A stretch of 64,000 bases of DNA, taken from NCBI GenBank assembly GCA_025399215.1, contig MU621096.1, forward strand, positions 62,001-126,000, written 5' to 3'. Positions 1 through 64,000 of the stretch are shown here, piece after piece. Source of the DNA: Globomyces pollinis-pini (lineage: Eukaryota; Chytridiomycota; Chytridiomycetes; Rhizophydiales; Globomycetaceae). Each line of letters opens with the position of its first letter. Positions within the stretch are counted from its first letter, which is position 1. Below the pieces are notes generated by a model, which did not search any database, had not been told where the DNA came from, and saw nothing but the letters and a program-made list of their open reading frames with translations. A program made the position numbers and the translations under genes.

Positions 1-544
1 TTTGTATAATACCGTACGTTGCTATATCAAACCAAGTTGAAAATGACTATGAGCCATATCGTGAATCCATTTTGTTTCTTAATCAAACACCTCCAAGAGG
101 TGAGCGTAATTAGAATTGGTAACGATTGCAGAATTCAAGACAGTTTGATCACATCGCCTTAATGCTTTCGGTCATTTATCTGTAAAATACGTAACAAGGT
201 CTTCAATTGTATTTTTTTATCATTGGAATGAAGCACTTTGGAATATGCCCACAACATGAACTGCTCATACACTTCGAATGATACAAACCACAATAAAGTA
301 TTATTTTATTGATTCGGATTCGCAATTACTATTAGAGTCATATGAAATTGAAAAAGTAAATCTACCAAATGACTATGACAGTTATCGAAAAGCGATATGG
401 ATCACTGTTAGATATTGACGCGAATAATACTCATTGGTCAAAGATGGGTATCGATTAAATTTCAAAACCATAGTGAAATTGTAGCAGGTAAAAAGTGATG
501 AAAGAGACACTACCAATTCACTTGAAATAAATGACATTTTAAAT
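1..544 (+). other. Left-edge region with two short coding-like remnants
   Basis: No convincing gene. Positions 3-113 are an open frame without a start ending in TAG, so they could be the last exon of a gene entering from the left. A second 46-codon frame runs from ATG 278 to TGA 418. The two share a similar stretch (NDYEPYRESI and NDYDSYRKAI), as if both derive from one duplicated 3' end. No family is recognised. The rest shows no feature. Confidence 0.2.
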
Positions 545-1276
545 TTATTGAAGTTTCTTTTGATCATTCAATAACCGTAATTGTTGATTTTTATATCTAA
601 TAACAATATTTTCAATCTCATTGAAATCAACTCCAGATTTTTCAGGATGTTCACGAATCCAATTGATATCTTTCATTTTTTGATCTTCAAGGGAGACATT
701 GGAATCCTTGAGAACAATGAATTTGAGTACCATGGGGCTGAATATTGGAATGACCATTTCTACTCCTGTACCCATTACAAGTGTTCTTAATACTATATTT
801 GATAATACACCTTTTTTTCTTAATCCTAAATGATTAGTTAATGATTTAGTAGATACCCAAATAAACTCCTGCAAAACTACGTTTTTGTGGTGAAGATCTT
901 GAAGAAATTTGTTCCACCAAGAGTATAGCACCAGGTAAAACAGTAGGATTTTTATCTAAAAACATTTTTGAACGACCATCAACATCAAATCGTAATTGAG
1001 ATTCAAAATCAATGGATCGAAGTAACGTCTGAGGTTCCATTTTTGCACGTGGATGATTTGGTAAATGAAGTTGACGAGGTGGAATTCCTTTGACGTTTGG
1101 TAATTTTGCTAATGGTTTTCTAGGCACAAATGGTTGAAAGGGTGATAATGTTTCCTCAGCAGCTACATTGAAATTTAAAATTCTTATAGATTACGTTGAT
1201 CTGATTTAGCTGCATAGTATCTCCTTGGTTGTAATATTTTACTTTGTTTTGAAATACACTGTCGAATTGTATTCAT
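545..1276 (-). CDS. MRPL19: Mitochondrial large-subunit ribosomal protein bL19m
   Basis: Structural protein of the mitochondrial large ribosomal subunit. Three exons (1276-1195, 1162-857, 825-545) with introns of 32 and 31 nt give 222 residues. The first about 35 residues are Arg/Lys/Ser/Gln-rich with a PRRYYA stretch, typical of a cleaved mitochondrial presequence. The bL19 core follows: LPGAILLVEQ, then SFAGVYLGLRKKGVLSNIVLR made by the second splice, then GTGVEMVIPIFSPMV, matching the bL19 'GVE..FP..SP' block. The start ATG lies in a short first exon found only by splicing. The divergent GEP4 gene starts 55 bp away, so the two probably share a promoter. The unspliced reading stops inside the conserved core, which supports the intron. 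Confidence 0.85.
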
Positions 1277-1330
1277 TTCAATCAAGAAAAAAAGTAAAAA
1301 AAAAATATATTGAAATCAATCAGAGGGATA

Positions 1331-1998
1331 ATGAAAGGGCAGAGTATCAATATCCCAGGCATTCGAGCAGCTGTACAGAGTATCTTCCGTCCTTCGCTAT
1401 TGGTGCCTGTGATGGTAGTCCCAGATATGAGGTCAATTCCATTTGTGGACTTGCATAAAAGAGGATTCAAAGCCATCGTATTCGATAAAGATAATACTTT
1501 AACTGCTCCATACAAGAACGACATTCACCCTCCATTTCTATCCGCGTTCAATGAATGTAAGAAGGTGTTTGTTGGAAAAGTTGCTGTTGTATCAAACTCT
1601 GCTGGAAGTATTGATGATGTTGGTAACAAACTGGCTTCCCATCTCTCTGTCTCCTTGGGTATTCCAATCATCACCCAACGCGATAAAGTTAATTGATGTT
1701 TATTAAAAACTTAGAAACCATTAGGAGCTGATCAACTACCAAAATATTTTGACTGTCAACCGCATGAAATCATCGTTGTCGGTGATAGACTTACCACAGA
1801 CATCATATATGGAAACCGAATTGGTGCAATGACGATTTTTTGTACCAATGTCATAACTTTGGAAAATGATAACCCAATGGCTATCAAAGTAAGTATCATT
1901 GCACTAATGATATGTAGATCAGACCAATAGAATATCGTGTTTTGAAAATGTTACAATACTTTAACGTCACCAATCATCACCCATTGTTCAAATCATAA
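1331..1998 (+). CDS. GEP4: Mitochondrial phosphatidylglycerophosphate phosphatase, GEP4-type
   Basis: HAD-superfamily phosphatase expected to dephosphorylate phosphatidylglycerophosphate to phosphatidylglycerol, the step before cardiolipin, on the matrix side of the inner membrane. Exons 1331-1687, 1715-1888 and 1918-1998 (introns 27 and 29 nt) give 203 residues. HAD motif I is FDKDNTLT (the catalytic aspartates), followed by a VVSNSAGS segment (motif II) and VVGDRLTTDIIYGNRIG (motif IV). These match the Gep4 family and its length of about 185-215 residues. ATG 1331 is the first in-frame start; it follows a poly-A run. The last exon (IRPIEYRVLKML) agrees with the family's conserved C-terminus. 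Confidence 0.85.
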
Positions 1999-2431
1999 CG
2001 TTGTTATCGATATGTTAATAAAATAAGCCATTTTAAAAGTCCTGTCATAGATACAATTAATCTTGTTGTAGTTACAGTACTTAAAGAGGGTTCTCACAAG
2101 TTTGTAACACTTACCATACTTACCAGATGTGATTCAAGTTGAATCTGAATATCGTGATTGAATGAAATTTTTAAAAATCCCTTGTTGATGTTGATATGAA
2201 TTCATTCCATGACTGATCAAAGATTTAGTTTGGTCAATAAACAATGTTCAAAAACGCGATAAATTGGTAGAGAGTTGAATCAAATAATAATCATTGAATT
2301 GATACTCTTATATAAATTAATAGCATGAACGGGTCGTCGTAATATTATATATATTAACAAATTAATATCATTATTAAAAGTCAAATGTCAAGTACAAGAA
2401 AGCAGTTAACCCCATACGTACAAGAAAGTAG
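1999..2431. other. Intergenic region
   Basis: AT-rich sequence between the end of GEP4 and the next gene. No sustained frame or RNA gene was seen. The only structure is the 26-nt tandem duplication at its right end, listed separately. Confidence 0.5.
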
Positions 2432-2443
2432 TTAACCCCATAA
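2392..2443. repeat. Two-copy 26-nt tandem repeat
   Basis: Two adjacent 26-nt copies (2392-2417 and 2418-2443) differ at two positions. Each begins GTACAAGAAAG and contains AGTTAACCCCA. The length and the GTA start with a TTAAC motif resemble this genome's minimal introns, but no terminal AG is present. The second copy overlaps the 3' end of the minus-strand gene at 2432. Confidence 0.8.
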
Positions 2444-2840
2444 AGAGAATGAAGAATTTAATTTAGGCCAAGACCTTCGTTTCAATTTTGGAGTATCATC
2501 AATGATTTCCATGAAAGGGATATCTACAGAATTTAATAAATTCTTTGATTTTCTATCGATTATATCCAATTCAAATTCGTTTGTTTCTGTACGTTGCTTT
2601 TGGTTTCTCTTGAACATTTTTGGTTTAATGAAAAGGTTTAGTTTGAGCTTTTTAAGGTTGAAACTTTGGATCTTGTGGTCAACGCCTCTACTGTCTTTTG
2701 TTGTCAAAGCCTATGGTTTGGGAGGTCGATTACAGCCCCCAAGGAACTCACTTGGGAGTTGTTTGGCACTAACAGGGAGGTGTTTGGCACTAACAGGGAG
2801 GTGTTTTGGTACTAAAAGGCAGTTGATTTGGTATAAATTA
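2432..2840 (-). CDS. Hypothetical protein with a 7-residue repeat (5' end unresolved)
   Basis: Unrecognised small gene. On the minus strand the last exon (about 2707-2432) encodes a basic stretch with KKLKLNLF and KPKMFKRNQKQR followed by an acidic tail. It has no ATG at its start. Upstream lies a plausible 23-nt intron with a CCATAG acceptor. Before that, in the same phase, a minisatellite is read as the heptad LVPNTSL repeated about three times, ending NNSQVSSLGA. Before the repeat an acceptor-like CTTTTAG precedes TACCAAAAC, so another exon is expected further upstream, but I could not find a start codon joining in phase. It may be a real lineage-specific gene or a decaying one. Confidence 0.35.
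2754..2840. repeat. 21-nt minisatellite
   Basis: Three near-identical units (2754-2774, 2775-2795 and 2796-2817, the last 22 nt) and a degenerate fourth. The consensus is GGGAGGTGTTTGGCACTAACA. Read on the minus strand it can code for a heptad repeat. On the plus strand each unit carries CTAACAGGG, resembling an intron branch point and acceptor. Confidence 0.8.
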
Positions 2841-2992
2841 AAAGTATCGTTCGATTGACCTTGATTTGGTAAAACCTTTAGTATTGGAGTCTCTCCTAAG
2901 TCCCTTTTTTACCATCCCCACAATTCATTGAATTCATTAGAAAAAATTCAAAAATAAGCATCAATAAACATTGTCGTGATTTTCAATTTAAA

Positions 2993-4454
2993 ATGACCAG
3001 TCCAAGGTTGCTAAGACATCCACCCACAAGTTCTTTGTCCAATAAATCTTTGTTGGGAGATCAGAACTATCCATGGGGATATCCGCAATGGTTAACCACT
3101 CCAACTCATTTGAATCCATCACCATCAAGTAGTGTTACAATAGACCATGTACCGCCAGATAAAGCGATATCACCATTTTCAAACAACTCTCGTATATCTT
3201 TGTATGATGATACTGTAGAAATGGAAGATACATATGTAGTTGAAGACAAAAAAAATGGGATTAAAGCTAATCATCCATCGAACCGTAAAATAACAATGGA
3301 CAAACTGTTGCCTAAAGATATTGAATTGATTGGATGTCTTGGAGATTCGTTATTTACAGGTTTAGGAGTCACTGCCTTTCCAAGCAAGTGGAAAAACAAA
3401 ATATATCAATGGTAGGTGACTCAATAGGACGCTAACTCTTCTAGGTATGTATATATTGGCCTTTTATTCCTAGGTATCCGTATTTTGTGGTAACAATTTT
3501 AGGTGATTCTGTTAAAAGTTAATATTAGGTTTGACAAGAATGTGATTCATAAATAGGTTATTTGGACTATATACGTTTATATTTTAGGTAAATGAACGAT
3601 CATTAACGATAGGTGAGCAATCTGATGTATTGATGATAGGTTATTCAAGTACAACAAACTCATTCCATGGATTTTATCCGGAGAACATCGGCAAAATACA
3701 TGTATTCTAGGTGGTGGAAAAGGAGTGATATCGGTCGGAAGGTTATTGAAGAGATATAATCCAGCTTTACAAGGTTTAAATACGCGAAAGACAAGGATGT
3801 TTTCAAGAGGATCGGATTACAACTTTGCAACTACAGGAGCAAAATCACAAAATTTAAGAATGCAGACGATCCGAATGGTAAGGCGGTTCAAAAGAGATCG
3901 TACAACCCATTCAGTGAAGATCTTGTTCTTATGGATTGGTGTGAATGGTAACCTTTCTTGACCTGATCCCAGATGCGTTTTCCAAATCCCACAAATCATT
4001 GGAAAAAACCTTTGTGGGTGACATTGTAACAGCATTGGCGCTCATCAAAACTCATTTACCAAATACTTTTGTCTGTATCTTACCATTGCCAAATCTAGGG
4101 CAGGTGCTTAAAGATGTGGGATCAGAGAAACGAACAAAGATAATATCAAAGATCAAGTTAATCAATCAGTTATTATGGGACGTGACCAATGATTGGGATT
4201 TTAATGGTGACTATTACTTTCGAGTTACATTCCAGCCAATACCTTTTGATGATCTGGACAATCCAGAGTTTCTAAATATGTATCCGTTAATCTCAACATT
4301 AGATGATCAACATCCTTCTTTTATTGCACAGCAGTTGTTTGCCAAATGTATTTGGAACAATTTGTTCTTGAAACCAGAACATAAAGTAACCAGTATACAA
4401 CAAGTGATAGATAGTGCTTGGTATGAACCTACTGAAGATGACTACTGTCAATGA
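2993..4454 (+). CDS. GDSL-family phospholipase B-like lipase
   Basis: SGNH/GDSL hydrolase resembling phospholipase B1 (lysophospholipase). Coding blocks 2993-3411, 3640-3947 and 3973-4454 give 402 residues. Block I is IGCLGDSLFTGLG with the nucleophile Ser. WILSGEHRQNTCILGGGKG follows, matching the 'SWSIGG' segment of the family. Then come ATTGAKSQNL and the block III Asn in WIGVNDAF, created by splicing the 25-nt intron 3948-3972. The catalytic Asp/His pair is in DDQHPSF near the C-terminus. No signal peptide: the N-terminal about 100 residues are Ser/Pro-rich. The gap between coding blocks 1 and 2 is not one ordinary intron but eight abutting intron units (see 3412-3639). Removing all of them keeps the frame and gives the expected spacing between GDSL and WILSGEH. 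Confidence 0.8.
3412..3639 (+). other. Array of eight abutting minimal introns
   Basis: The 228-nt gap divides exactly into eight GT...AG units with no base between them: 3412-3444, 3445-3473, 3474-3502, 3503-3528, 3529-3556, 3557-3587, 3588-3612 and 3613-3639 (33, 29, 29, 26, 28, 31, 25 and 27 nt). Every junction reads (T)AG|GT. Several units carry a TAAC/TAAT branch-like motif close to the acceptor. Lengths equal those of single introns elsewhere in the window. The flanking exons join as TG|G (Trp), in frame. Confidence 0.75.
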
Positions 4455-4693
4455 ACTTCAATATGGAAGAGTCGAGATTAATAAACTGGATTTTGACCAT
4501 CAATTCTGTCTTTCATTGATCGACCATTTCATCCATCAAACAGTCATTGCATACTGATATTTGGTTAAAAATACACAAGGAAAAAAACAAGTTTGAAATC
4601 AACTAGATTTATTAGTAGTGTATCGCATCCAATAATCCATAATCATACGAGGAATTAAACAGTTCCACTAGAACTGTAAGTAAAACTAAAGAC

Positions 4694-4997
4694 TTACACA
4701 ATGATGTTGTTGATTGGGATGTGAATGAGTTTGACAAAGAAACCAATAAAACCCATCAACGCAAATCCCATTCCTACAGCTCTAGCAATCTGCAAGAATT
4801 CTACAAAAAAGTCAATAAAGATTCTAATTTGAGGTAATGAGAGTCCAAGAGATTGAAACAACAAACATTAGAAAAAACAAAGTTTTGTAAAGAAATCCAG
4901 TACCTCTCTTATCAGGTTTTGTACATCTATTGATCAAGTTGATTGAGTCGTTAGTGAACTGTCTTGGTCCGTCAATAAGTTCTTGGATGGTATCCAT
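4694..4997 (-). CDS. SEC61G: SEC61 gamma subunit of the ER translocon
   Basis: Tail-anchored small subunit of the Sec61/SecY protein-conducting channel in the ER membrane. Exons 4997-4904 and 4800-4694 encode 66 residues, the normal length for the family. The N-terminal amphipathic half contains [20 protein letters not shown], matching the 'R.F..DS..L..RCTKPD' signature. A single membrane span follows ([20 protein letters not shown]), ending NNIIV. The intron (4801-4903, 103 nt) is one of the longest here. It contains an internal AAATTAG and a further TTGAC...TGTAG, as if two or more introns had merged. Confidence is high because the whole short protein matches the family end to end. Confidence 0.92.
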
Positions 4998-5409
4998 TGT
5001 TGAGTAAGAAAAAAAAGCAATTGAAATTCAACATAGGAATACACAAACTCAGCAGAAACTAATCAGATGAACAAAGAATTCCTATTGAATAGTAAATCCA
5101 ATGATAAGCTATTGAACATTGGATTTCAAACTGTTCCAAGTGAAAACGACACTATTGATAGTAGAAAACAAACCTCATCAGATATGAATTTAATAGTTTG
5201 GAGGATGTTTGTGAAGTGGTCGCTTTTGACCATCCAACGCTTTTTTACCACTTGATCGAAACACCAAGAGTAGGAAAAACAAGTAGGTAAATAACTTTGC
5301 ATATAAATACAAGAGTCTTTAAACCGGATACTGGATCATTAAATCGGATATTGCACTATAGAATCGTCAAAAAACCTGGACATAAAATACACCAAATAAT
5401 ACCAATTCA
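4998..5409. other. Intergenic region between SEC61G and AKTIP
   Basis: Divergent promoter region for SEC61G (minus) and the AKTIP gene (plus). A 61-codon open frame at 5067-5255 shows no conserved motif and no splice partners, so I regard it as chance. Nothing else was seen. Confidence 0.4.
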
Positions 5410-6262
5410 ATGTCTATCGATACTCTCTCTCAGTCTCAAACATTGCGCAATTTGGAACTCATGATTGAATAGTATTGGACTTTTGATTCATCTTTTAGGT
5501 AATTGAATTTAATTCTGATGGTGTACAGTAAAAACTTGATCTCATCCTTGAATTGTCCTTCTGGATGCTATGTCATGCCTACCGATGATCTACATAATTG
5601 GCATGGCGTTATGTTTATCCATCGAGGTTTTGTTTTATAATCTTAATGGTTTAGGTTACTATAAAGAAGCTGTTTTTAAATTCAATTTGTTGATTCCAAA
5701 TACGTACCCTGAAAGTCCACCTGTTGTTAAATTTGTCTCTCAGGTATTCCATCCCTTGGTGGACTCCAATGGCATTCTATCATTAGGTGGATATATAATT
5801 GTTAATTTTAGGTTATTTGATTATTGTTGACTTTTAGGTTTGTTTCCATATATTCATGACTGTAGGAGCGTTAGATTCACACTGGAGACCCAGACAAGAC
5901 TACATCTGTCATGTCTTACACTACATTAAAGATATTTTCAAAGGTATCATATTTTAAAATTTATTTGAAAGATTCTTCAATCAAATCACTCAAAGGTAAC
6001 AAAATGTATTGATAACAATGATTTTAGAGGCATACTGTCCTCACGCAGAAGCCTTACAGATGTATCAAAATGAACGATCAACATTCATCAAATTAGCAAG
6101 TGATTGTGCACAAATTTCAAGTCAACAATCTATACTATTTGAACAAGATCAATCCATAATCAATTTCAAACCTTTAGATGATGGTGAATTTGTAAACATC
6201 AGATTACAATTGCATGTAAATATGCTGATATTAACATTTTATAGAAATCTGTTGGACTGTAG
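5410..6262 (+). CDS. AKTIP: FTS/AKTIP-type inactive ubiquitin-conjugating enzyme variant
   Basis: UEV protein of the FTS-Hook-FHIP complex that links dynein to endosomal cargo. Exons 5410-5471, 5529-5626, 5655-5786, 5866-5943, 5972-5995, 6028-6215 and 6245-6262 give 199 residues. The UBC fold runs as DLHNWHGVMFIHRGYYKEAVF, then LLIPNTYPESPPVVKF, FHPLVDSNGIL, then LDSHWRPRQDYICHVLHYIKDIF. No catalytic Cys sits in the usual place after FHPLVD, as in FTS. One exon is only 24 nt. Intron 1 is a double unit and intron 3 a triple unit of abutting introns, both needed to connect conserved sequence in frame. The last, 6-codon exon is less certain. Confidence 0.85.
5472..5528 (+). other. Double abutting intron (AKTIP intron 1)
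   Basis: Units 5472-5498 (27 nt) and 5499-5528 (30 nt) abut as TTTTAG|GTAATT. Removing both joins MIE to YKNLISSLN in frame. Removing only the first gives an immediate TAG stop. Confidence 0.7.
5787..5865 (+). other. Triple abutting intron (AKTIP intron 3)
   Basis: Three units, 5787-5811, 5812-5837 and 5838-5865 (25, 26 and 28 nt), all with TTTTAG|GTT or TAG|G junctions. Removing all three joins SNGILSL to GALDSHWRPRQ, the contiguous FTS core. Confidence 0.75.
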
Positions 6263-6455
6263 TTGGGTGCCGGAAATAAAAATTTAATCGTTGCTCCAAT
6301 ACATTTCTTACATGTGAAATTAGTTACAGTATCATTGCAATGTAGTAATGGTTTTATATTACTCTACTGGGATATAATCATTTAGTGTTCTATTTGGATA
6401 TAAGATAGATTGGATTGAAGAGTATAATGGTACAGTTGACAACTTGATTTATGAG

Positions 6456-7088
6456 TTATTGAATATCTAAAACGTGAGATCCATAAATCTTGGATCGTGA
6501 TTGATTTCGATCTAATTGACTTAGCACTAGATCATAAAAAGGAATAAAGTTTGAACTATTGACCATCTGTGTTAATGACTAGAACATCAAAATGAATTGA
6601 ATTACCAATGAAACAATATGATGATTCTGTGATTTGAGTTTGGTGTATAGAGAATGTTGTTGGAATGTTGATTGACCAAAGAAACTGGTACTTTGTAAGT
6701 CTGTTTTTGTTCCAACCAGTAGAATTGGAGTCTGATGGTATGAATTGGCCAAATTCAAATATGATTCTAACTTAATGAATGTATCGATGTTGGTGGAATC
6801 AAATACTAATAGTAGTCCATCAAAATGTTTAAAGAAAGGCAAGATACTGGAAGGATGTAGACTTCGACCTCCAACTTCAACAAATTCAATCCATGCTGAC
6901 CCTGTTCGATTTGAGTATTTCATAACTTCAACCAAGCATCCCCAAGTTGGTTGAATTTGAGATGAGGGTCGTTGACATAACGATTGAATCAATAGTGTCT
7001 TTCCCACACCAGATTCTCCAAGAACCAACAATCTCATCGAAGGTAACGAATGATCCTGCTTTGCTGGCCTTCGCATCATCCATTCCAT
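6456..7088 (-). CDS. RABL3: RAB-like small GTPase, RABL3-type
   Basis: Small GTPase of the Rab-like 3 group. Exons 7088-6606 and 6578-6456 (27-nt intron) give 201 residues. P-loop GESGVGKT is preceded by MRLLVL. Switch II is the divergent EVGGRS rather than DTAGQE, as in RABL3 (DVGGS). GLLLVFDSTN leads to the guanine-specificity motif VGTKTDL. The spliced C-terminus (FIPFYDLVLSQLDRN) matches the family helix. No C-terminal prenylation Cys is present, as expected for RABL3. The start is 72 bp from the divergent CFAP52 start, which hints at joint regulation of two genes connected with cilia or trafficking (inference). Confidence 0.75.
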
Positions 7089-7160
7089 GTTGAGTTAAAG
7101 TAAAAAAAAATCATTTCTGTTTGTTTATTTTAGACAAACGCGACTTTTTCTCTTCATAAA
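7089..7160. promoter_or_regulatory. Short bidirectional promoter region RABL3/CFAP52
   Basis: Only 72 bp separate the two divergent ATGs. It holds a poly-A run and T-rich tracts next to both starts. All core promoter elements for both genes must lie here or inside 5' coding sequence. No specific binding site is recognised. Confidence 0.35.
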
Positions 7161-9290
7161 ATGGCAACAGTAGATACAAACGATTTCCAACCCATTAAAT
7201 TAAAATCAATAATCGGATTCGGAGGTATAGTTGTTCATCCTTTTAAGGTTAGGAAACGTACCTGGAGGGTTACTCAAACATCCCGATGGAATTCATCGCG
7301 TCTATTCCCTAGGATCAACAGTTGTTATCAGTGATGCAAAGAAAAACAGTCAGGAATTTTTACAAGGTCATACTAATGTGGTGAGTTGTATCGCTATATC
7401 AAAATGTGGAAAATGGATTGCAAGTGGTCAAGTAACTCATATGGGATTTCAAGTAATTTTCCAATCCGTTTGATTTATTTTCGATAGGCAGATATCATTA
7501 TATGGGATTTCGAACAAAAATTAATGTTGAAGAGATTAACGTTACATAAAGTGAAAGTTCAAGCATTAGCTTTCTCACCTTCTGGAAAATACCTAGCATC
7601 ACTTGGTGGAGAAGATGATAATTCGGTGATTGTTTGGGATTTGATCAAGTATGCAGCTATTTGTGGATCACCAGCTTCTTCTGATTCTTCAGGTGTCACA
7701 TTAGCACTTACATATTTAAACAAAAATGATCTACAATTCGTTACTGGAGGGTTTGGAACCTTACGAGTCTGGGAATTGAACCCAGAAAAAAGAAAGGTTC
7801 GATCCTCTGATTGTCAAACTGGACAAATTAAACGTATTGTTAAATGTATTGCTGTAGATGACAATGATGAATTTATGTATTGTGGTACAACTACTGGTGA
7901 TCTTCAACAAGTTAGTTTAAAATCTCGATTGTTTAAAAATGCTGGGCCACCAAAAGCTAAAGTAACAATTCTATTGAATTCACCAAATAGGAATTATTTA
8001 GCAAAGGAATTTTATCGGCAGCTTTATCCCCCAAAAATGACTCTGTCATTGTTGGATGTGGTGATGGAACTATTGCTACTTTAGGATTACCAAAGCTTAA
8101 CATTTTAAAGTAACTTTTACGATTCAACGATTTAATACTTTTTCGAATAGATCTACTAAAGTATCTGGTAGTGTGACATCAATATCGTTTGAAAATAATG
8201 GTCAATTTTATGCTGGAACAGCACATTCAAATATCTATACAGTCTCAACCGATAGTTTTAAACCTGTTTTAAAAACTACTTGCCACTATGCTAGTATAAA
8301 TGATGTTTGTTTCCCACCGTAAGTGATAAATGTTTATAATTTATAGAGAATCGGCTGATATCTTTGCAACCGCTTCTGATACTGATATTCGAGTATGGAA
8401 TTCATCCACCAATGAAGAATTATTACGAATTTCAGTCCCAAATCTAGAATGTCAATGCATCACTTTTAAAAAAGATGGTTCATCCTTGATTACTGGGTGG
8501 AATGACGGAAAGATACGTGCATTTGGACCACAATCTGGAAGATTGCAATATGTGATCAATGATGCTCATAAAAGAATGGTGACTGCTTTGGCCGTTACAG
8601 ATATTTATAATAATCGTGGTGATTTTAGAATTGTCTCTGGAGGAGAAGGTAATGTTAAACTTGATTTTAATTCGTAATAGATGGTCAAGTGAGAGTTTGG
8701 AAGATTTCTAAACAAATTCAATTACTTGACCATGCCATGAAGGAGCATAAAGGTTATTTTATATTATATATGTTTTTATATTTAGGAACTGTAACTTGTA
8801 TCAAAATACGCAAAAATGGGTTAGAGTGTGTTTCATCTTCATCTGATGGATCATGTATTATTTGGGATTTGACCAGATACGTTCGAAATCAAGTACTATT
8901 CGCTCCATCATTCTTTCATGCTTGTTGTTACTATCCAGATGAATCTCAATTACTTACTTCCGGAACAGACCGAAAGGTAATATATTCAAGTGATTCAACA
9001 AATAGGTTTCTTATTGGGAAGCCTTTGATGGATCTTTAATTCGTGAACTACAAGCTTCTCAATCAGACACCATTAATGGTCTCGATATAACTGCAGATGG
9101 AAAATTATTTGTCATTGGTGGTAGTGATAAACTTGTCAAAGTTTATAAATATGAAGAAGGAGAATTAGGATACGTTGGACTTGGTCATTCAACTGATATT
9201 ACCAAAGTACGTATCTCGCCAGACGGTAAACAAATCGTATCAGTGAGTGCTGAAGGTGCCATTTTCCAATGGTTTATGCCAAAACCATAA
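7161..9290 (+). CDS. CFAP52: Cilia- and flagella-associated protein 52 (WDR16)
   Basis: Two-propeller WD40 protein of the ciliary doublet microtubules (inner junction). Nine exons (7161-7224, 7253-7452, 7488-7961, 7991-8109, 8151-8318, 8347-8648, 8681-8752, 8786-8976, 9006-9290) give 624 residues, essentially the family length. It opens with LKSIIGFGGNVPGGLLKHPDG and continues through WD repeats such as DIIIWDF, VIVWDL, IRVWNS, VRVWK, CIIWDL, ending GAIFQWFMPKP. Every one of the eight introns (28-41 nt) is needed to keep the WD repeats continuous. Presence of this gene argues that the organism makes motile flagella, for instance zoospores. No tandem introns occur in this gene. Confidence 0.93.
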
Positions 9291-9370
9291 TGGTTTGATT
9301 CATGAATCAATAATAATTGGTCTTTTTTTCTTTTAGTATTAGAATAAAAATTTACTACGGTAGACATACT

Positions 9371-10218
9371 TTATTGATGTTCATTTATCATTGCTTCTGT
9401 CACGTTCAAACGTGGAATGACTTGTGGGATAAATCTAGCAAACTTTCGCGAAGATTCATTCAACGTAAATCCATCATCATCATCACCTAATTCATCAATA
9501 GAACTAATTGGTAATGATTCAGTTTTACGACAAGAATCAGTTGATGATGATGAATAAGCTGCTGCTGCTTTAGATTGACTGATAGATCTTCCAAGAGTCT
9601 CGAGCATCATCATTGGGTTGGCAGTCATCACGTCCATCCAAGCTTTACGAGCATTCATTCCATCAAGATCCGATTCAATATCAATCATTTCCATTTCTTG
9701 AGCTTCTCGTTTACTTTCCAAACTTCGAACGATATATCTTTCATGAAAATCAGCTAAAATGGCTACCAAATTAATCTAGAAAATATACTGGAGTTTAATA
9801 ATTCTTTTTCAAATTGTTGTTCTAATTCACCAACACTTTTTTCAGGTACATGTACTTCAGTTTCAATTTGATTGGAATCATTGTAAATTATTGGTTGTTC
9901 AGTTGTTGTTAAATCTGGTCGGAAATCTAACAAGACTTCGGTTTTTGCTGATGTATTTGAACTGGTTTCCCAAGATAATTCATCAGTTTCTTCATCAGAA
10001 TCATTAGATTCATCTACCATTTTGGAATTCTTTTTGTTGTTTAATGTTTCAATAACAGTAGATTGGATTTTTTGATAGATTTTATCATACGATTCGTAAG
10101 ATGATGTTCGAACTAATCCATGTTGGTTATCGCTTGTTTCTTTGATGTATTCCGATGTAAGAGTGGAATGGTATTCGGCTGATAATGTCGAAAAGGAGGT
10201 GCTTGATTGAAATGACAT
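9371..10218 (-). CDS. Hypothetical protein, Ser/Thr/Glu-rich
   Basis: I do not recognise this gene. Exons 10218-9789 and 9753-9371, joined over a 35-nt intron with TTAAT and TTTTAG, give 270 residues. The N-terminal half is Ser/Thr-rich (MSFQSSTSFSTLSAEYHST) and acidic in the middle (DESNDSDEETDELSW). A short, possibly helical charged segment (DFHERYIVRSLESKREAQEME) is created by the splice. A methionine-rich patch and an acidic C-terminal part follow (DELGDDDDGF). No membrane segment or catalytic motif is seen. It lies tail-to-tail with CFAP52 (80 bp), so a flagellar role is conceivable but only from position. ATG 10218 is the first in-frame ATG. Confidence 0.6.
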
Positions 10219-10419
10219 TTGTATTTTTCGATTAAAAGCGCGTTTGTAAAACAATAATCTTTGACTCAATCGATGAACAAAATAAGTATATACAATACAA
10301 TATAAAATTTTATTGAAGTACTAAGATATCTGCGTTTGCATTTGCTCATTGATAGTGATAGCCCAAAGTTTGAAACCAACTCGACAGATGTTACCACATA
10401 AAAACATAAAAGAGAATCA

Positions 10420-12205
10420 CTATTGAACTGTTGGATTCCAACTTTTAAATAATTCATTTAATCTGGTCACATCTCGGACATTTACAGTTGGAATGACTTT
10501 TGAAACATTAATACTCTGTATAAACATTTTCAACTCTTCAAATGATGAATGCTCTGAATAAGGTATCGGCACAATCGTAATATTGCTTGAAACATACTTG
10601 GGTTGAAGATTATTAACTTTGAAAGAATTGCCAGAGGGTTTCCGATGTGTCCATCCGGTTGGTCGAATGGCAATAATATCACTAAATATTTCTTTATACT
10701 TGATCAATAGATCGTTCAAATACTACATGTTAGTGACTAGTATCAAATACTTCTGGTGAAAGTTGATTCATCTGAACAACGTGTACGTTTGCCATGGACG
10801 GATTAGTGGTCAGTCGTGAAGTTAAAGTATCATTACTTTGACAGTTATAAATCTTCATTTTTCTAATTTCATTAATGATGGAAATGTACTTGGTAGTAAC
10901 ATAGATTTTACTATTCAAAGACTCTGCAACTTTTAATATTATTCTTTCCTTGCCAATCAAATAACTTCCAACGACTATTAAAAATTTCGGAGCTTTTGAT
11001 TTGTGATTGAGCCATTTGTTCAGGCCTGTTTGTGGTCTATCAACTGTTTGACGTTTATGAACTAGAACAAAGTCCTTTAATGGATTTCCAGATACAATTT
11101 GAGCCACTGTATCTCCTTTCAACAATTTAACGCAAAGATCATTTATGCAATTTAAAATTGATATTTGAGATGGAAAGGTATGACTTGGTTTACAGTACGT
11201 ATCATCCAAATATACAATATCAAAATGGTTTGGCGGTTTAATTAATGGGTGCTCTGAGTGAACTCTACTTGCTCTAAAATCCCCAGTATGTAAATATCGC
11301 ATTGACTTTGAACCATCCTTCTTAGGGGGCACATCAAAAATAAAGATAGCAGCGCCAGGACAACTACAATCAAACATAAACCATTGACTTACTGATTAGC
11401 ATCAATTAAAGTCACTGTAATACCTTGAACGACAGTTGGGATCTCTAATGGTAAGCTAACTATCATAGATGGATCAACGTTCAATTCTTGAATCAGTAAT
11501 GCAGCAGTTATGGATGTACAGTAAATAGGGCCATGGTTAAATTTTGATGTTAAACCTTGAGTTAGAAGTAATTGTGGTACCCATGTAATGATCTGAATGG
11601 AAGTGGGATAGAAAGTAAGCTGTGCAATTCGGTATTACTCCAAAAGAAAATGCATCCATGCTGAAGGTGGTATTCCAGATCATCTTGTATGGTGGAATGG
11701 ATCGTTTTGGGCGTTTTACATCGATCTTAGCATCTGGTTGTTTATCAGCCTTTAATGATCCTTTAACATCCGATTTAACGCTGGAATTCATATCATGAAT
11801 CTTTCTCTTTACATTTGACTGTTTTGTTTCAATATTAACTGGACTTTGCTGAACGGAATTCTCTTTAGAGTCTAAGCATTGATTCACATGAATATCAAAC
11901 TGAGATTGCTTTCCAAAAAGAAGTTGCTGTAAACAGCAAGGACATTTGAAATAAATTTGGACTTCGTCATCTATAGAAACACTCTGATTTCCGGATTTTT
12001 CGTCATCTCTTGTTGAATATTTTGTATTGGTTGAAGTGAAATACTCCAGTATTGAATTCATGAGTCGGTTTAAAAAGCGCTGTTTGTCTGATGGAAAATT
12101 GTCCAGACAAAAAATAATCGATTCAGTATAGAGTGCCTTGGATTTACGACTTTCCAATGGTATCAAAGGAGTGGAATGGAAATATTCCGTAGGTGTCTGT
12201 ATCAT
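10420..12205 (-). CDS. PSO2: DNA interstrand cross-link repair nuclease SNM1/PSO2
   Basis: Metallo-beta-lactamase/beta-CASP 5'-exonuclease that processes DNA interstrand cross-links. Exons 12205-11581, 11555-11393, 11363-10751 and 10722-10420 (introns 25, 29 and 28 nt) give 567 residues. The N-terminus carries a ubiquitin-binding UBZ4-like finger (KCPCCLQQLL...FDIHVNQCL). The catalytic SHFHSDHYMG is the HxHxDH motif. The spliced LIDANHCPGAAIF and YLHTGDFRAS supply further metal ligands, VYLDDTYC the motif 4 Asp, and PYSEHSSF the beta-CASP His. All three splices fall inside or next to conserved motifs, which makes the model robust. Confidence 0.92.
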
Positions 12206-12579
12206 GTAATCAAAGACAAGCGTTTTCGTTCACGTCGCAATTAAATTATTAGCTAGTCGTGGTGTCTTCTTCAATCAGTTATTCAACACAAGCACATTTT
12301 TTGTGATGTTGTAAGAATCGATTGGGGAGACTGCATTTCCAATTTCAAAGACTGTCAATATAGTGATTAAATCAATCCAACGCGTTCAAAAACGTCCATA
12401 ACCCATTCCTATTGACTCTTTGGATTACTAACAGTCAAATGACATTCTCTAGTAGGAATTTGTGCTCAATTTCTTAACATTGTGGTTCAATCACATGTTT
12501 TTGAATCCAAAAAAGGAAATTTTCAAAAAAAAATAAAAAAGATAAAACTGGAGATTTGACCCTAAAATCTTTCCACCAA
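12206..12579. other. Divergent intergenic region PSO2/PRPS
   Basis: 374 bp between two divergent starts. It includes an A-rich run just before the PRPP synthetase start. No ORF, RNA gene or clear binding site was recognised. Confidence 0.4.
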
Positions 12580-13713
12580 ATGACAAATTCAATCAAAATA
12601 TTCACTGGAAATTCGCACCATGAATTCGCTCTTTTGGTGGCAAAGTATCTGGAAATGATGTGCTGATCATAGGCGGTTGGGGTTACCTTTGGGAAACTGT
12701 ATTGTTGCTAAATACTCCAATTTGGAAACTTCAGTTACCATTGGTGAGTCAGGTATCAAGTTGATATTATTCTAATAACCATAGTTCGTGATGAAGATGT
12801 TTTCATTGTCCAATCTGGCTGTGGGGAGATCAATGGTGTGTCCAGTTGAACTCTAATGTTAGATAATTTGATGGAGTTGCTGATCATGATCAATGCCTGT
12901 AAAACTGCTTCAGCAAAGCGTATCACTGCTGTCATCCCTTGGTTTGTTCTTTTTCGTCTGACTTTAGTTTCCCATATGCTAGACAGGACAAGAAAGATAA
13001 ATCTCGTGCTCCGATCACTGCTAAATTGGTTGCAAATATGCTTACTACTGCTGGTGCGAGCCATGTTATTACCATGGATTTACACGCAAGTCAGATCCAA
13101 GGATTCTTTAATATTCCTGTCGATAATCTTTATGCAGAACCAAGTACTCTGAAATACATTTCTACAATGATGCCCGAGTTTGGTAATGGTGTGATTGTAT
13201 CCCCTGATGCTGGTGGTGCTAAAAGGTTTGCAGTGAATTAATTAACTTCATTCAGAGCCACTGCAATTGCTGATAAACTTGATGTCGAATTTGCTTTAAT
13301 TCATAAAGAACGTAAAAAAGCAAACGAGGTGTCTAGAATGGTGTTGGTGGGAGATGTGAAAGGTCGAGTGTGTATCCTGGTGGACGATATGGCCGATACT
13401 TGTGGAACACTTGGTTTAGCAGCTAAAGTATTGATGGATAATGGAGCTACCAAAGTATACGCAATGGTCACCCATGCAGGTACGTTTTAATTGAGCTAAA
13501 CAAGCAATAGTGCTTTCTGGAAAAGCAATTGATGTGATCAATAACTCTTGTTTGGAAGAAATCATTGTCACCAATACTATCCCACAAAGCGAAAAGCAGA
13601 CTGCATGTAAGAAGTTGAAAACAATTGATGTCTCATCAACTTTTGCTGAAGCTATTCGTCGTACTCATAATGGGGAAAGTATCAGTTACCTTTTCAACTA
13701 CGTCCCCAATTAA
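12580..13713 (+). CDS. PRPS: Ribose-phosphate pyrophosphokinase (PRPP synthetase)
   Basis: Makes 5-phosphoribosyl-1-diphosphate from ribose-5-phosphate and ATP for nucleotide, His and Trp synthesis. Seven exons (12580-12644, 12673-12752, 12785-12835, 12863-12941, 12968-13225, 13256-13479, 13511-13713) give 319 residues, one more than human PRPS1. Nearly every block is close to human: [30 protein letters not shown] (Pro-Cys restored by a splice), [30 protein letters not shown], the flexible [10 protein letters not shown] loop, and the PRPP-binding loop [11 protein letters not shown]. Six introns of 26-32 nt. It is the best calibration of the minimal-intron rules here because the protein is so conserved. 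Confidence 0.97.
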
Positions 13714-14002
13714 TAAATCAATTATCTATTTCGCCTTTAATTTTAAAAGTATTACAATCGATCGCTCAGAGAAGACAGATGGATGTTAACTATGGACAAA
13801 GCAGGTTATGGAGGTACAGAATGTAAGTGCTGAAGACAAGTCTTGTCCATTGAATCGCAACCACTCATAGTAAACATTTTGAAAACTACCAATGTGTTAA
13901 GAAATTCAAAGTAATATCCGCGTTACCATTCAATGGAAAGGGACACGCGGTTAGAGATACAATCATGTCCAGAAGCAGCGTCTTTTTTCTTTCCAATCTT
14001 TG

Positions 14003-15463
14003 ATGGACATCCTAAATTTACCACTTGAAATTCTATTACGAACATCAGAATACTTGGATACTTTGAGCCTTGTCAAGCTTTCATCCTCCTCCAAATTCTT
14101 TCTATCATTTCGACGTTTTGTGATAGCAAAGAAAACCAGATTAGTTTTAACGGACAGTTTACGAGGCATTTCAAAATTCATCTGGCAAAACATCGAATTC
14201 GTTGACATTGATACTCCAGCGAACTTGACTACTTTAAATCGATTTTGCAAGCGTTTGGAAAAAGTTTCGAATGTTAAGCAAGTTCATATCTATTACCATA
14301 AATCATTCAATGTGAATGCATTATCAAAACTTGGACATATTCGATCGTTGCAATTTGGTGGTGTGAAAGGTTTCAAGAATTTATCAGCTCTCTCAGCTTT
14401 ATCGGCTTTGAAAGAATTAGCGCTCTGTCTATGTCAAGTTAAAGACAGTTCGGCATTATCGTCTTTAATTCATCTACGGAAATTGATATTTCATGGAATT
14501 CCATCTATTATCCCGTTATCGGACTTGATTAATCTGGAAGAATTGAACATATCATTTTCACGTATCAATGACATTTCACCACTTTCCACTTTGGTCAACA
14601 TCACAACACTAAAGATCAATGTTAACAGGGTAAATGACCTTAACCCTTTGAAAAACATGAAGAAGTTAAAGGTGTTGGAGCTGAACTCCAACTATTTACT
14701 AACCTTAAATTGCAATAGCTTAAAAGGATTGGTTAACCTTGTCAAACTCGATCTATCGAACAATTGTATTGCTGATATTTCTAGTCTATCAGCAATGATC
14801 AATTTGCAAAACCTTCAATTAGATGGGAACGCCATATCAGATATATCACCATTACATAATTTGATTAATTTAACCGAACTTTATCTATCAGGGAATTCGA
14901 TACAAGATTTATCTGTGTTGGTAAATCTAATTCATCTGAATCATTTGGAATTAAAGAGCAATAATATCAGTAATTTAACTGGAATTCAAAATCTTATTCG
15001 GTTAAACAGACTTGAATTGCATTGCAATCGATTGATTGACATTGGGCCATTATCAGAATTATATGGATTAGAATGTTTGAATCTTTCCTACAATCAAATT
15101 CAGAATTGTGGGCCAATAGCTGGATTAATCAAATTGTCGAATTTGAATATGGCATCAAATGAAATCTCTGATATCAAACCTTTATCGAAGTTGTTTAATC
15201 TAAAAGATCTAAATTTGAATTGCAATCGCATTTGTGATATTACTTCAGTGAAATATTTGAAGAAAATAACGATACTGGATTTGAAATACAATGGTATCAG
15301 TGATGTAGACTCCATAAAGCATTTGAAGTCATTAGTTTGCTTAGATTTATCTGGCAATGTTATTGAAAATATGGAAGTGCTAGAAAAGTTGGATGTAGAT
15401 ATAGATTGTGAAAGTGATTTTGGTGCTTTTGACAGTGAATTTGATGAAGCGGGAGTTTTTTGA
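14003..15463 (+). CDS. F-box protein with a long bacterial-type LRR array
   Basis: Intronless 486-residue protein. It starts MDILNLPLEILLRTSEYLDTLSLVKLSSSS, an F-box, so it probably recruits substrates to an SCF ubiquitin ligase (inference). From about residue 105 to the end there are roughly fifteen 22-residue leucine-rich repeats of the SDS22/internalin type, e.g. LINLEELNISFSRINDISPLS and NLTELYLSGNSIQDLSVLV. It ends in an acidic tail (DVDIDCESDFGAFDSEFDEA). The start at 14003 is the second codon of a longer frame; the upstream TTG is not a plausible start. A single long exon contrasts with the intron-dense neighbours. The substrate is unknown. Confidence 0.75.
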   Translation: MDILNLPLEILLRTSEYLDTLSLVKLSSSSKFFLSFRRFVIAKKTRLVLTDSLRGISKFIWQNIEFVDIDTPANLTTLNRFCKRLEKVSNVKQVHIYYHKSFNVNALSKLGHIRSLQFGGVKGFKNLSALSALSALKELALCLCQVKDSSALSSLIHLRKLIFHGIPSIIPLSDLINLEELNISFSRINDISPLSTLVNITTLKINVNRVNDLNPLKNMKKLKVLELNSNYLLTLNCNSLKGLVNLVKLDLSNNCIADISSLSAMINLQNLQLDGNAISDISPLHNLINLTELYLSGNSIQDLSVLVNLIHLNHLELKSNNISNLTGIQNLIRLNRLELHCNRLIDIGPLSELYGLECLNLSYNQIQNCGPIAGLIKLSNLNMASNEISDIKPLSKLFNLKDLNLNCNRICDITSVKYLKKITILDLKYNGISDVDSIKHLKSLVCLDLSGNVIENMEVLEKLDVDIDCESDFGAFDSEFDEAGVF

Positions 15464-15801
15464 TGGATTCTAGTGCGCCAGTATTATAGCTCAAGTCTAT
15501 GATACGAAATACATATTCATTTCTACAAATATACGAATTATAATAACTTTTGCAATTAGATTATCAGTATTTCAATTCACAAGATAACCTGAGCAAACAA
15601 AATTAATCTTATCGTCCAATAGCTCTCTTTAAAAAGATACTTGGATCAACATGTTTAAGATAATACTATCGATATTTAATTTATCAAAACCAGTGAGTTG
15701 TATTCCGCCCAAACTATTTTTCGCGTCTTTGTCAAAAGGCCTTTTGTTTCATACCATTCATTTCTGGCTAAAACGGAAAATGGAGAGTTGGAAATATTTT
15801 A

Positions 15802-17219
15802 ATGTTTTTAACAAACGCATTCAATTCTTTTGCTAGAAATGCTCCACTACTAGGATATAAGAAACTGACTGTCTACCCGTTCAATCAAGTCAAGTTCAAT
15901 TCGATATTGAGAAGAAATCGTCATTTCAAATCAAAAGCACATCAAAGAATTCATCAACATTTACACGATCATTTTCATAATCACTTTACAAACAATATGG
16001 TAGATGGAAAGTACAAGTATAGTAAACAGATTGAACCTTGGTTGAATTGGATGCATCATTTTGCTAAACCAAATCCAAATTCTTCAAGGTTCTTGTCCAT
16101 TGGTATAAAGATACAATGTTCTAAATATTTAGCAATAAGTTTTGTTTGCATACTTGTATTCGCTTATATTGGCTATTATTTGGAGAAAGCACCTGTAACT
16201 GGAAGACTTCGATACATGAATATTGACCCGGAAGTGGAATTAAACTTAGGAATAGATGAATTACATGAATACATAGAATCAATTAGAGATTGCATTTTAC
16301 CTAAAGGTCATCCAATGCATAGAATGGTGGAGAGAATTGCAAAAGAGTTAATTAAAGGTTTGTATTGAAATCCCTAAATTGTTCAGAAACAGAGTTACAA
16401 CATCTTCATTGGGAAGTTTACGTTGTTGATGATGATGAAATTTCCAATGCATTTGTGATGCCAAGTATTAAACCTTCAGGGTTAACAAATAGGTACCAAT
16501 ATTGCTAGAAATAACAGTATAGATGGAAAGATATTTGTGTTTTCAGGAATATTTTCAAGGACCTCTACAGCGGAGGGAATGGCAGCATTACTTTCACATG
16601 AAGTACACCTTAAAATTAAACTGAAGGCTAGATTGGTCACGTCATTGCTCGACATTCTGCAGAGAGTCATTCTTGGGAGTCCTTGATGAATACGACATTG
16701 TATCCGATTACTTTCATTTTGGGGTTAACATTTGCAGACGAATTTTTTCAATGGTTGGCTACAGAAATTGTATCAGCATCTGTGGTTACTTTTGGCGTCC
16801 TCGTAATTCAGACAATAGATTTTTACATTAGTTACCAATATCTAGAGATCAAGAGTTAGAGGCTGATCACATAGGTTTTCATTATATATTAATGATTAGG
16901 CATGATGTTGTTATCAAAAGCCTGTTATGACCCAAAAGAAGCAATAGAATTTCACAAGCGTCTAGGCGAAAATCAAGATCCGGATGCTAATATGGAATAT
17001 CTAAGTACTCATCCGTTAGCAAGTATTTACTTCATTTTCCTAATGATATTCAGCTACAAGAGTTAGTAAGCTTCAACAAGCAATGCCGCATGCTAAACAT
17101 TTATGGAGTGATTCGAAATGTGATAAGGTATGATGACAATATTTTAATACCATTAGATGTGGACCCTTAGACGGATGTTTGATAAAGCAACAAATTATCG
17201 ATTTTCTATTAATCTGTAA
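15802..17219 (+). CDS. OMA1: Mitochondrial inner-membrane metallopeptidase OMA1
   Basis: M48-family zinc protease that cleaves inner-membrane proteins under stress. Eight exons (15802-16357, 16387-16464, 16523-16602, 16632-16802, 16832-16874, 16900-17022, 17054-17127, 17157-17219) give 395 residues. The N-terminus is basic and Ser/Asn-rich, compatible with a presequence; a membrane span follows (YLAISFVCILVFAYIGYYL). Then APVTGRLRYMNI, NAFVMPNGKIFVFSGIF, and the zinc site LLSHEIGHVIARH, where HExxH is split by an intron after HE. LPISRDQELEADHIGMMLL supplies the third ligand Glu and STHPLATRVSKL follows. The intron before GKIFVF is a double abutting unit. The last 21-codon exon rests on splice signals only. 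Confidence 0.88.
16465..16522 (+). other. Double abutting intron (OMA1)
   Basis: Units 16465-16492 (28 nt, GGTTAAC branch) and 16493-16522 (30 nt, ATAAC) abut as AAATAG|GTACC. Removal of both joins NAFVMPN to GKIFVFSG, the contiguous OMA1 motif. Confidence 0.7.
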
Positions 17220-17229
17220 TATATACAAA

Positions 17230-17545
17230 CTATGTTATACCAAGAGCTCTTTGGTTACTCATAACATCTCTGCACTTTACAATCTTGTAAAAATAGTAGT
17301 AGTTACCAAGACTATACAATGAAATTTGGATATATTCCATGATATTTGGGATACTAATTGTTCCGTTCCATCTAACTTGGGGTTCGCCACCAAACCATAT
17401 GGTTGAACTTGACGAGATTTCATTAGAATATTTGAATACAGATTAGTTCTATGGACATTGAATGCGAAAATCAACCTATAGTGTTGGGCAGACTAATTTC
17501 AGAACCAGACACTGTCATCACTGTAGTTTGATTTTCACGTTCCAT
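17230..17545 (-). CDS. Possible small hypothetical gene
   Basis: Weak candidate of about 70 residues. ATG 17545 opens MERENQTTVMTVSGSEISLPN. A frame containing VQPYGLVANPKLDGTEQLVSQISWN follows after a putative intron starting GTTGATTTT. A last 23-nt intron would lead to a stop at 17230. Branch and acceptor signals fit the local rules but no family is recognised, and the first splice is ambiguous (one 68-nt intron or two). It could be non-coding. Confidence 0.22.
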
Positions 17546-17900
17546 TTCCACCAGTAGTCAAATGAAATCCATCTATCTGATCTAACGCCCAGAAAAATTG
17601 AGAAGGTACTTTCCTTTATCACTGCTATCAAGAGTAAGGGGAAAGTATATATGGTATACGTGTACATACACACAATAATCCTCTTGGGTCTAATCCTGAT
17701 GGAAGGAAAGACAAAAGTGGAGAGGGCGAGATAAATAGTTTAGTGTAGAGCTATTTATAGTGTGATGCGCATAAAGCATTAATCTAGTTTAAGTTGCATG
17801 AAGCATTAATCGTGTCTAAGGAATAACCTAGATAATGATTCTCTTATGCTAACACTGAAGAGAAAGTTGGATAATATTAATTTATATTAATGATTCAACT
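17546..17900. other. Intergenic region before ENP2
   Basis: No gene seen. It contains a short near-duplicate (two stretches of the type GCAT(A/G)AAGCATTAATC around 17768-17812). Confidence 0.35.
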
Positions 17901-20242
17901 TTAACGTCTTGGTTTGAATTTAGATTTACCAGCACTTCGTCGTTGTGGTTTCTCACCATCATCATTCTTTCCCACCCGCGATTTTTTCTTATCAGATGGA
18001 TTGAAGGTAATAGACATATTTCCTGTATGCACACCTGTAATTTCCTCTCTAGGTTTGGCAGATTCTTGTTGAATCCTAGTTTCAAACGTCTGCAGTAGAT
18101 TTGATTCTTGGTCCAGAGTGTCTTGATCATTTGCCATTGCATTGAATCCATCCTGGAAATTAGTAATGGTAATTTACCTTCAACTCAAAGAATTTCGGTC
18201 CTGATGGTTGTGTGTCTGTTTTGGTTGGTTTCTTGAATCTAGTGAATCTAATGGCATCGTCATCTGGGTTTTAGTATATTCTATTGTACCTTCGTCTAAT
18301 GGTTAATCGATGGAAATTTATTTACCGTCACTTCCATTTTGGTCTACTCTTTCGAATTTCTTTGTGGTGAACTTGGTGGTGGACTAGGTATAAATGTTTT
18401 TAAATATTACTTGAGATGGATGATGCAATTTGTATTCATGAGAGGTTTCATCAATTTGGAAATCTTCATCTTCAAATAAGGAGGTAAATCTAGAATCTTT
18501 CATGATATTATCTGATTCTTGTTTCTTTTTCGATTTCGTTGGCATTTCGGTAGTCTCATCGTCATCAGTATCAATTAATAAATCAGCTGCAATGTTGCGA
18601 TTGACTTTAGGTAGTTTCTTGATGGCTGATATTCTTGATGCTCGTTTTTCTTCAATTCGCTTTTGCACCATGCGTTTTTTATAATCATCATATTCGAATG
18701 GATTTGATATAGCTTTTGCCTAAATTGTTAATTGACGATTCGATCACATTACCTTTTCATATAGACGCAAGTCAATAAAGAATCCGTGCATGTATGCTTT
18801 TAATACATTGGTTCCCATCAAATGATCCAAACCGAGACTGTAATGTTAACAAACAAATCAAAAGTTACTTTGACAGTTCTTTACGAGTTACAAACTTATA
18901 ATCGTCGTATATGGCGGTGTTTGGATTCTCTTCCAACTCTTCCGTCAGGTTATCCAAAAATGGACACCATTTCGGTGCAGGTCCTAAGGCAGGAACATAA
19001 TAAGATTGTATTTGAGCTCCTGATCGATTTAATATCAATAATTTTACCTTCTCCTGCCAACATGACCAATCCAGTATCACCTCCAAAGACACAAGTATCA
19101 TTAATATCGTTTGGTGCTTCAATGTTGGTGAAGACATTACCCTATATGTAAGTGTGAATTGCTTATTTTACAGTGTGCTGATCCCAAATCTTGACAATTT
19201 TTGTATCAGAAGATAGAATTTTTCCAGAAGCGTGAAAGGTTAACGATTTGATTGGAAATCCGTACTGATGATCTTTGATGATCAAAGGAGTAGGTCGTCT
19301 TAAATCATACAAGACCACTTGTCCAGTAGAAGTACCAGCCATAACAGAAAGTCCATCGGAACCAAATTTTAGGGATGTGATTTGAGGAAGTTCTTCCAGA
19401 AGAGATGAATCCATTGATTTGACAATCGATTCACTTACATCCAGTATTCCAATTCGTTTCTTTTCATTTGGATGCCAAAACTCGACTTTACCGTTTGATC
19501 CCCCAAATCCAAACAGTTGATGGGCTGGATTGATAGATATGCTGTTTATCTCTGGTAGAGTTGTTTCCAAAGGAGCCATGAATCGACCTTGTTCTAAATT
19601 CAACCTCCATACTTGATGACTAGCTCCACAGACCAGTACATCACAAGATGGAAAATGGTATGATATATCTCTACCAAACTAAACCAGTTAAATATTCTTG
19701 AGAGCTATGATTTTGAAAACACCAAAGACAGCACGATGATTTATAGACTTACTTTTGGTACTCTAGTTTGATAATGCATTCCATAATGTGAATGAAATTC
19801 CACAGTTCTATCGGACTGCAAGTGAACCGATTTAGTCCAATCATTTGATAAAATCTGCGAGGTTAAATATCATCGTGAAATACTTCAAATGTAATATTTT
19901 CGCTATTGGTATGACGTTCGAATTTCATGGCCATTTGATCCAAATCAAAAACTCTAATTTGAGGTTTATACACACCTAACAATAAGACAACGTGAAATAC
20001 CGGTAGCCATCAAATATTTTCCATCAGGCGACTGCTTCAAGCACATGGAAGCTTGTGGAAATTCAAAATCCTGTATCAATTCAATTCTATTTCTCCAAGC
20101 TACTAATTAACCAAACAGAAAGGGAACCTTGATCTAGCTTAAGTTTATTTTTATTTCGCTGCTGTATCCAGTGAGGAATTGCTGACTTTGACGCACTTGT
20201 GATTGAGTATATTTTCACATTGTTCGCATTTGAGACTTGCAT
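17901..20242 (-). CDS. ENP2: Nucleolar ribosome-biogenesis protein ENP2/NOL10
   Basis: WD40 protein of the small-subunit processome. Thirteen exons from ATG 20242 to 17901 sum to 1959 nt (652 residues). The N-terminus MQVSNANNVKIYSI, then IPHWIQQRNKNKLK and RNRIELIQDFEFPQASM match Enp2. RLNLEQGRFMAPLET, YVPALGPAPKWCPFLDNLTEE and LGLDHLMGTNVLKAYMHGFF are diagnostic. The NUC153-like block (DSRFTSLFEDEDFQIDETSHEY) and a basic Lys/Arg C-terminus follow. Introns are 25-33 nt except one of 74 nt (19679-19752). Between 18264 and 18325 either a 6-nt micro-exon (18290-18295) or two abutting introns occur; both keep the frame. Confidence 0.93.
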
Positions 20243-20527
20243 AAAAAAAAATAAAAAAAAATTATGAAGAATTCAAAAAGGTTTGAGCAAGTTTGAGGGT
20301 ATCTGAGGATGTCGGTGGTGAGTGTCCCTGAAGTAGAAAGGTGGACGTTGGAAATGGCCTGGAAAGGTTAAATGCTGGAATGAGACAACTTTGCCGATTT
20401 CAATCGGACTCTGTTTGGTATTTAGCCAAAGTCCTATTTCGGTCACTGGTATACTCATAGTACCGCTTTTACTTCGGATTTGCTTTCGTCTGTCTTTCGT
20501 GATACTTTACTTTTTTTAAATACATCA

Positions 20528-21332
20528 ATGGAATCTACAATCGCTGCTTCTGCTCTAGCTTCACTCATTGCTCGTCTGGTCGTTCATCCTATAGATACCC
20601 TCAAAACTATCATCCAGAATGGTAACAGTGCTTCATCTATTGCTAAGACTCCTCTCGGTCTTTATCAAGGTGTAGGTGTCACTGTCCTGTTTTCTGTTCC
20701 CGCTATGACTATCTACTTAGCTACTTACGACAACGTCAAATCTCGATTCGTCGATCGCAATATCGATTCAGTCTGGAGTCATGGTGTTTCGGCAGCTTCT
20801 GCTGAAGCACTCGCTGGTATATTATTTACCCCCATGGAAGTTGTTAAACAAAAATTACAGGTCAATATAAAGGCTTCTACTTTCTCTATCATAGCAGATG
20901 TATTCAAACAGAATGGGTTATTAGGTTTTTATCGGGGTTATTTCCTAACCGAATGTGTTTTTGTCCCATATACAGTAACACCCACATTTCTAATTACTCT
21001 AGGTCACTTATTTTGTAACATATGAGAAATTAAAAAAGTATTGTCAAAGTGGGGTAGAATCGACTCAACAAAACGCGACAATTCCTTTACATATGTATCT
21101 AACATGTTCATCAATAGCTGCTACGTTAGGTGGGATAGTGACGAATCCCTTGGATATTATTAAAACTAGAGTACAAATTACTGGGAAATCAGCACTATCA
21201 GTCACCAAACAGTTATGGAATGAAGGAGGTTGGAAGTCATTCACTAGAGGTTTGGGAATCAGAACGGCTTGGATAGTTCCTAATATGTCCATTACAATAA
21301 CACTGTTTGAATACCTGAAATCAACACTGTAA
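20528..21332 (+). CDS. Mitochondrial carrier family (SLC25) transporter
   Basis: Inner-membrane solute carrier with the three-fold repeat. Exons 20528-20974 and 21003-21332 (28-nt intron) give 258 residues, short for the family (about 300), with short loops. The three Px[DE]xx[KR] signatures are HPIDTLKTIIQ, TPMEVVKQKLQ and NPLDIIKTRVQ, each followed by a G-rich/aromatic segment (GLYQGVG, GFYRGYF, SFTRGLGIR). The MEVVKQ form of the second signature recalls S-adenosylmethionine carriers, but the substrate cannot be assigned. The real start is ATG 20528; the frame continues upstream without an ATG. Confidence 0.85.
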
Positions 21333-21658
21333 CATATGCAAGCATTTAATATATAATTTAGACACATTACATTTCTGTTGATGCTGATGTATTTAAGTAT
21401 TTACCTTGGAGAAGTTCCGCACCATCTCTAGAATTGGGTCTTAGACAACTGCCTCAAAATTAGACTCTAGATTACCCTTCTAAACCATATGTATAGAAAT
21501 CAATTACGTAACAGAGCGAATTTGATATCGTAAGAAACAATGTGCGGATGATTATTCACCACGTAGATCAGGTGTTTCCGTAACGTCATTCGCGCGTAGA
21601 TTTCGTAGTATAAAACCTCCGATGTTCTAACCAAATATAATAAATCATCAAACAGAAA
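21333..21658. other. Intergenic region
   Basis: 326 bp between the carrier and the zinc-finger gene; nothing supported on either strand. Confidence 0.4.
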
Positions 21659-22405
21659 ATGAATCTGAAAGATATCTTGTGTGACGAAAAGGTGTATAGT
21701 GTACATTTACAAACCCCATTAAAGAGAGAAAGAATTGGTATCAACCAACTGATCAACATCAATTTACCTAGACATGATAGAAAAAAAGATACATTCTCAA
21801 TTCAAAACTTGATACGTAACCTATTGATTCCATTAAACCTAGACTGTAACATTACTTGCACAGATGATAAGCCAACGAGAGGAACTGAAATTCTTCCAGA
21901 ATTACTTGGGAGTGGATCTAGTATTGCTACAGATATCTCAGAAAGTTCTCATACCAACAGTTCCCATAGCAGCTCCAATGTACCAGTTCCATACAACCAT
22001 CTGAAATCTATACTCCTCTCAATGGATACAATGCGAACCATTCCCGAAAGCGATGAGAAGGGCTTACAAATTAACCAAGAATATCTTAAACAAGTATACC
22101 TTCAAGAATATACTCGTAAACCCAAACAAAAGATCCAAGCACAACAAAATTCACATCATGCCGAACCAAAGTACCAATGTACAATTTGTAAAGTGAAAAA
22201 TAGAACATTTGAAGAGCACGCACTGCACCAAAGAACACACAGCACAGAAGCACATCTTTACCATTGTAAATTTGAGGATTGCAAACGCTCCTTTGTATCT
22301 TCAAGAGGGCTTTTGTTTCATTACCGACTGCATGTTCAAAAGACCAAGAAAGAAATGAATCATTTGGGGACAAATATATTTAAACGCACAATGAACCGTG
22401 ATTAA
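21659..22405 (+). CDS. C2H2 zinc-finger protein, probable transcription factor
   Basis: Intronless, 248 residues. The N-terminal two thirds are Ser/Asn-rich and low in structure (SESSHTNSSHSSSNVP). Two C2H2 fingers lie near the C-terminus: YQCTICKVKNRTFEEHALHQRTH and YHCKFEDCKRSFVSSRGLLFHYRLH (quoted in parts: CTIC..HQRTH; CKFEDC..HYRLH). The second has the CX4C spacing common in fungal regulators. They are linked by STEAHL rather than the classic TGEKP. Role as a DNA-binding regulator is inferred from the fingers only; the target is unknown. Confidence 0.7.
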   Translation: MNLKDILCDEKVYSVHLQTPLKRERIGINQLININLPRHDRKKDTFSIQNLIRNLLIPLNLDCNITCTDDKPTRGTEILPELLGSGSSIATDISESSHTNSSHSSSNVPVPYNHLKSILLSMDTMRTIPESDEKGLQINQEYLKQVYLQEYTRKPKQKIQAQQNSHHAEPKYQCTICKVKNRTFEEHALHQRTHSTEAHLYHCKFEDCKRSFVSSRGLLFHYRLHVQKTKKEMNHLGTNIFKRTMNRD

Positions 22406-22548
22406 TAAATTGATTAACGTGAATATTGCAATGAAATACAATTTGAATTGATGATGTGCATTCCATTCATGTTCCAACCATAGTTTCTGTCTTCCATCGT
22501 TCGCCTTGTTTCTAAACCGAAACATTTTCGCTTGAATTTTTCAACCTC

Positions 22549-23926
22549 ATGAATTCAATGAATACACTGGTCGAAAGACTACAGACAAGCTACCAATATT
22601 GCAAACAGAAAGTTACTGAAGCATCGAACATTGTTGTGGACCAACTCACTTCAGAGCACACTCAGAAAGTAGCCCTATCATCAATGGTATTTGGATCCGC
22701 TTTATTTGCTTTATTCATTACTGCCTTCATCATTTACCTCATTTTTTATCTGGTTAGTATTCCTGTAGTATCCAAAACGGTTCCTATCTACTTTGATTAT
22801 TCAGTTGATAAACCCATTGCAACTTTAGACTTTTTACAATATACAGACACTGGATTGTTAATGAAACCTAATCAACGTTACAATCTTGCCATTCAATTGG
22901 AGTGTCCTGATTCTGACCATAATTTAGCCTTGGGCAATTTTATGATTAAATTGGACTTGATGAATGCACAAAACAATACCTTACAAAGTGCAATCAGACC
23001 AGTACCTTTTTGTAAATATTAATGATTAGGCACATTTGAAGTACAAATCATTTTTATTGAAATCATTATCAACCTTTTACAATTCATTTTCATTATTGAT
23101 GGATTTCAAATTGGAATCACAATCGATTACAGTGGATTTGATTGAGAATTTTCATGAAGTTTATGTACGTAACAAATCATCAATTGAAATTTAGGCGAGA
23201 CCAATTAGAACAGCAAAAATCGAATTATCTACTGACCAATTACAAACATATTCCACTTATTTGGTGGTGAATACACATTTCCAAGGCTTATATTTCTACA
23301 TGTATCATTGGTGGTTCACTACGGGTCTCTTATTCATCACCAACATCATGTTGAGTGAAATCCTCATTGTGGCCTATGTATGGAATGTAGTATTAGCATA
23401 TATGGATAAAGCACATAAGGTGTATGATGAAGAAATAGATACTGAAGTATCACCACCTTCTGATAATCACACACGATTGTTACCAACAAATTCCACTTCA
23501 AAATCATTTACAGATGATTCAGCATCAACAGCGTTTGGAGAACAAGAAGGTGATCAAGATTTGTCATTCCTTGACCACCCCGATAATCAACATCACCAAG
23601 ATTCGAATCCTTTATTAAATGCCGTCGTTCCTGATACGTACAGTTCAACAGAATCAGAAGAATACCGTGGTAACCCATCCATGCCCATCTCATACAATGG
23701 TCGTGTCTATGGTCGATCCGGTAATTTTTCGCAACCATACAATACTGCCAAATCCGAAACCATTCGAAAACGTCGTGAATCTTTTTTAACTTTATCCAGA
23801 ACAAATCCTACCCCAGATTTGGAAACCACTGAACCGATTACCACGGATACGAATGTATCCCAGTTGGAGTTGGATGAGTTTGAAATGGCGGGGTTGTTGG
23901 AAGATGATGATGAAATTCGTTTATAA
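22549..23926 (+). CDS. Seipin (lipid-droplet assembly protein)
   Basis: ER membrane protein organising lipid-droplet biogenesis (BSCL2/Sei1 family). Exons 22549-23001, 23030-23164 and 23195-23926 (introns 28 and 30 nt) give 439 residues. A first membrane span (ALFALFITAFIIYLIFYLV) is followed by the lumenal beta-sandwich: RYNLAIQLECPDSDHN, LGNFMIKLDL, then the spliced IRPAHLKYKSFLLKSL and VYARPIRTAKIELSTDQL. A second span (WFTTGLLFITNIMLSEILIVAYVW) precedes a long cytosolic Ser/Thr/Asp-rich tail. Both splices are required to join the lumenal domain, which supports the assignment. Confidence 0.85.
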
Positions 23927-24052
23927 CCTCACTTTTTAACTTGCTAGTTTTTTTCAAAAATTCAAATATATTTCCATTTTTCTCATTACGTTAGAATTTG
24001 ATTATAAATACTAAATATTTTCTAAGCATTTAATGAAAATTTATTACAATGA

Positions 24053-26634
24053 CTATATTTCAGTTGATAAATTTAATTTTTCTATTATTTCATTGTACAG
24101 TCGTTTGAATTGCCAAATATCACCTTGTGTTCGTTTCACATCTACAATCAACAATCCCTTTAGATTCCGAATACGATGAATGGAGACTTTGAAAGTAATG
24201 TAAGATTTAGATGTTTGTGATGGTATTTGATTTAGATTCGTTTTACTACCATCAAACCCTCGATTGTATTGTAATCCAAATTGGCCAATGTATCGTAGGC
24301 GGTTAACGAATCCGGTGAATCTTGAAGGGGTTTTGGAGATGGTTTCGGCTTGTTGAACTACATTGAGTTTGAAGGGATTGTTGGTAGATGTGAATTGAAG
24401 TCCAAGTTCTCCTAATACATTTACAATACATTCCATTAGACTTTCGATTGACATGGCTGTGATGGCACGTTGATCCATTGGTCCTGAATGGTATGACAAT
24501 GCTTTCAACGTTTCTACAGAGTTGATACGAATCAAACTCAGGGATACGGCTACAGATACTCGAGACCGGTTTGGATTTTCTATGGGTTAGCGATGTGAAG
24601 TAAGTTACCAAGTGGGAATGATGGTCTTCGTTGATCCATACTCTGAGCACGTTTTGCATCAGATTGGAAAGTGGAATCACGAACGATTTGCATACTGGAT
24701 CGCACTTTGGGTCGTACTTGATCTTCTTGTAAATCTACTTGCGAAAAGTTGACAGTCTTTTTCTTGTTCATGGTTTCGGTCGATGAGAACTGATCGAGTG
24801 TGAATTGGGAGGAGGGTGGTTTAGTAAGTGTGCTTGGTATGATATTGGATTCTCTACGTCCTGATTTGGGTGATACTTCAATTGTATCTGTCACAACAGC
24901 CTGTGAAGATATTATTGGAGCTGATAATAATGTTGGTTCATCATGTTGAATATTTATATTTAGCTCGCTGACACTTTCGTTTTGAACTTGAATTGTGGGT
25001 ACTGCCACTTCAACGTCTAATTCTTTCGTTATATGAGATTCTACAGTCGATGGCATTTCAATCAGCTCTTCATTGTCTACATGCATAGTTTGAGAAATAT
25101 CATTCATTGGTGTTGATACATCAAGTGGTAATTTTTCTATTAATTGAGGTGTGGTTAGCATGTCAGCATCTTTCATATCTTCCAATGATACTTCCTCGAC
25201 TACATCTGCAGAAACGGTAGGTTCTTGTTCTAATTCCGTCATTTCTACATCTTGAACTTCTTCTTCATCCTGTTCCACATGATCAGCTTCTGTGATAGGT
25301 TCCAATATTTCAATAACTGATAACTTCCTTTCTAGAACCATGTCATTGATGATAGGTGTAGGTGGTTTAGTCTCGGATACATTGATTTGATCCTCTTCAA
25401 CTACCACACCCAAAGTCAATCTTTCGTAACTACGAGGGCTCATGTTGCTGATATCAAACGCATTCTTTTCAGTGATGGTATGATCTGAATTCGAAGCAGA
25501 CATACTGCGATCCATATCCGGTACTTCTTGACTATCTGATGCAGAGCTCACACTGGTAGTAATAGGTGGTAAATTATTTGGAATTGAGATAGGTTCTGAT
25601 TTTATAGGCACGAAAGATTCATCTGAAGTAACATACAAATAAGAATAGGCAGCCAACCAACTTCAAATCAAAATCAAAACGAAACTTACCGATGCTTTTT
25701 GACCTCGTCCATCTTTGCTCTTTTTTCAGGATTAGTGTTCAATAATCGACTGACAAGATGTTGTGCATCATTAGATAATTGAACATAATGAGACAATTCC
25801 GTTTCCATAATAAATTTATACAACAGGACCATATTTTCACCATCAGGATTGTTTGGATCGTCAAACGGTAATGTTCCATTTAACATCGCATACTAACCAT
25901 TAATGAGAAAAAAACAAATACCAGAATAATACCACAACTCCAAATATCAGCAGATTCACCCACATAGCCCTACAATTAGTACAAAAAAACAAACATCATT
26001 GATGACCAATTCAGGGGCCGCATAACAAGGACTTCCACAACTAGTTGTCATCAATTTATCATCCGAGAAAACATTGGCAAACCCGAAATCCGAAATAACA
26101 ATATTTCTATTCTGATTCAACAAGATGTTTTCTAATTTCAAATCACGATGTACTATTCCACGTTGATGGAGATGATCCACACCAGCAATCAATTGCGAAA
26201 ACAACCTTTTACTCTCCTTTTCTCCTAAATGCTGTCTTGATAATATATATTCGAATAATTCACCACCTTATCATGAGTTTTTGTTACATTTTACCACTAG
26301 CATATTCCATAATCATACCAATATATGTCTCTGTTTCAATGACTTCCATTAAATTCAATAAATTGGGATGGTGCACCGACTAATTTTAATAACAAGTGAA
26401 ATCTACTTGTAGGATATTTATCTCTCTGGCAACTCTTTGTCGTTTTGTAACTGTTTCTACTTTTTGTTTCTTTATGAATTTAATAGCAACCTAAGGAATG
26501 AATATTGCTTAGTTTACTTCAAAATCATCTGATATTCTATAAGCCAGTTTAACCTTAGCGAATTCTCCTTGTCCAATAGTTTTACCTAAGCGATAAGGAC
26601 CAAAAGTATGATAATGAGATTTTTGAGTGACCAT
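24053..26634 (-). CDS. KA1-domain protein kinase A (Kin4/Frk1-like)
   Basis: Ser/Thr kinase of the CAMKL/AMPK-related group. Eight exons (26634-26518, 26490-26407, 26379-26295, 26266-25995, 25969-25922, 25892-25690, 25660-24609, 24579-24053) give 795 residues. Kinase domain: P-loop [16 protein letters not shown] lysine, [11 protein letters not shown], activation loop [29 protein letters not shown] long acidic, low-complexity linker (about residues 270-620) leads to a C-terminal KA1 domain ([14 protein letters not shown] region, ending [17 protein letters not shown]). It resembles budding-yeast Kin4/Frk1, acting in polarity or spindle-position control (inference). First of three paralogues in a row. 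All introns are single, 25-29 nt. Confidence 0.85.
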
Positions 26635-26926
26635 TTCTTTAATCCAGCTACTCTCCTTTGGTGTTTAATAACAAAGAAATGAAATCCTTCAAGTTGATTT
26701 GTGACAAGAGGCGCGGTTGGGGCTTTTTGGGAAAAGCCATGAATCCTTTTCTCGGGTTTTCGTTCTTTAATTGAATTTTTTTATTTGGTAGACGGTGTGA
26801 AGAATCTTGTACAATTGCATGAAAGTACACGTTAGTTACTGTGTATTTTATGTGTTTGTTAAAAAAATCAAATTGAAATGGATGAAAAGTACGGTAATTT
26901 TTATATACTTTTGTCTATTTTAAATT

Positions 26927-29074
<2,148 letters not shown>

Positions 29075-29689
29075 AAAAATGAATGTGAAAAAGTGGGAGC
29101 TTCTTTGGAGCAATTGTGTTACACCGAGCATGTGAGAAGAGAGTTAATAAGAGAATAGAGTTAGGAGTAGAAGGATACGATTAGATATAATAACTGAATG
29201 TACAAGACACTGATGTACAAGTAGTAAATACAACACACATGTGTCCAACTAACTAATAAATAACTTTACATAATTTTACAAGATTTTAAGTGTAGTTGAT
29301 CGATACAAGAGAGATGCAAGTGCATATGTGTCGTGATGTCATTTAGTCTTGCGCCAAGTGTTTCTCAAAAGAAGCCTGAATCGGGACTGTTCACTTTGGA
29401 TACTAATAATTCTTAATATAGTTACTAGTACCAATAATTATCAATAGTCAATGACTAACTAGTTACTATTAGTAGTAATATTAAAAAAACACGAAAACAA
29501 AGCTAAATCCAATTACCAGTATATAAAATATACCAATGACAGCTACCCTATTACCATATACACCAATCATAAATTAACCACCAAATGGTGTTCAAAGTGA
29601 TAGTCAACCCAGTTGACTTGGGTTCTGAAGCCACCCTTCGTTTCATTGAATTCCATCTTTACCAAAACTATTCAAATCCATTCTCCTTC
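29075..29689. other. Divergent intergenic region between kinases B and C
   Basis: 615 bp, the largest gap in the kinase cluster. It holds AT-rich short inverted and direct repeats of TAGTTACTA/AATAATT around 29400-29490 and no supported gene. It probably carries both promoters. Confidence 0.4.
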
Positions 29690-32012
29690 ATGTCTAAACA
29701 AGGTACTGTCTTTGTCTATAACTATAGATTCTAGAAAAGCTCACTATAACGCTTTCGGTCCTTATCGCTTAGGTAAAACTATTGGACAGGGGGAATTTGG
29801 AAAGGTCAAACTGGGTTATCATGTCAAGTCACAGAAAGAGGTTTCTTGTTCAATTTCTAATCATAGGTATTAATATCGCTATTTCTAAGTATATTACTAT
29901 AGGTACTATTATAACTCTCATTCAAAAGGTCGCTATTAAATTAATCAAAAAAGACTCTATTCAAAATCCTACCAGAAGACAGAAACTTATTAGAGAGATT
30001 GATATTCTGCAGGTAATAAAATATCACTGCTCACATCAGTCCTTGAATCACTGTTACGTTGTCAAATTATATGAAGTCATTGAAACAGAATCTTATATTG
30101 GAATGATCATGGAGTACGCTTCTGGTACTCGGATTACACTAACAAAAGGTGGTGAACTTTTCGAACATATCTTGGCCAGACAATACTTGAAAGAACGTGA
30201 AGCTGGTCGTTTCTTTGCTCAGCTTATTGTTGGTATGACAATTGGCTCTCATCTCTTAGGTGTTGGCTTTCTACATAATAATGGAATCGTTCATAGAGAT
30301 TTGAAATTAGAAAATTTATTGTTGGATAAGAATCGGAATGTTATTATTACCGATTTTGGTTTCGCTAATCGCTTCTCCAAAGAAACAAACGATATGTTGT
30401 CTACCAGTTGTGGTAGTCCTTGTTATGCTGCACCCGAACTGGTTGTGAACGATGTACTTTTTCATCCCTCAACTAACCATAGACATATGTAGGTGAATCA
30501 GCTGATATTTGGAGTTTGGGTGTTATTCTCGTAAAATTTTATTTATTTATCTTTAGTATGCCATGCTATGTGGATACCTACCCTTTGATGATGATCCAAC
30601 AAACGCCGAGAGCGATAATATCAATCAATTGTATAAATATATATTGGAAACTCAATTGGAATTCCCTGCTCATGTCTCACCCGTAGCAAAGTCTCTAATT
30701 AATCGTATTCTGGTCACGGATCCAGAAAAACGTGCGGATATGAAGGAAATCAAATCTCACTTGTATGTATTTTGTTGTTGATTGTAGATGGTTGAAACCA
30801 TTTTGGCATATTATTGCGGAAGATGAGGAGACAGGGACAGTTAGTGAGTCGAAAATGTTAAAAGCAAAGAAGGAACAGGTGACCACTTTACCAGCTTCTC
30901 CTCCTCCAGAAAGCGCTATTCCTGCCCCACATTCGGCTCCTATGGATGCTGATGTCTCGCATATGGAACCACCTTCGGTTTCTGTTTCTTCTATAGACCT
31001 ATCCCAAATCAATACAACTAATGATACACCACAGACTCACACCACCACTTCTGCTATCGATATACCTACTACCACACCTTCTTCTCCGCCTCAGAGTGAC
31101 GATGATACTAAACCAACACCATTCGACAATAAAAAAGCAACTCGAAACTCAGATTCTTCAGATAATTCGACATCCTTCATTGTTCCAACCAAAACTGAAG
31201 TCAAGGTCGTCAAAACTTCATCTGGTGGCGAACAGAAGAATGATTCTTCCAAGGCAGCTACACGATCGCACAGTGTAGACCATCAACGTACCTATTCAGG
31301 TACACATTTGTTATTAACATTAGTGCCAACTGAACCAATGCCCGATAGTGACTTTATCGGTCGTGCTAGTGCGCAAATCAGTCGATCTGCACCATCCGTA
31401 CATTCCTCAGATATATCATCACTTAAATTTCATTCCGGTCCCATCGACAAACGTGCTATGTCATCACTACCACCAGCTGTCGTGCTTAACAAGATTATTA
31501 CTCTATTGACCGAAATGGGTCTTGAAGTTTTACACACCAATAATCCATACAAACTCAAAGTCTATAAACGACCACCAGGCGAGGGATACTACGTAGATGA
31601 TATGGCATCTGATTTCTCTGACCTAGACACTACATTTGCAGAATCCCAAAGTTCACCCAGACACTCACCCCCAGTATTTCGTCCTACTGTTGGGACAGAT
31701 ACCACACGCAAATCACGTTTCGGCTCTGTCTTCACTTCCTTCCCCACCAACGTCTTTCAAAAAATCAAAGTCCTTGGTCAATTCGGATTACAATACAACC
31801 GAGGTTTTGACGGTAATGAAACCCCACCCGTACCCACTTCCAAGCCTGTCGAGCCCGAAACCCTCAAATTCAATATCATGGTCAACCGCATCAAGAATTT
31901 AGATGGGCTTCTCTCTGTTGATCTTAAAAGGCTTCGTGGTGATATCTGGGAATTCAAGAGGTTGTATCATGAGATTATCCTAAAATTGGGGTTGGGTGTG
32001 GAAGTGAAGTAA
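29690..32012 (+). CDS. KA1-domain protein kinase C (Kin4/Frk1-like)
   Basis: Third paralogue, on the opposite strand; 675 residues. It begins with a 13-nt exon (29690-29702: MSKQ). Kinase domain: [69 protein letters not shown] Thr/Ser/Pro-rich linker follows, then KA1 (KFHSGPIDKRAM ... GDIWEFKRLYHEIILKL). Ten intron positions, mostly 24-29 nt. The one before VAIK is a triple abutting unit, where A and B have one intron each. The 24-nt segment 31300-31323 is a likely intron although its length keeps the frame open either way. Confidence 0.87.
29841..29928 (+). other. Triple abutting intron (kinase C)
   Basis: Units 29841-29866, 29867-29902 and 29903-29928 (26, 36 and 26 nt) with AATCATAG|GTATT and CTATAG|GTACT junctions. 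Removal joins VKSQKE to VAIKLIKK. Paralogues A (26491-26517) and B (28904-28927) carry one intron at the same place. Confidence 0.78.
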
Positions 32013-32314
32013 AGTGTTGGTTTTGGTTTTCATTAGTGTGTACAATAAACAATAAAAAAATTTCAGAATATTAATCGTTGTGTAGTTTGATTATAACTCA
32101 TCATAATGTGATGGTTTTGTATAAATGTGTCGTTTGAAAATACAGACTTGTACCATCAACAGAGCGTGTTTCTGTTACCATCTATAGTTTGGTTTACCCT
32201 ATCTTATGATAAATGAACACATTTTGTAGTGATAATAACAGTGTAATCGAGTATTAGATTCAATTCTTCACTTTCCAAATATTTTTCATAATTTTTTTAT
32301 AATTCAATTTCTCT
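32013..32314. other. Intergenic region kinase C/RPB9
   Basis: About 300 bp of AT-rich sequence with no supported gene. It likely includes the kinase C 3' UTR (AATAAA-like motifs near 32050). Confidence 0.4.
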
Positions 32315-32752
32315 ATGGCATCAGTTCAATTCTGTAGTGAATGGTAAACTACTCCAACAATTCCACTTACAATAAGCAATAATATGCTTTATCCTAAAGA
32401 AGATCGTTCAACCCGGTCATTACTATTTGCATGTCGAAATTGTGATCATGAACGTAATTAAATTGATTAATGATAGAACCATCTGAACAATTTTGTGTTT
32501 ACAAACATATTATTTCACATACATCCATGTTTGAATTTATATATTGAAGATAGGGAGAATTCGATGGCTACGGTTGATTTAACAGGAGATCCCACTTTTC
32601 CAAGATCTAGAAAATCATGTCCACGATGTAATCATGGAGAGAGTATCTTTTTTCAATCTCGTAGTAAAGGTAAAGATGCTACCATGAAATTATTTTTTGC
32701 TTGTTGTAATTCTGCTTGTAAATATCGATGGGAAGAAGGAGTGATGGAATAA
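32315..32752 (+). CDS. RPB9: RNA polymerase II subunit RPB9
   Basis: Zinc-ribbon subunit of RNA polymerase II, important for fidelity and start selection. Exons 32315-32343, 32377-32453, 32477-32528 and 32554-32752 give 118 residues, the usual size. N-terminal ribbon: [14 protein letters not shown] ... CRNCDHE, completed only after splicing. The C-terminal ribbon follows [18 protein letters not shown], with [15 protein letters not shown]. Introns are 33, 23 and 25 nt; the 23-nt one is among the shortest here. The C-terminal ribbon has two extra Cys in CCNSAC. Same-strand neighbours PDCD5 and GNL1 follow at about 70-125 bp spacing. Confidence 0.92.
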
Positions 32753-32818
32753 ATCAATAATAAAAATTTAAACCTTTAAAATTCACTTGGTTTTTCTTTT
32801 GTTTTTTTTTAAAGAAAA

Positions 32819-33346
32819 ATGGATGATGATTTAGCTGCGATCAGAGCAAAAAGAATGGCTGAAATGAAAGCACAAGCTGTATCAATCATCATAGTAATTA
32901 ATTAAAAGGGTAATTCAATGCCTGCTGGAATGGCTAGTATGGGAGCTCCAAATGGTCAAGAAAAGGATAATCAAATGTAATTTTTTTAAAAAATGAATTC
33001 AATGGATTAGTCAAATGGATGAAATGAGAAGGAATATGATTGCTCAAATTTTAACACCTGATGCAAGGTTGAAAATACCTTATTAATATTTATAGAGAAC
33101 GATTAGCAAGAATTCGAATTGTTAAAGAAGATAAAGCAACAGGAGTTGAAGAAATGTTGATTCGAATGGCTAAATCAGGACAAATTCGAGGCAAAGGTTT
33201 ATTTCTTTAAATTGATTTGATCAGTGACTGAAACTCAATTAATTGATCTGTTGAATCAAATTAGTGAACAAAATACTGTTAAAACTAAAATCAAATTTGT
33301 TCGACGTACTGATTCTGATGATGATTTGGAAGAATTATTAAAATAA
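32819..33346 (+). CDS. PDCD5: PDCD5-family DNA-binding protein
   Basis: Small conserved protein of the PDCD5/TFAR19 (archaeal MTH1615) family. In animals it is linked to apoptosis and chaperonin function; in fungi its role is unclear. Exons 32819-32878, 32909-32976, 33011-33067, 33096-33196 and 33225-33346 give 135 residues. MDDDLAAIRAKRMAEMKAQ, then MRRNMIAQILTPDARERLARI, EMLIRMAKSGQIRGKVTETQLIDLL and the C-terminal KIKFVRRTDSDDD tail match the family throughout. Four introns, 28-34 nt, all conventional. Its GNSMPAGMASMGAPNG insert is family-typical in variable length. Confidence 0.93.
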
Positions 33347-33471
33347 AACTTGCCTTTTTTTGTGATTAATGGAAATAGTAACTCATTCATCTTCTTCTAA
33401 GTAGATACTCTTTCTAGTGGTATAATCAGATCTTTAAAAAGAAATTGAAATTTCTTTACCTTTAAAATTCA

Positions 33472-35272
33472 ATGGGTAAAAAGGGAGTTCAACAAGAAAA
33501 TTTAACGACTGATCAACTGGATGCAATTCAACGATACGAACCAAAAAAATCTGTTAATTATACCCTTTTACATTCAGATAATTTAGTATCTCAATTCACT
33601 AGATTATCTCCACAAGAATTAGAAATTAAAAAGAAACTAGCTTTAAATCCAATTCAATCCTTAGATTCTTCTGCATTGATTGTAGATTTAAATACATATT
33701 ATCCAATCAAAAACCAAATAGATTTCCCAAAACGTCCTAAATGTTTATCAAACTAGTTTAACAATCTATAGGGTCAAAAGAAATGTCAAAGATCGAATTG
33801 GAAACTAATGAACAAATCTATTTTGATGATTGGTTAAAGAGCATCACTAAAACTTATCAAAATCAAGATCTATCATTTTTCGAACATAATCTACAAGTAT
33901 GGAGACAATTATGGAGAACTTTGGAAATATCAGATATCCTTTTGATTGTGTGTGATATTCGTGATCCACTCTTTCATTTCCCACCTACCCTTTACAATCA
34001 TATCATCAAACAACTTCAAAAAGTATTATTTGAATCAATTGATTTATTTTTAGAGTATCGTTGTGGTATTCAATAAAATTGATTTGGTGGATAAAGATAC
34101 ATTGTTGAAATGGAAATTATACTTTCAAGAATGTTTCCCTGAAATCAAAATCATTCAATTTAGTTCCATTCCAAACAGTCAAATGAAAGGATATCGATCT
34201 ATTAAAAGGTATATGGTTGTTTAATTTATATCAAGATATGTTGAATCCATTGGTGTTTTAGAACTTTTGGAAGCTTGTGCAGACTTACACGTCAATAAAC
34301 CAAATGTGAATTTGGATTGGAATAAAATAATTGAAGAATTTAAGATCGAATTAGATGAAAGGAAAAAAATAGCAGATAAAACATTATTGAAAATTCAAGC
34401 TGGTAGAGCTGGACTTTCCGATCATAAAGTTAGACATGGGAGAAGGAGAAAACAAATTGAAAGTATGGAATCCGACTCTGAAAAAGATTCTGAACCAGAA
34501 ACCACAGAAGACGAGAAAATACAAAAAGTTCAGGATCAATTAGAATCGTTAGATATAGCAGATGATGCACATAAATATATAACAATTGGTTTGATTGGAC
34601 ATCCAAATGGTAATATTGATCAATCACTTAAATTAGTTGGAAAATCTTCGTTAATCAATTCAATCAAAGGAAAGAAATTTGTATCAGTCTCAAAGACACC
34701 TGGTAAATTTGAAATACAATTAATAAAGGATAGGACATACAAAACATTTTCAAACCATCCATTTAACGGATCAGTTAAGATTATGTGATTGCCCTGGCTT
34801 GGTATTCCCATCATTAATTCCTAGACATCTTCAAGTCATCAGTGGTGTTTACAATATTGCTCAAGTTCAAGAACCCTATTCTGCGATTCGATTTGTCGCT
34901 GAACGATGTGATATACCAACTACTTTAAAACTGACTCATCCTGATCAAGATGAACATGATTTTCATTGGAGTCCTTGGACTATCTGTGAAGCTATTGCAT
35001 TTCAAAAAGGATTCCTTAGTGCGAAATCTGGTCGACCAGATGTACATCGTGCAGCAAATAATCTCTTACGTATGATTGTAGAAGGACAAATTGTATTGTC
35101 ATTGAAACCTCCAAATATCTATGATGAACTTTCTGATTCAAGTATTGAAATGATGGTAGAATCACATGATTCTATTGATGATAACGTTGGGTTTAATCAG
35201 ATATCCAAGAAAGCGGAAAAGAAACGAAGAAAGGAAAAGAATAAGTTAAAGAAATTGGCAACATTATCATGA
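33472..35272 (+). CDS. GNL1: Circularly permuted GTPase, GNL1-type
   Basis: YlqF/YawG-family GTPase related to the ribosome-assembly factors Lsg1 and Nog2. Exons 33472-33742, 33772-34022, 34054-34208, 34236-34609, 34637-34702 and 34734-35272 give 551 residues. The GTP-binding motifs are in permuted order: G4 NKID (SIVVVFNKIDLVDKD), G1 GHPNVGKSSLIN, then KTPG and G3 LCDCPGLVFPS. All of G4, G1 and the switch region are restored by splicing. C-terminal hallmark PRHLQVISGVYNIAQVQEPY and SAKSGRPDVHRAANNLLR match GNL1. The extreme C-terminus is Lys-rich. The intron 34209-34235 had two possible acceptors; the phase selects the upstream AAG. Confidence 0.9.
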
Positions 35273-35362
35273 TTGAACTTTTTTAAATCTATGGTTTATT
35301 TGCAAATATAATATAAATATTGAGAATGGAATGGAAGTTACTTCAATTCAATTGAATTATTA

Positions 35363-36184
35363 ATGTCCAATGAAAGCTTAGTTAATGGAACTCCAGAAAA
35401 TTTCGTGAATCTACTAAATAATAACCTTGATCAAGAATGTCGTGATATTGTGATTGAATATGGAATCCCATTGGCACACACTTGTCTCCAAAGCGATCAT
35501 ATTGATATCAAGAAAACCGAGGGATTATGTAAAACTGAATGTAAGAATATAATGGCGAATTTTATCAATCATGTTGTACCAAAATGTGGAAATCAACAAC
35601 TCTTTACTCATATCGATAAAGAAACTGCAGCTGATTTTATTTCACATGTTTATTTTACTAGTGCAGTAGGTTGTGTTTGGGTTTCTACAAGTACACATCG
35701 ATCTAAACGTGTAATTGGACCAAGTACTACTGATAATCTATCATGCTTGTTGATTCAAACAGGAAGTGTACTCAAAGTAGCTGGTGATATAGATTTGTCC
35801 AATACAAACAATGCTGTCATTACATCTGTCAATCTTGCTGCACAACTTAGTGATAGTGGATGTTCCATTTGTGTTGATAATCAAGTTCAGGCTTTAAATA
35901 ATATTCAACCAGGTATACTTTCTCCACAAGATCAAGAAGCTTCTGATGGTCTAAATCAATTCTTTAATAGTTTCTGTCAACCTATTGGAACTCAATCTCA
36001 ACAAATTGCTGATGCAGAAAGAAATACACCATACCAAGTGACTGGAGCTATGTTGGGAATCATTGGTAATGTAGCTACAGGAAATATGGTCAAAACTGGT
36101 AGACTTGTTGCTGCAGGTGATATTTGTAACTCACCACTACTGTTTGTTAATCTTGTTTGGTGTACTATAGTGTTTTTGTTATAA
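35363..36184 (+). CDS. Cysteine-rich paralogue of the secreted protein at 36503
   Basis: Intronless, 273 residues, unknown family. It is a diverged tandem copy of the next gene: shared blocks NFVNLLN, YGIPLAHTCLQSDHI, ETAADFISHVYFTSAVGC, IGPSTTDNLSCLL and CSICVDNQVQAL, with matching cysteines. The C-terminus ends in a hydrophobic run (LLFVNLVWCTIVFLL) that could be a GPI-anchor signal. Unlike its sister it starts MSNESLVNG without a signal peptide, and no upstream exon encoding one is visible. It may be non-secreted, use an unseen exon, or be a degenerating copy. Its codons are strongly A/T-ending, unlike the sister. Confidence 0.65.
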   Translation: MSNESLVNGTPENFVNLLNNNLDQECRDIVIEYGIPLAHTCLQSDHIDIKKTEGLCKTECKNIMANFINHVVPKCGNQQLFTHIDKETAADFISHVYFTSAVGCVWVSTSTHRSKRVIGPSTTDNLSCLLIQTGSVLKVAGDIDLSNTNNAVITSVNLAAQLSDSGCSICVDNQVQALNNIQPGILSPQDQEASDGLNQFFNSFCQPIGTQSQQIADAERNTPYQVTGAMLGIIGNVATGNMVKTGRLVAAGDICNSPLLFVNLVWCTIVFLL

Positions 36185-36502
36185 ATGCTTTCTTTTCATG
36201 ATTTCATATTTTTCTCTTGATATTTAACTATGGATGGTTTAAAAACGTTATAATGAATTTTGACGTTTTACGCGATCAGGACGTCAATAAAAAAATTCTT
36301 ACAAATAGCAAGCATATATGTGAGTTCCAAAACTAATGAATATCTAATCAATATTCAATATTCGATGATGAAGGTGGAGTTAGGAAAATATTTACGTCAT
36401 GTTTACAACAAATAATAGTCAAACAATGAACAATCAAAACAATCGAATGTGATAAAAGAAGAGAAATGTCCCTAAATTTCCTTCACAAAATAATTCTTGA
36501 AA
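36185..36502. other. Intergenic region between the two paralogues
   Basis: 318 bp; no gene. It is the promoter region of the 36503 gene. A CGTTATAATGAATTTTGACG / TTTTACGCGATCAGGACGTC stretch is locally CG-richer than surroundings, but I name no site. Confidence 0.35.
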
Positions 36503-37423
36503 ATGGCTAGATTTGCATTCTCTACTACTCTCCTATTTGCTAGCGCTGTATTGGGTGAAACCATTCCTGCCGGATTTGTCAAGGTGGTTATTCCTGACAC
36601 ATCTGATAACTTTATCAACCTTGTGAACCCTTCACTTACTGCTGAATGTCATGATTCAATTGTTAAATATGGTGTCCCAGTTGCTAAAATCTGCCTCAAA
36701 AGTGATCACATCAACATTGCAAAAACTGATGGTTTCTGTACTACATCTTGCAAGAATGCCTTGGCTGAATTCCACAACAATGCAGTCCCAGCTTGTGGCA
36801 ATCAAGTTATCTTCCCTCATGTTCCAGGTGAAACTGCTGCTGATTTCGCTTCTCATGCTTACTTCACCAGTGCTGTTGGTTGTGTCTACTTTTCAGTTGA
36901 CGACAAGGGAAATGAAGTCAGTGTCACAAAGAGAGATGATTCTGTTCAAAAGCGTGCTGTTGGTCCTTCAGTCACTGACAATCTTTCCTGTTTACTTGTC
37001 CAAACTGGTAACGTATTAAATGTTGCTGGACAATTGGACTTTTCTAGCAACAACAATGCTGTTATTACCACCACTAACGTAGTTGCACAAGTTGATTCTA
37101 CTGCTTGTTCTACCTGTGTTGATAACCAAGTCCAAGCTCTTACCAACTTGCCAGCTGGTGTTCTCAGTGAAGCAGATTTAAAGGCTGCCAATGACTTGAA
37201 TGATTTCTTTGATGCTCTTTGCCAACCTCTTGGAGCAGCAGTTGATGACATTTTCAGCGGAAAGGAAGAAGCCCCTCGAGTGGTAGGATCCGTGTTGGGA
37301 CTTGTTGGAACCAGTGCTCAAGGTATTGCACCACTTACCGGAAACCTACGAGCCAGTGGAGCTAATGCCAACACTGTTGCTGGAGCAGTTGTTGGAGCAG
37401 TTGCTGTTGGGTTAATGATGTAA
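36503..37423 (+). CDS. Secreted, probably GPI-anchored cysteine-rich protein
   Basis: Intronless, 306 residues, unknown family. Signal peptide MARFAFSTTLLFASAVLG with likely cleavage before ETIPAG. The lumenal part has paired cysteines (KICLKSDH, FCTTSCKN, SAVGCVYF, LSCLL, STACSTCVDNQ, ALCQPLG). A Lys-Arg-rich stretch in the middle (TKRDDSVQKRAVGP) looks like a pro-protein processing site. The C-terminus is small residues then hydrophobic (NTVAGAVVGAVAVGLMM), a GPI-anchor pattern. Codons are notably richer in C-ending choices (AAC, TTC, GTC) than all neighbours, suggesting very high expression. Possibly a cell-wall or cyst-surface protein (inference). ATG 36503 gives the signal peptide its proper start. 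Confidence 0.75.
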   Translation: MARFAFSTTLLFASAVLGETIPAGFVKVVIPDTSDNFINLVNPSLTAECHDSIVKYGVPVAKICLKSDHINIAKTDGFCTTSCKNALAEFHNNAVPACGNQVIFPHVPGETAADFASHAYFTSAVGCVYFSVDDKGNEVSVTKRDDSVQKRAVGPSVTDNLSCLLVQTGNVLNVAGQLDFSSNNNAVITTTNVVAQVDSTACSTCVDNQVQALTNLPAGVLSEADLKAANDLNDFFDALCQPLGAAVDDIFSGKEEAPRVVGSVLGLVGTSAQGIAPLTGNLRASGANANTVAGAVVGAVAVGLMM

Positions 37424-37630
37424 CCGTCTTGACTTGTACTATTTGTTTGTTGAAATAAAATGGAAATTGAATTGAAGTTTTTTTTTTTTTTTTTTGTATG
37501 AAAAGATTTAATCCATTTGAATCACTAAGAAACTTAAAGGCTAAAGTACCAAAAACTATAGAAAAAATGTATCCATGAGATTGAAATTAAACGTAGTGAA
37601 TCTAATGAACAAATATCAACTTCAATTGTA

Positions 37631-39430
37631 ATGGAATCACATATTCAAACTTTTATTGATTGCAATTCAACTAATTCTATAAGATCTAATTCATCGTCAC
37701 TCTTACTAGTAAAATTAGATAGGAATGAAAGTTTATGTTTACATGGGGTGGTTCAAATTGCTCCTATAATTGGTTCATTTCAAATGTTGGGTTTTAAAGC
37801 TACTGGAAATATTCATGATTTATCTCCATCAACAAAATTCTATAATGTTTATTCTTCATTATCTTCATCCCTCGTTACCGTATCATCAACTCAAAATGTG
37901 GATATTCAGAACAGAGATTTGGAATCAGTTAATCCAGAGTTGATTGAAGAAATTAGACTACTGTTAAAACAATGGGATACCTTGGATTTATTTACAGTTA
38001 TAGCCCTTCAACCAACCTCATGTGGAATTCTTGGAATTGAAAGAATACATCCAATATTCAAAGCGTGTTTTAAACCAACCCCAACTACTAAAAAAAATGT
38101 AATTTAATGGCATCCAAAAACTAATTTTCAGGTGTTGGTACCAGGAAGTTATTTTGTAATGATTTGAAAGCTTATTGTGTCAGGTTGGATCAGAGGATAT
38201 CCATTTATTTCCATATACTAGTTATTCAAATGAAAATTTGAACGTTATTGGACAGGTAATCAAGGATGCAAATGGTAATATACTTGGATTACTTAACAGT
38301 ATAAAGTTATTTGCGTTATTGGAAACACAAACACTGGAAAATCAACTACAACTCGATATTTAACAAACGAATTATTACAAAACCATCGTGAAGTTGCTTA
38401 TTTAGACTGTGATTTAGGCCAACCAGAATTTACACCATGTGGTATGCTGTCATTAACTGTAGTCAAGGAACCACTCTTAGGTAACAATTTACCATGTCTA
38501 ATTTACAGGTCCTCCATTTACACATTTCAAAATCCCGTATCATGGCATATATATTGGAACAGTAACACCAAAAGCAGATCCTGATTCATATATTACTGCG
38601 TTGTTTCAATTGGTGGATATGTATCGAAACAATTTATCACACATGCCATTGATTGTAAATACAAGTGGTTGGACTAAAGGAGTTGGATTCGATTTACTCA
38701 TTCACTTTCTTACATATGTGAATCCAACTGCTATTTTATCTATGCAACATTTTGATGGATATCCAATTGATTTAAGTAGTTCAGAGACACTTTTGTCTGT
38801 TACACATACATTACAAATTCCACAAAGTGATACTATGAGGTAATTTATATATTATTTTATATTAGCTCCAAACTTCATGCAGCAGACCATCGTTCTTTAA
38901 CAACAAGCTCATATTTTATGTTGGAGAGTATATCAATCAATCCAACTTGGGATTTCAAGGTCACATTCAGTGAACAACAACCTTATCGAGTGGATTTCTC
39001 AAGTATTAAAATTAAATTTTTGAATGATTCATTACCATTTTCAGAATCCTTGATTGCATTAAATGGTATGATTGTTGGTTTAGTGATTGATTCCACTACA
39101 TATCATTCAAATCAAACCCAAAAATCACCACATTGGGGATTTATTCCATCTCATACCCCTTTACAACAAAATTGTGTTGGTCAAGGATTAATCCGTTCAA
39201 TTGATTTACAAGAAAAATATTTTTATATATGTACACCCGTTCCACTTCAAACACTTTGTAAGGTGAATTTATTGGTACGTGGTACAATCGAGGTACCAAT
39301 TGGTCTGTTGACTCATGGGCATGGTATTCGACCACAGGTTCCTTATACAACATTTATGCAAGCTGGAGGAGTTGGCGCTGTAGAATTAAGAAATAGACGG
39401 TTAGGAAGAAAGAAGCATCAAGTAAATTAA
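37631..39430 (+). CDS. GRC3: Polynucleotide 5'-kinase GRC3/NOL9
   Basis: Nucleolar kinase that phosphorylates the 5' end of pre-rRNA cleavage products with Las1. Walker A is GNTNTGKST (from exon 38300), then VAYLDCDLGQPEFTPCG, PPFTHFKIPYHGIYIGT and PLIVNTSGWTKGVGFDLL, all GRC3/NOL9 blocks. Exons 37631-38098, probably 38184-38255, then 38300-38480, 38509-38839 and 38866-39430. The two splices between 38099 and 38299 are not certain: 38099-38183 can be one 85-nt intron or two abutting units (38099-38131 and 38132-38183). The 72-nt exon is chosen because it alone is open and in phase on both sides. The N-terminal part is poorly conserved. Confidence 0.82.
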
Positions 39431-39517
39431 CCTTCTCATTCAGATTGATTTAAATATAATTTTAATTGCAATATCAGAAAAACTGTATATTTTTGTATGA
39501 AATACATTATATTGAAA

Positions 39518-41676
39518 TTAAATGCATACAAAGTGAGCTAAAAATGTCAACACTTTAAATGCAAAACTTACCTCTCAATGGTGCGGCCAGAGCAGCTCTG
39601 TCATTGACAGTCACTTGATGCATTCGTCCCTGAAATTGGTATGTGACTCTTAACTGTTTCTTTTCTCCAAAGCATGGATCATAGAAACCAATTAGATTAC
39701 TTTTCGCAAATCCACCTGGTATATGTAGCTGTCCATTTGTTACCAATGCTTGGACTGGAATGGTCACGTCTATATAATCTTGCTGGTGTGAAACGGGTAA
39801 CGAGGATGTTTTGAGAAACTTGAATTGTGCTTTGATTGACTGGGCAAGTTCATGTATACCTTGTGGAGTCAATACACGTACTGATTCCAGGCTAGATGGT
39901 GGAAGTTTTCCATAAAGTGCGGAAATAATCACTAATCCTTCTCTCGATTCCTCAGCTTCTAATTTGCGAGCTATCGTATCAGCCAGCAAAGCCACAGCCG
40001 ATTCAGCTTCTTGTCTACGTTGTTCAAGTGTCACGGAATTTTCTTTCCGTAGCTCTTCAAGTTTTCTAAGTTTTAATTTGATACTTGTTTAGAATACCTC
40101 TCTTTTCGCTTTTGTCGCCACTGACGAATAACAAGTCGGTCAACTGTGATATATCCAATTATAGGAAATGCAAAAGACATCAATGCTAGTTTAAAGTCTA
40201 CCGTATCGGAGATTAAAATAGGTATAGAGAGTCTCTGACCCAACCTAGTGACTCTGATATATATCAGTAATATTCTTGTTTACTTTAATTTGAACGAAAC
40301 TCCTTCACGAGATCCACATTCAACTGCCAATCCCATTCTAGTTGACTTGTCAAGCTTTCGATCACCACCAATAGAAAATGATAGACCAGTATCTGTGGCC
40401 ACCGTTACTTGCAATCTTCCTCGAATAGCCCCAAATGGTCTTGTTTGGAAAACGTTAATGTAAGATGAGTTAAGACCAGCTTCATATTAAATTAATCTAA
40501 TATACCTTTGATATCCAATCCACTTTCTACTTTTTCATGTGCGTGGACAAACCCTATCGTACAGGAACTAGTCGAATTATTTGAAAGTTCAAAAAATTCA
40601 TTTAAATCCGGTCGATATGTTATATATCCGGTGGTATGGGTCGATATCTTTCTTCCAAACATCAAAGAAGCAGTTGGAAAATTAACTAAATTTTTGAAGG
40701 ATAAGTTTAGGGTAGAGAAACTATTATAAAAAAACCATTCACTATTACATGTCTGATGAAAAATTCTTTACAATTTTCATATCAATTCCACTATTGTCAC
40801 CAATGGTACCGGCCACCTAAATAGTTTGAAACCAGTTAAATTTACCTCTCCCCAAAGTAACGGAGATACGATATGTCTAACCGATGCTACGATACTACCA
40901 GAACCTAGCCCATTTTTGCTCACTACATTTCCACGTAGTGTAACTGAATTGGAATCATTTATTCTATTCTGTAGAGGTTAGAGAGTCAGAATCGTACCTC
41001 CCAAGAATGGACTACTAATGCATGCTGTATCTCAGGTATAGATTCAATATCCAGCAATCCTAAAAGACCTTCTCGTTTTGCACCACGATTAGGCATGAAT
41101 AATCGAGTGGCATCAAATGCAATGTTAATTTCACCCTACCATCAATAAAAAAAATCACACCTTTGATTTGACTGCATTTTGCTCATCTAATTCTCTTTTC
41201 AACTTTGCACGTCTTTCGAATTCTTTGCGAATCTAAAAATGATAAGTTATTCATGCAATACCTGGTCTTTATCCATTGGTGCGGTTAAATCCCAAGATTC
41301 ATTCAGACCATCTTCACCATACAAGTCATATATATGTCTTTTATTTGGGTCAATGAGTGCTATAAGGGTGAATCAAAACCAAAAATATACAATCATATGC
41401 TTTTTGAATCAAATGAAATTTGAGTTCAGCTACTTGTCTAGCATTTTCATGATGTTTATCAGGATGAAAAGTCATACACAATCGTTTATATGCATTTTTT
41501 ATATCAACGTCAGTAGCCTAGGATGAGGTATTGAGTTGAAGTACATTTTTATCCACATTGAGAATTGCATAATAATCTTCCTTAAGACTCATTGAACCTT
41601 CTTCTTCAAACACATCTTCCTCTATTCGTATTGGTGTCTGTGTTCCACTGTTACTCCTCGAGAATCGTGAAGTCAT
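39518..41676 (-). CDS. DNAJC11: DNAJC11-type mitochondrial J-domain protein
   Basis: J-domain protein associated with MICOS/SAM complexes and cristae organisation. Twelve exons from ATG 41676 give about 612 residues. J domain: DYYAILNV, AYKRLCMTFHPDKH (HPD motif), KAYDSLIDPNKRHIYDLYGEDGL, directly comparable with DNAJC11. The middle beta-rich part and a membrane-like stretch (ALMSFAFPIIGYITVDRLVI) follow. The C-terminal DUF3395 domain has RRQEAESAVALLAD, AEESREGLVIISALYGKL and GFYDPCFGEKKQLRVTYQFQG. Introns are 25-34 nt. The last exon (39537-39518) depends on a GTAAGT donor at 39571; reading through instead ends at 39555. The N-terminus before the J domain is Ser/Glu-rich. Confidence 0.9.
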
Positions 41677-41782
41677 TGATGTTTTTTTTTGAAGAATTTT
41701 ATCCCGTTTTCACAAAAATTTCATTTCAATTTAAACCTTTCAAAACCGTAGTGAATTGGAATGCTCGAATACAGGTCCATAG

Positions 41783-41949
41783 TTGTTTTGAACACAGCAT
41801 TACACATTTAAGAAGGTCGAGCCAGAAAAAAAGAACAGGTATATTCAACTCTATGATGGTCTTGAGCATGCAAATCAGGATCCAACTTTGTACCTGTTCT
41901 TTTTTTCTGGCTCGACCTTCTTAAATGTGTAATGCTGTGTTCAAAACAA
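41783..41949. repeat. Perfect 59-bp inverted repeat with 49-nt spacer
   Basis: Left arm 41783-41841 and right arm 41891-41949 are perfect reverse complements, including a seven-A/seven-T run. The 49-nt spacer (41842-41890) carries a motif ATTCAACTCT(A/T)TGATG(A/G)TC that recurs just outside the element around 41973-42002. It lies between DNAJC11 and the DEF1-like gene. It could be a MITE-like foldback element, a replication-born palindrome or a structured RNA. Confidence 0.9.
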
Positions 41950-42138
41950 GAACTAAGGCAGTAGCCGGCCATAATTCAACTCTTTGATGATCTTGAGCAT
42001 ACAGTCATTTTATTTCCATTGAATTGTCATTAGATAATTAAAAACTTGAAAATTGGACCAAATCTTAAAAGATACAATAGAGAGTTTTTAGTAATGTATT
42101 AAAGACTACAGGCAAACCAAAATTACAATCTTGCAAAC

Positions 42139-44555
42139 TTATTGACCTCCATTTCCATTCCAATATTGTTGAGGCTGGCGCTGATTACCAGATTGGAATC
42201 CTTGTGGATATGTTTGGGGCATCATTGGTTGTTGATAGTGTCCAGCAGAAAATTGCTGTCCAGGATAGTAACCATTAGGAGCTTGTTGAGCATTGCTACC
42301 AGTTCCTTGTTTTTCGTATTGTCTTCCGTTGGCACTTCCATTACGAGTCTAGAATAAATTTGATTGATAAAATACCTGAGCCTTAAAATCAGTTCCTTTA
42401 GGCTGGTTCCCTAATGAAGCAGGAGAGAATGGTTGGAAATTTTGTTGGACACCATATGATTTTCCATAGTCATTCATGCCAAAATCATCGTATCCACTTC
42501 CATACAAAGGCTGTTGATAGCCATAGCTGGCTTGATGTGGTACACCAGTTGGAATCGCACTACCAGCCGTTAATCCTCCAGCTGGTGATGCTTTTTGGCC
42601 ACTAGCTGCAGTAGAACTACCACCTAATGAAGGTGATGGGACATTAGTTGGTTGTGAAGGGAAGTAGGCAGGCTTATGAAACTGTTGTTGGGCATAGTGA
42701 TGCTGTTGATAAGGCTGTTGGAATGGATAATATCCTTGTTGGTAATATTGATATTGTTGATGCTGATATTGCTGAGGGTGGTGAGCCTCTGACGTAAGCT
42801 GTTGAGCAGGTGAGTGAGCATTTGATGAATTCACGTCATTCGCGTACTTGGTATTAACTCCATATCCAGTAGCATCAGGAGCATAATAGCCACCCTAAAA
42901 TCTTAAAACAAACATAATTACCATAGGTATTCTATGATGATCATGTTCATAAGGATAATCCATTGCTCCAACACCATTCATTGGGAATTGAGGTGGGTAG
43001 TGTGACATATGTGCAGCTAAACCTGGGGCGGCAGTTACATCTGCTGCCACTGGTCTGGAATTTTGGTTAGCATTAAATTGGAAATGAGGTGCAGACTCTT
43101 CAGAACGTTCAGGGCTAAAGTTAAATTGAAACAAAAAATACCTTCGAGACACAGTAGTTTTTGTCTCTGATTCAGTAATTTTGGATGTACCAAACGATCC
43201 AAATTGAACACCAGGAGTATTTTGAATAGGCATTGATGGCATCACAACCGCAGCATCTTGCTTTAGCTTTCGTTGTGGCGCGTTTTGACGGTTTTGATTA
43301 AGACCTGGAGGTAACTGGGTGTCTTTCTGTGCAGGAGATGCGGTAGGTTCTTCAAAGGCCTTGAAAGGTACGACATTCTTTGGGGGTGACGCAACTGGTT
43401 TTTGGACGGGTGATTTTTGCAGTTGAGGAGATGGTGAACGCACAGGAGATTTTACAGGCGAAGATGGAATAGGTTCTTGAACTGGCTCTGCAGGAGGAGG
43501 AACAGGTTCTTGAGGTTTATTGGGTTTTATCACATTAAATTTCTTTACAGCTTGTGTTGACTTTGGTTCAGGAACAGGTTCTGGTCTAGAAAAGATAAAT
43601 ATGAATCTAATAAAGTGTCCATGGTGAAAAATAATAAACTGAAAAGAAGGTGTTGTTGTACTTACCCTTTTACTATCTGAGCCCAACCAGTCATTCCAGA
43701 TTTATTTGGTGATGCATTATTTTTTTTGTTTGGCTATGAAAATTAGTTCTGTTAAAAAAAGAAGAATTGTGATCCATTCATCGAAAGTAATCCAAATTAA
43801 GAATACCTTTACAACGGTAATTGACTTCTTAGCAGATGTTTTTTCCGTGATTGCCAGTTTTTCAGTTTTTTCTTCTAATTCACTCCAATCTTTTGATGAG
43901 GACTTGGTAACAGTAGGATTCCAATCATCAGCAGCTTTTACAGGTTGATCCCATCCGGATGATGCTAGAGGTTCATCAGGATGACTTGCACTCCAATTAT
44001 CTATAACTGGTTCGTTGGAGCTATGACCATTTGCTACAGTATTTGCAGATTTTTCACCTCCATGTGCGTAGGAAGTGCGATCTGAATTTCTGTGACCTAA
44101 AAATAAGAAATCAATTATTCAAACCCCCACGGCCTCCTCTACCTCCACGACTACCTCCTCTTCCACCTCTAGTAGAACTGCCTAACAATAATTAATTACA
44201 TGTTATTGAAAAAAAAAAACGATGGACACCAACAAATCAAAAAAGGAAAAAGAAAAGCCAATACCTCTAGTTGGTGCATCATATCTTACAGGTGTTTCCT
44301 TTTTCTTGTCCTTTTTCTTTCCTTTTACTTCACCCCACTGTTGTGCTTCTCCTGACATATTAGAAATCAAAAGATAATACCAGAAGTTATTCTGTTTATA
44401 GCAGTTTCCAAATCCCCTTGAACTTCTTCTAATAGGGCAATTAAATCCATCTCTGTCCAATCTTCAAAGACGGATTTCAGGGTAGCGATTTGTTCACTGT
44501 ATGTTCTGCTTAAATCTTTTGAATCTGTATTTTTCTGAGAACGAGTGCTCGTCAT
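42139..44555 (-). CDS. DEF1-like protein, N-terminal CUE-type helix bundle and Q-rich tail
   Basis: Resembles the RNA polymerase II degradation factor Def1. Nine exons give 680 residues. The N-terminus (residues about 12-60: IATLKSVFEDWTEMDLIALLEEVQGDLETAINRI) is a CUE/UBA-like ubiquitin-binding fold. A Lys-rich segment (GEVKGKKKDKKKE) and a short RGG tract (RGGRGGSRGGRGG) follow. Then Trp-containing motifs (DNWSASHPDEPLASSGWDQP), a Pro/Ser-rich region (VKSPVRSPSPQLQKSPVQK), and a Gln/Tyr-rich C-terminal third (QQYQHQQYQYYQQGYY). Domain order agrees with Def1, but low complexity limits certainty. Introns 44182-44264, 43734-43806 and 43586-43665 are long (83, 73 and 80 nt); the others are 27-29 nt. 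Confidence 0.6.
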
Positions 44556-44783
44556 TCTTTAAGTAATCAATTGAAGACTAAAACTTACTGATCAGTTGTA
44601 AAGAAAAAATCTTGAGGATTTTTACTATCACTGGATGTGGCTGCTAACACCCAACAACCATCTCAAAGACGAAGGTTTATAGATAATCATCTCAATACAT
44701 ATGGTTGGTATCTGATGTTCATTTAACTATAGACACGATCCAAAATAAAATTACCGTGTTTCTCTCTGTCTTTATTACACAAT

Positions 44784-45799
44784 TTAAAACTTGAAAATAT
44801 CATTCTCGGTATATCCAAGCTTCTTTAATAATCCACCAACTTCTCCTTGTTTAAAGTCTTTGGTCTTAGGGCCTGAAATTGCACTCATCATTCCTGGTGG
44901 ACCACAAACGAACACCTTACCAGATCCAGGTCCTAATTCAATGTCAACCACTAAAATTTCTTACCAGGCATGAAATTCTTAATAATGTTTTCATTAACAA
45001 ATCCAGAACTTTGAGTCCACCCTTTTCCTGGCTTGGTAACAACATAGTGTACTTTAAGTTTGTCTATTATTAATATAAATTTAGTAGGCAATACCTGGGA
45101 AAGTTTCAGCAACGTTATCCAAATACTTCTTCAAAAGAATATCTTCTTCAGTTTCATTTGCAAATACCAAAGTCAATTTAGTGTGATCAGAAGGATCAGA
45201 GATAACTCGTTGAATGACTTGAATCATTGGAGTAAGACCTGGATACATCAATTGTAATAAGAAATAGTACCTGAACCACCAGCAATCATACCAATATGTT
45301 TATCCTTATTTGGTACATATTCATACTTGACCATTGGACCTTTCATTTCCAAAGTGTCCCCAACCTTCATTTCGTGAATATGTTTAGACATCTTTCCATC
45401 TGGGTATTTCTTGACAACCAAGTCAAAGTAACCAGTGTCTTTAACAGCAGGATCTTCGATAGGAGTGTACGGACGAATAACATTGACAGGTTTACCATCA
45501 TCTTTGACACCATTTTGGAATTTTGTCATTAAACAACTAGCAGTAGGGAGACCCAAGTGAGTAGTTCCATCAGGCAAGGCGAATCGGAATGATTTTGTAT
45601 TATGATTAATATCGATGATTTCCTTTAATTTGAAATCTCTCCATTCTCCAACCAAAGCTGGAACAGGGGTTTTTGGAGTGTTTAACTTGTAGTAAACAGC
45701 ACCAACGGCAACAGGAAGACCAACAACACCCAACCAAAACAATGGGCCTTTACTGGAAGAAGAAGATGATGAGAAAGGTCGAATGGATGATCGGAACAT
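44784..45799 (-). CDS. MCR1: NADH-cytochrome b5 reductase, mitochondrial MCR1-type
   Basis: FAD enzyme passing electrons from NADH to cytochrome b5. Exons 45799-45271, 45238-45095, 45063-44965 and 44932-44784 (introns 31-32 nt) give 306 residues. The N-terminus RSSIRPFSSSSSSSKG is a presequence, followed by a membrane segment (LFWLGVVGLPVAVGAVYY) as in Mcr1. FAD-binding: VIRPYTPIEDP (RxY[TS]), GKMSKHIHEMKVGDTLEMKGP. NADH-binding: IGMIAGGSGLTPMIQ (spliced), VFVCGPPGMMSAISG. It ends GYTENDIFKF, the normal C-terminal Phe. Codon choice is C-rich in places, consistent with good expression. Confidence 0.92.
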
Positions 45800-46362
45800 G
45801 AAAAGATGGAAAATTGGAAAAGAAGATCAAAGGAAGAGAAACTAGAGAAATGGATAATTTCAATGACATTAGTTGTATACCTGTCTGTGGTATGTAGTGC
45901 TATTAGTAATACATGTAATTTACTAAAGAATGCATTAACTGTCTATACGTTTATCTGGTAATTAGCTTGGACTTTGTTTCTATCTTCATTGTTGAACACT
46001 CTCATTCTGATCATGCACGAGCTAATATTTTTACTTATCTATTGGTAATTATTGAAGTTTTAGTATACCGGATTTAGAAAACGCGGTCTTAATATCCATA
46101 CTCTTCACATACTACTTACCGTACAAGTTTTAAGGTAAAATTTCTGTACGGTACATCAATCTTCATCTAATGCTCAGATTTTACCAGTGGTTGTAGCTCA
46201 ATAGACACAGATCGAATTGTACATTCAACAAACCACTGGAACGCAACAGTTGTTATTTATATCCAACAGCCAACAACATTACAATGATCAATCAGTGCTC
46301 AATCTAATCTGGTCAAACGTCAAAAAACTGTAAAGCAACTTCGTGACCAAAGTCATGTGTGA
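45800..46362. other. Intergenic region with two hairpins
   Basis: 563 bp between divergent MCR1 and the NTF2-like gene. Two inverted repeats: TACCGTACA/TGTACGGTA (about 46117-46153) and CCAGTGGTT/AACCACTGG (about 46183-46239). No gene was found. Confidence 0.5.
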
Positions 46363-46961
46363 ATGGATTTATCTTTTTTCAATCTTCAAGAACAATGTCA
46401 AAGATTGAACTTTCCGAGAAACTTCATGCCAGTTTATACAGGTACCGAATTGCATAGAGATCTAAACATTAGTACGGATTTGAAAACCCAAGCAGAAACA
46501 ATTGACCAATTTTACAGTGATTTGGCAACATTCAATGATCCTTTGGTATCATCTCATTCTAATGGTAGGTTTCCGTTACTGGTATCGATCATGTGAAAGC
46601 TCAATTTCGATTCTTGACTTGGTTCTCATCCATTACATCTGTAATCAAATCAGTCACAACCACTCATGATACTGTTCTCATTGATGCTGGTATGAATTTA
46701 AATCAAGGATTGACTTTAGATGTTACTTTTGCCATTGCATTCATCCCAATTAAAATCCGAAGTCTTACTAAATTCACATTCAATTCTCATGGTAAAGTCA
46801 TTGCTCATGAAGATGTTTGGTCGATTCGTGATATTATCCAATCCATTCCTTTAATGGGTTATTTATACCAATTTGGAGTTCGTATGAATGGAACGGTGAG
46901 TAGTCATGTCATTAATCGCGTCGGCTGGTTATTTGAAAAAAAGGTCAATAAAATTCAATAA
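46363..46961 (+). CDS. SnoaL/NTF2-fold protein (fungal SigF-like)
   Basis: 191 residues from exons 46363-46545 and 46569-46961 around a 23-nt intron. The sequence pattern, ATFNDPLVSVTGIDHVKAQFRFLTWF in the spliced join, then TLDVTFAIAFIPIKIRSLTKFTFNSHGKVIAHEDVW and a hydrophobic end (SIPLMGYLYQFGVRMNGTV), looks like the SnoaL-like NTF2-fold proteins common in fungi (sometimes called SigF-like). I infer the fold from the FxDP start, the strand pattern and HxDVW. Catalytic function is unknown. Without the intron the frame breaks after VSSHSN, in the middle of the fold. Confidence 0.6.
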
Positions 46962-47061
46962 TCTGCATTGTGTTAACAATACTTTTAATAAAGGATACGG
47001 TAAATATATCCAATATATTGTAAATTTGGCATAAAATACAAAATCACTTACATATCCTGCT

Positions 47062-49654
47062 TTAACCGACTGTTTTCTTGGATTGGCGTTGAAAACGTGG
47101 TCGTCTCCCACGAGGTCGATCTTTAGTATTTCTATCAATCTTCTCAAAAACTTGATCAAATTGACCTTGTTCAATCAAATCAGCAGCTCTTCGGAATTCA
47201 GTAATCAATAATTGAATCGCACCACCTTCCACCATTGAAGTGCAATTTCTTTGGTCTTCAAATGGATCCAACACAACTAACCTACCACGACCTAATGCGA
47301 CACTGTTGATCAACCCACCATGTCGAAGTGAGATATGATTGGTTGCCTTGTATGAATGTTTATATCCATAGTATTTTACAAACTGATAAAACAGTTGGGC
47401 AACACTTTTCTCACAATTCCAAATCCAATCGTCATCCTTTTCAAAAAGAGCAAAGGATTCACGCCCCTCTTGAACAATCGTGTTGCTTTCGTCAACATAG
47501 AAAGATACATCGATTTCACGTAATGAATGTACAGTCTTTTGCCCCCGGACATGTCGAACCGCTTCAGGGACTACGATCTTGCGTTCATTACCATCAGGAA
47601 TATTCGCCTGAAGACTAGGTATGATCTTATGTTGCTGCAAATGTCAAAAAAATATGATATAAGTACCTGAAGGAATACTAAACCCATCAAGGAAAACGCA
47701 TAAGAACTCGGAGTACCTACCAGTAAATAAAGATACGCATTACCTGCTCCCGAAGGATTATTAATATCACGTCTTTTCGTCCAAAATTTAATCAACATCA
47801 CAAATGGTTTGACTCTTGGATCCAACTCTGTATATTGTTTTAATAACATGGAATTATAAACTCCCAAACAGTGTGCAACATTGATATCACAAGAATATTT
47901 AAATACAGGATCATCGAATTTACAGATAGGAACTCGGGCGGATCGGATAGGAACCACATTCGTCATTCCAGACCTTCTCAACATACTATTGATCAGAAAT
48001 ACATCACCATTTACTTTGCCAAACTATACATGTTTTGAACTGGGTGTAAATTTATCGGATTCAATTCTTGTAAACTAATTGATAAATCAACATCAGCTGA
48101 TTTGAATCCAAGATTGTTGATAGAAGATCCAAACAAATGAACGGTACATTTTTCAAATGATTGTTTATCCAACATTTTTTGAATCTTGGCCAAGAATTTA
48201 GATCGATTTTCAGAGAGCAAATTAGGTGCTATTTGATCCTACAATTAATAAATGGATTCAAACCTGATAAAATGATTTGATGGAAAGTGATAAGATATTA
48301 TTGTCAATTACACCATCTTTAATTGTGATATTTTGAAACATTTGCTCGAGGATAATATCGTCATCGATATCTTCGCCACCACCTTCCTCGTCATCAGCTT
48401 CAAGAAAGGCCAACAAATCATTATCAATCACCACACATTCAGATTCAGTGAAATCATCTGAAGGTTCCATATCTTGCAACTGTACAATACAATTTCCATT
48501 CGTTACTTTAAGACATTCTAATCGATAGACTGCGCCTTTCATAAACACTTTAATGGATCGGTCGGTTATATATTGGAATGGCCGGTGAGGAAATCCAGGT
48601 AGGGTTCCATCACGTAAATCATTCCACAGTGGGTAGAGTTCACGAATATCTCCTCCTAAATCAGATGTTGTGGATGAATAATTAGGATAAGTGAGTAAAC
48701 TTGCTGTAACTAAATTAACAAGCATTTCAACTATTTTGGCATCAACTTGGTCACCAAGATTTCCAAAGATATTACTATCAATGGCAAGTGCTTTGTTCCC
48801 TACATTTGTGACCGTATATATACTGAATTGACCGATTGTATTGTTTTTTTTGTACCTCAATCGATAACACATTTGCCCACCCTTCAAATCTGTTTTTTTC
48901 TTTTTAATTGAATCTATGAAATTGTCATGTAAAGGTGGAATTTGTTTATCCAAAAGGAGCAAGTCATGATGTTGTGCTAATGAAATGAGTTTTAATTTAA
49001 TACCTTCAATCAACCGTACTAGTTCATCTTCTGTTACCTTTTCTTTTGAATTTTTGATCATTGATACGGCCGCCAATTGAGCAATCCAATCAGTCTTTGT
49101 TGATGATTTTTTACTAGATTCTTTTACAGTAGGTTCAGTTTGTACAGGTAAAACTTCCTCACTGACAGACGATGATGTAGCAGCTTGAGATTTGATATCA
49201 TCCGATGGTTTTTTCTTCACTACACGAATAGTTTTTGGTTCACTCTTTGCAACACTTTTCCCTTTATTCTTTGTGGTTATCGACTCTGTGGTTGAATCCT
49301 CAATGAGATCCAATAAAACATTTTTAGCATAAAGTAAGTTTGTATTAGATGGTAGTATATCCAATTGGATCAATTGAAAATCAAATACAGGGGAAAATCT
49401 CCAAAAAGACTAATGTTAATGAAGAATATTCCAAGTACATTTTCAATATAAAGTACATCTTTTGAACCACGAATGAAAGCTTCAATGTTTGATTCAATGA
49501 TTTCTAGAGAGATAAGAGGAGAATTCTGAGAAGCCAATAGCTTATTGTATACATGTAGTAATTCCATAGCTAAATCACCCTTCTTTTTGAATCTTAATGG
49601 AGATTTGTATAAGATTGAACCAGCTAACAATATAATTTCTCTCTCAAAATTCAT
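47062..49654 (-). CDS. Non-canonical poly(A)/poly(U) nucleotidyltransferase with a long N-terminal region
   Basis: Terminal nucleotidyltransferase of the Cid1/TUT/PAPD group. Exons 49654-49439, 49409-48264, 48238-48015, 47985-47667 and 47634-47062 give 825 residues. Catalytic centre: HLFGSSINNLGFKSADVDLSI (GS then DxD) and the third Asp in SCDINVAH. The PAP-associated domain contains VKPFVMLIKFWTKRRDINNP, SSYAFSLMGLVFLQ (spliced) and ISLRHGG/VVLDPFED. The C-terminus is Arg-rich (RPRGRRPRFQRQSKK). The N-terminal about 430 residues have no domain I recognise; they include a Lys/Ser-rich region and a globular part ending in an acidic patch. They belong to this gene because a 25-nt intron (48239-48263) joins them in frame. 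Confidence 0.78.
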
Positions 49655-49821
49655 TTCAAAGAAAAACAAAAAAAATTAACAATTCAAGGTTCTTTATGAT
49701 AAAGAAATTCATTCTTTTGGTTTTCAAATGGATCCAAATGAATGGAATTCTATGATGAAATAATTGCGTGATTGTGGAGTTACTTTAAGGATTTGATGGG
49801 ACTTTTTACTTTTTAATTCAA

Positions 49822-50310
49822 ATGGAACCTCGTTCAAAACGGTCTCAATCACCTGAAAAAAGGTAACTGTAAAACTATCTCATTAATAGACAAAAGAGAT
49901 TTCTGGCTTTACCAGAATTCGTAAATCCTGATGCTGTTGCTGCTGATCTATTAAACCAAAATTTAGTCAACGGAAGAGATTATTTAGTAGTAGATGTTAG
50001 AGATGATGACTTTAATGGTGGAAATATTATTAATGCTATAAATATCCCTTCTGCTACTTTCGACGCTAATCTTCCTTCCATTCATCAACAATTGAAACCA
50101 ATACCAAAATTATACTTTCATTGTGCTTTATCTCAAGTAAGAGGTCCAAAATGCGCTCAAAAATATGTCAACTTTATTAACGCTTCGGATGAACATTCGT
50201 TACAACAACAAGTTTTCATTGTACGTGGTGGTTATCAGGATTTTGCAGCTCAATATCAGAATAATAAGGATTTGGTTCAAAATGTCAGTTATGGGTATCC
50301 TTCCAACTAG
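49822..50310 (+). CDS. Rhodanese-fold phosphatase, CDC25-like (Ych1/Ibp1 type)
   Basis: Small phosphatase or arsenate-reductase-like enzyme of the rhodanese superfamily. Exons 49822-49862 and 49890-50310 (27-nt intron) give 153 residues. Domain: YLVVDVRDDDFNGGNI (CDC25 'DVR' strand), NIPSATFDANL, then the active site HCALSQVRGPKCA, a CX5R loop (Cys-Ala-Leu-Ser-Gln-Val-Arg). Then FIVRGGYQDF. This layout matches yeast Ych1 and S. pombe Ibp1. The N-terminal KRSQSPEKRQKR is basic. It may act on phosphotyrosine or arsenate; the substrate is not predictable from sequence alone. Confidence 0.78.
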
Positions 50311-50442
50311 AAACATATTGGAGATGATCCAATAAATTTGTTTTATCAAATATCTCAGATGTCTATGTTAAATGTGATAAACTGATTGAGTATTATATTA
50401 AAGGAAAAACAAGTAAGATCAACAACCTGAAGTTAATGAAAG

Positions 50443-51638
50443 TTAATTGTTACAATGTTCTTTCTCGACTCTAAATGATGCCAATGGATCTTTATCAGAG
50501 AACGCAAAGCATCCCACTCCTAAACCTATAACCACAGAAAGAAAATGTCCCACATTGAACGACATGACCAATAACATACATATATATGCCCCAGAAACAG
50601 TAACAAGTCGTAACAGAGACCTGACCAATTTGATCTTGAATGGTGACCAGTAGTTGTTTAGCATTTGGTTGGGAAAGGCAGTACTGGCCATGAGAGGGGA
50701 GTTAGTGGCAGCACTAGATGGTCCACGGTCTAATTCTACCAATTCTTCATTTTGTGAGGCTTCATTTGATAAATTCAGTTTTACTGGTGTTCTTATTTTG
50801 GATTCAAATGCAGCTCCCAGATACAATAGATATTCATAAGCAATAGCGAAAGCAAAACAAAACAAACAACCTAACGCATACTCCCAACCATTTGAAGGTA
50901 CCCAACTTTCAAACATGATATAATCGCGATAACCGAAATGGAAATACATTTTCATAGTTGGACCAGCCTTTGAACCAAAATCTTGACTACATATTGGCAA
51001 TGATGAGTCCCAAGTACACATAGTTTGCCATTCCTTACATTGGGACATGAATGGCATCTAATTGTTAATGAATAGTATAGAATACTTCTTTGCATAAATC
51101 ACCATATACTGCCAGTGCTTCACAACGCTTTCCATCCTCACATTTCTCACAACCATTCATATCCATTTCACTGCAAATGTCTGCAACCAATTCTTTAGCT
51201 CGTTTTGTAGTTGGTAATGCTGGAATTGGTAGTTCGTCAGTACACTGATGAATCAACGATGTTCGATCACACATCTAACAATAATAAGAACTATAACTAG
51301 ACTACTTTAATGTACGTCGCACATGTTTTCATTCTAGGCATATCATTAGCACAAATATCGGCCAATAAAGAAAATGGTTTACAAAATGATTCTACAGATC
51401 AATGGAAATCATCATACTAAACTTTATAGTTGGGTTCATGTAACACGCATTTCTTATTGTACATCCTTGAATTAAATTTCAAATTCTTACCAGACATTAA
51501 TGGCATGGAGGTACATAAATCATCAACTAACTGGGTAGCATTTTGATCAGCCAGTTTGAAGTCTCTACAGTTTGATTGGGTTGGCTCTTCAATACAATCA
51601 GCAGCTAAAAGTACGATTTGATTGAGTGATAATTTCAT
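50443..51638 (-). CDS. CTR-family copper transporter with a cysteine-rich ectodomain
   Basis: High-affinity copper importer of the Ctr type. The last exon (51057-50443) carries TMKMYFHFGYRDYIMFESW, a first span ALGCLFCFAFAIAYEYLLYL, a cytosolic loop, and spans 2-3 with the MxxxM copper ligand set (MLLVM) and GLGVGC packing motif. The upstream exons encode a long extracellular region with repeats of the type L(V/L)(A/D)D(I/L)C..M.....C (DDLCTSMPLM, ADICANDMPRM, ADICSEMDMNGC), plus CKEWQTMC. Introns at 51065-51092 and near 51274 splice cleanly. The join between the exon starting GGATGTAC (about 51462) and the one with SFCKPFSLL is one base out of phase for the obvious sites, so that joint is unresolved. 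Confidence 0.7.
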
Positions 51639-51820
51639 TTCAGAAAAAAGAATCGCAAAAATATCTCATGATCAAATCTGAGTTTTGACCTCAAATAGAG
51701 ATTTGAATGTAAGTCAATATATTGGAAGGTATTTTAAAAGGGAAAGTCTAAGGGGAAAGAAATTTTGATATTTGTAAGTGTTAATTTGATAGAAAGCGAC
51801 AAGAGTATTTTTTGTAAATG

Positions 51821-52054
51821 TTAATTTGAAGAAAGCGACAAGAGTGTTTCTGAATAGAGCATCATTTGATTCATATCCATTGCAACTACATAATCTTCAA
51901 AGGGTATATCATCTAGAACTTCTATTGAATCCAACGAAACCAAAGATGGAAATGGAATGATTTGAGTTTTGAGTTGATGAATGATCTTTACCAAACTGGA
52001 CTCTTCCTTTTGTAACTGGGCCATTTGATGTCTTAATCTCTGGTCTTTTTCCAT
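51821..52054 (-). CDS. Small hypothetical coiled-coil protein
   Basis: 77 residues, intronless. The N-terminal 32 residues are a coiled-coil candidate (KDQRLRHQMAQLQKEESSLVKIIHQLK); the rest is acidic and methionine-rich (FEDYVVAMDMNQMMLYSE). No family recognised. It starts 91 bp from the divergent LAMTOR3 start. A small subunit of some complex is possible, but only from its form. Confidence 0.45.
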   Translation of the reverse strand: MEKDQRLRHQMAQLQKEESSLVKIIHQLKTQIIPFPSLVSLDSIEVLDDIPFEDYVVAMDMNQMMLYSETLLSLSSN

Positions 52055-52145
52055 TTTAACACAAAGATTTCAATGGTTTTAAAATGGTACTTTTTACATT
52101 AGGTTCATGATAACTTACTGAAAGTCTTGGCAAAGTATATATAGA

Positions 52146-52539
52146 ATGACTGATATTAGAGTTGATAATTTACTAGCTATCTACGTAACTGACAGAGATG
52201 GAGTTATTGTCATCAAAGGTAATTTTCAATTATCTAAATCATTAGTTTGTGCAGATGATATGCCCAAAAAACTGTTGGAACCTTCATTTACAGCATCATT
52301 CTTATTAGCAAATGAACAACTTGGAAAAGCAGGATTTGGAGACAATAAATCAATCATCTGTAGGTTTTCTGAATATGATATAGTACAATACTTATATGGA
52401 GATTTTGTGTTGACTTTGATTGGTACAACAGGAAACGTTGGTAAGAGTTTCTTTATTGACAATGGAAGAGAAAATATCGATTATTGGAAGGGAATTAAAA
52501 GATTTTGTAGAATTATTGTCCAAAGAAATACATTTTTAA
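52146..52539 (+). CDS. LAMTOR3: Ragulator subunit LAMTOR3 (MP1)
   Basis: Roadblock-fold subunit of the Ragulator complex that anchors Rag GTPases and mTORC1 on the lysosome or vacuole. Exons 52146-52218, 52246-52440 and 52469-52539 give 112 residues (human 124). LLAIYVTDRDGVIVIKV, LEPSFTASFLLANEQLGKAGFGDNKSIIC (quoted in pieces: LEPSF..LLANEQ, KAGFGDNKSIIC) and YDIVQYLYGDFVLTLIG match LAMTOR3 directly. The spliced C-terminal helix ends ELLSKEIHF. The middle exon joint V|C is confirmed by phase. Presence suggests a Ragulator-type TORC1 pathway. Confidence 0.88.
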
Positions 52540-52644
52540 GTCCATTAATTGAAATACTTTAGTTCCGAATTCCATGAGTATCAGAATCCTAAAAACTAAT
52601 TCGAAATCAATTCTTTTTTTAATTGTTGATACTGGACACCTGAA

Positions 52645-53709
52645 ATGTCCATCCAACAAATGATCATCGATAATGTACTATAATGAAATCATTAATGATA
52701 CTAGATCAGATTATTACCAATCCATCCAACAATTCCAATCACTTTATCAGCACTATTCGGAAATAAAGTCAACGTTAAAGTATGGGAACAAATCTTCTTT
52801 GATATCATCAAATTAATGGATCAAGACTTTATCAATCAAGTAGTGGATCATCATATTAATGGTAGAACTTTATAACTTGTTTCCCAATTTCAACTCCTTC
52901 TCAATCAAAAGAATTCAAATCAAAACTATTCAAATATTTTGAAGTATTAAAGAAATCTGATGGTTCATGTTTAAACTCCATCATCTTTAGAAAGTCGGAT
53001 TTGGATGATTTTCGTGGTCAACGGTATCCAATATCACTTACCTTTTAGATTTGAAAGACTTTCATTAGCATTAACAAACGATGCACTGTTAACATATTAC
53101 TCACCTTCAATTGAAAATATACCATTGGTTGAAACGTTCAAACTTGAATCGAAATGTACAAAATTAAAGGTTTATAATTCTGACCATCTCAATACTAGGA
53201 ACTATTTACCAGTGAGATGAAATCAGTCAAGGATGAATGTGAAAGGATTGATGTTTGTAAACAGCAATGGAAAGATGCAAAGGATAGATTAGATTTGGAA
53301 ATAATTTCACTACAACAACAACAAGTAGTTACAAATGTTACTGATACTATTAGAAGGAATATCAGGCTCAATTTGGTCCATTAGACTCTTTTAAAACAGT
53401 GGTTGATATAGAGCAAAACAATTTGAATGACATCACAACATTTCATGATAACAATTGGCAAAGATTTCATGATTGGACTGAACAGAAATCACAGATTGAT
53501 CTTTCACAATTCCAAAACTATACACTTGATGGAAAAGAGATGCAAATTCAATTACCTAAACAAGTATCAAAGACTGTTGAACGTAATCTTGCTCTGGTAC
53601 AACTATTTCCTTAACGATTTAGAATTCATCACGATTATATTCTGATGGACAGCTAGATATAGCCCAATATATGGATACTTGGGCATATGTTTACAAACCA
53701 GAGGGTTAA
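52645..53709 (+). CDS. Probable augmin subunit HAUS6-like protein
   Basis: 299 residues from seven exons (52645-52674, 52705-52839, 52866-53023, 53049-53169, 53199-53324, 53354-53596, 53623-53709). The N-terminal globular part has NKVNVKVWEQIFFDIIKLMD, then CFPISTPSQSKEFKSKLFKYFEVL and FRGQRFERLSLALTN. This resembles the HAUS6 N-terminal pattern (WP, FR, then RFE.L...LS). A coiled-coil-like part follows (VKDECERIDVCKQQWKDAKDRLDLEI) and the end is LDIAQYMDTWAYVYK. The exon that joins RGQ to RFER needs the 25-nt intron 53024-53048. The family is plausible, not proven; Nuf2-like CH folds are an alternative. Confidence 0.5.
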
Positions 53710-54008
53710 CTTTCTAATCTATCCGCAGCGTTGCATTCCTATCCCGAATGATAGTTTGAATATTAAATTAAATTGATTGGTACTATAATATAACCGATTT
53801 TTTATCCCGATTACTTGAAAGAGTTAAATTTCCTACATTAAGGAAATGAAATTGGTCATTAACGATATAAAGGGACGCAATCTCCGTTACGAAATCATTG
53901 AGCAATCGCTTCTTTCCACAAAATACAAGACGAAATTTGATAGTTTCTAATGACATGACAACTAATCATCAAAAAGAATTTGAAATAAAAACTTGATAGA
54001 TTAATATA
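53710..54008. other. Convergent intergenic region
   Basis: 299 bp between two converging genes. No gene or repeat recognised. Confidence 0.4.
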
Positions 54009-54505
54009 TTATGAATTGATGCTATATTTATGCCTAAAGTTCAATTTTAAACAATGAACTTACCCACATTTGACACAGTTATAGAAAACAGTTTGACCTT
54101 CATCCGCAGATCGTAATTGAGCAGTATGGAAAACCATTTCATGATGACCACATTTAGGACATTTATCTTGAATCTAAAATACAAATCATAAATATAATTT
54201 GATATTACTGTTGCACCATCCTTTAAATGTTGATGACGATCTGTTGCTTTTTCCGTTAGTGTTGGTTTATTAGGAAATGATTCTGGTCTACTTTTGGTAA
54301 TAATTTCAATGGATTCGAATTCTGAAATTGTTAGATGAGTTAATTACTTGATCCTATTATCAGTATGGATTTCTTCAAAACCTGGTACTGTAGTTCCACA
54401 ACAGTGACATTCAACAACATCGTCTGCTCCGCTTGGAGCGTCTAGCAATGATCCACAATCAGGACAAAAAACTAAAGAATGTTGTTTTGTTGCTAGAACT
54501 GGCAT
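54009..54505 (-). CDS. RPA12: RNA polymerase I subunit RPA12
   Basis: Zinc-ribbon subunit of RNA polymerase I needed for RNA cleavage and termination. Exons 54505-54382, 54353-54348, 54321-54209, 54173-54064 and 54033-54009 give 125 residues, the normal size. N-terminal ribbon [12 protein letters not shown] ... CHCCGTTV; C-terminal TFIIS-like ribbon [26 protein letters not shown] (quoted in pieces: [33 protein letters not shown]). The QLRSADE motif is the cleavage-active loop. Exon 2 is a 6-nt micro-exon (GGA TCA A across its joins) that gives PGSKFESIEII, the expected linker; without it the phase fails. Confidence 0.93.
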
Positions 54506-54573
54506 TCAAAAAAAAAAATAAAAAAAATGATCCAAAAGTAGGTTAAACACTACAGTTCAATAGCATCCATAAA

Positions 54574-57500
54574 TCAAACTTTGAAAGGAATACGCTGAAT
54601 CATTAAGTCAATGCGTCGCGTAAATGGATTAGAACTGCAAAAAAAAATCAAAATTAAAACTATCTCTTCATTAAACGACGGACCTATCAACAAACTGCTT
54701 GATACATTCACATAACCGATTAATCAAACCAAACCCAACCTCGACCTTCCTTAATTCGGCTTGTAGCCTATCTAATGGTAGTGTCCCATAGGTGGTCTCC
54801 AATTGAATATCATACAGACCAAATGGATACATCAAAATACCAGACTGGAGTTTAAATCTGACATTACAGTTCAAATGTAATTGCTTTTCCAAACTGAAGA
54901 AGGTCGTATTGAAGTTAAATAGACTATCATGACATTTGGAATCACCAGACAACCATCGAATAGCCGAACTGGTATATTTCTCTGCGATTTTCACATCCCG
55001 TTGCATCAATTTGACAGACTCACAATTCATGGCAAATGTGCGGATCACCTAACATAAATTTTAGTGAAACCTTACTGATTTCATTTTAGCCATACTGACT
55101 TGAGCACCAAACTCTTTGTCCATCACTTTTAGTAAATCCGACATCTAATGTTAAGTGATTATTCATTACTGGTTCCAATAACTCAGTGCATAATTGTTGC
55201 GCTTCAGAATGCTTTCCAGTCAAGAACGATGCCTATCATAAATCCCATTAAAAAGTACCTTCTTGTAGTCCTCTGCAAAATGTAGTTGCGATTTTGTACC
55301 AAATGTTTCACCATGTTTTGTAAATGTAATTTGTACCATATCATCGTACACCCATGTTTGCTTCACTGGGCCTAGTTCTAATGGTCTCAAGGAATGGAGC
55401 ATTAAAAGCAACGAAAAATTGGATCGCAACGAAGTAAGTTCAGATGGATCGAAAACTACCAACTCAGAGCAAGTCTTCTCAGACTTTTGAATCTTCACTT
55501 TCAATTCTTCACATCGATTTTTGATACTTTCAAGTTTTGACTTGGTGTCCAAGGAAGTCTTCCTCTTTTCTTCTAGTTGAGCCTTTAATTGCAAGAATTT
55601 TTCCCTAATATAAATACAAACTCTGCTATACCTTCGTTGAACCGCTTCATTGGTCAGATTCTCTTTTGCTTCCGAGATGACTTTTAATTTCATTTCATGA
55701 CTACACTTTAGAATCATCAATTCAAATTACTTGGTTTTGTATTTTTTCAATTCGGATGACAGAAAGGTGTTATATTCCTCAGATTCATTTTGTAATTTTT
55801 GAGACTGAAGAAGGATAGGTGACAATAAAGAAGAATCAGCTTGTAAGTCTTCGTGAAATTGGTCCATATTTCCTTGAATACGTAACAATAATTCGGATTT
55901 CCAACTGTACCAATCTGATTTTGCTGCTTGGTAGCAAAACAATTTCGAATGTCGTAAATTGACCTAGTGATTAATTATTTGGAAAAGCAAAACCATCAAC
56001 TCATCCTTATCTGTCTCTGTACCTTGTGCAAATTCTTCAAACAACAATGGTGTAGTTTCGGCAATCTCTTCCTTGAATTTTTCTATTGTAACCTCCAAAT
56101 CACCAATTGTTGTGACTAACTCTTGACATCCCTAAAATTAGACGTTCCTTTAAGATTAATACCTTAAAGAAACAATCGTTGTAGAAACTATCTAAATTGT
56201 TCTGCACAACTTCAACAAGTGTGGAGCAGTTAGCTTACAATGTGATTAACTTAATTACCATACCTGACAATGCGTTCAAGTTAAATTCAGCTGCTGGTGG
56301 AAAAGTTTGAAATTGAATATTAGTAGCCACTAGGAATTGTGTAAGATCGACGATTTCAAAAGTATCAGCCCCTTCTTTCACCATTGAAGTATCCATGATA
56401 GATAAATGTTGTTCGTCCATTAGATCGGATCCAATATCCTCCGCCGATTCAGGAAGATCAACAGGCAGACAATCCGTTTTTTCAACAACATCAGCTTCTG
56501 TAATGGATAACCCTTCTGTTTCACTTGCAGAATCGTCAATTTGTAATGATTTTTGCAGACTACCACCTATTGATTTCCGACCTACCAATTAGCGAGAATA
56601 GTAGCATACTTGAATTTCTCTTTTCAGATACACTTTGCTTCTTTACCAAAGGGGAATCGTCAGTCTTGCTTGATTCTAACTTCTCTGACTCAGACAGTGG
56701 ATTCACCATCGCCGATGAACTTGCTTGTGGTGTATCTTCAGCATCTGATGTTTTAAATTTTTGAGCTTTTGTCGCAGATGCCAACATTTTGCTAGCCACT
56801 GCTCGGCGCATCGCTAATGTTAGCAATGAATTATACGTGTAACGGTAGTGCTTTTGCTGACGCTTTTACCGACACTCCTTAATCTAGGAGATGATCGTGG
56901 TGAAAATCCCTCTGGTAAGACTGATTTACGTCTGGACGACTTTTTAGGGGTGACCAACTGATGTTCTTGTAGCACGTCCTCTTTCTTAATAGGGTTAACT
57001 GGTGAAATGGCATTTAGGGAGAGTTGAGATGATGCTAGTTCTACATAGAGTTAGACGACAACGTTACCATATGTGTCACTCTTTGTTGGGGTTGAAGTCA
57101 TATGGTCACTACCCATTGAAAATTCAATACTTTCGTCTAAAATCAACCAAATTGACTTGTAATACCTGGATCGGTTGATTCTAAAACCATGGATGATTCT
57201 AAATTATCTGTAGCTCCCAGACTACTCTCGAGTGATTCCAAAGAAGAACCAGACAAGGATTTCGGGTAAACACTAGACTCAGATGATCCAGAGTTTGATT
57301 TTGCTAGTGGATGTTGTTTGTTAGTTGATAAGGGTTTCGGTTTTAAGTGCACTTCTGGTTCAAAGAAATGATTTTCAGTCAAGTCTAATCACTCAATTGA
57401 CTACATGCTTACCTTGACTTTCATCCAACACCATGGATTCTTCCAATATACTAGAATCCGAAGTCATTTGAGTATGGAAAAAGGGTGTAATACTGTCTCG

Positions 57501-58996
57501 AACCTTCATCCGTTTCTGTGGACTAGAGGATAGTACATCGTCAGTAACAGCTTCCATTTGTGAATGGGCCGATCGCAATTTAGCCAATTCTTTATCAAAA
57601 TGATCTCCTTCTGTAATTGAACCGGTTGAATCAAGATCCATTGGGGAGTCAGATTGTGACTTGTTGGAAGTTAAAACCAAACTTTGATTGGAATCAAAAG
57701 AAGAATCCGCATCTGTCAAATCTTGGGGTGGGAAAAAATTGGCAATAGTGTCTCTTTTCTTTTGTTGTATAATTGGGCTATCAGTTGGGGGAAAAAAGTT
57801 TGCAATTGTATCTCGGTTAGGTTTGGCCGCCATTGGACTTTCCAAGTCTGGAAAGAAGTTTCCAATAGTATCTCTAGGTTTTCGCCGTTTATTTTTGTTC
57901 TTTGCTGGTTTATTGGCAGTTTTCTCGCTAGCAACTGGAGATGAATTCACCATTTCATTAGCTGAACTACTAAATACATCAGCTTTACCAATAGGGGATT
58001 CTAAATCGCTGTTGTTATCTACTTGGAAAAATGGAGCAATGCTATCCCTATATTTGGATTGGGTCTTCAATTTAGTGTTGTTCTCATCATTCCAAGGTGA
58101 GTTGATAGCACTGCTTGAAGAGATAGCTCGAGGAGTAGTTAAGCGTTTTGGAGTCAACTTTGGAAAATCAACTGTAGCGGTTTTCTCTGCTTTGGGAGTC
58201 AACATGTGCTCCATCTCATTTGAAATGTTGGCCCCGAAATTCATGGATTCTAATGTTAGTAAAATACTTTAAATGCTATACCCTCTTGGTCTAATTCTTG
58301 CTCAGATTGGTCAATACTCATATCCATTGTTTGCTCCATAGTCGTATCAAACATGGTGGATCTGACCGATTTAGTAGTAGATGGTGGTGCAAGTACGATG
58401 TCGGGATGTTTAATAGGTGTTGATGGTTCCGAGTTGGACATTTGCCTGGCTTCTTGTATCGCTTTGTCCAACAAGGGAGTTGTGGAGCCAATGCGTGTTC
58501 CAAGACTGAAAGTCGGTGTTGAAATAAATAAACTACTCAAATAATTACTGGGTTGATGTTTCTGTGGTGTTGTGTTATTATCAAGTTTTGGGGATCCAGT
58601 TAAATTGATTTCGAAACTATTTTTTGATGCAAATCTATCAAATTTAGAGGTAGATTCATTACTCTGAATTTTCTGCGATTGACAAATCAAAAATACTAGA
58701 ATTAAATGATTGATCCAATTACTTTCTATCCGTTTGGTCGCTTACTGGTGCAAACATGGCTACTAGTCAAATTAACAGAATCAAACCTAAGAATAAATCC
58801 ATAAAATAGTTCATACCTAGAGTTTTTGCTATTTCTGCCTCTTCATCATCCTCTTCTTGTACATCAGTTTCGAATAATCTGACATGAGCTTGAGCTGCAA
58901 AACTAACTCTTCTTCCTGAAGATTTTCGTCTTTCCATAGCTACCTGTAAGGGTTTCTAGATCTCAGGTTGATTATTTTTACCTCAGAAGTGTTCAT
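54574..58996 (-). CDS. SPC7: Kinetochore scaffold KNL1/Spc7
   Basis: Outer-kinetochore protein that binds PP1 and, when phosphorylated by Mps1, Bub1/Bub3. It spans about 4.4 kb with many short introns. N-terminus: RRKSSGRRVSFAAQAHVRLFE with the PP1-docking RVSF. A long disordered part holds a MELT-like MDMSIDQ (near 58320) and five copies of the repeat RD(T/S)IxxFF (RDSIAPFF, RDTIGNFF, RDTIANFF twice, RDSITPFF). These sit in the MELT/T-Omega position and are usually followed by Asp/Ser/Pro. A coiled coil leads to the C-terminal tandem-RWD region (EAKENLTNEAVQRRYSRV ... LGPVKQTWVYDDMVQITFTKHG). Start ATG 58996 precedes a 36-nt intron. Some internal exon limits remain approximate. Confidence 0.85.
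58763..58816 (-). other. Probable double abutting intron (KNL1)
   Basis: Units 58816-58787 (30 nt) and 58786-58763 (24 nt) with an ATTCTTAG|GTTTGATT junction. Splicing only the first leads to a stop within six codons; removing both continues as TLVAMFAPVSDQ. It could also be a single 54-nt intron. Confidence 0.55.
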
Positions 58997-59114
58997 GTTG
59001 TCAGGATAGGAAAAGATTGTCCGAAGGTTCAAAAATTTTCCCTAGCAATTCAATGGACAAATATATTAAAAGAAAGCAAACAACTGAGAATAAAAGGGAG
59101 CGACTGTAGGAGTC

Positions 59115-59574
59115 TTAGTCCATATCCATGAATTTCTTGTATTTACTGAACTGTTTCTCCTCTGCTTGGGTCAATGAATTATCAAATTCAGTCAGAGACT
59201 TTTCGTAGACTCGAATTTCATTCTATTTCATTATAAAATGATCAATTACAATCAACTCTTCAATACAATCATCGTGTTCTTTAAATATTTGTTCAATTTG
59301 AAGGGTTAAATTAGCCAACTGTTTTCCTAAATCACTTAAATAATGAGAGTTAAATGGAGTATTCTGATTTTGCAAATCTCTGTTTTGAAAAAGTGACGAC
59401 TCTGATTGAACATCAACTTCATTGTTTGGATTATCTTCACTCTTTACCAATGAAGGATCAATTGATACTGGAATATTAACTACTAAATTGGTATAATCGC
59501 TACTGTTTAGATACATCTAATTGCCTTTCTGGAGACGAACTTCCAACATCATCAATTCGTTCATTTGATAACAT
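59115..59574 (-). CDS. Hypothetical coiled-coil protein
   Basis: About 125-133 residues. Exons 59516-59250 and 59222-59115 (27-nt intron) are clear. A first exon 59574-59548 (MLSNERIDD) may precede them through a 31-nt intron with a weak branch site; otherwise ATG 59516 is the start. The first half is Asn/Ser-rich. The second half looks like a coiled coil (LGKQLANLTLQIEQIFKEHDDCIEELINEIRVYEK), ending FSKYKKFMDMD. The size and form recall small subunits of BLOC/BORC- or kinetochore-type complexes, but no signature allows a name. Confidence 0.5.
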
Positions 59575-59689
59575 TTGATGAAAAAGTTTAAATTCAAGTG
59601 AACAAATTTATTTTTTAAAGGAAACAATAAACTACCCAAAGATTTCAATAGTTAATACAATGAATGGAAACATAGTGTTTATTGTTCCA

Positions 59690-60223
59690 TTACCCAGCAA
59701 CATAGTCAAAGACATTATACTTTTCGTAAGGAAGTAGTTCTATTCGTTCCAAACCTTTACCATACTGACGTCCCATTCTTCTCCATCGATTCGCGTAATA
59801 TTCAAACGCAGGTTGAGGTTTTCGATTCTCTGGTGGAGGTCCATTAAAGTAATCCATCGATATTTCTCCCCACGATAGATATCCATTTCCGCTAACATCC
59901 AAGGTTTTGAATAACAGTAAGGTTTCATCCATACTTAACTTTAATCCAAATACTTGACAAAATGAATAAAATAGATCAAGATCCATCTGACAAAACCCAC
60001 TTGATTCATCAAATGCCTGATATCCTAACGCTGGATTAGTCGCGCACTGATCTAATGGTTTCACAATGTGTTTGAAAAATCGGCCAATCAACATTGTATG
60101 ATGAACTGGATGAACTGTTAGACCAACTAAAAAGAATCGGTAATAACAGACAAATACGATTGAAAGTAAGAACAAGTTCATTATAACATCTCCAAATAAA
60201 TAACGATGTGATAACAGCTGCAT
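59690..60223 (-). CDS. EF-hand protein of unknown function
   Basis: Intronless, 177 residues. A hydrophobic segment near the N-terminus (IMNLFLLSIVFVCYYRFFLVGL) could anchor it to a membrane. One complete EF-hand loop is visible, DVSGNGYLSWGE, inside LLLFKTLDVSGNGYLSWGEISM; a preceding helix pair (DLDLFYSFCQVFGLKL) may be its degenerate partner. The C-terminal half has aromatic/basic residues (YYANRWRRMGRQYGKGLERIE). No family name is justified. It lies between the coiled-coil gene and the divergent SWIB gene. Confidence 0.55.
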   Translation of the reverse strand: MQLLSHRYLFGDVIMNLFLLSIVFVCYYRFFLVGLTVHPVHHTMLIGRFFKHIVKPLDQCATNPALGYQAFDESSGFCQMDLDLFYSFCQVFGLKLSMDETLLLFKTLDVSGNGYLSWGEISMDYFNGPPPENRKPQPAFEYYANRWRRMGRQYGKGLERIELLPYEKYNVFDYVAG

Positions 60224-60505
60224 TCTATTTGGTGGTAAAATAAGCGTGTTTTAATAGAAAAAACAAACAGTAATAAATATGATTTAAATATTATCATCAT
60301 CAAAGCCAATAGTATGAAGATTCTTTAGAGTAAAGTAGCTTATTGATTTACCCTTTGATAATATTAGGACAACGCGAACTCTTATCATTCGACTAATAGA
60401 AACAAAAGGTTGTAGGAGAATCTTCACAATATTTAAAATACACATAAAAGTTTATTAGTTTTTGTCAATATCTTGTGATTTGTTTTGTTACCATAAAAAA
60501 CGTCA

Positions 60506-61829
60506 ATGGAATTTGAACAATACTACAAACGAATCAAAGAGATACTTGACGGTGTTGATCTAGTAATATTACCATCCATAATCCATTTTGTATAGAGTAA
60601 CGTAACTGCCAAACAGGTTCGTAAACAGATTGAACAAGAACAAAATATTGTATTTCAAAACAACAAAAAAGAATTCGATAAATACATTGTGCAGATCTGC
60701 ATTGAACTTCAGGTTGATTTCATAGCTTAGAACTGACTATTAGGAATCGAATGATATTCAACCACCAGAACCAATTAAAAAGAGAGTCAAATTAGAATCA
60801 AATGATTTCATAAATGACGACAAGGATGCACTGAAAGAGGCTGATCATCTCATAGATGAAGAAGAAGAAGAAGAAGAAGAAGAAGAAGATGATGATGATG
60901 GTATGGAAAGTGATGAGTTCAGTGAAGTGGAAGACGTTCCCCTACGCAGGAAACGTAAAGCTACTGCCAAGGCTAAAAAGACAAAGAAGAAAACAAGTTC
61001 TAGAGCTTCAAATATGCCAAATTGGTAAATTGTTCCAAATGCATTCATTCTTTTAAACTAGTCAATTAAGTGAACCCCTACAAAAGATCATTGGTACTGA
61101 GGAACTACCAAGAGTATTGCATCACAAAAACTGACTGTATATAGACGCAAGTAACGAAAAAATTATGGGAGTATATCAAATCAAAAGAACTCCAAGATCC
61201 AACTGATAAACGATATATCCTCTGTGATGATTTATTAGAATCCGTTTTCGACACCAAACGACTTTTCATGATGAGTATTGCTAAAGGATTAAAAGATCAT
61301 TTAATCACCAAACCAAACCCAAACAAACCCAAAACGGAAGATGACGGGGATGAAAAAGTATCCAAAAAATCAACAAAGGGTGGATTTAACAAATTACACG
61401 AATTATCAGAACCATTACAAGATCTTTTGAATGAAAAATATGTTTCAAGACCACAAGTGGTAAAACGACTATGGGATTATATCAAAGAAAATTCTTTACA
61501 AGATCCCACCAACAAACGTAACATTCTAAACGATTCCAAAATGAAATCTATATTTAAAGTATCAAAAATGTCCATGTTTCAAATGAATAAGCTTATTGGG
61601 GATCATTTATCTCCATACGATGGACCTATTCCCGAGGTATCTATATTATTCCTTTTAACCGTTAGACATCAACTGAAGGATTCATTGTATTTGAATTTTG
61701 AAAATTTTAAACTTAGGTTGAAAAATCAGAACCAACTACTGAAGGATTCGTGGTAAATGATTTGGATTATTTTAATCTTAGATGGAAAACTCTGAAAATG
61801 CACCAAACGACTTGAATCGTAACATATAA
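60506..61829 (+). CDS. DEK-C and tandem SWIB/MDM2 domain protein (UAF30/TRI1-like)
   Basis: Chromatin or Pol I-associated factor of the yeast UAF30/Tri1 type. Eight exons (60506-60562, 60596-60712, 60744-61024, 61062-61113, 61145-61636, 61666-61686, 61717-61752, 61782-61829) give 367 residues. The N-terminal DEK-C-like bundle (VTAKQVRKQIEQEQNIVFQNNKK) precedes an acidic Glu9/Asp4 run and a basic nuclear-type stretch (RRKRKATAKAKKTKKK). Two SWIB domains follow: TQVTKKLWEYIKSKELQDPTDKR and RPQVVKRLWDYIKENSLQDPTNKRN (quoted in parts, each with LW.YIK...LQDPT.KR). The C-terminus is built from very small exons (21, 36 and 48 nt), two of which look duplicated. Confidence 0.85.
60855..60902. repeat. 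GAA/GAT trinucleotide microsatellite (coding)
   Basis: Nine GAA codons followed by four GAT codons give an acidic Glu/Asp run in the SWIB-protein linker. Its length is likely polymorphic. Confidence 0.8.
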
Positions 61830-61984
61830 TATCTGTTGATTTGTAGCAACCAAAGTAGAGAACTAGTTGACTATAACCATGCATCCATGTGAATTCTTAA
61901 TCACTGCATATATAAATATATAAAAACCAATCAAAATAAAAATCTTTTGGTGGTTTATTAGTTAAAAATACGTGGTAATAATAT

Positions 61985-63794
61985 TTATCCACGCCCTCTG
62001 GCACCAGCGTTTCCAAAAAGTAAGATTTTCTTTGCTTTCTTCTTCCCTCCTTTACCAGGAACTTTCACTTCGGCAGATGCCAGTTGTTGTATCACAACAT
62101 CATCCGGAATATCCAAACTCCACGCCGCTGGTTCCGCTGGAATGAAAGTCCTAGTCGGAAGCCACGAAGGTGATGCAGAAGGAGTCATTGTCGCACGTGC
62201 AAAAGACATACTTGACAGATGAGCGGGTGGTGTGGACGATGGGGTTGCGAATGATCTATCGGACGGTGAAGGTAATGGAGGACCAAAGTCTTCATAAGAA
62301 TATTCGTAAGATTGGGCAGGAGTTGCATAAACATTTAAATTTTCCATAAATAGTTGAGGTTCAGTCTGTGATTTTCTCACTTCGCGTTCTTTTTCAATCT
62401 CTGCATTCATCAACTCTGATTTACGATTCGATAGTTCAGCTAAAAACATCAAACAGTCTACCAAGTTTACCATTGAAATGGGTCGCAGTTGTTGAAGAGA
62501 CAACCTCAGACATATCAATCTCACATATATTGATGTCACACGCCAGTGGCAGATGAGATAAATATTTGCATCGTTTTCGAATATCCTGATATTAAAAAAA
62601 GAAAGATTACATTATTTACAGTCGATTCCCTGATTGAGATCACAGGCAGCGTTAAATGAATAGGAAAAGAATCATAGGTACCAAATTCATGTCTCAAGAC
62701 TTTAATATCAAGTGGATGAAGGTAATAGTGCTGACCATCACTCGCTTGATAGAAATAGTACCACTCTGAATTTTCTCCCTGAGCATTCGCTTTATCACCA
62801 GGAAATTTTTTCTTTTGGTTTTCATCAGAAAGTTGATCAATTTGATTCTGTAATGTGAACATCAATAAACAATACCTGAAGAGAGTGTAGACAAGTTTCT
62901 ACAAAACATACTCTATAGTCTACATCGTGACTAATTACCGATTCATCTTGGATTTGTTTCAACAAATCTTTTAAATCTTTTTCATCTTTTCCAATTATAT
63001 TTTCAACGATATAATCTGGAGTGGATAAAAGAAGTTTGGCATAAGTGAGAGCAGTTGGAAAATTTACGGATGGAATACCCGATTTCCATTTTGAATGAGC
63101 TGCTACTGGCAACACAACCGTTGATTTCTAAGGTCAAAATTGGTCAGGTTACCGTTGATCTTCTCATCAATGTAAATTTCATTGAATATGGTTTGGAAGG
63201 GGAAACATCTTCCACAGGTGTATGATCTATGCATAAGACACTTTTTAAGGCATTTGGGTAAATAGAATCAAAACATATAGGACATTTTGCCCACGATCTT
63301 TCCGATAAAGATAAATAATGGGTCAAACAAGGCCAACAATAAACATGACCACATTTAGTTGCTCTAGGAGCAACAGGAGGATTCAAACAAATTGGACAAG
63401 TCAAACTTTTAGAAATTGGCATAATCTACAATGAGTTTTAAGCCAAACAAACCATTTGTAAGACATCTTCCCAATTTACAATAATATTTGGATTTTCCAA
63501 ATGATCTTTTATAGAATAATTTGGTTTTAAGATAAAACGAAAGTTTGCGTTCACAAACCTTTCCTTATTAAAAGGAGTTGTAAAAGACTTTTTCAACTTT
63601 GGTTGATGATGACTTTGACGTTCAGGAAATGAGAAATTCAATAAATGATTTAACGAGACTTTTTTTGGAAAGTTATGATTTGAAGGCATTCTTGATAATT
63701 TTCCAGAACCTACATCCGAATTGTTTAAAATTGGTCTTTGATTCTTTATTGATTTTTTTCTACTTTGTCGATCATTCTGATGATTTGAAGTCAT
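61985..63794 (-). CDS. RNF10: RING finger protein RNF10/MAG2-type E3 ubiquitin ligase
   Basis: E3 ligase that in animals and yeast (Mag2) ubiquitinates 40S ribosomal proteins of stalled complexes. The N-terminus is basic; PFNKERFVNANFRFIL and IVNWEDVLQM match the RNF10 pre-RING region. Spliced RING: SLTCPICLNPPVAPRATKCGH, YCWPCLTHYL, KCPICFDSI (C3HC4). Then WYYFYQASDGQHYYLHPLDIKVL and, after two short introns, KYLSHLPLACDINICEID, all diagnostic. The C-terminal region is Pro/Ser-rich and ends in GKKKAKKILLFGNAGARGRG. ATG 63794 is the first in-frame start after an upstream stop. A few internal splices (62540-62690) are approximate. The gene is complete inside the window. Confidence 0.9.
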
Positions 63795-64000
63795 TTTCTG
63801 TTGATTTAATTTTCCGTTTGACTCTATAACTTTAGACAAAAAGACAATTTACTGACACTGTGGCTGTTCATATGAGTCAGGGATAGAATGTTTTAAGAGA
63901 AAGACTAGTGAGAGTAAAGAGAAGAGGGACTTGTGAGAGTCGATGAAATGGTTATTTGATTACGTAGTAATGATGGTAACTAAACTCCAATAGTTTATTA

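Follow-up and report, generated by a model that had tools for sequence, protein, structure and literature searches.

We analysed a window of 64,000 nucleotides from the chytrid Globomyces pollinis-pini (contig MU621096.1, positions 62,001 to 126,000), whose plus strand carries a gene resembling those of phospholipase B (PLB) and GDSL lipases. Exon 1 (2993..3411) ends in IYQ-TG, in phase 2; exon 2 (3640..3947) runs from LFKYNKLIPW to WIGVN; exon 3 (3973..4454) ends at a TGA stop, and the whole protein counts 402 amino acids. Between exons 2 and 3 lies an ordinary single intron of 25 nt (3948..3972), whose removal completes the WIGVND of the GDSL family; all homologues but one share WIGxND. The 228 nt between exons 1 and 2 (3412-3639) had been described in a first-pass annotation as eight abutting GT...AG units with no base left over, and this tiling proved exact. 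The units of this train are unit 1 (3412..3444, 33 nt, branch CTAAC), unit 2 (3445..3473, 29 nt), unit 3 (3474..3502, 29 nt), unit 4 (3503..3528, 26 nt, branch TTAAT), unit 5 (3529..3556, 28 nt), unit 6 (3557..3587, 31 nt), unit 7 (3588..3612, 25 nt, branch TTAAC) and unit 8 (3613..3639, 27 nt, branch TTGAT). AG|GT had been claimed for every boundary, which is true of the seven internal junctions and of the 3' boundary but not of the outer 5' boundary, where the sequence reads CAATG|GTAGGT, i.e. TG|GT; when the AG|GT lying slightly downstream was taken as the start of the train, an in-frame TAG remained. The pentamer TAGGT occurs nine times, as had been counted, with spacings of 29, 29, 29, 26, 28, 31, 25 and 27 nt, the first (3413) sitting within unit 1. 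The density of the window predicts 0.19 per 228 nt, in agreement with the earlier estimate of fewer than one, and the window holds just one other TAGGT chain of at least three members, with three (5784-5835).

Excision of the 228 nt restores the reading frame, as had been proposed, and joins IYQW to LFKYNK; the Pfam domain Lipase_GDSL (PF00657) then spans residues 113-368 (E=3.5e-10). A deposited G. pollinis-pini protein, P0001, shares 301 identical residues running across the join; it excises the train exactly, and its start corresponds to residue 102 of the present model. The model behind the deposited protein of Globomyces sp. JEL0801 skips the train region, and in protein comparisons the train sequence was absent from P0001 and from the homologues. 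The further claim that removal brings back the spacing of the GDSL family was roughly right, the loop at the join being two to four residues longer in other chytrid homologues. When the units were retained singly, each of the eight led to a stop at most 33 codons past the join. None of the 28 pairs of units was alike at p<0.01 (best pair 0.136), and the units have nothing in common beyond splice signals. An Rfam scan of the window at gathering scores gave no match.

The ordinary introns of the genome were described with a gene-finder that modelled exons, splice donors and acceptors, branch sites and intron length, and was trained, unsupervised, with the window and regions L031-L050 of the same genome (264 kb). 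It predicted 116 genes and 731 introns. Single introns were capped at 40 nt (580 kept), and 56 predicted introns longer than 40 nt were set aside. The singles measure 28.1±2.7 nt (mean and SD, n=580) and carry a GTA[AT] donor, a YTRAY branch and a TAG acceptor; in about nine tenths of the predicted introns the acceptor lies about 28 nt from the donor. Position 5 of the donor, where a G is usual, shows no such consensus in the 580 singles (18% G, 45% T), and the branch site mostly ends 3-6 nt before the AG, leaving little space for a polypyrimidine tract. Searches of the genome for U1 and U6 gave no match, the controls likewise being without match, and a U6-core pattern gave one genome match at three mismatches as against four for the reversed control, neither outcome being informative. 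An AG precedes 163 of the 580 singles, as compared with 5.5% in coding sequence, and a GT follows 83 of them, as compared with 4.8%; an AG|GT context this frequent would help either duplication or an independent route to trains.

The PLB array had been treated as a single case, and this view had to be abandoned. Searching for runs of GT...AG units, as the first-pass annotation had advised, revealed that trains of 2-10 units recur in the 264 kb, the PLB train being one of 26 with 100 units in total: ten trains have two units, four have three, six have four and two have five, with a single train of six units, a single one of eight and two trains of ten. These numbers were obtained from 29 multi-unit runs, of which three with a unit above 40 nt were removed; a hand-set ten-unit train took the place of two partial runs in L031, and the train of a gene with a UBC fold was also set by hand. 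Several trains interrupt well conserved genes. In CHMP3/VPS24 (L031:4779-5067, contig C4:31779-32067, minus strand), ten units of 26-32 nt make up 289 nt, and homologue alignment of the join LAKE^VVNSKKA with LAKEMIRSRKA of human CHMP3 is gap-free. The PHYHD1 train (L033:4585-4869, contig C12:42085-42369, plus strand) likewise has ten units, over 285 nt, and IFK^QPDIGGEV aligns with IFKQPHFGGEV, again gap-free; a second train lies in the same 10-kb stretch (L033:3157-3273, plus strand). A CLK kinase gene holds five units in 138 nt (L039), the join HDL^GLIHTDLKPEN aligning to HDNKLTHTDLKPEN with no gap; a gamma-COP gene holds two units with a gap-free join (L037), and MCM8 six units in 163 nt, with a one-residue gap beside the join (L032). 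The spliced CHMP3, PHYHD1, MCM8 and CLK proteins fit solved homologues with a gap of at most one residue near the join. Such trains lie inside conserved domains, from which they must be removed completely.

Further trains were found within the window itself. The UBC-fold (UQ_con) gene carries a two-unit train (5472..5528, plus strand, 27+30 nt), known from the gene model only, and a three-unit train (5787..5865, plus strand, 25+26+28 nt, 79 in total) that was set manually after the gene model had split it wrongly; removal of the latter joins ILSL-GALDSHWRP, and UQ_con is then detected with E=1.3e-21. Two kinase genes carry a two-unit train (28004..28058, minus strand, 30+25 nt, join INRLY^KYILETQ) and a three-unit train (29841..29928, plus strand, 26+36+26 nt, join KSQKE^VAIKLI). 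Both fall inside Pkinase, where the kinase trains catalogued as T21, T22 and T15 lie. A two-unit train in a 1366-codon gene model (58760..58816, minus strand, 30+27 nt) rests on the gene model only. Elsewhere in the window (35363-37423, plus strand), two adjacent same-strand ORFs resemble paralogues (e.g. LSCLLxQTGxVLxVAG).

We then compared the units with ordinary introns. Their length had been said to equal that of single introns, and it does: the PLB units measure 25-33 nt as against 28.1±2.7 nt, and internal train units in general 28.9±2.5 nt. Branch sites were scored with a model learned from single introns alone, dinucleotide shuffles serving as the null. The mean score was 1.34 for PLB and 1.51 for CHMP3, compared with 1.42 for singles (sample of 200), and reached 1.14 for MCM8, 1.03 for PHYHD1 and 1.79 for UBC. 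Shuffles scored -1.98 for PLB and -1.54 for CHMP3 (range over trains -0.66 to -2.04), and for every scored train except UBC (15/2000) none of 2000 shuffles matched the real score. Seven of the eight PLB units and eight of the ten CHMP3 units scored above zero, unit 3 being the sole PLB unit with a poor score (-2.27). Random GT...AG spans scored -2.62 and 94 AGGT-AGGT spans of 23-35 nt outside the called trains -1.79; since such poor-branch spans exist outside trains, some of the two-unit trains may be due to chance. Among the 100 genome TAGGT pairs listed, which are the first places in the genome only, 47 have a YTRAY 3-9 nt before the acceptor, where shuffles give 12.9±3.3 with a maximum of 24, and only 11 have one 11-17 nt before it. 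Train donors are weaker than those of singles, with mean scores of 0.10 in first, 0.39 in internal and 0.74 in last units versus 0.94, and with GTA donors at 65-77% versus 90%. Judged as minimal GT-AG introns, the PLB units have the expected termini (8/8), length and branch distance (7/8 above zero). Taken together, single-intron length, branch signal and recurrence inside conserved domains argue, at the level of the sequence, for the train of introns that the first-pass annotation had read here.

The rhythm extends over the whole 18.5-Mb genome, in which 536 TAGGT pairs lie 25-30 nt apart versus 115 at 14-19 nt, while the reversed-pattern control is flat (1174 versus 1146). In 144 kb not picked for trains (the window, which itself holds the PLB train, and L043-L050), 40 AGGT pairs lie 24-29 nt apart versus 15-18 in two lower bins of equal width. 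Chains of at least four AGGT spaced 23-36 nt numbered 14 in the 264 kb, compared with 0-3 for permutations of its letters other than TAGG (9) and GGTA (7), both of which overlap AGGT itself. The same periodicity in unrelated intergenic DNA would have spoken against the train reading; all 14 chains lie in predicted genes in the sense direction, none being antisense or intergenic, a placement that is partly circular since the gene models rely on the same signals. As 12 of the 20 additional regions had been picked for showing trains, frequency was taken from the remainder: the window and L043-L050 hold 11 trains and 310 singles of at most 40 nt, so that trains occupy about 3% of intron sites. A control decoder with no intron chaining and a flat length prior was also run. 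In the window and L043-L050 it called 15 introns measuring 50-69 nt, of which 8 can be divided into AG|GT units where shuffles expect 0.93, and about one chance case may be expected among the 8-11 tileable two-unit trains. In the 264 kb, 13 of its longer introns tile into at least three units, with 0.04 expected. Most of its predicted introns above 70 nt do not tile. Its lengths gave no clean peak at multiples of 28, which is explained by the long calls, many of which are probably false gene fusions. The total length is not divisible by three in 14 of the 26 trains, and yet conserved frames are restored.

We consider it likely that the 228-nt block consists of eight complete minimal spliceosomal introns separated by zero-length exons, recognised unit by unit and derived by duplication. 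Each unit has its own donor, a branch 3-9 nt before the acceptor and a TAG acceptor, and the spliceosome of this chytrid, whose donors and acceptors are normally paired at a distance of about 28 nt, could recognise each of them as an intron alone. As removal of any unit would re-create AG|GT or exon|GT, units could be excised in any sequence, one by one or in groups, every subset and order giving the identical mRNA. The order of removal, like the cellular use of the internal junctions, is inferred. Within the PLB and CHMP3 trains the units no longer resemble one another, yet AG|GT is retained, as is the branch in most units, which suggests that the junctions are used. For trains in general, we lean modestly towards composite introns that occur as a class throughout the genome, gain and lose entire units, and are spliced by intron definition, unit by unit and without order.

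The origin of trains is best approached through L033. In the PHYHD1 train two neighbouring units of 28 nt are identical, and of the 45 unit pairs 9 are alike at p<0.001, as is one pair of the second L033 train. Such identical neighbours indicate that whole introns duplicate in tandem, and tandem duplication may be locally active around L033. In the trains outside L033 no unit pair reaches p<0.01, and likeness within a train is no greater than likeness between trains, yet AG|GT is kept, so that their units are either old duplicates or were acquired independently. For these diverged trains, PLB included, we infer an origin by duplication. A whole intron would be duplicated in tandem at an AG|GT at no cost, because the copy is spliced out too, and introns could thus be added neutrally at existing insertion sites. 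The units would later diverge while every junction is maintained, since damage to any of them could leave a unit in the message and bring in a premature stop; each junction would thereby become indispensable. Taken together, these observations suggest that intron number can rise through the addition of whole units.

Other explanations of the trains were weighed against this one. That the rhythm arose by chance or from a minisatellite, with no meaning for splicing, is hardly credible: L033 does hold a 28-nt tandem repeat, and a minisatellite is partly true there, but in PLB it was rejected, as only splice signals are common to the units, and the excess of TAGGT pairs throughout the genome, the sense placement of all 14 chains in predicted genes and the frames restored by trains that are no multiple of three also stand against it. 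Two deposited models might instead suggest that some units are alternative micro-exons from which a train yields protein variants. The PHYHD1 model P0061 has 19 additional residues, which are the in-frame translation of train units 4 and 8; P0019, the model for CHMP3, starts within its train and reads unit 8 as coding. However, the lack of the conserved N-terminal part makes P0019 look like an error of annotation. No residues stand at the corresponding sites in the Boothiomyces orthologues P0018 and P0063 or in the solved human proteins, and each of the eight PLB units gives a stop when kept singly. Coding micro-exons are ruled out in PLB by these stops and by the homologues; for trains at large we regard them as very improbable, the deviations of P0019 and P0061 being likely annotation errors rather than rare isoforms. 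Whether error or isoform, the splice sites of both models fall at internal AG|GT.

Two further alternatives accept the train as intronic and differ in how it would be spliced. All 228 nt, from 3412 to 3639, could be a single intron that is excised at once, its internal AG|GT being unused relics of duplication or chance. Introns that lack AG|GT tiling indeed occur in the genome, at lengths of 165, 145, 77 and 75 nt: one of 165 nt lies in the kinase domain of the very gene that carries the 28004..28058 train (28545..28709, minus strand), and on the minus strand of regions L032 and L034 PCNA is interrupted by introns of 77 and 145 nt and Ribosomal_L13 by one of 75 nt. They make one-step removal of a whole train mechanically possible, P0001 is equally compatible with it, and a length ceiling of the spliceosome was dropped as a cause of trains, untiled introns of 75-165 nt being present in conserved domains. 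These long introns nevertheless lack the 25-33 nt AG|GT rhythm, and unused internal sites should have decayed, whereas in PLB and CHMP3, where no pair of units is alike at p<0.01, the internal AG|GT are all kept and the branch mostly so; we thus hold single-step removal to be unlikely. We attach slightly less weight still to a strict 5'-to-3' recursive splicing of the kind known from large Drosophila introns, in which exon 1 would be joined unit by unit, each AG|GT restoring a donor beside it. Known ratchet points, as described in the accessible part of PMC8605326, lie in very long introns and depend on a cryptic exon, which is skipped afterwards; the sequence of the trains imposes no order, and their first donors are the weakest. 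Unordered removal of complete minimal introns, our preferred reading, would require no cryptic exon, unlike ratchet-point splicing in flies.

Trains resemble several known systems and differ from each of them. Like the recursive splice sites of Drosophila and mammals, they have abutting AG|GT with no exon between, segmental removal and the same resulting mRNA. According to the available text of PMC8605326 and PMC2773006, an intron has only a few recursive sites, which are found mainly in long introns and require a downstream cryptic exon, whereas Globomyces trains have up to ten sites 25-33 nt apart, with segments of the ordinary intron size of the species; the PLB train itself has juxtaposed AG|GT at seven junctions but is not a long intron (228 nt). 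Human dual-specific AGGT sites, acting as both donor and acceptor, are weaker than single-role sites (PMC10809524, in the part available), and train donors are likewise weaker than those of single introns. According to the same partial text, the human sites are scattered or lie in coding tandem repeats such as ubiquitin (PMC10809524), whereas in Globomyces AGGT sites delimit arrays of non-coding minimal introns. The PLB sequence fits dual-specific sites, and P0061, an annotation only, implies both uses. The stwintrons of ascomycetes share the consecutive splicing reactions, but in the accessible portions of PMC9024468 and PMC7138796 a splice element of the external intron is interrupted by an internal one, which has to leave first; such nesting is absent from PLB, where units abut at AG|GT and none interrupts another.

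Introner elements are near-identical intron copies at many loci; among the 100 train units, which were compared with one another, the sole identical pair lies within one train. Intron gain by duplication has reportedly been seen in the potato RdRp gene (PMC4974935). From the part of PMC2395259 that is available, duplication of AGGT-bounded DNA can create a new intron, and repeat expansion altered the intron number of a Cryptococcus gene. As far as the available accounts go, the Cryptococcus and potato gains produce introns inside coding or repeat DNA that has been duplicated; in Globomyces the intron itself would be the duplicated unit, the copies having no exon between them. Paramecium and other ciliates have introns of about 25 nt, similar in size, and the accessible text of PMC5014332 describes no trains; the terms 'zero', 'tandem' and 'multiple introns' do not appear in it. 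The first-pass annotation knew of no such arrays, and we likewise found no account of abutting minimal introns in the open-access literature, most subscription papers lying outside this coverage.

The CHMP3 and PHYHD1 deposited models conflict with all the evidence from their trains, and similar arrays are therefore probably hidden by annotation pipelines elsewhere. If the proposal is true, introns multiply in situ as entire units; this would be a simple way of gaining introns, and its stages can be seen in a single genome, from the identical copies of L033 to the fully diverged units of PLB and CHMP3. Trains make stepwise splicing directly testable, and they would offer a natural setting in which to study how the spliceosome selects one of several donor-acceptor pairs that are nested and equivalent, and how recursive splicing works when exons are not defined.
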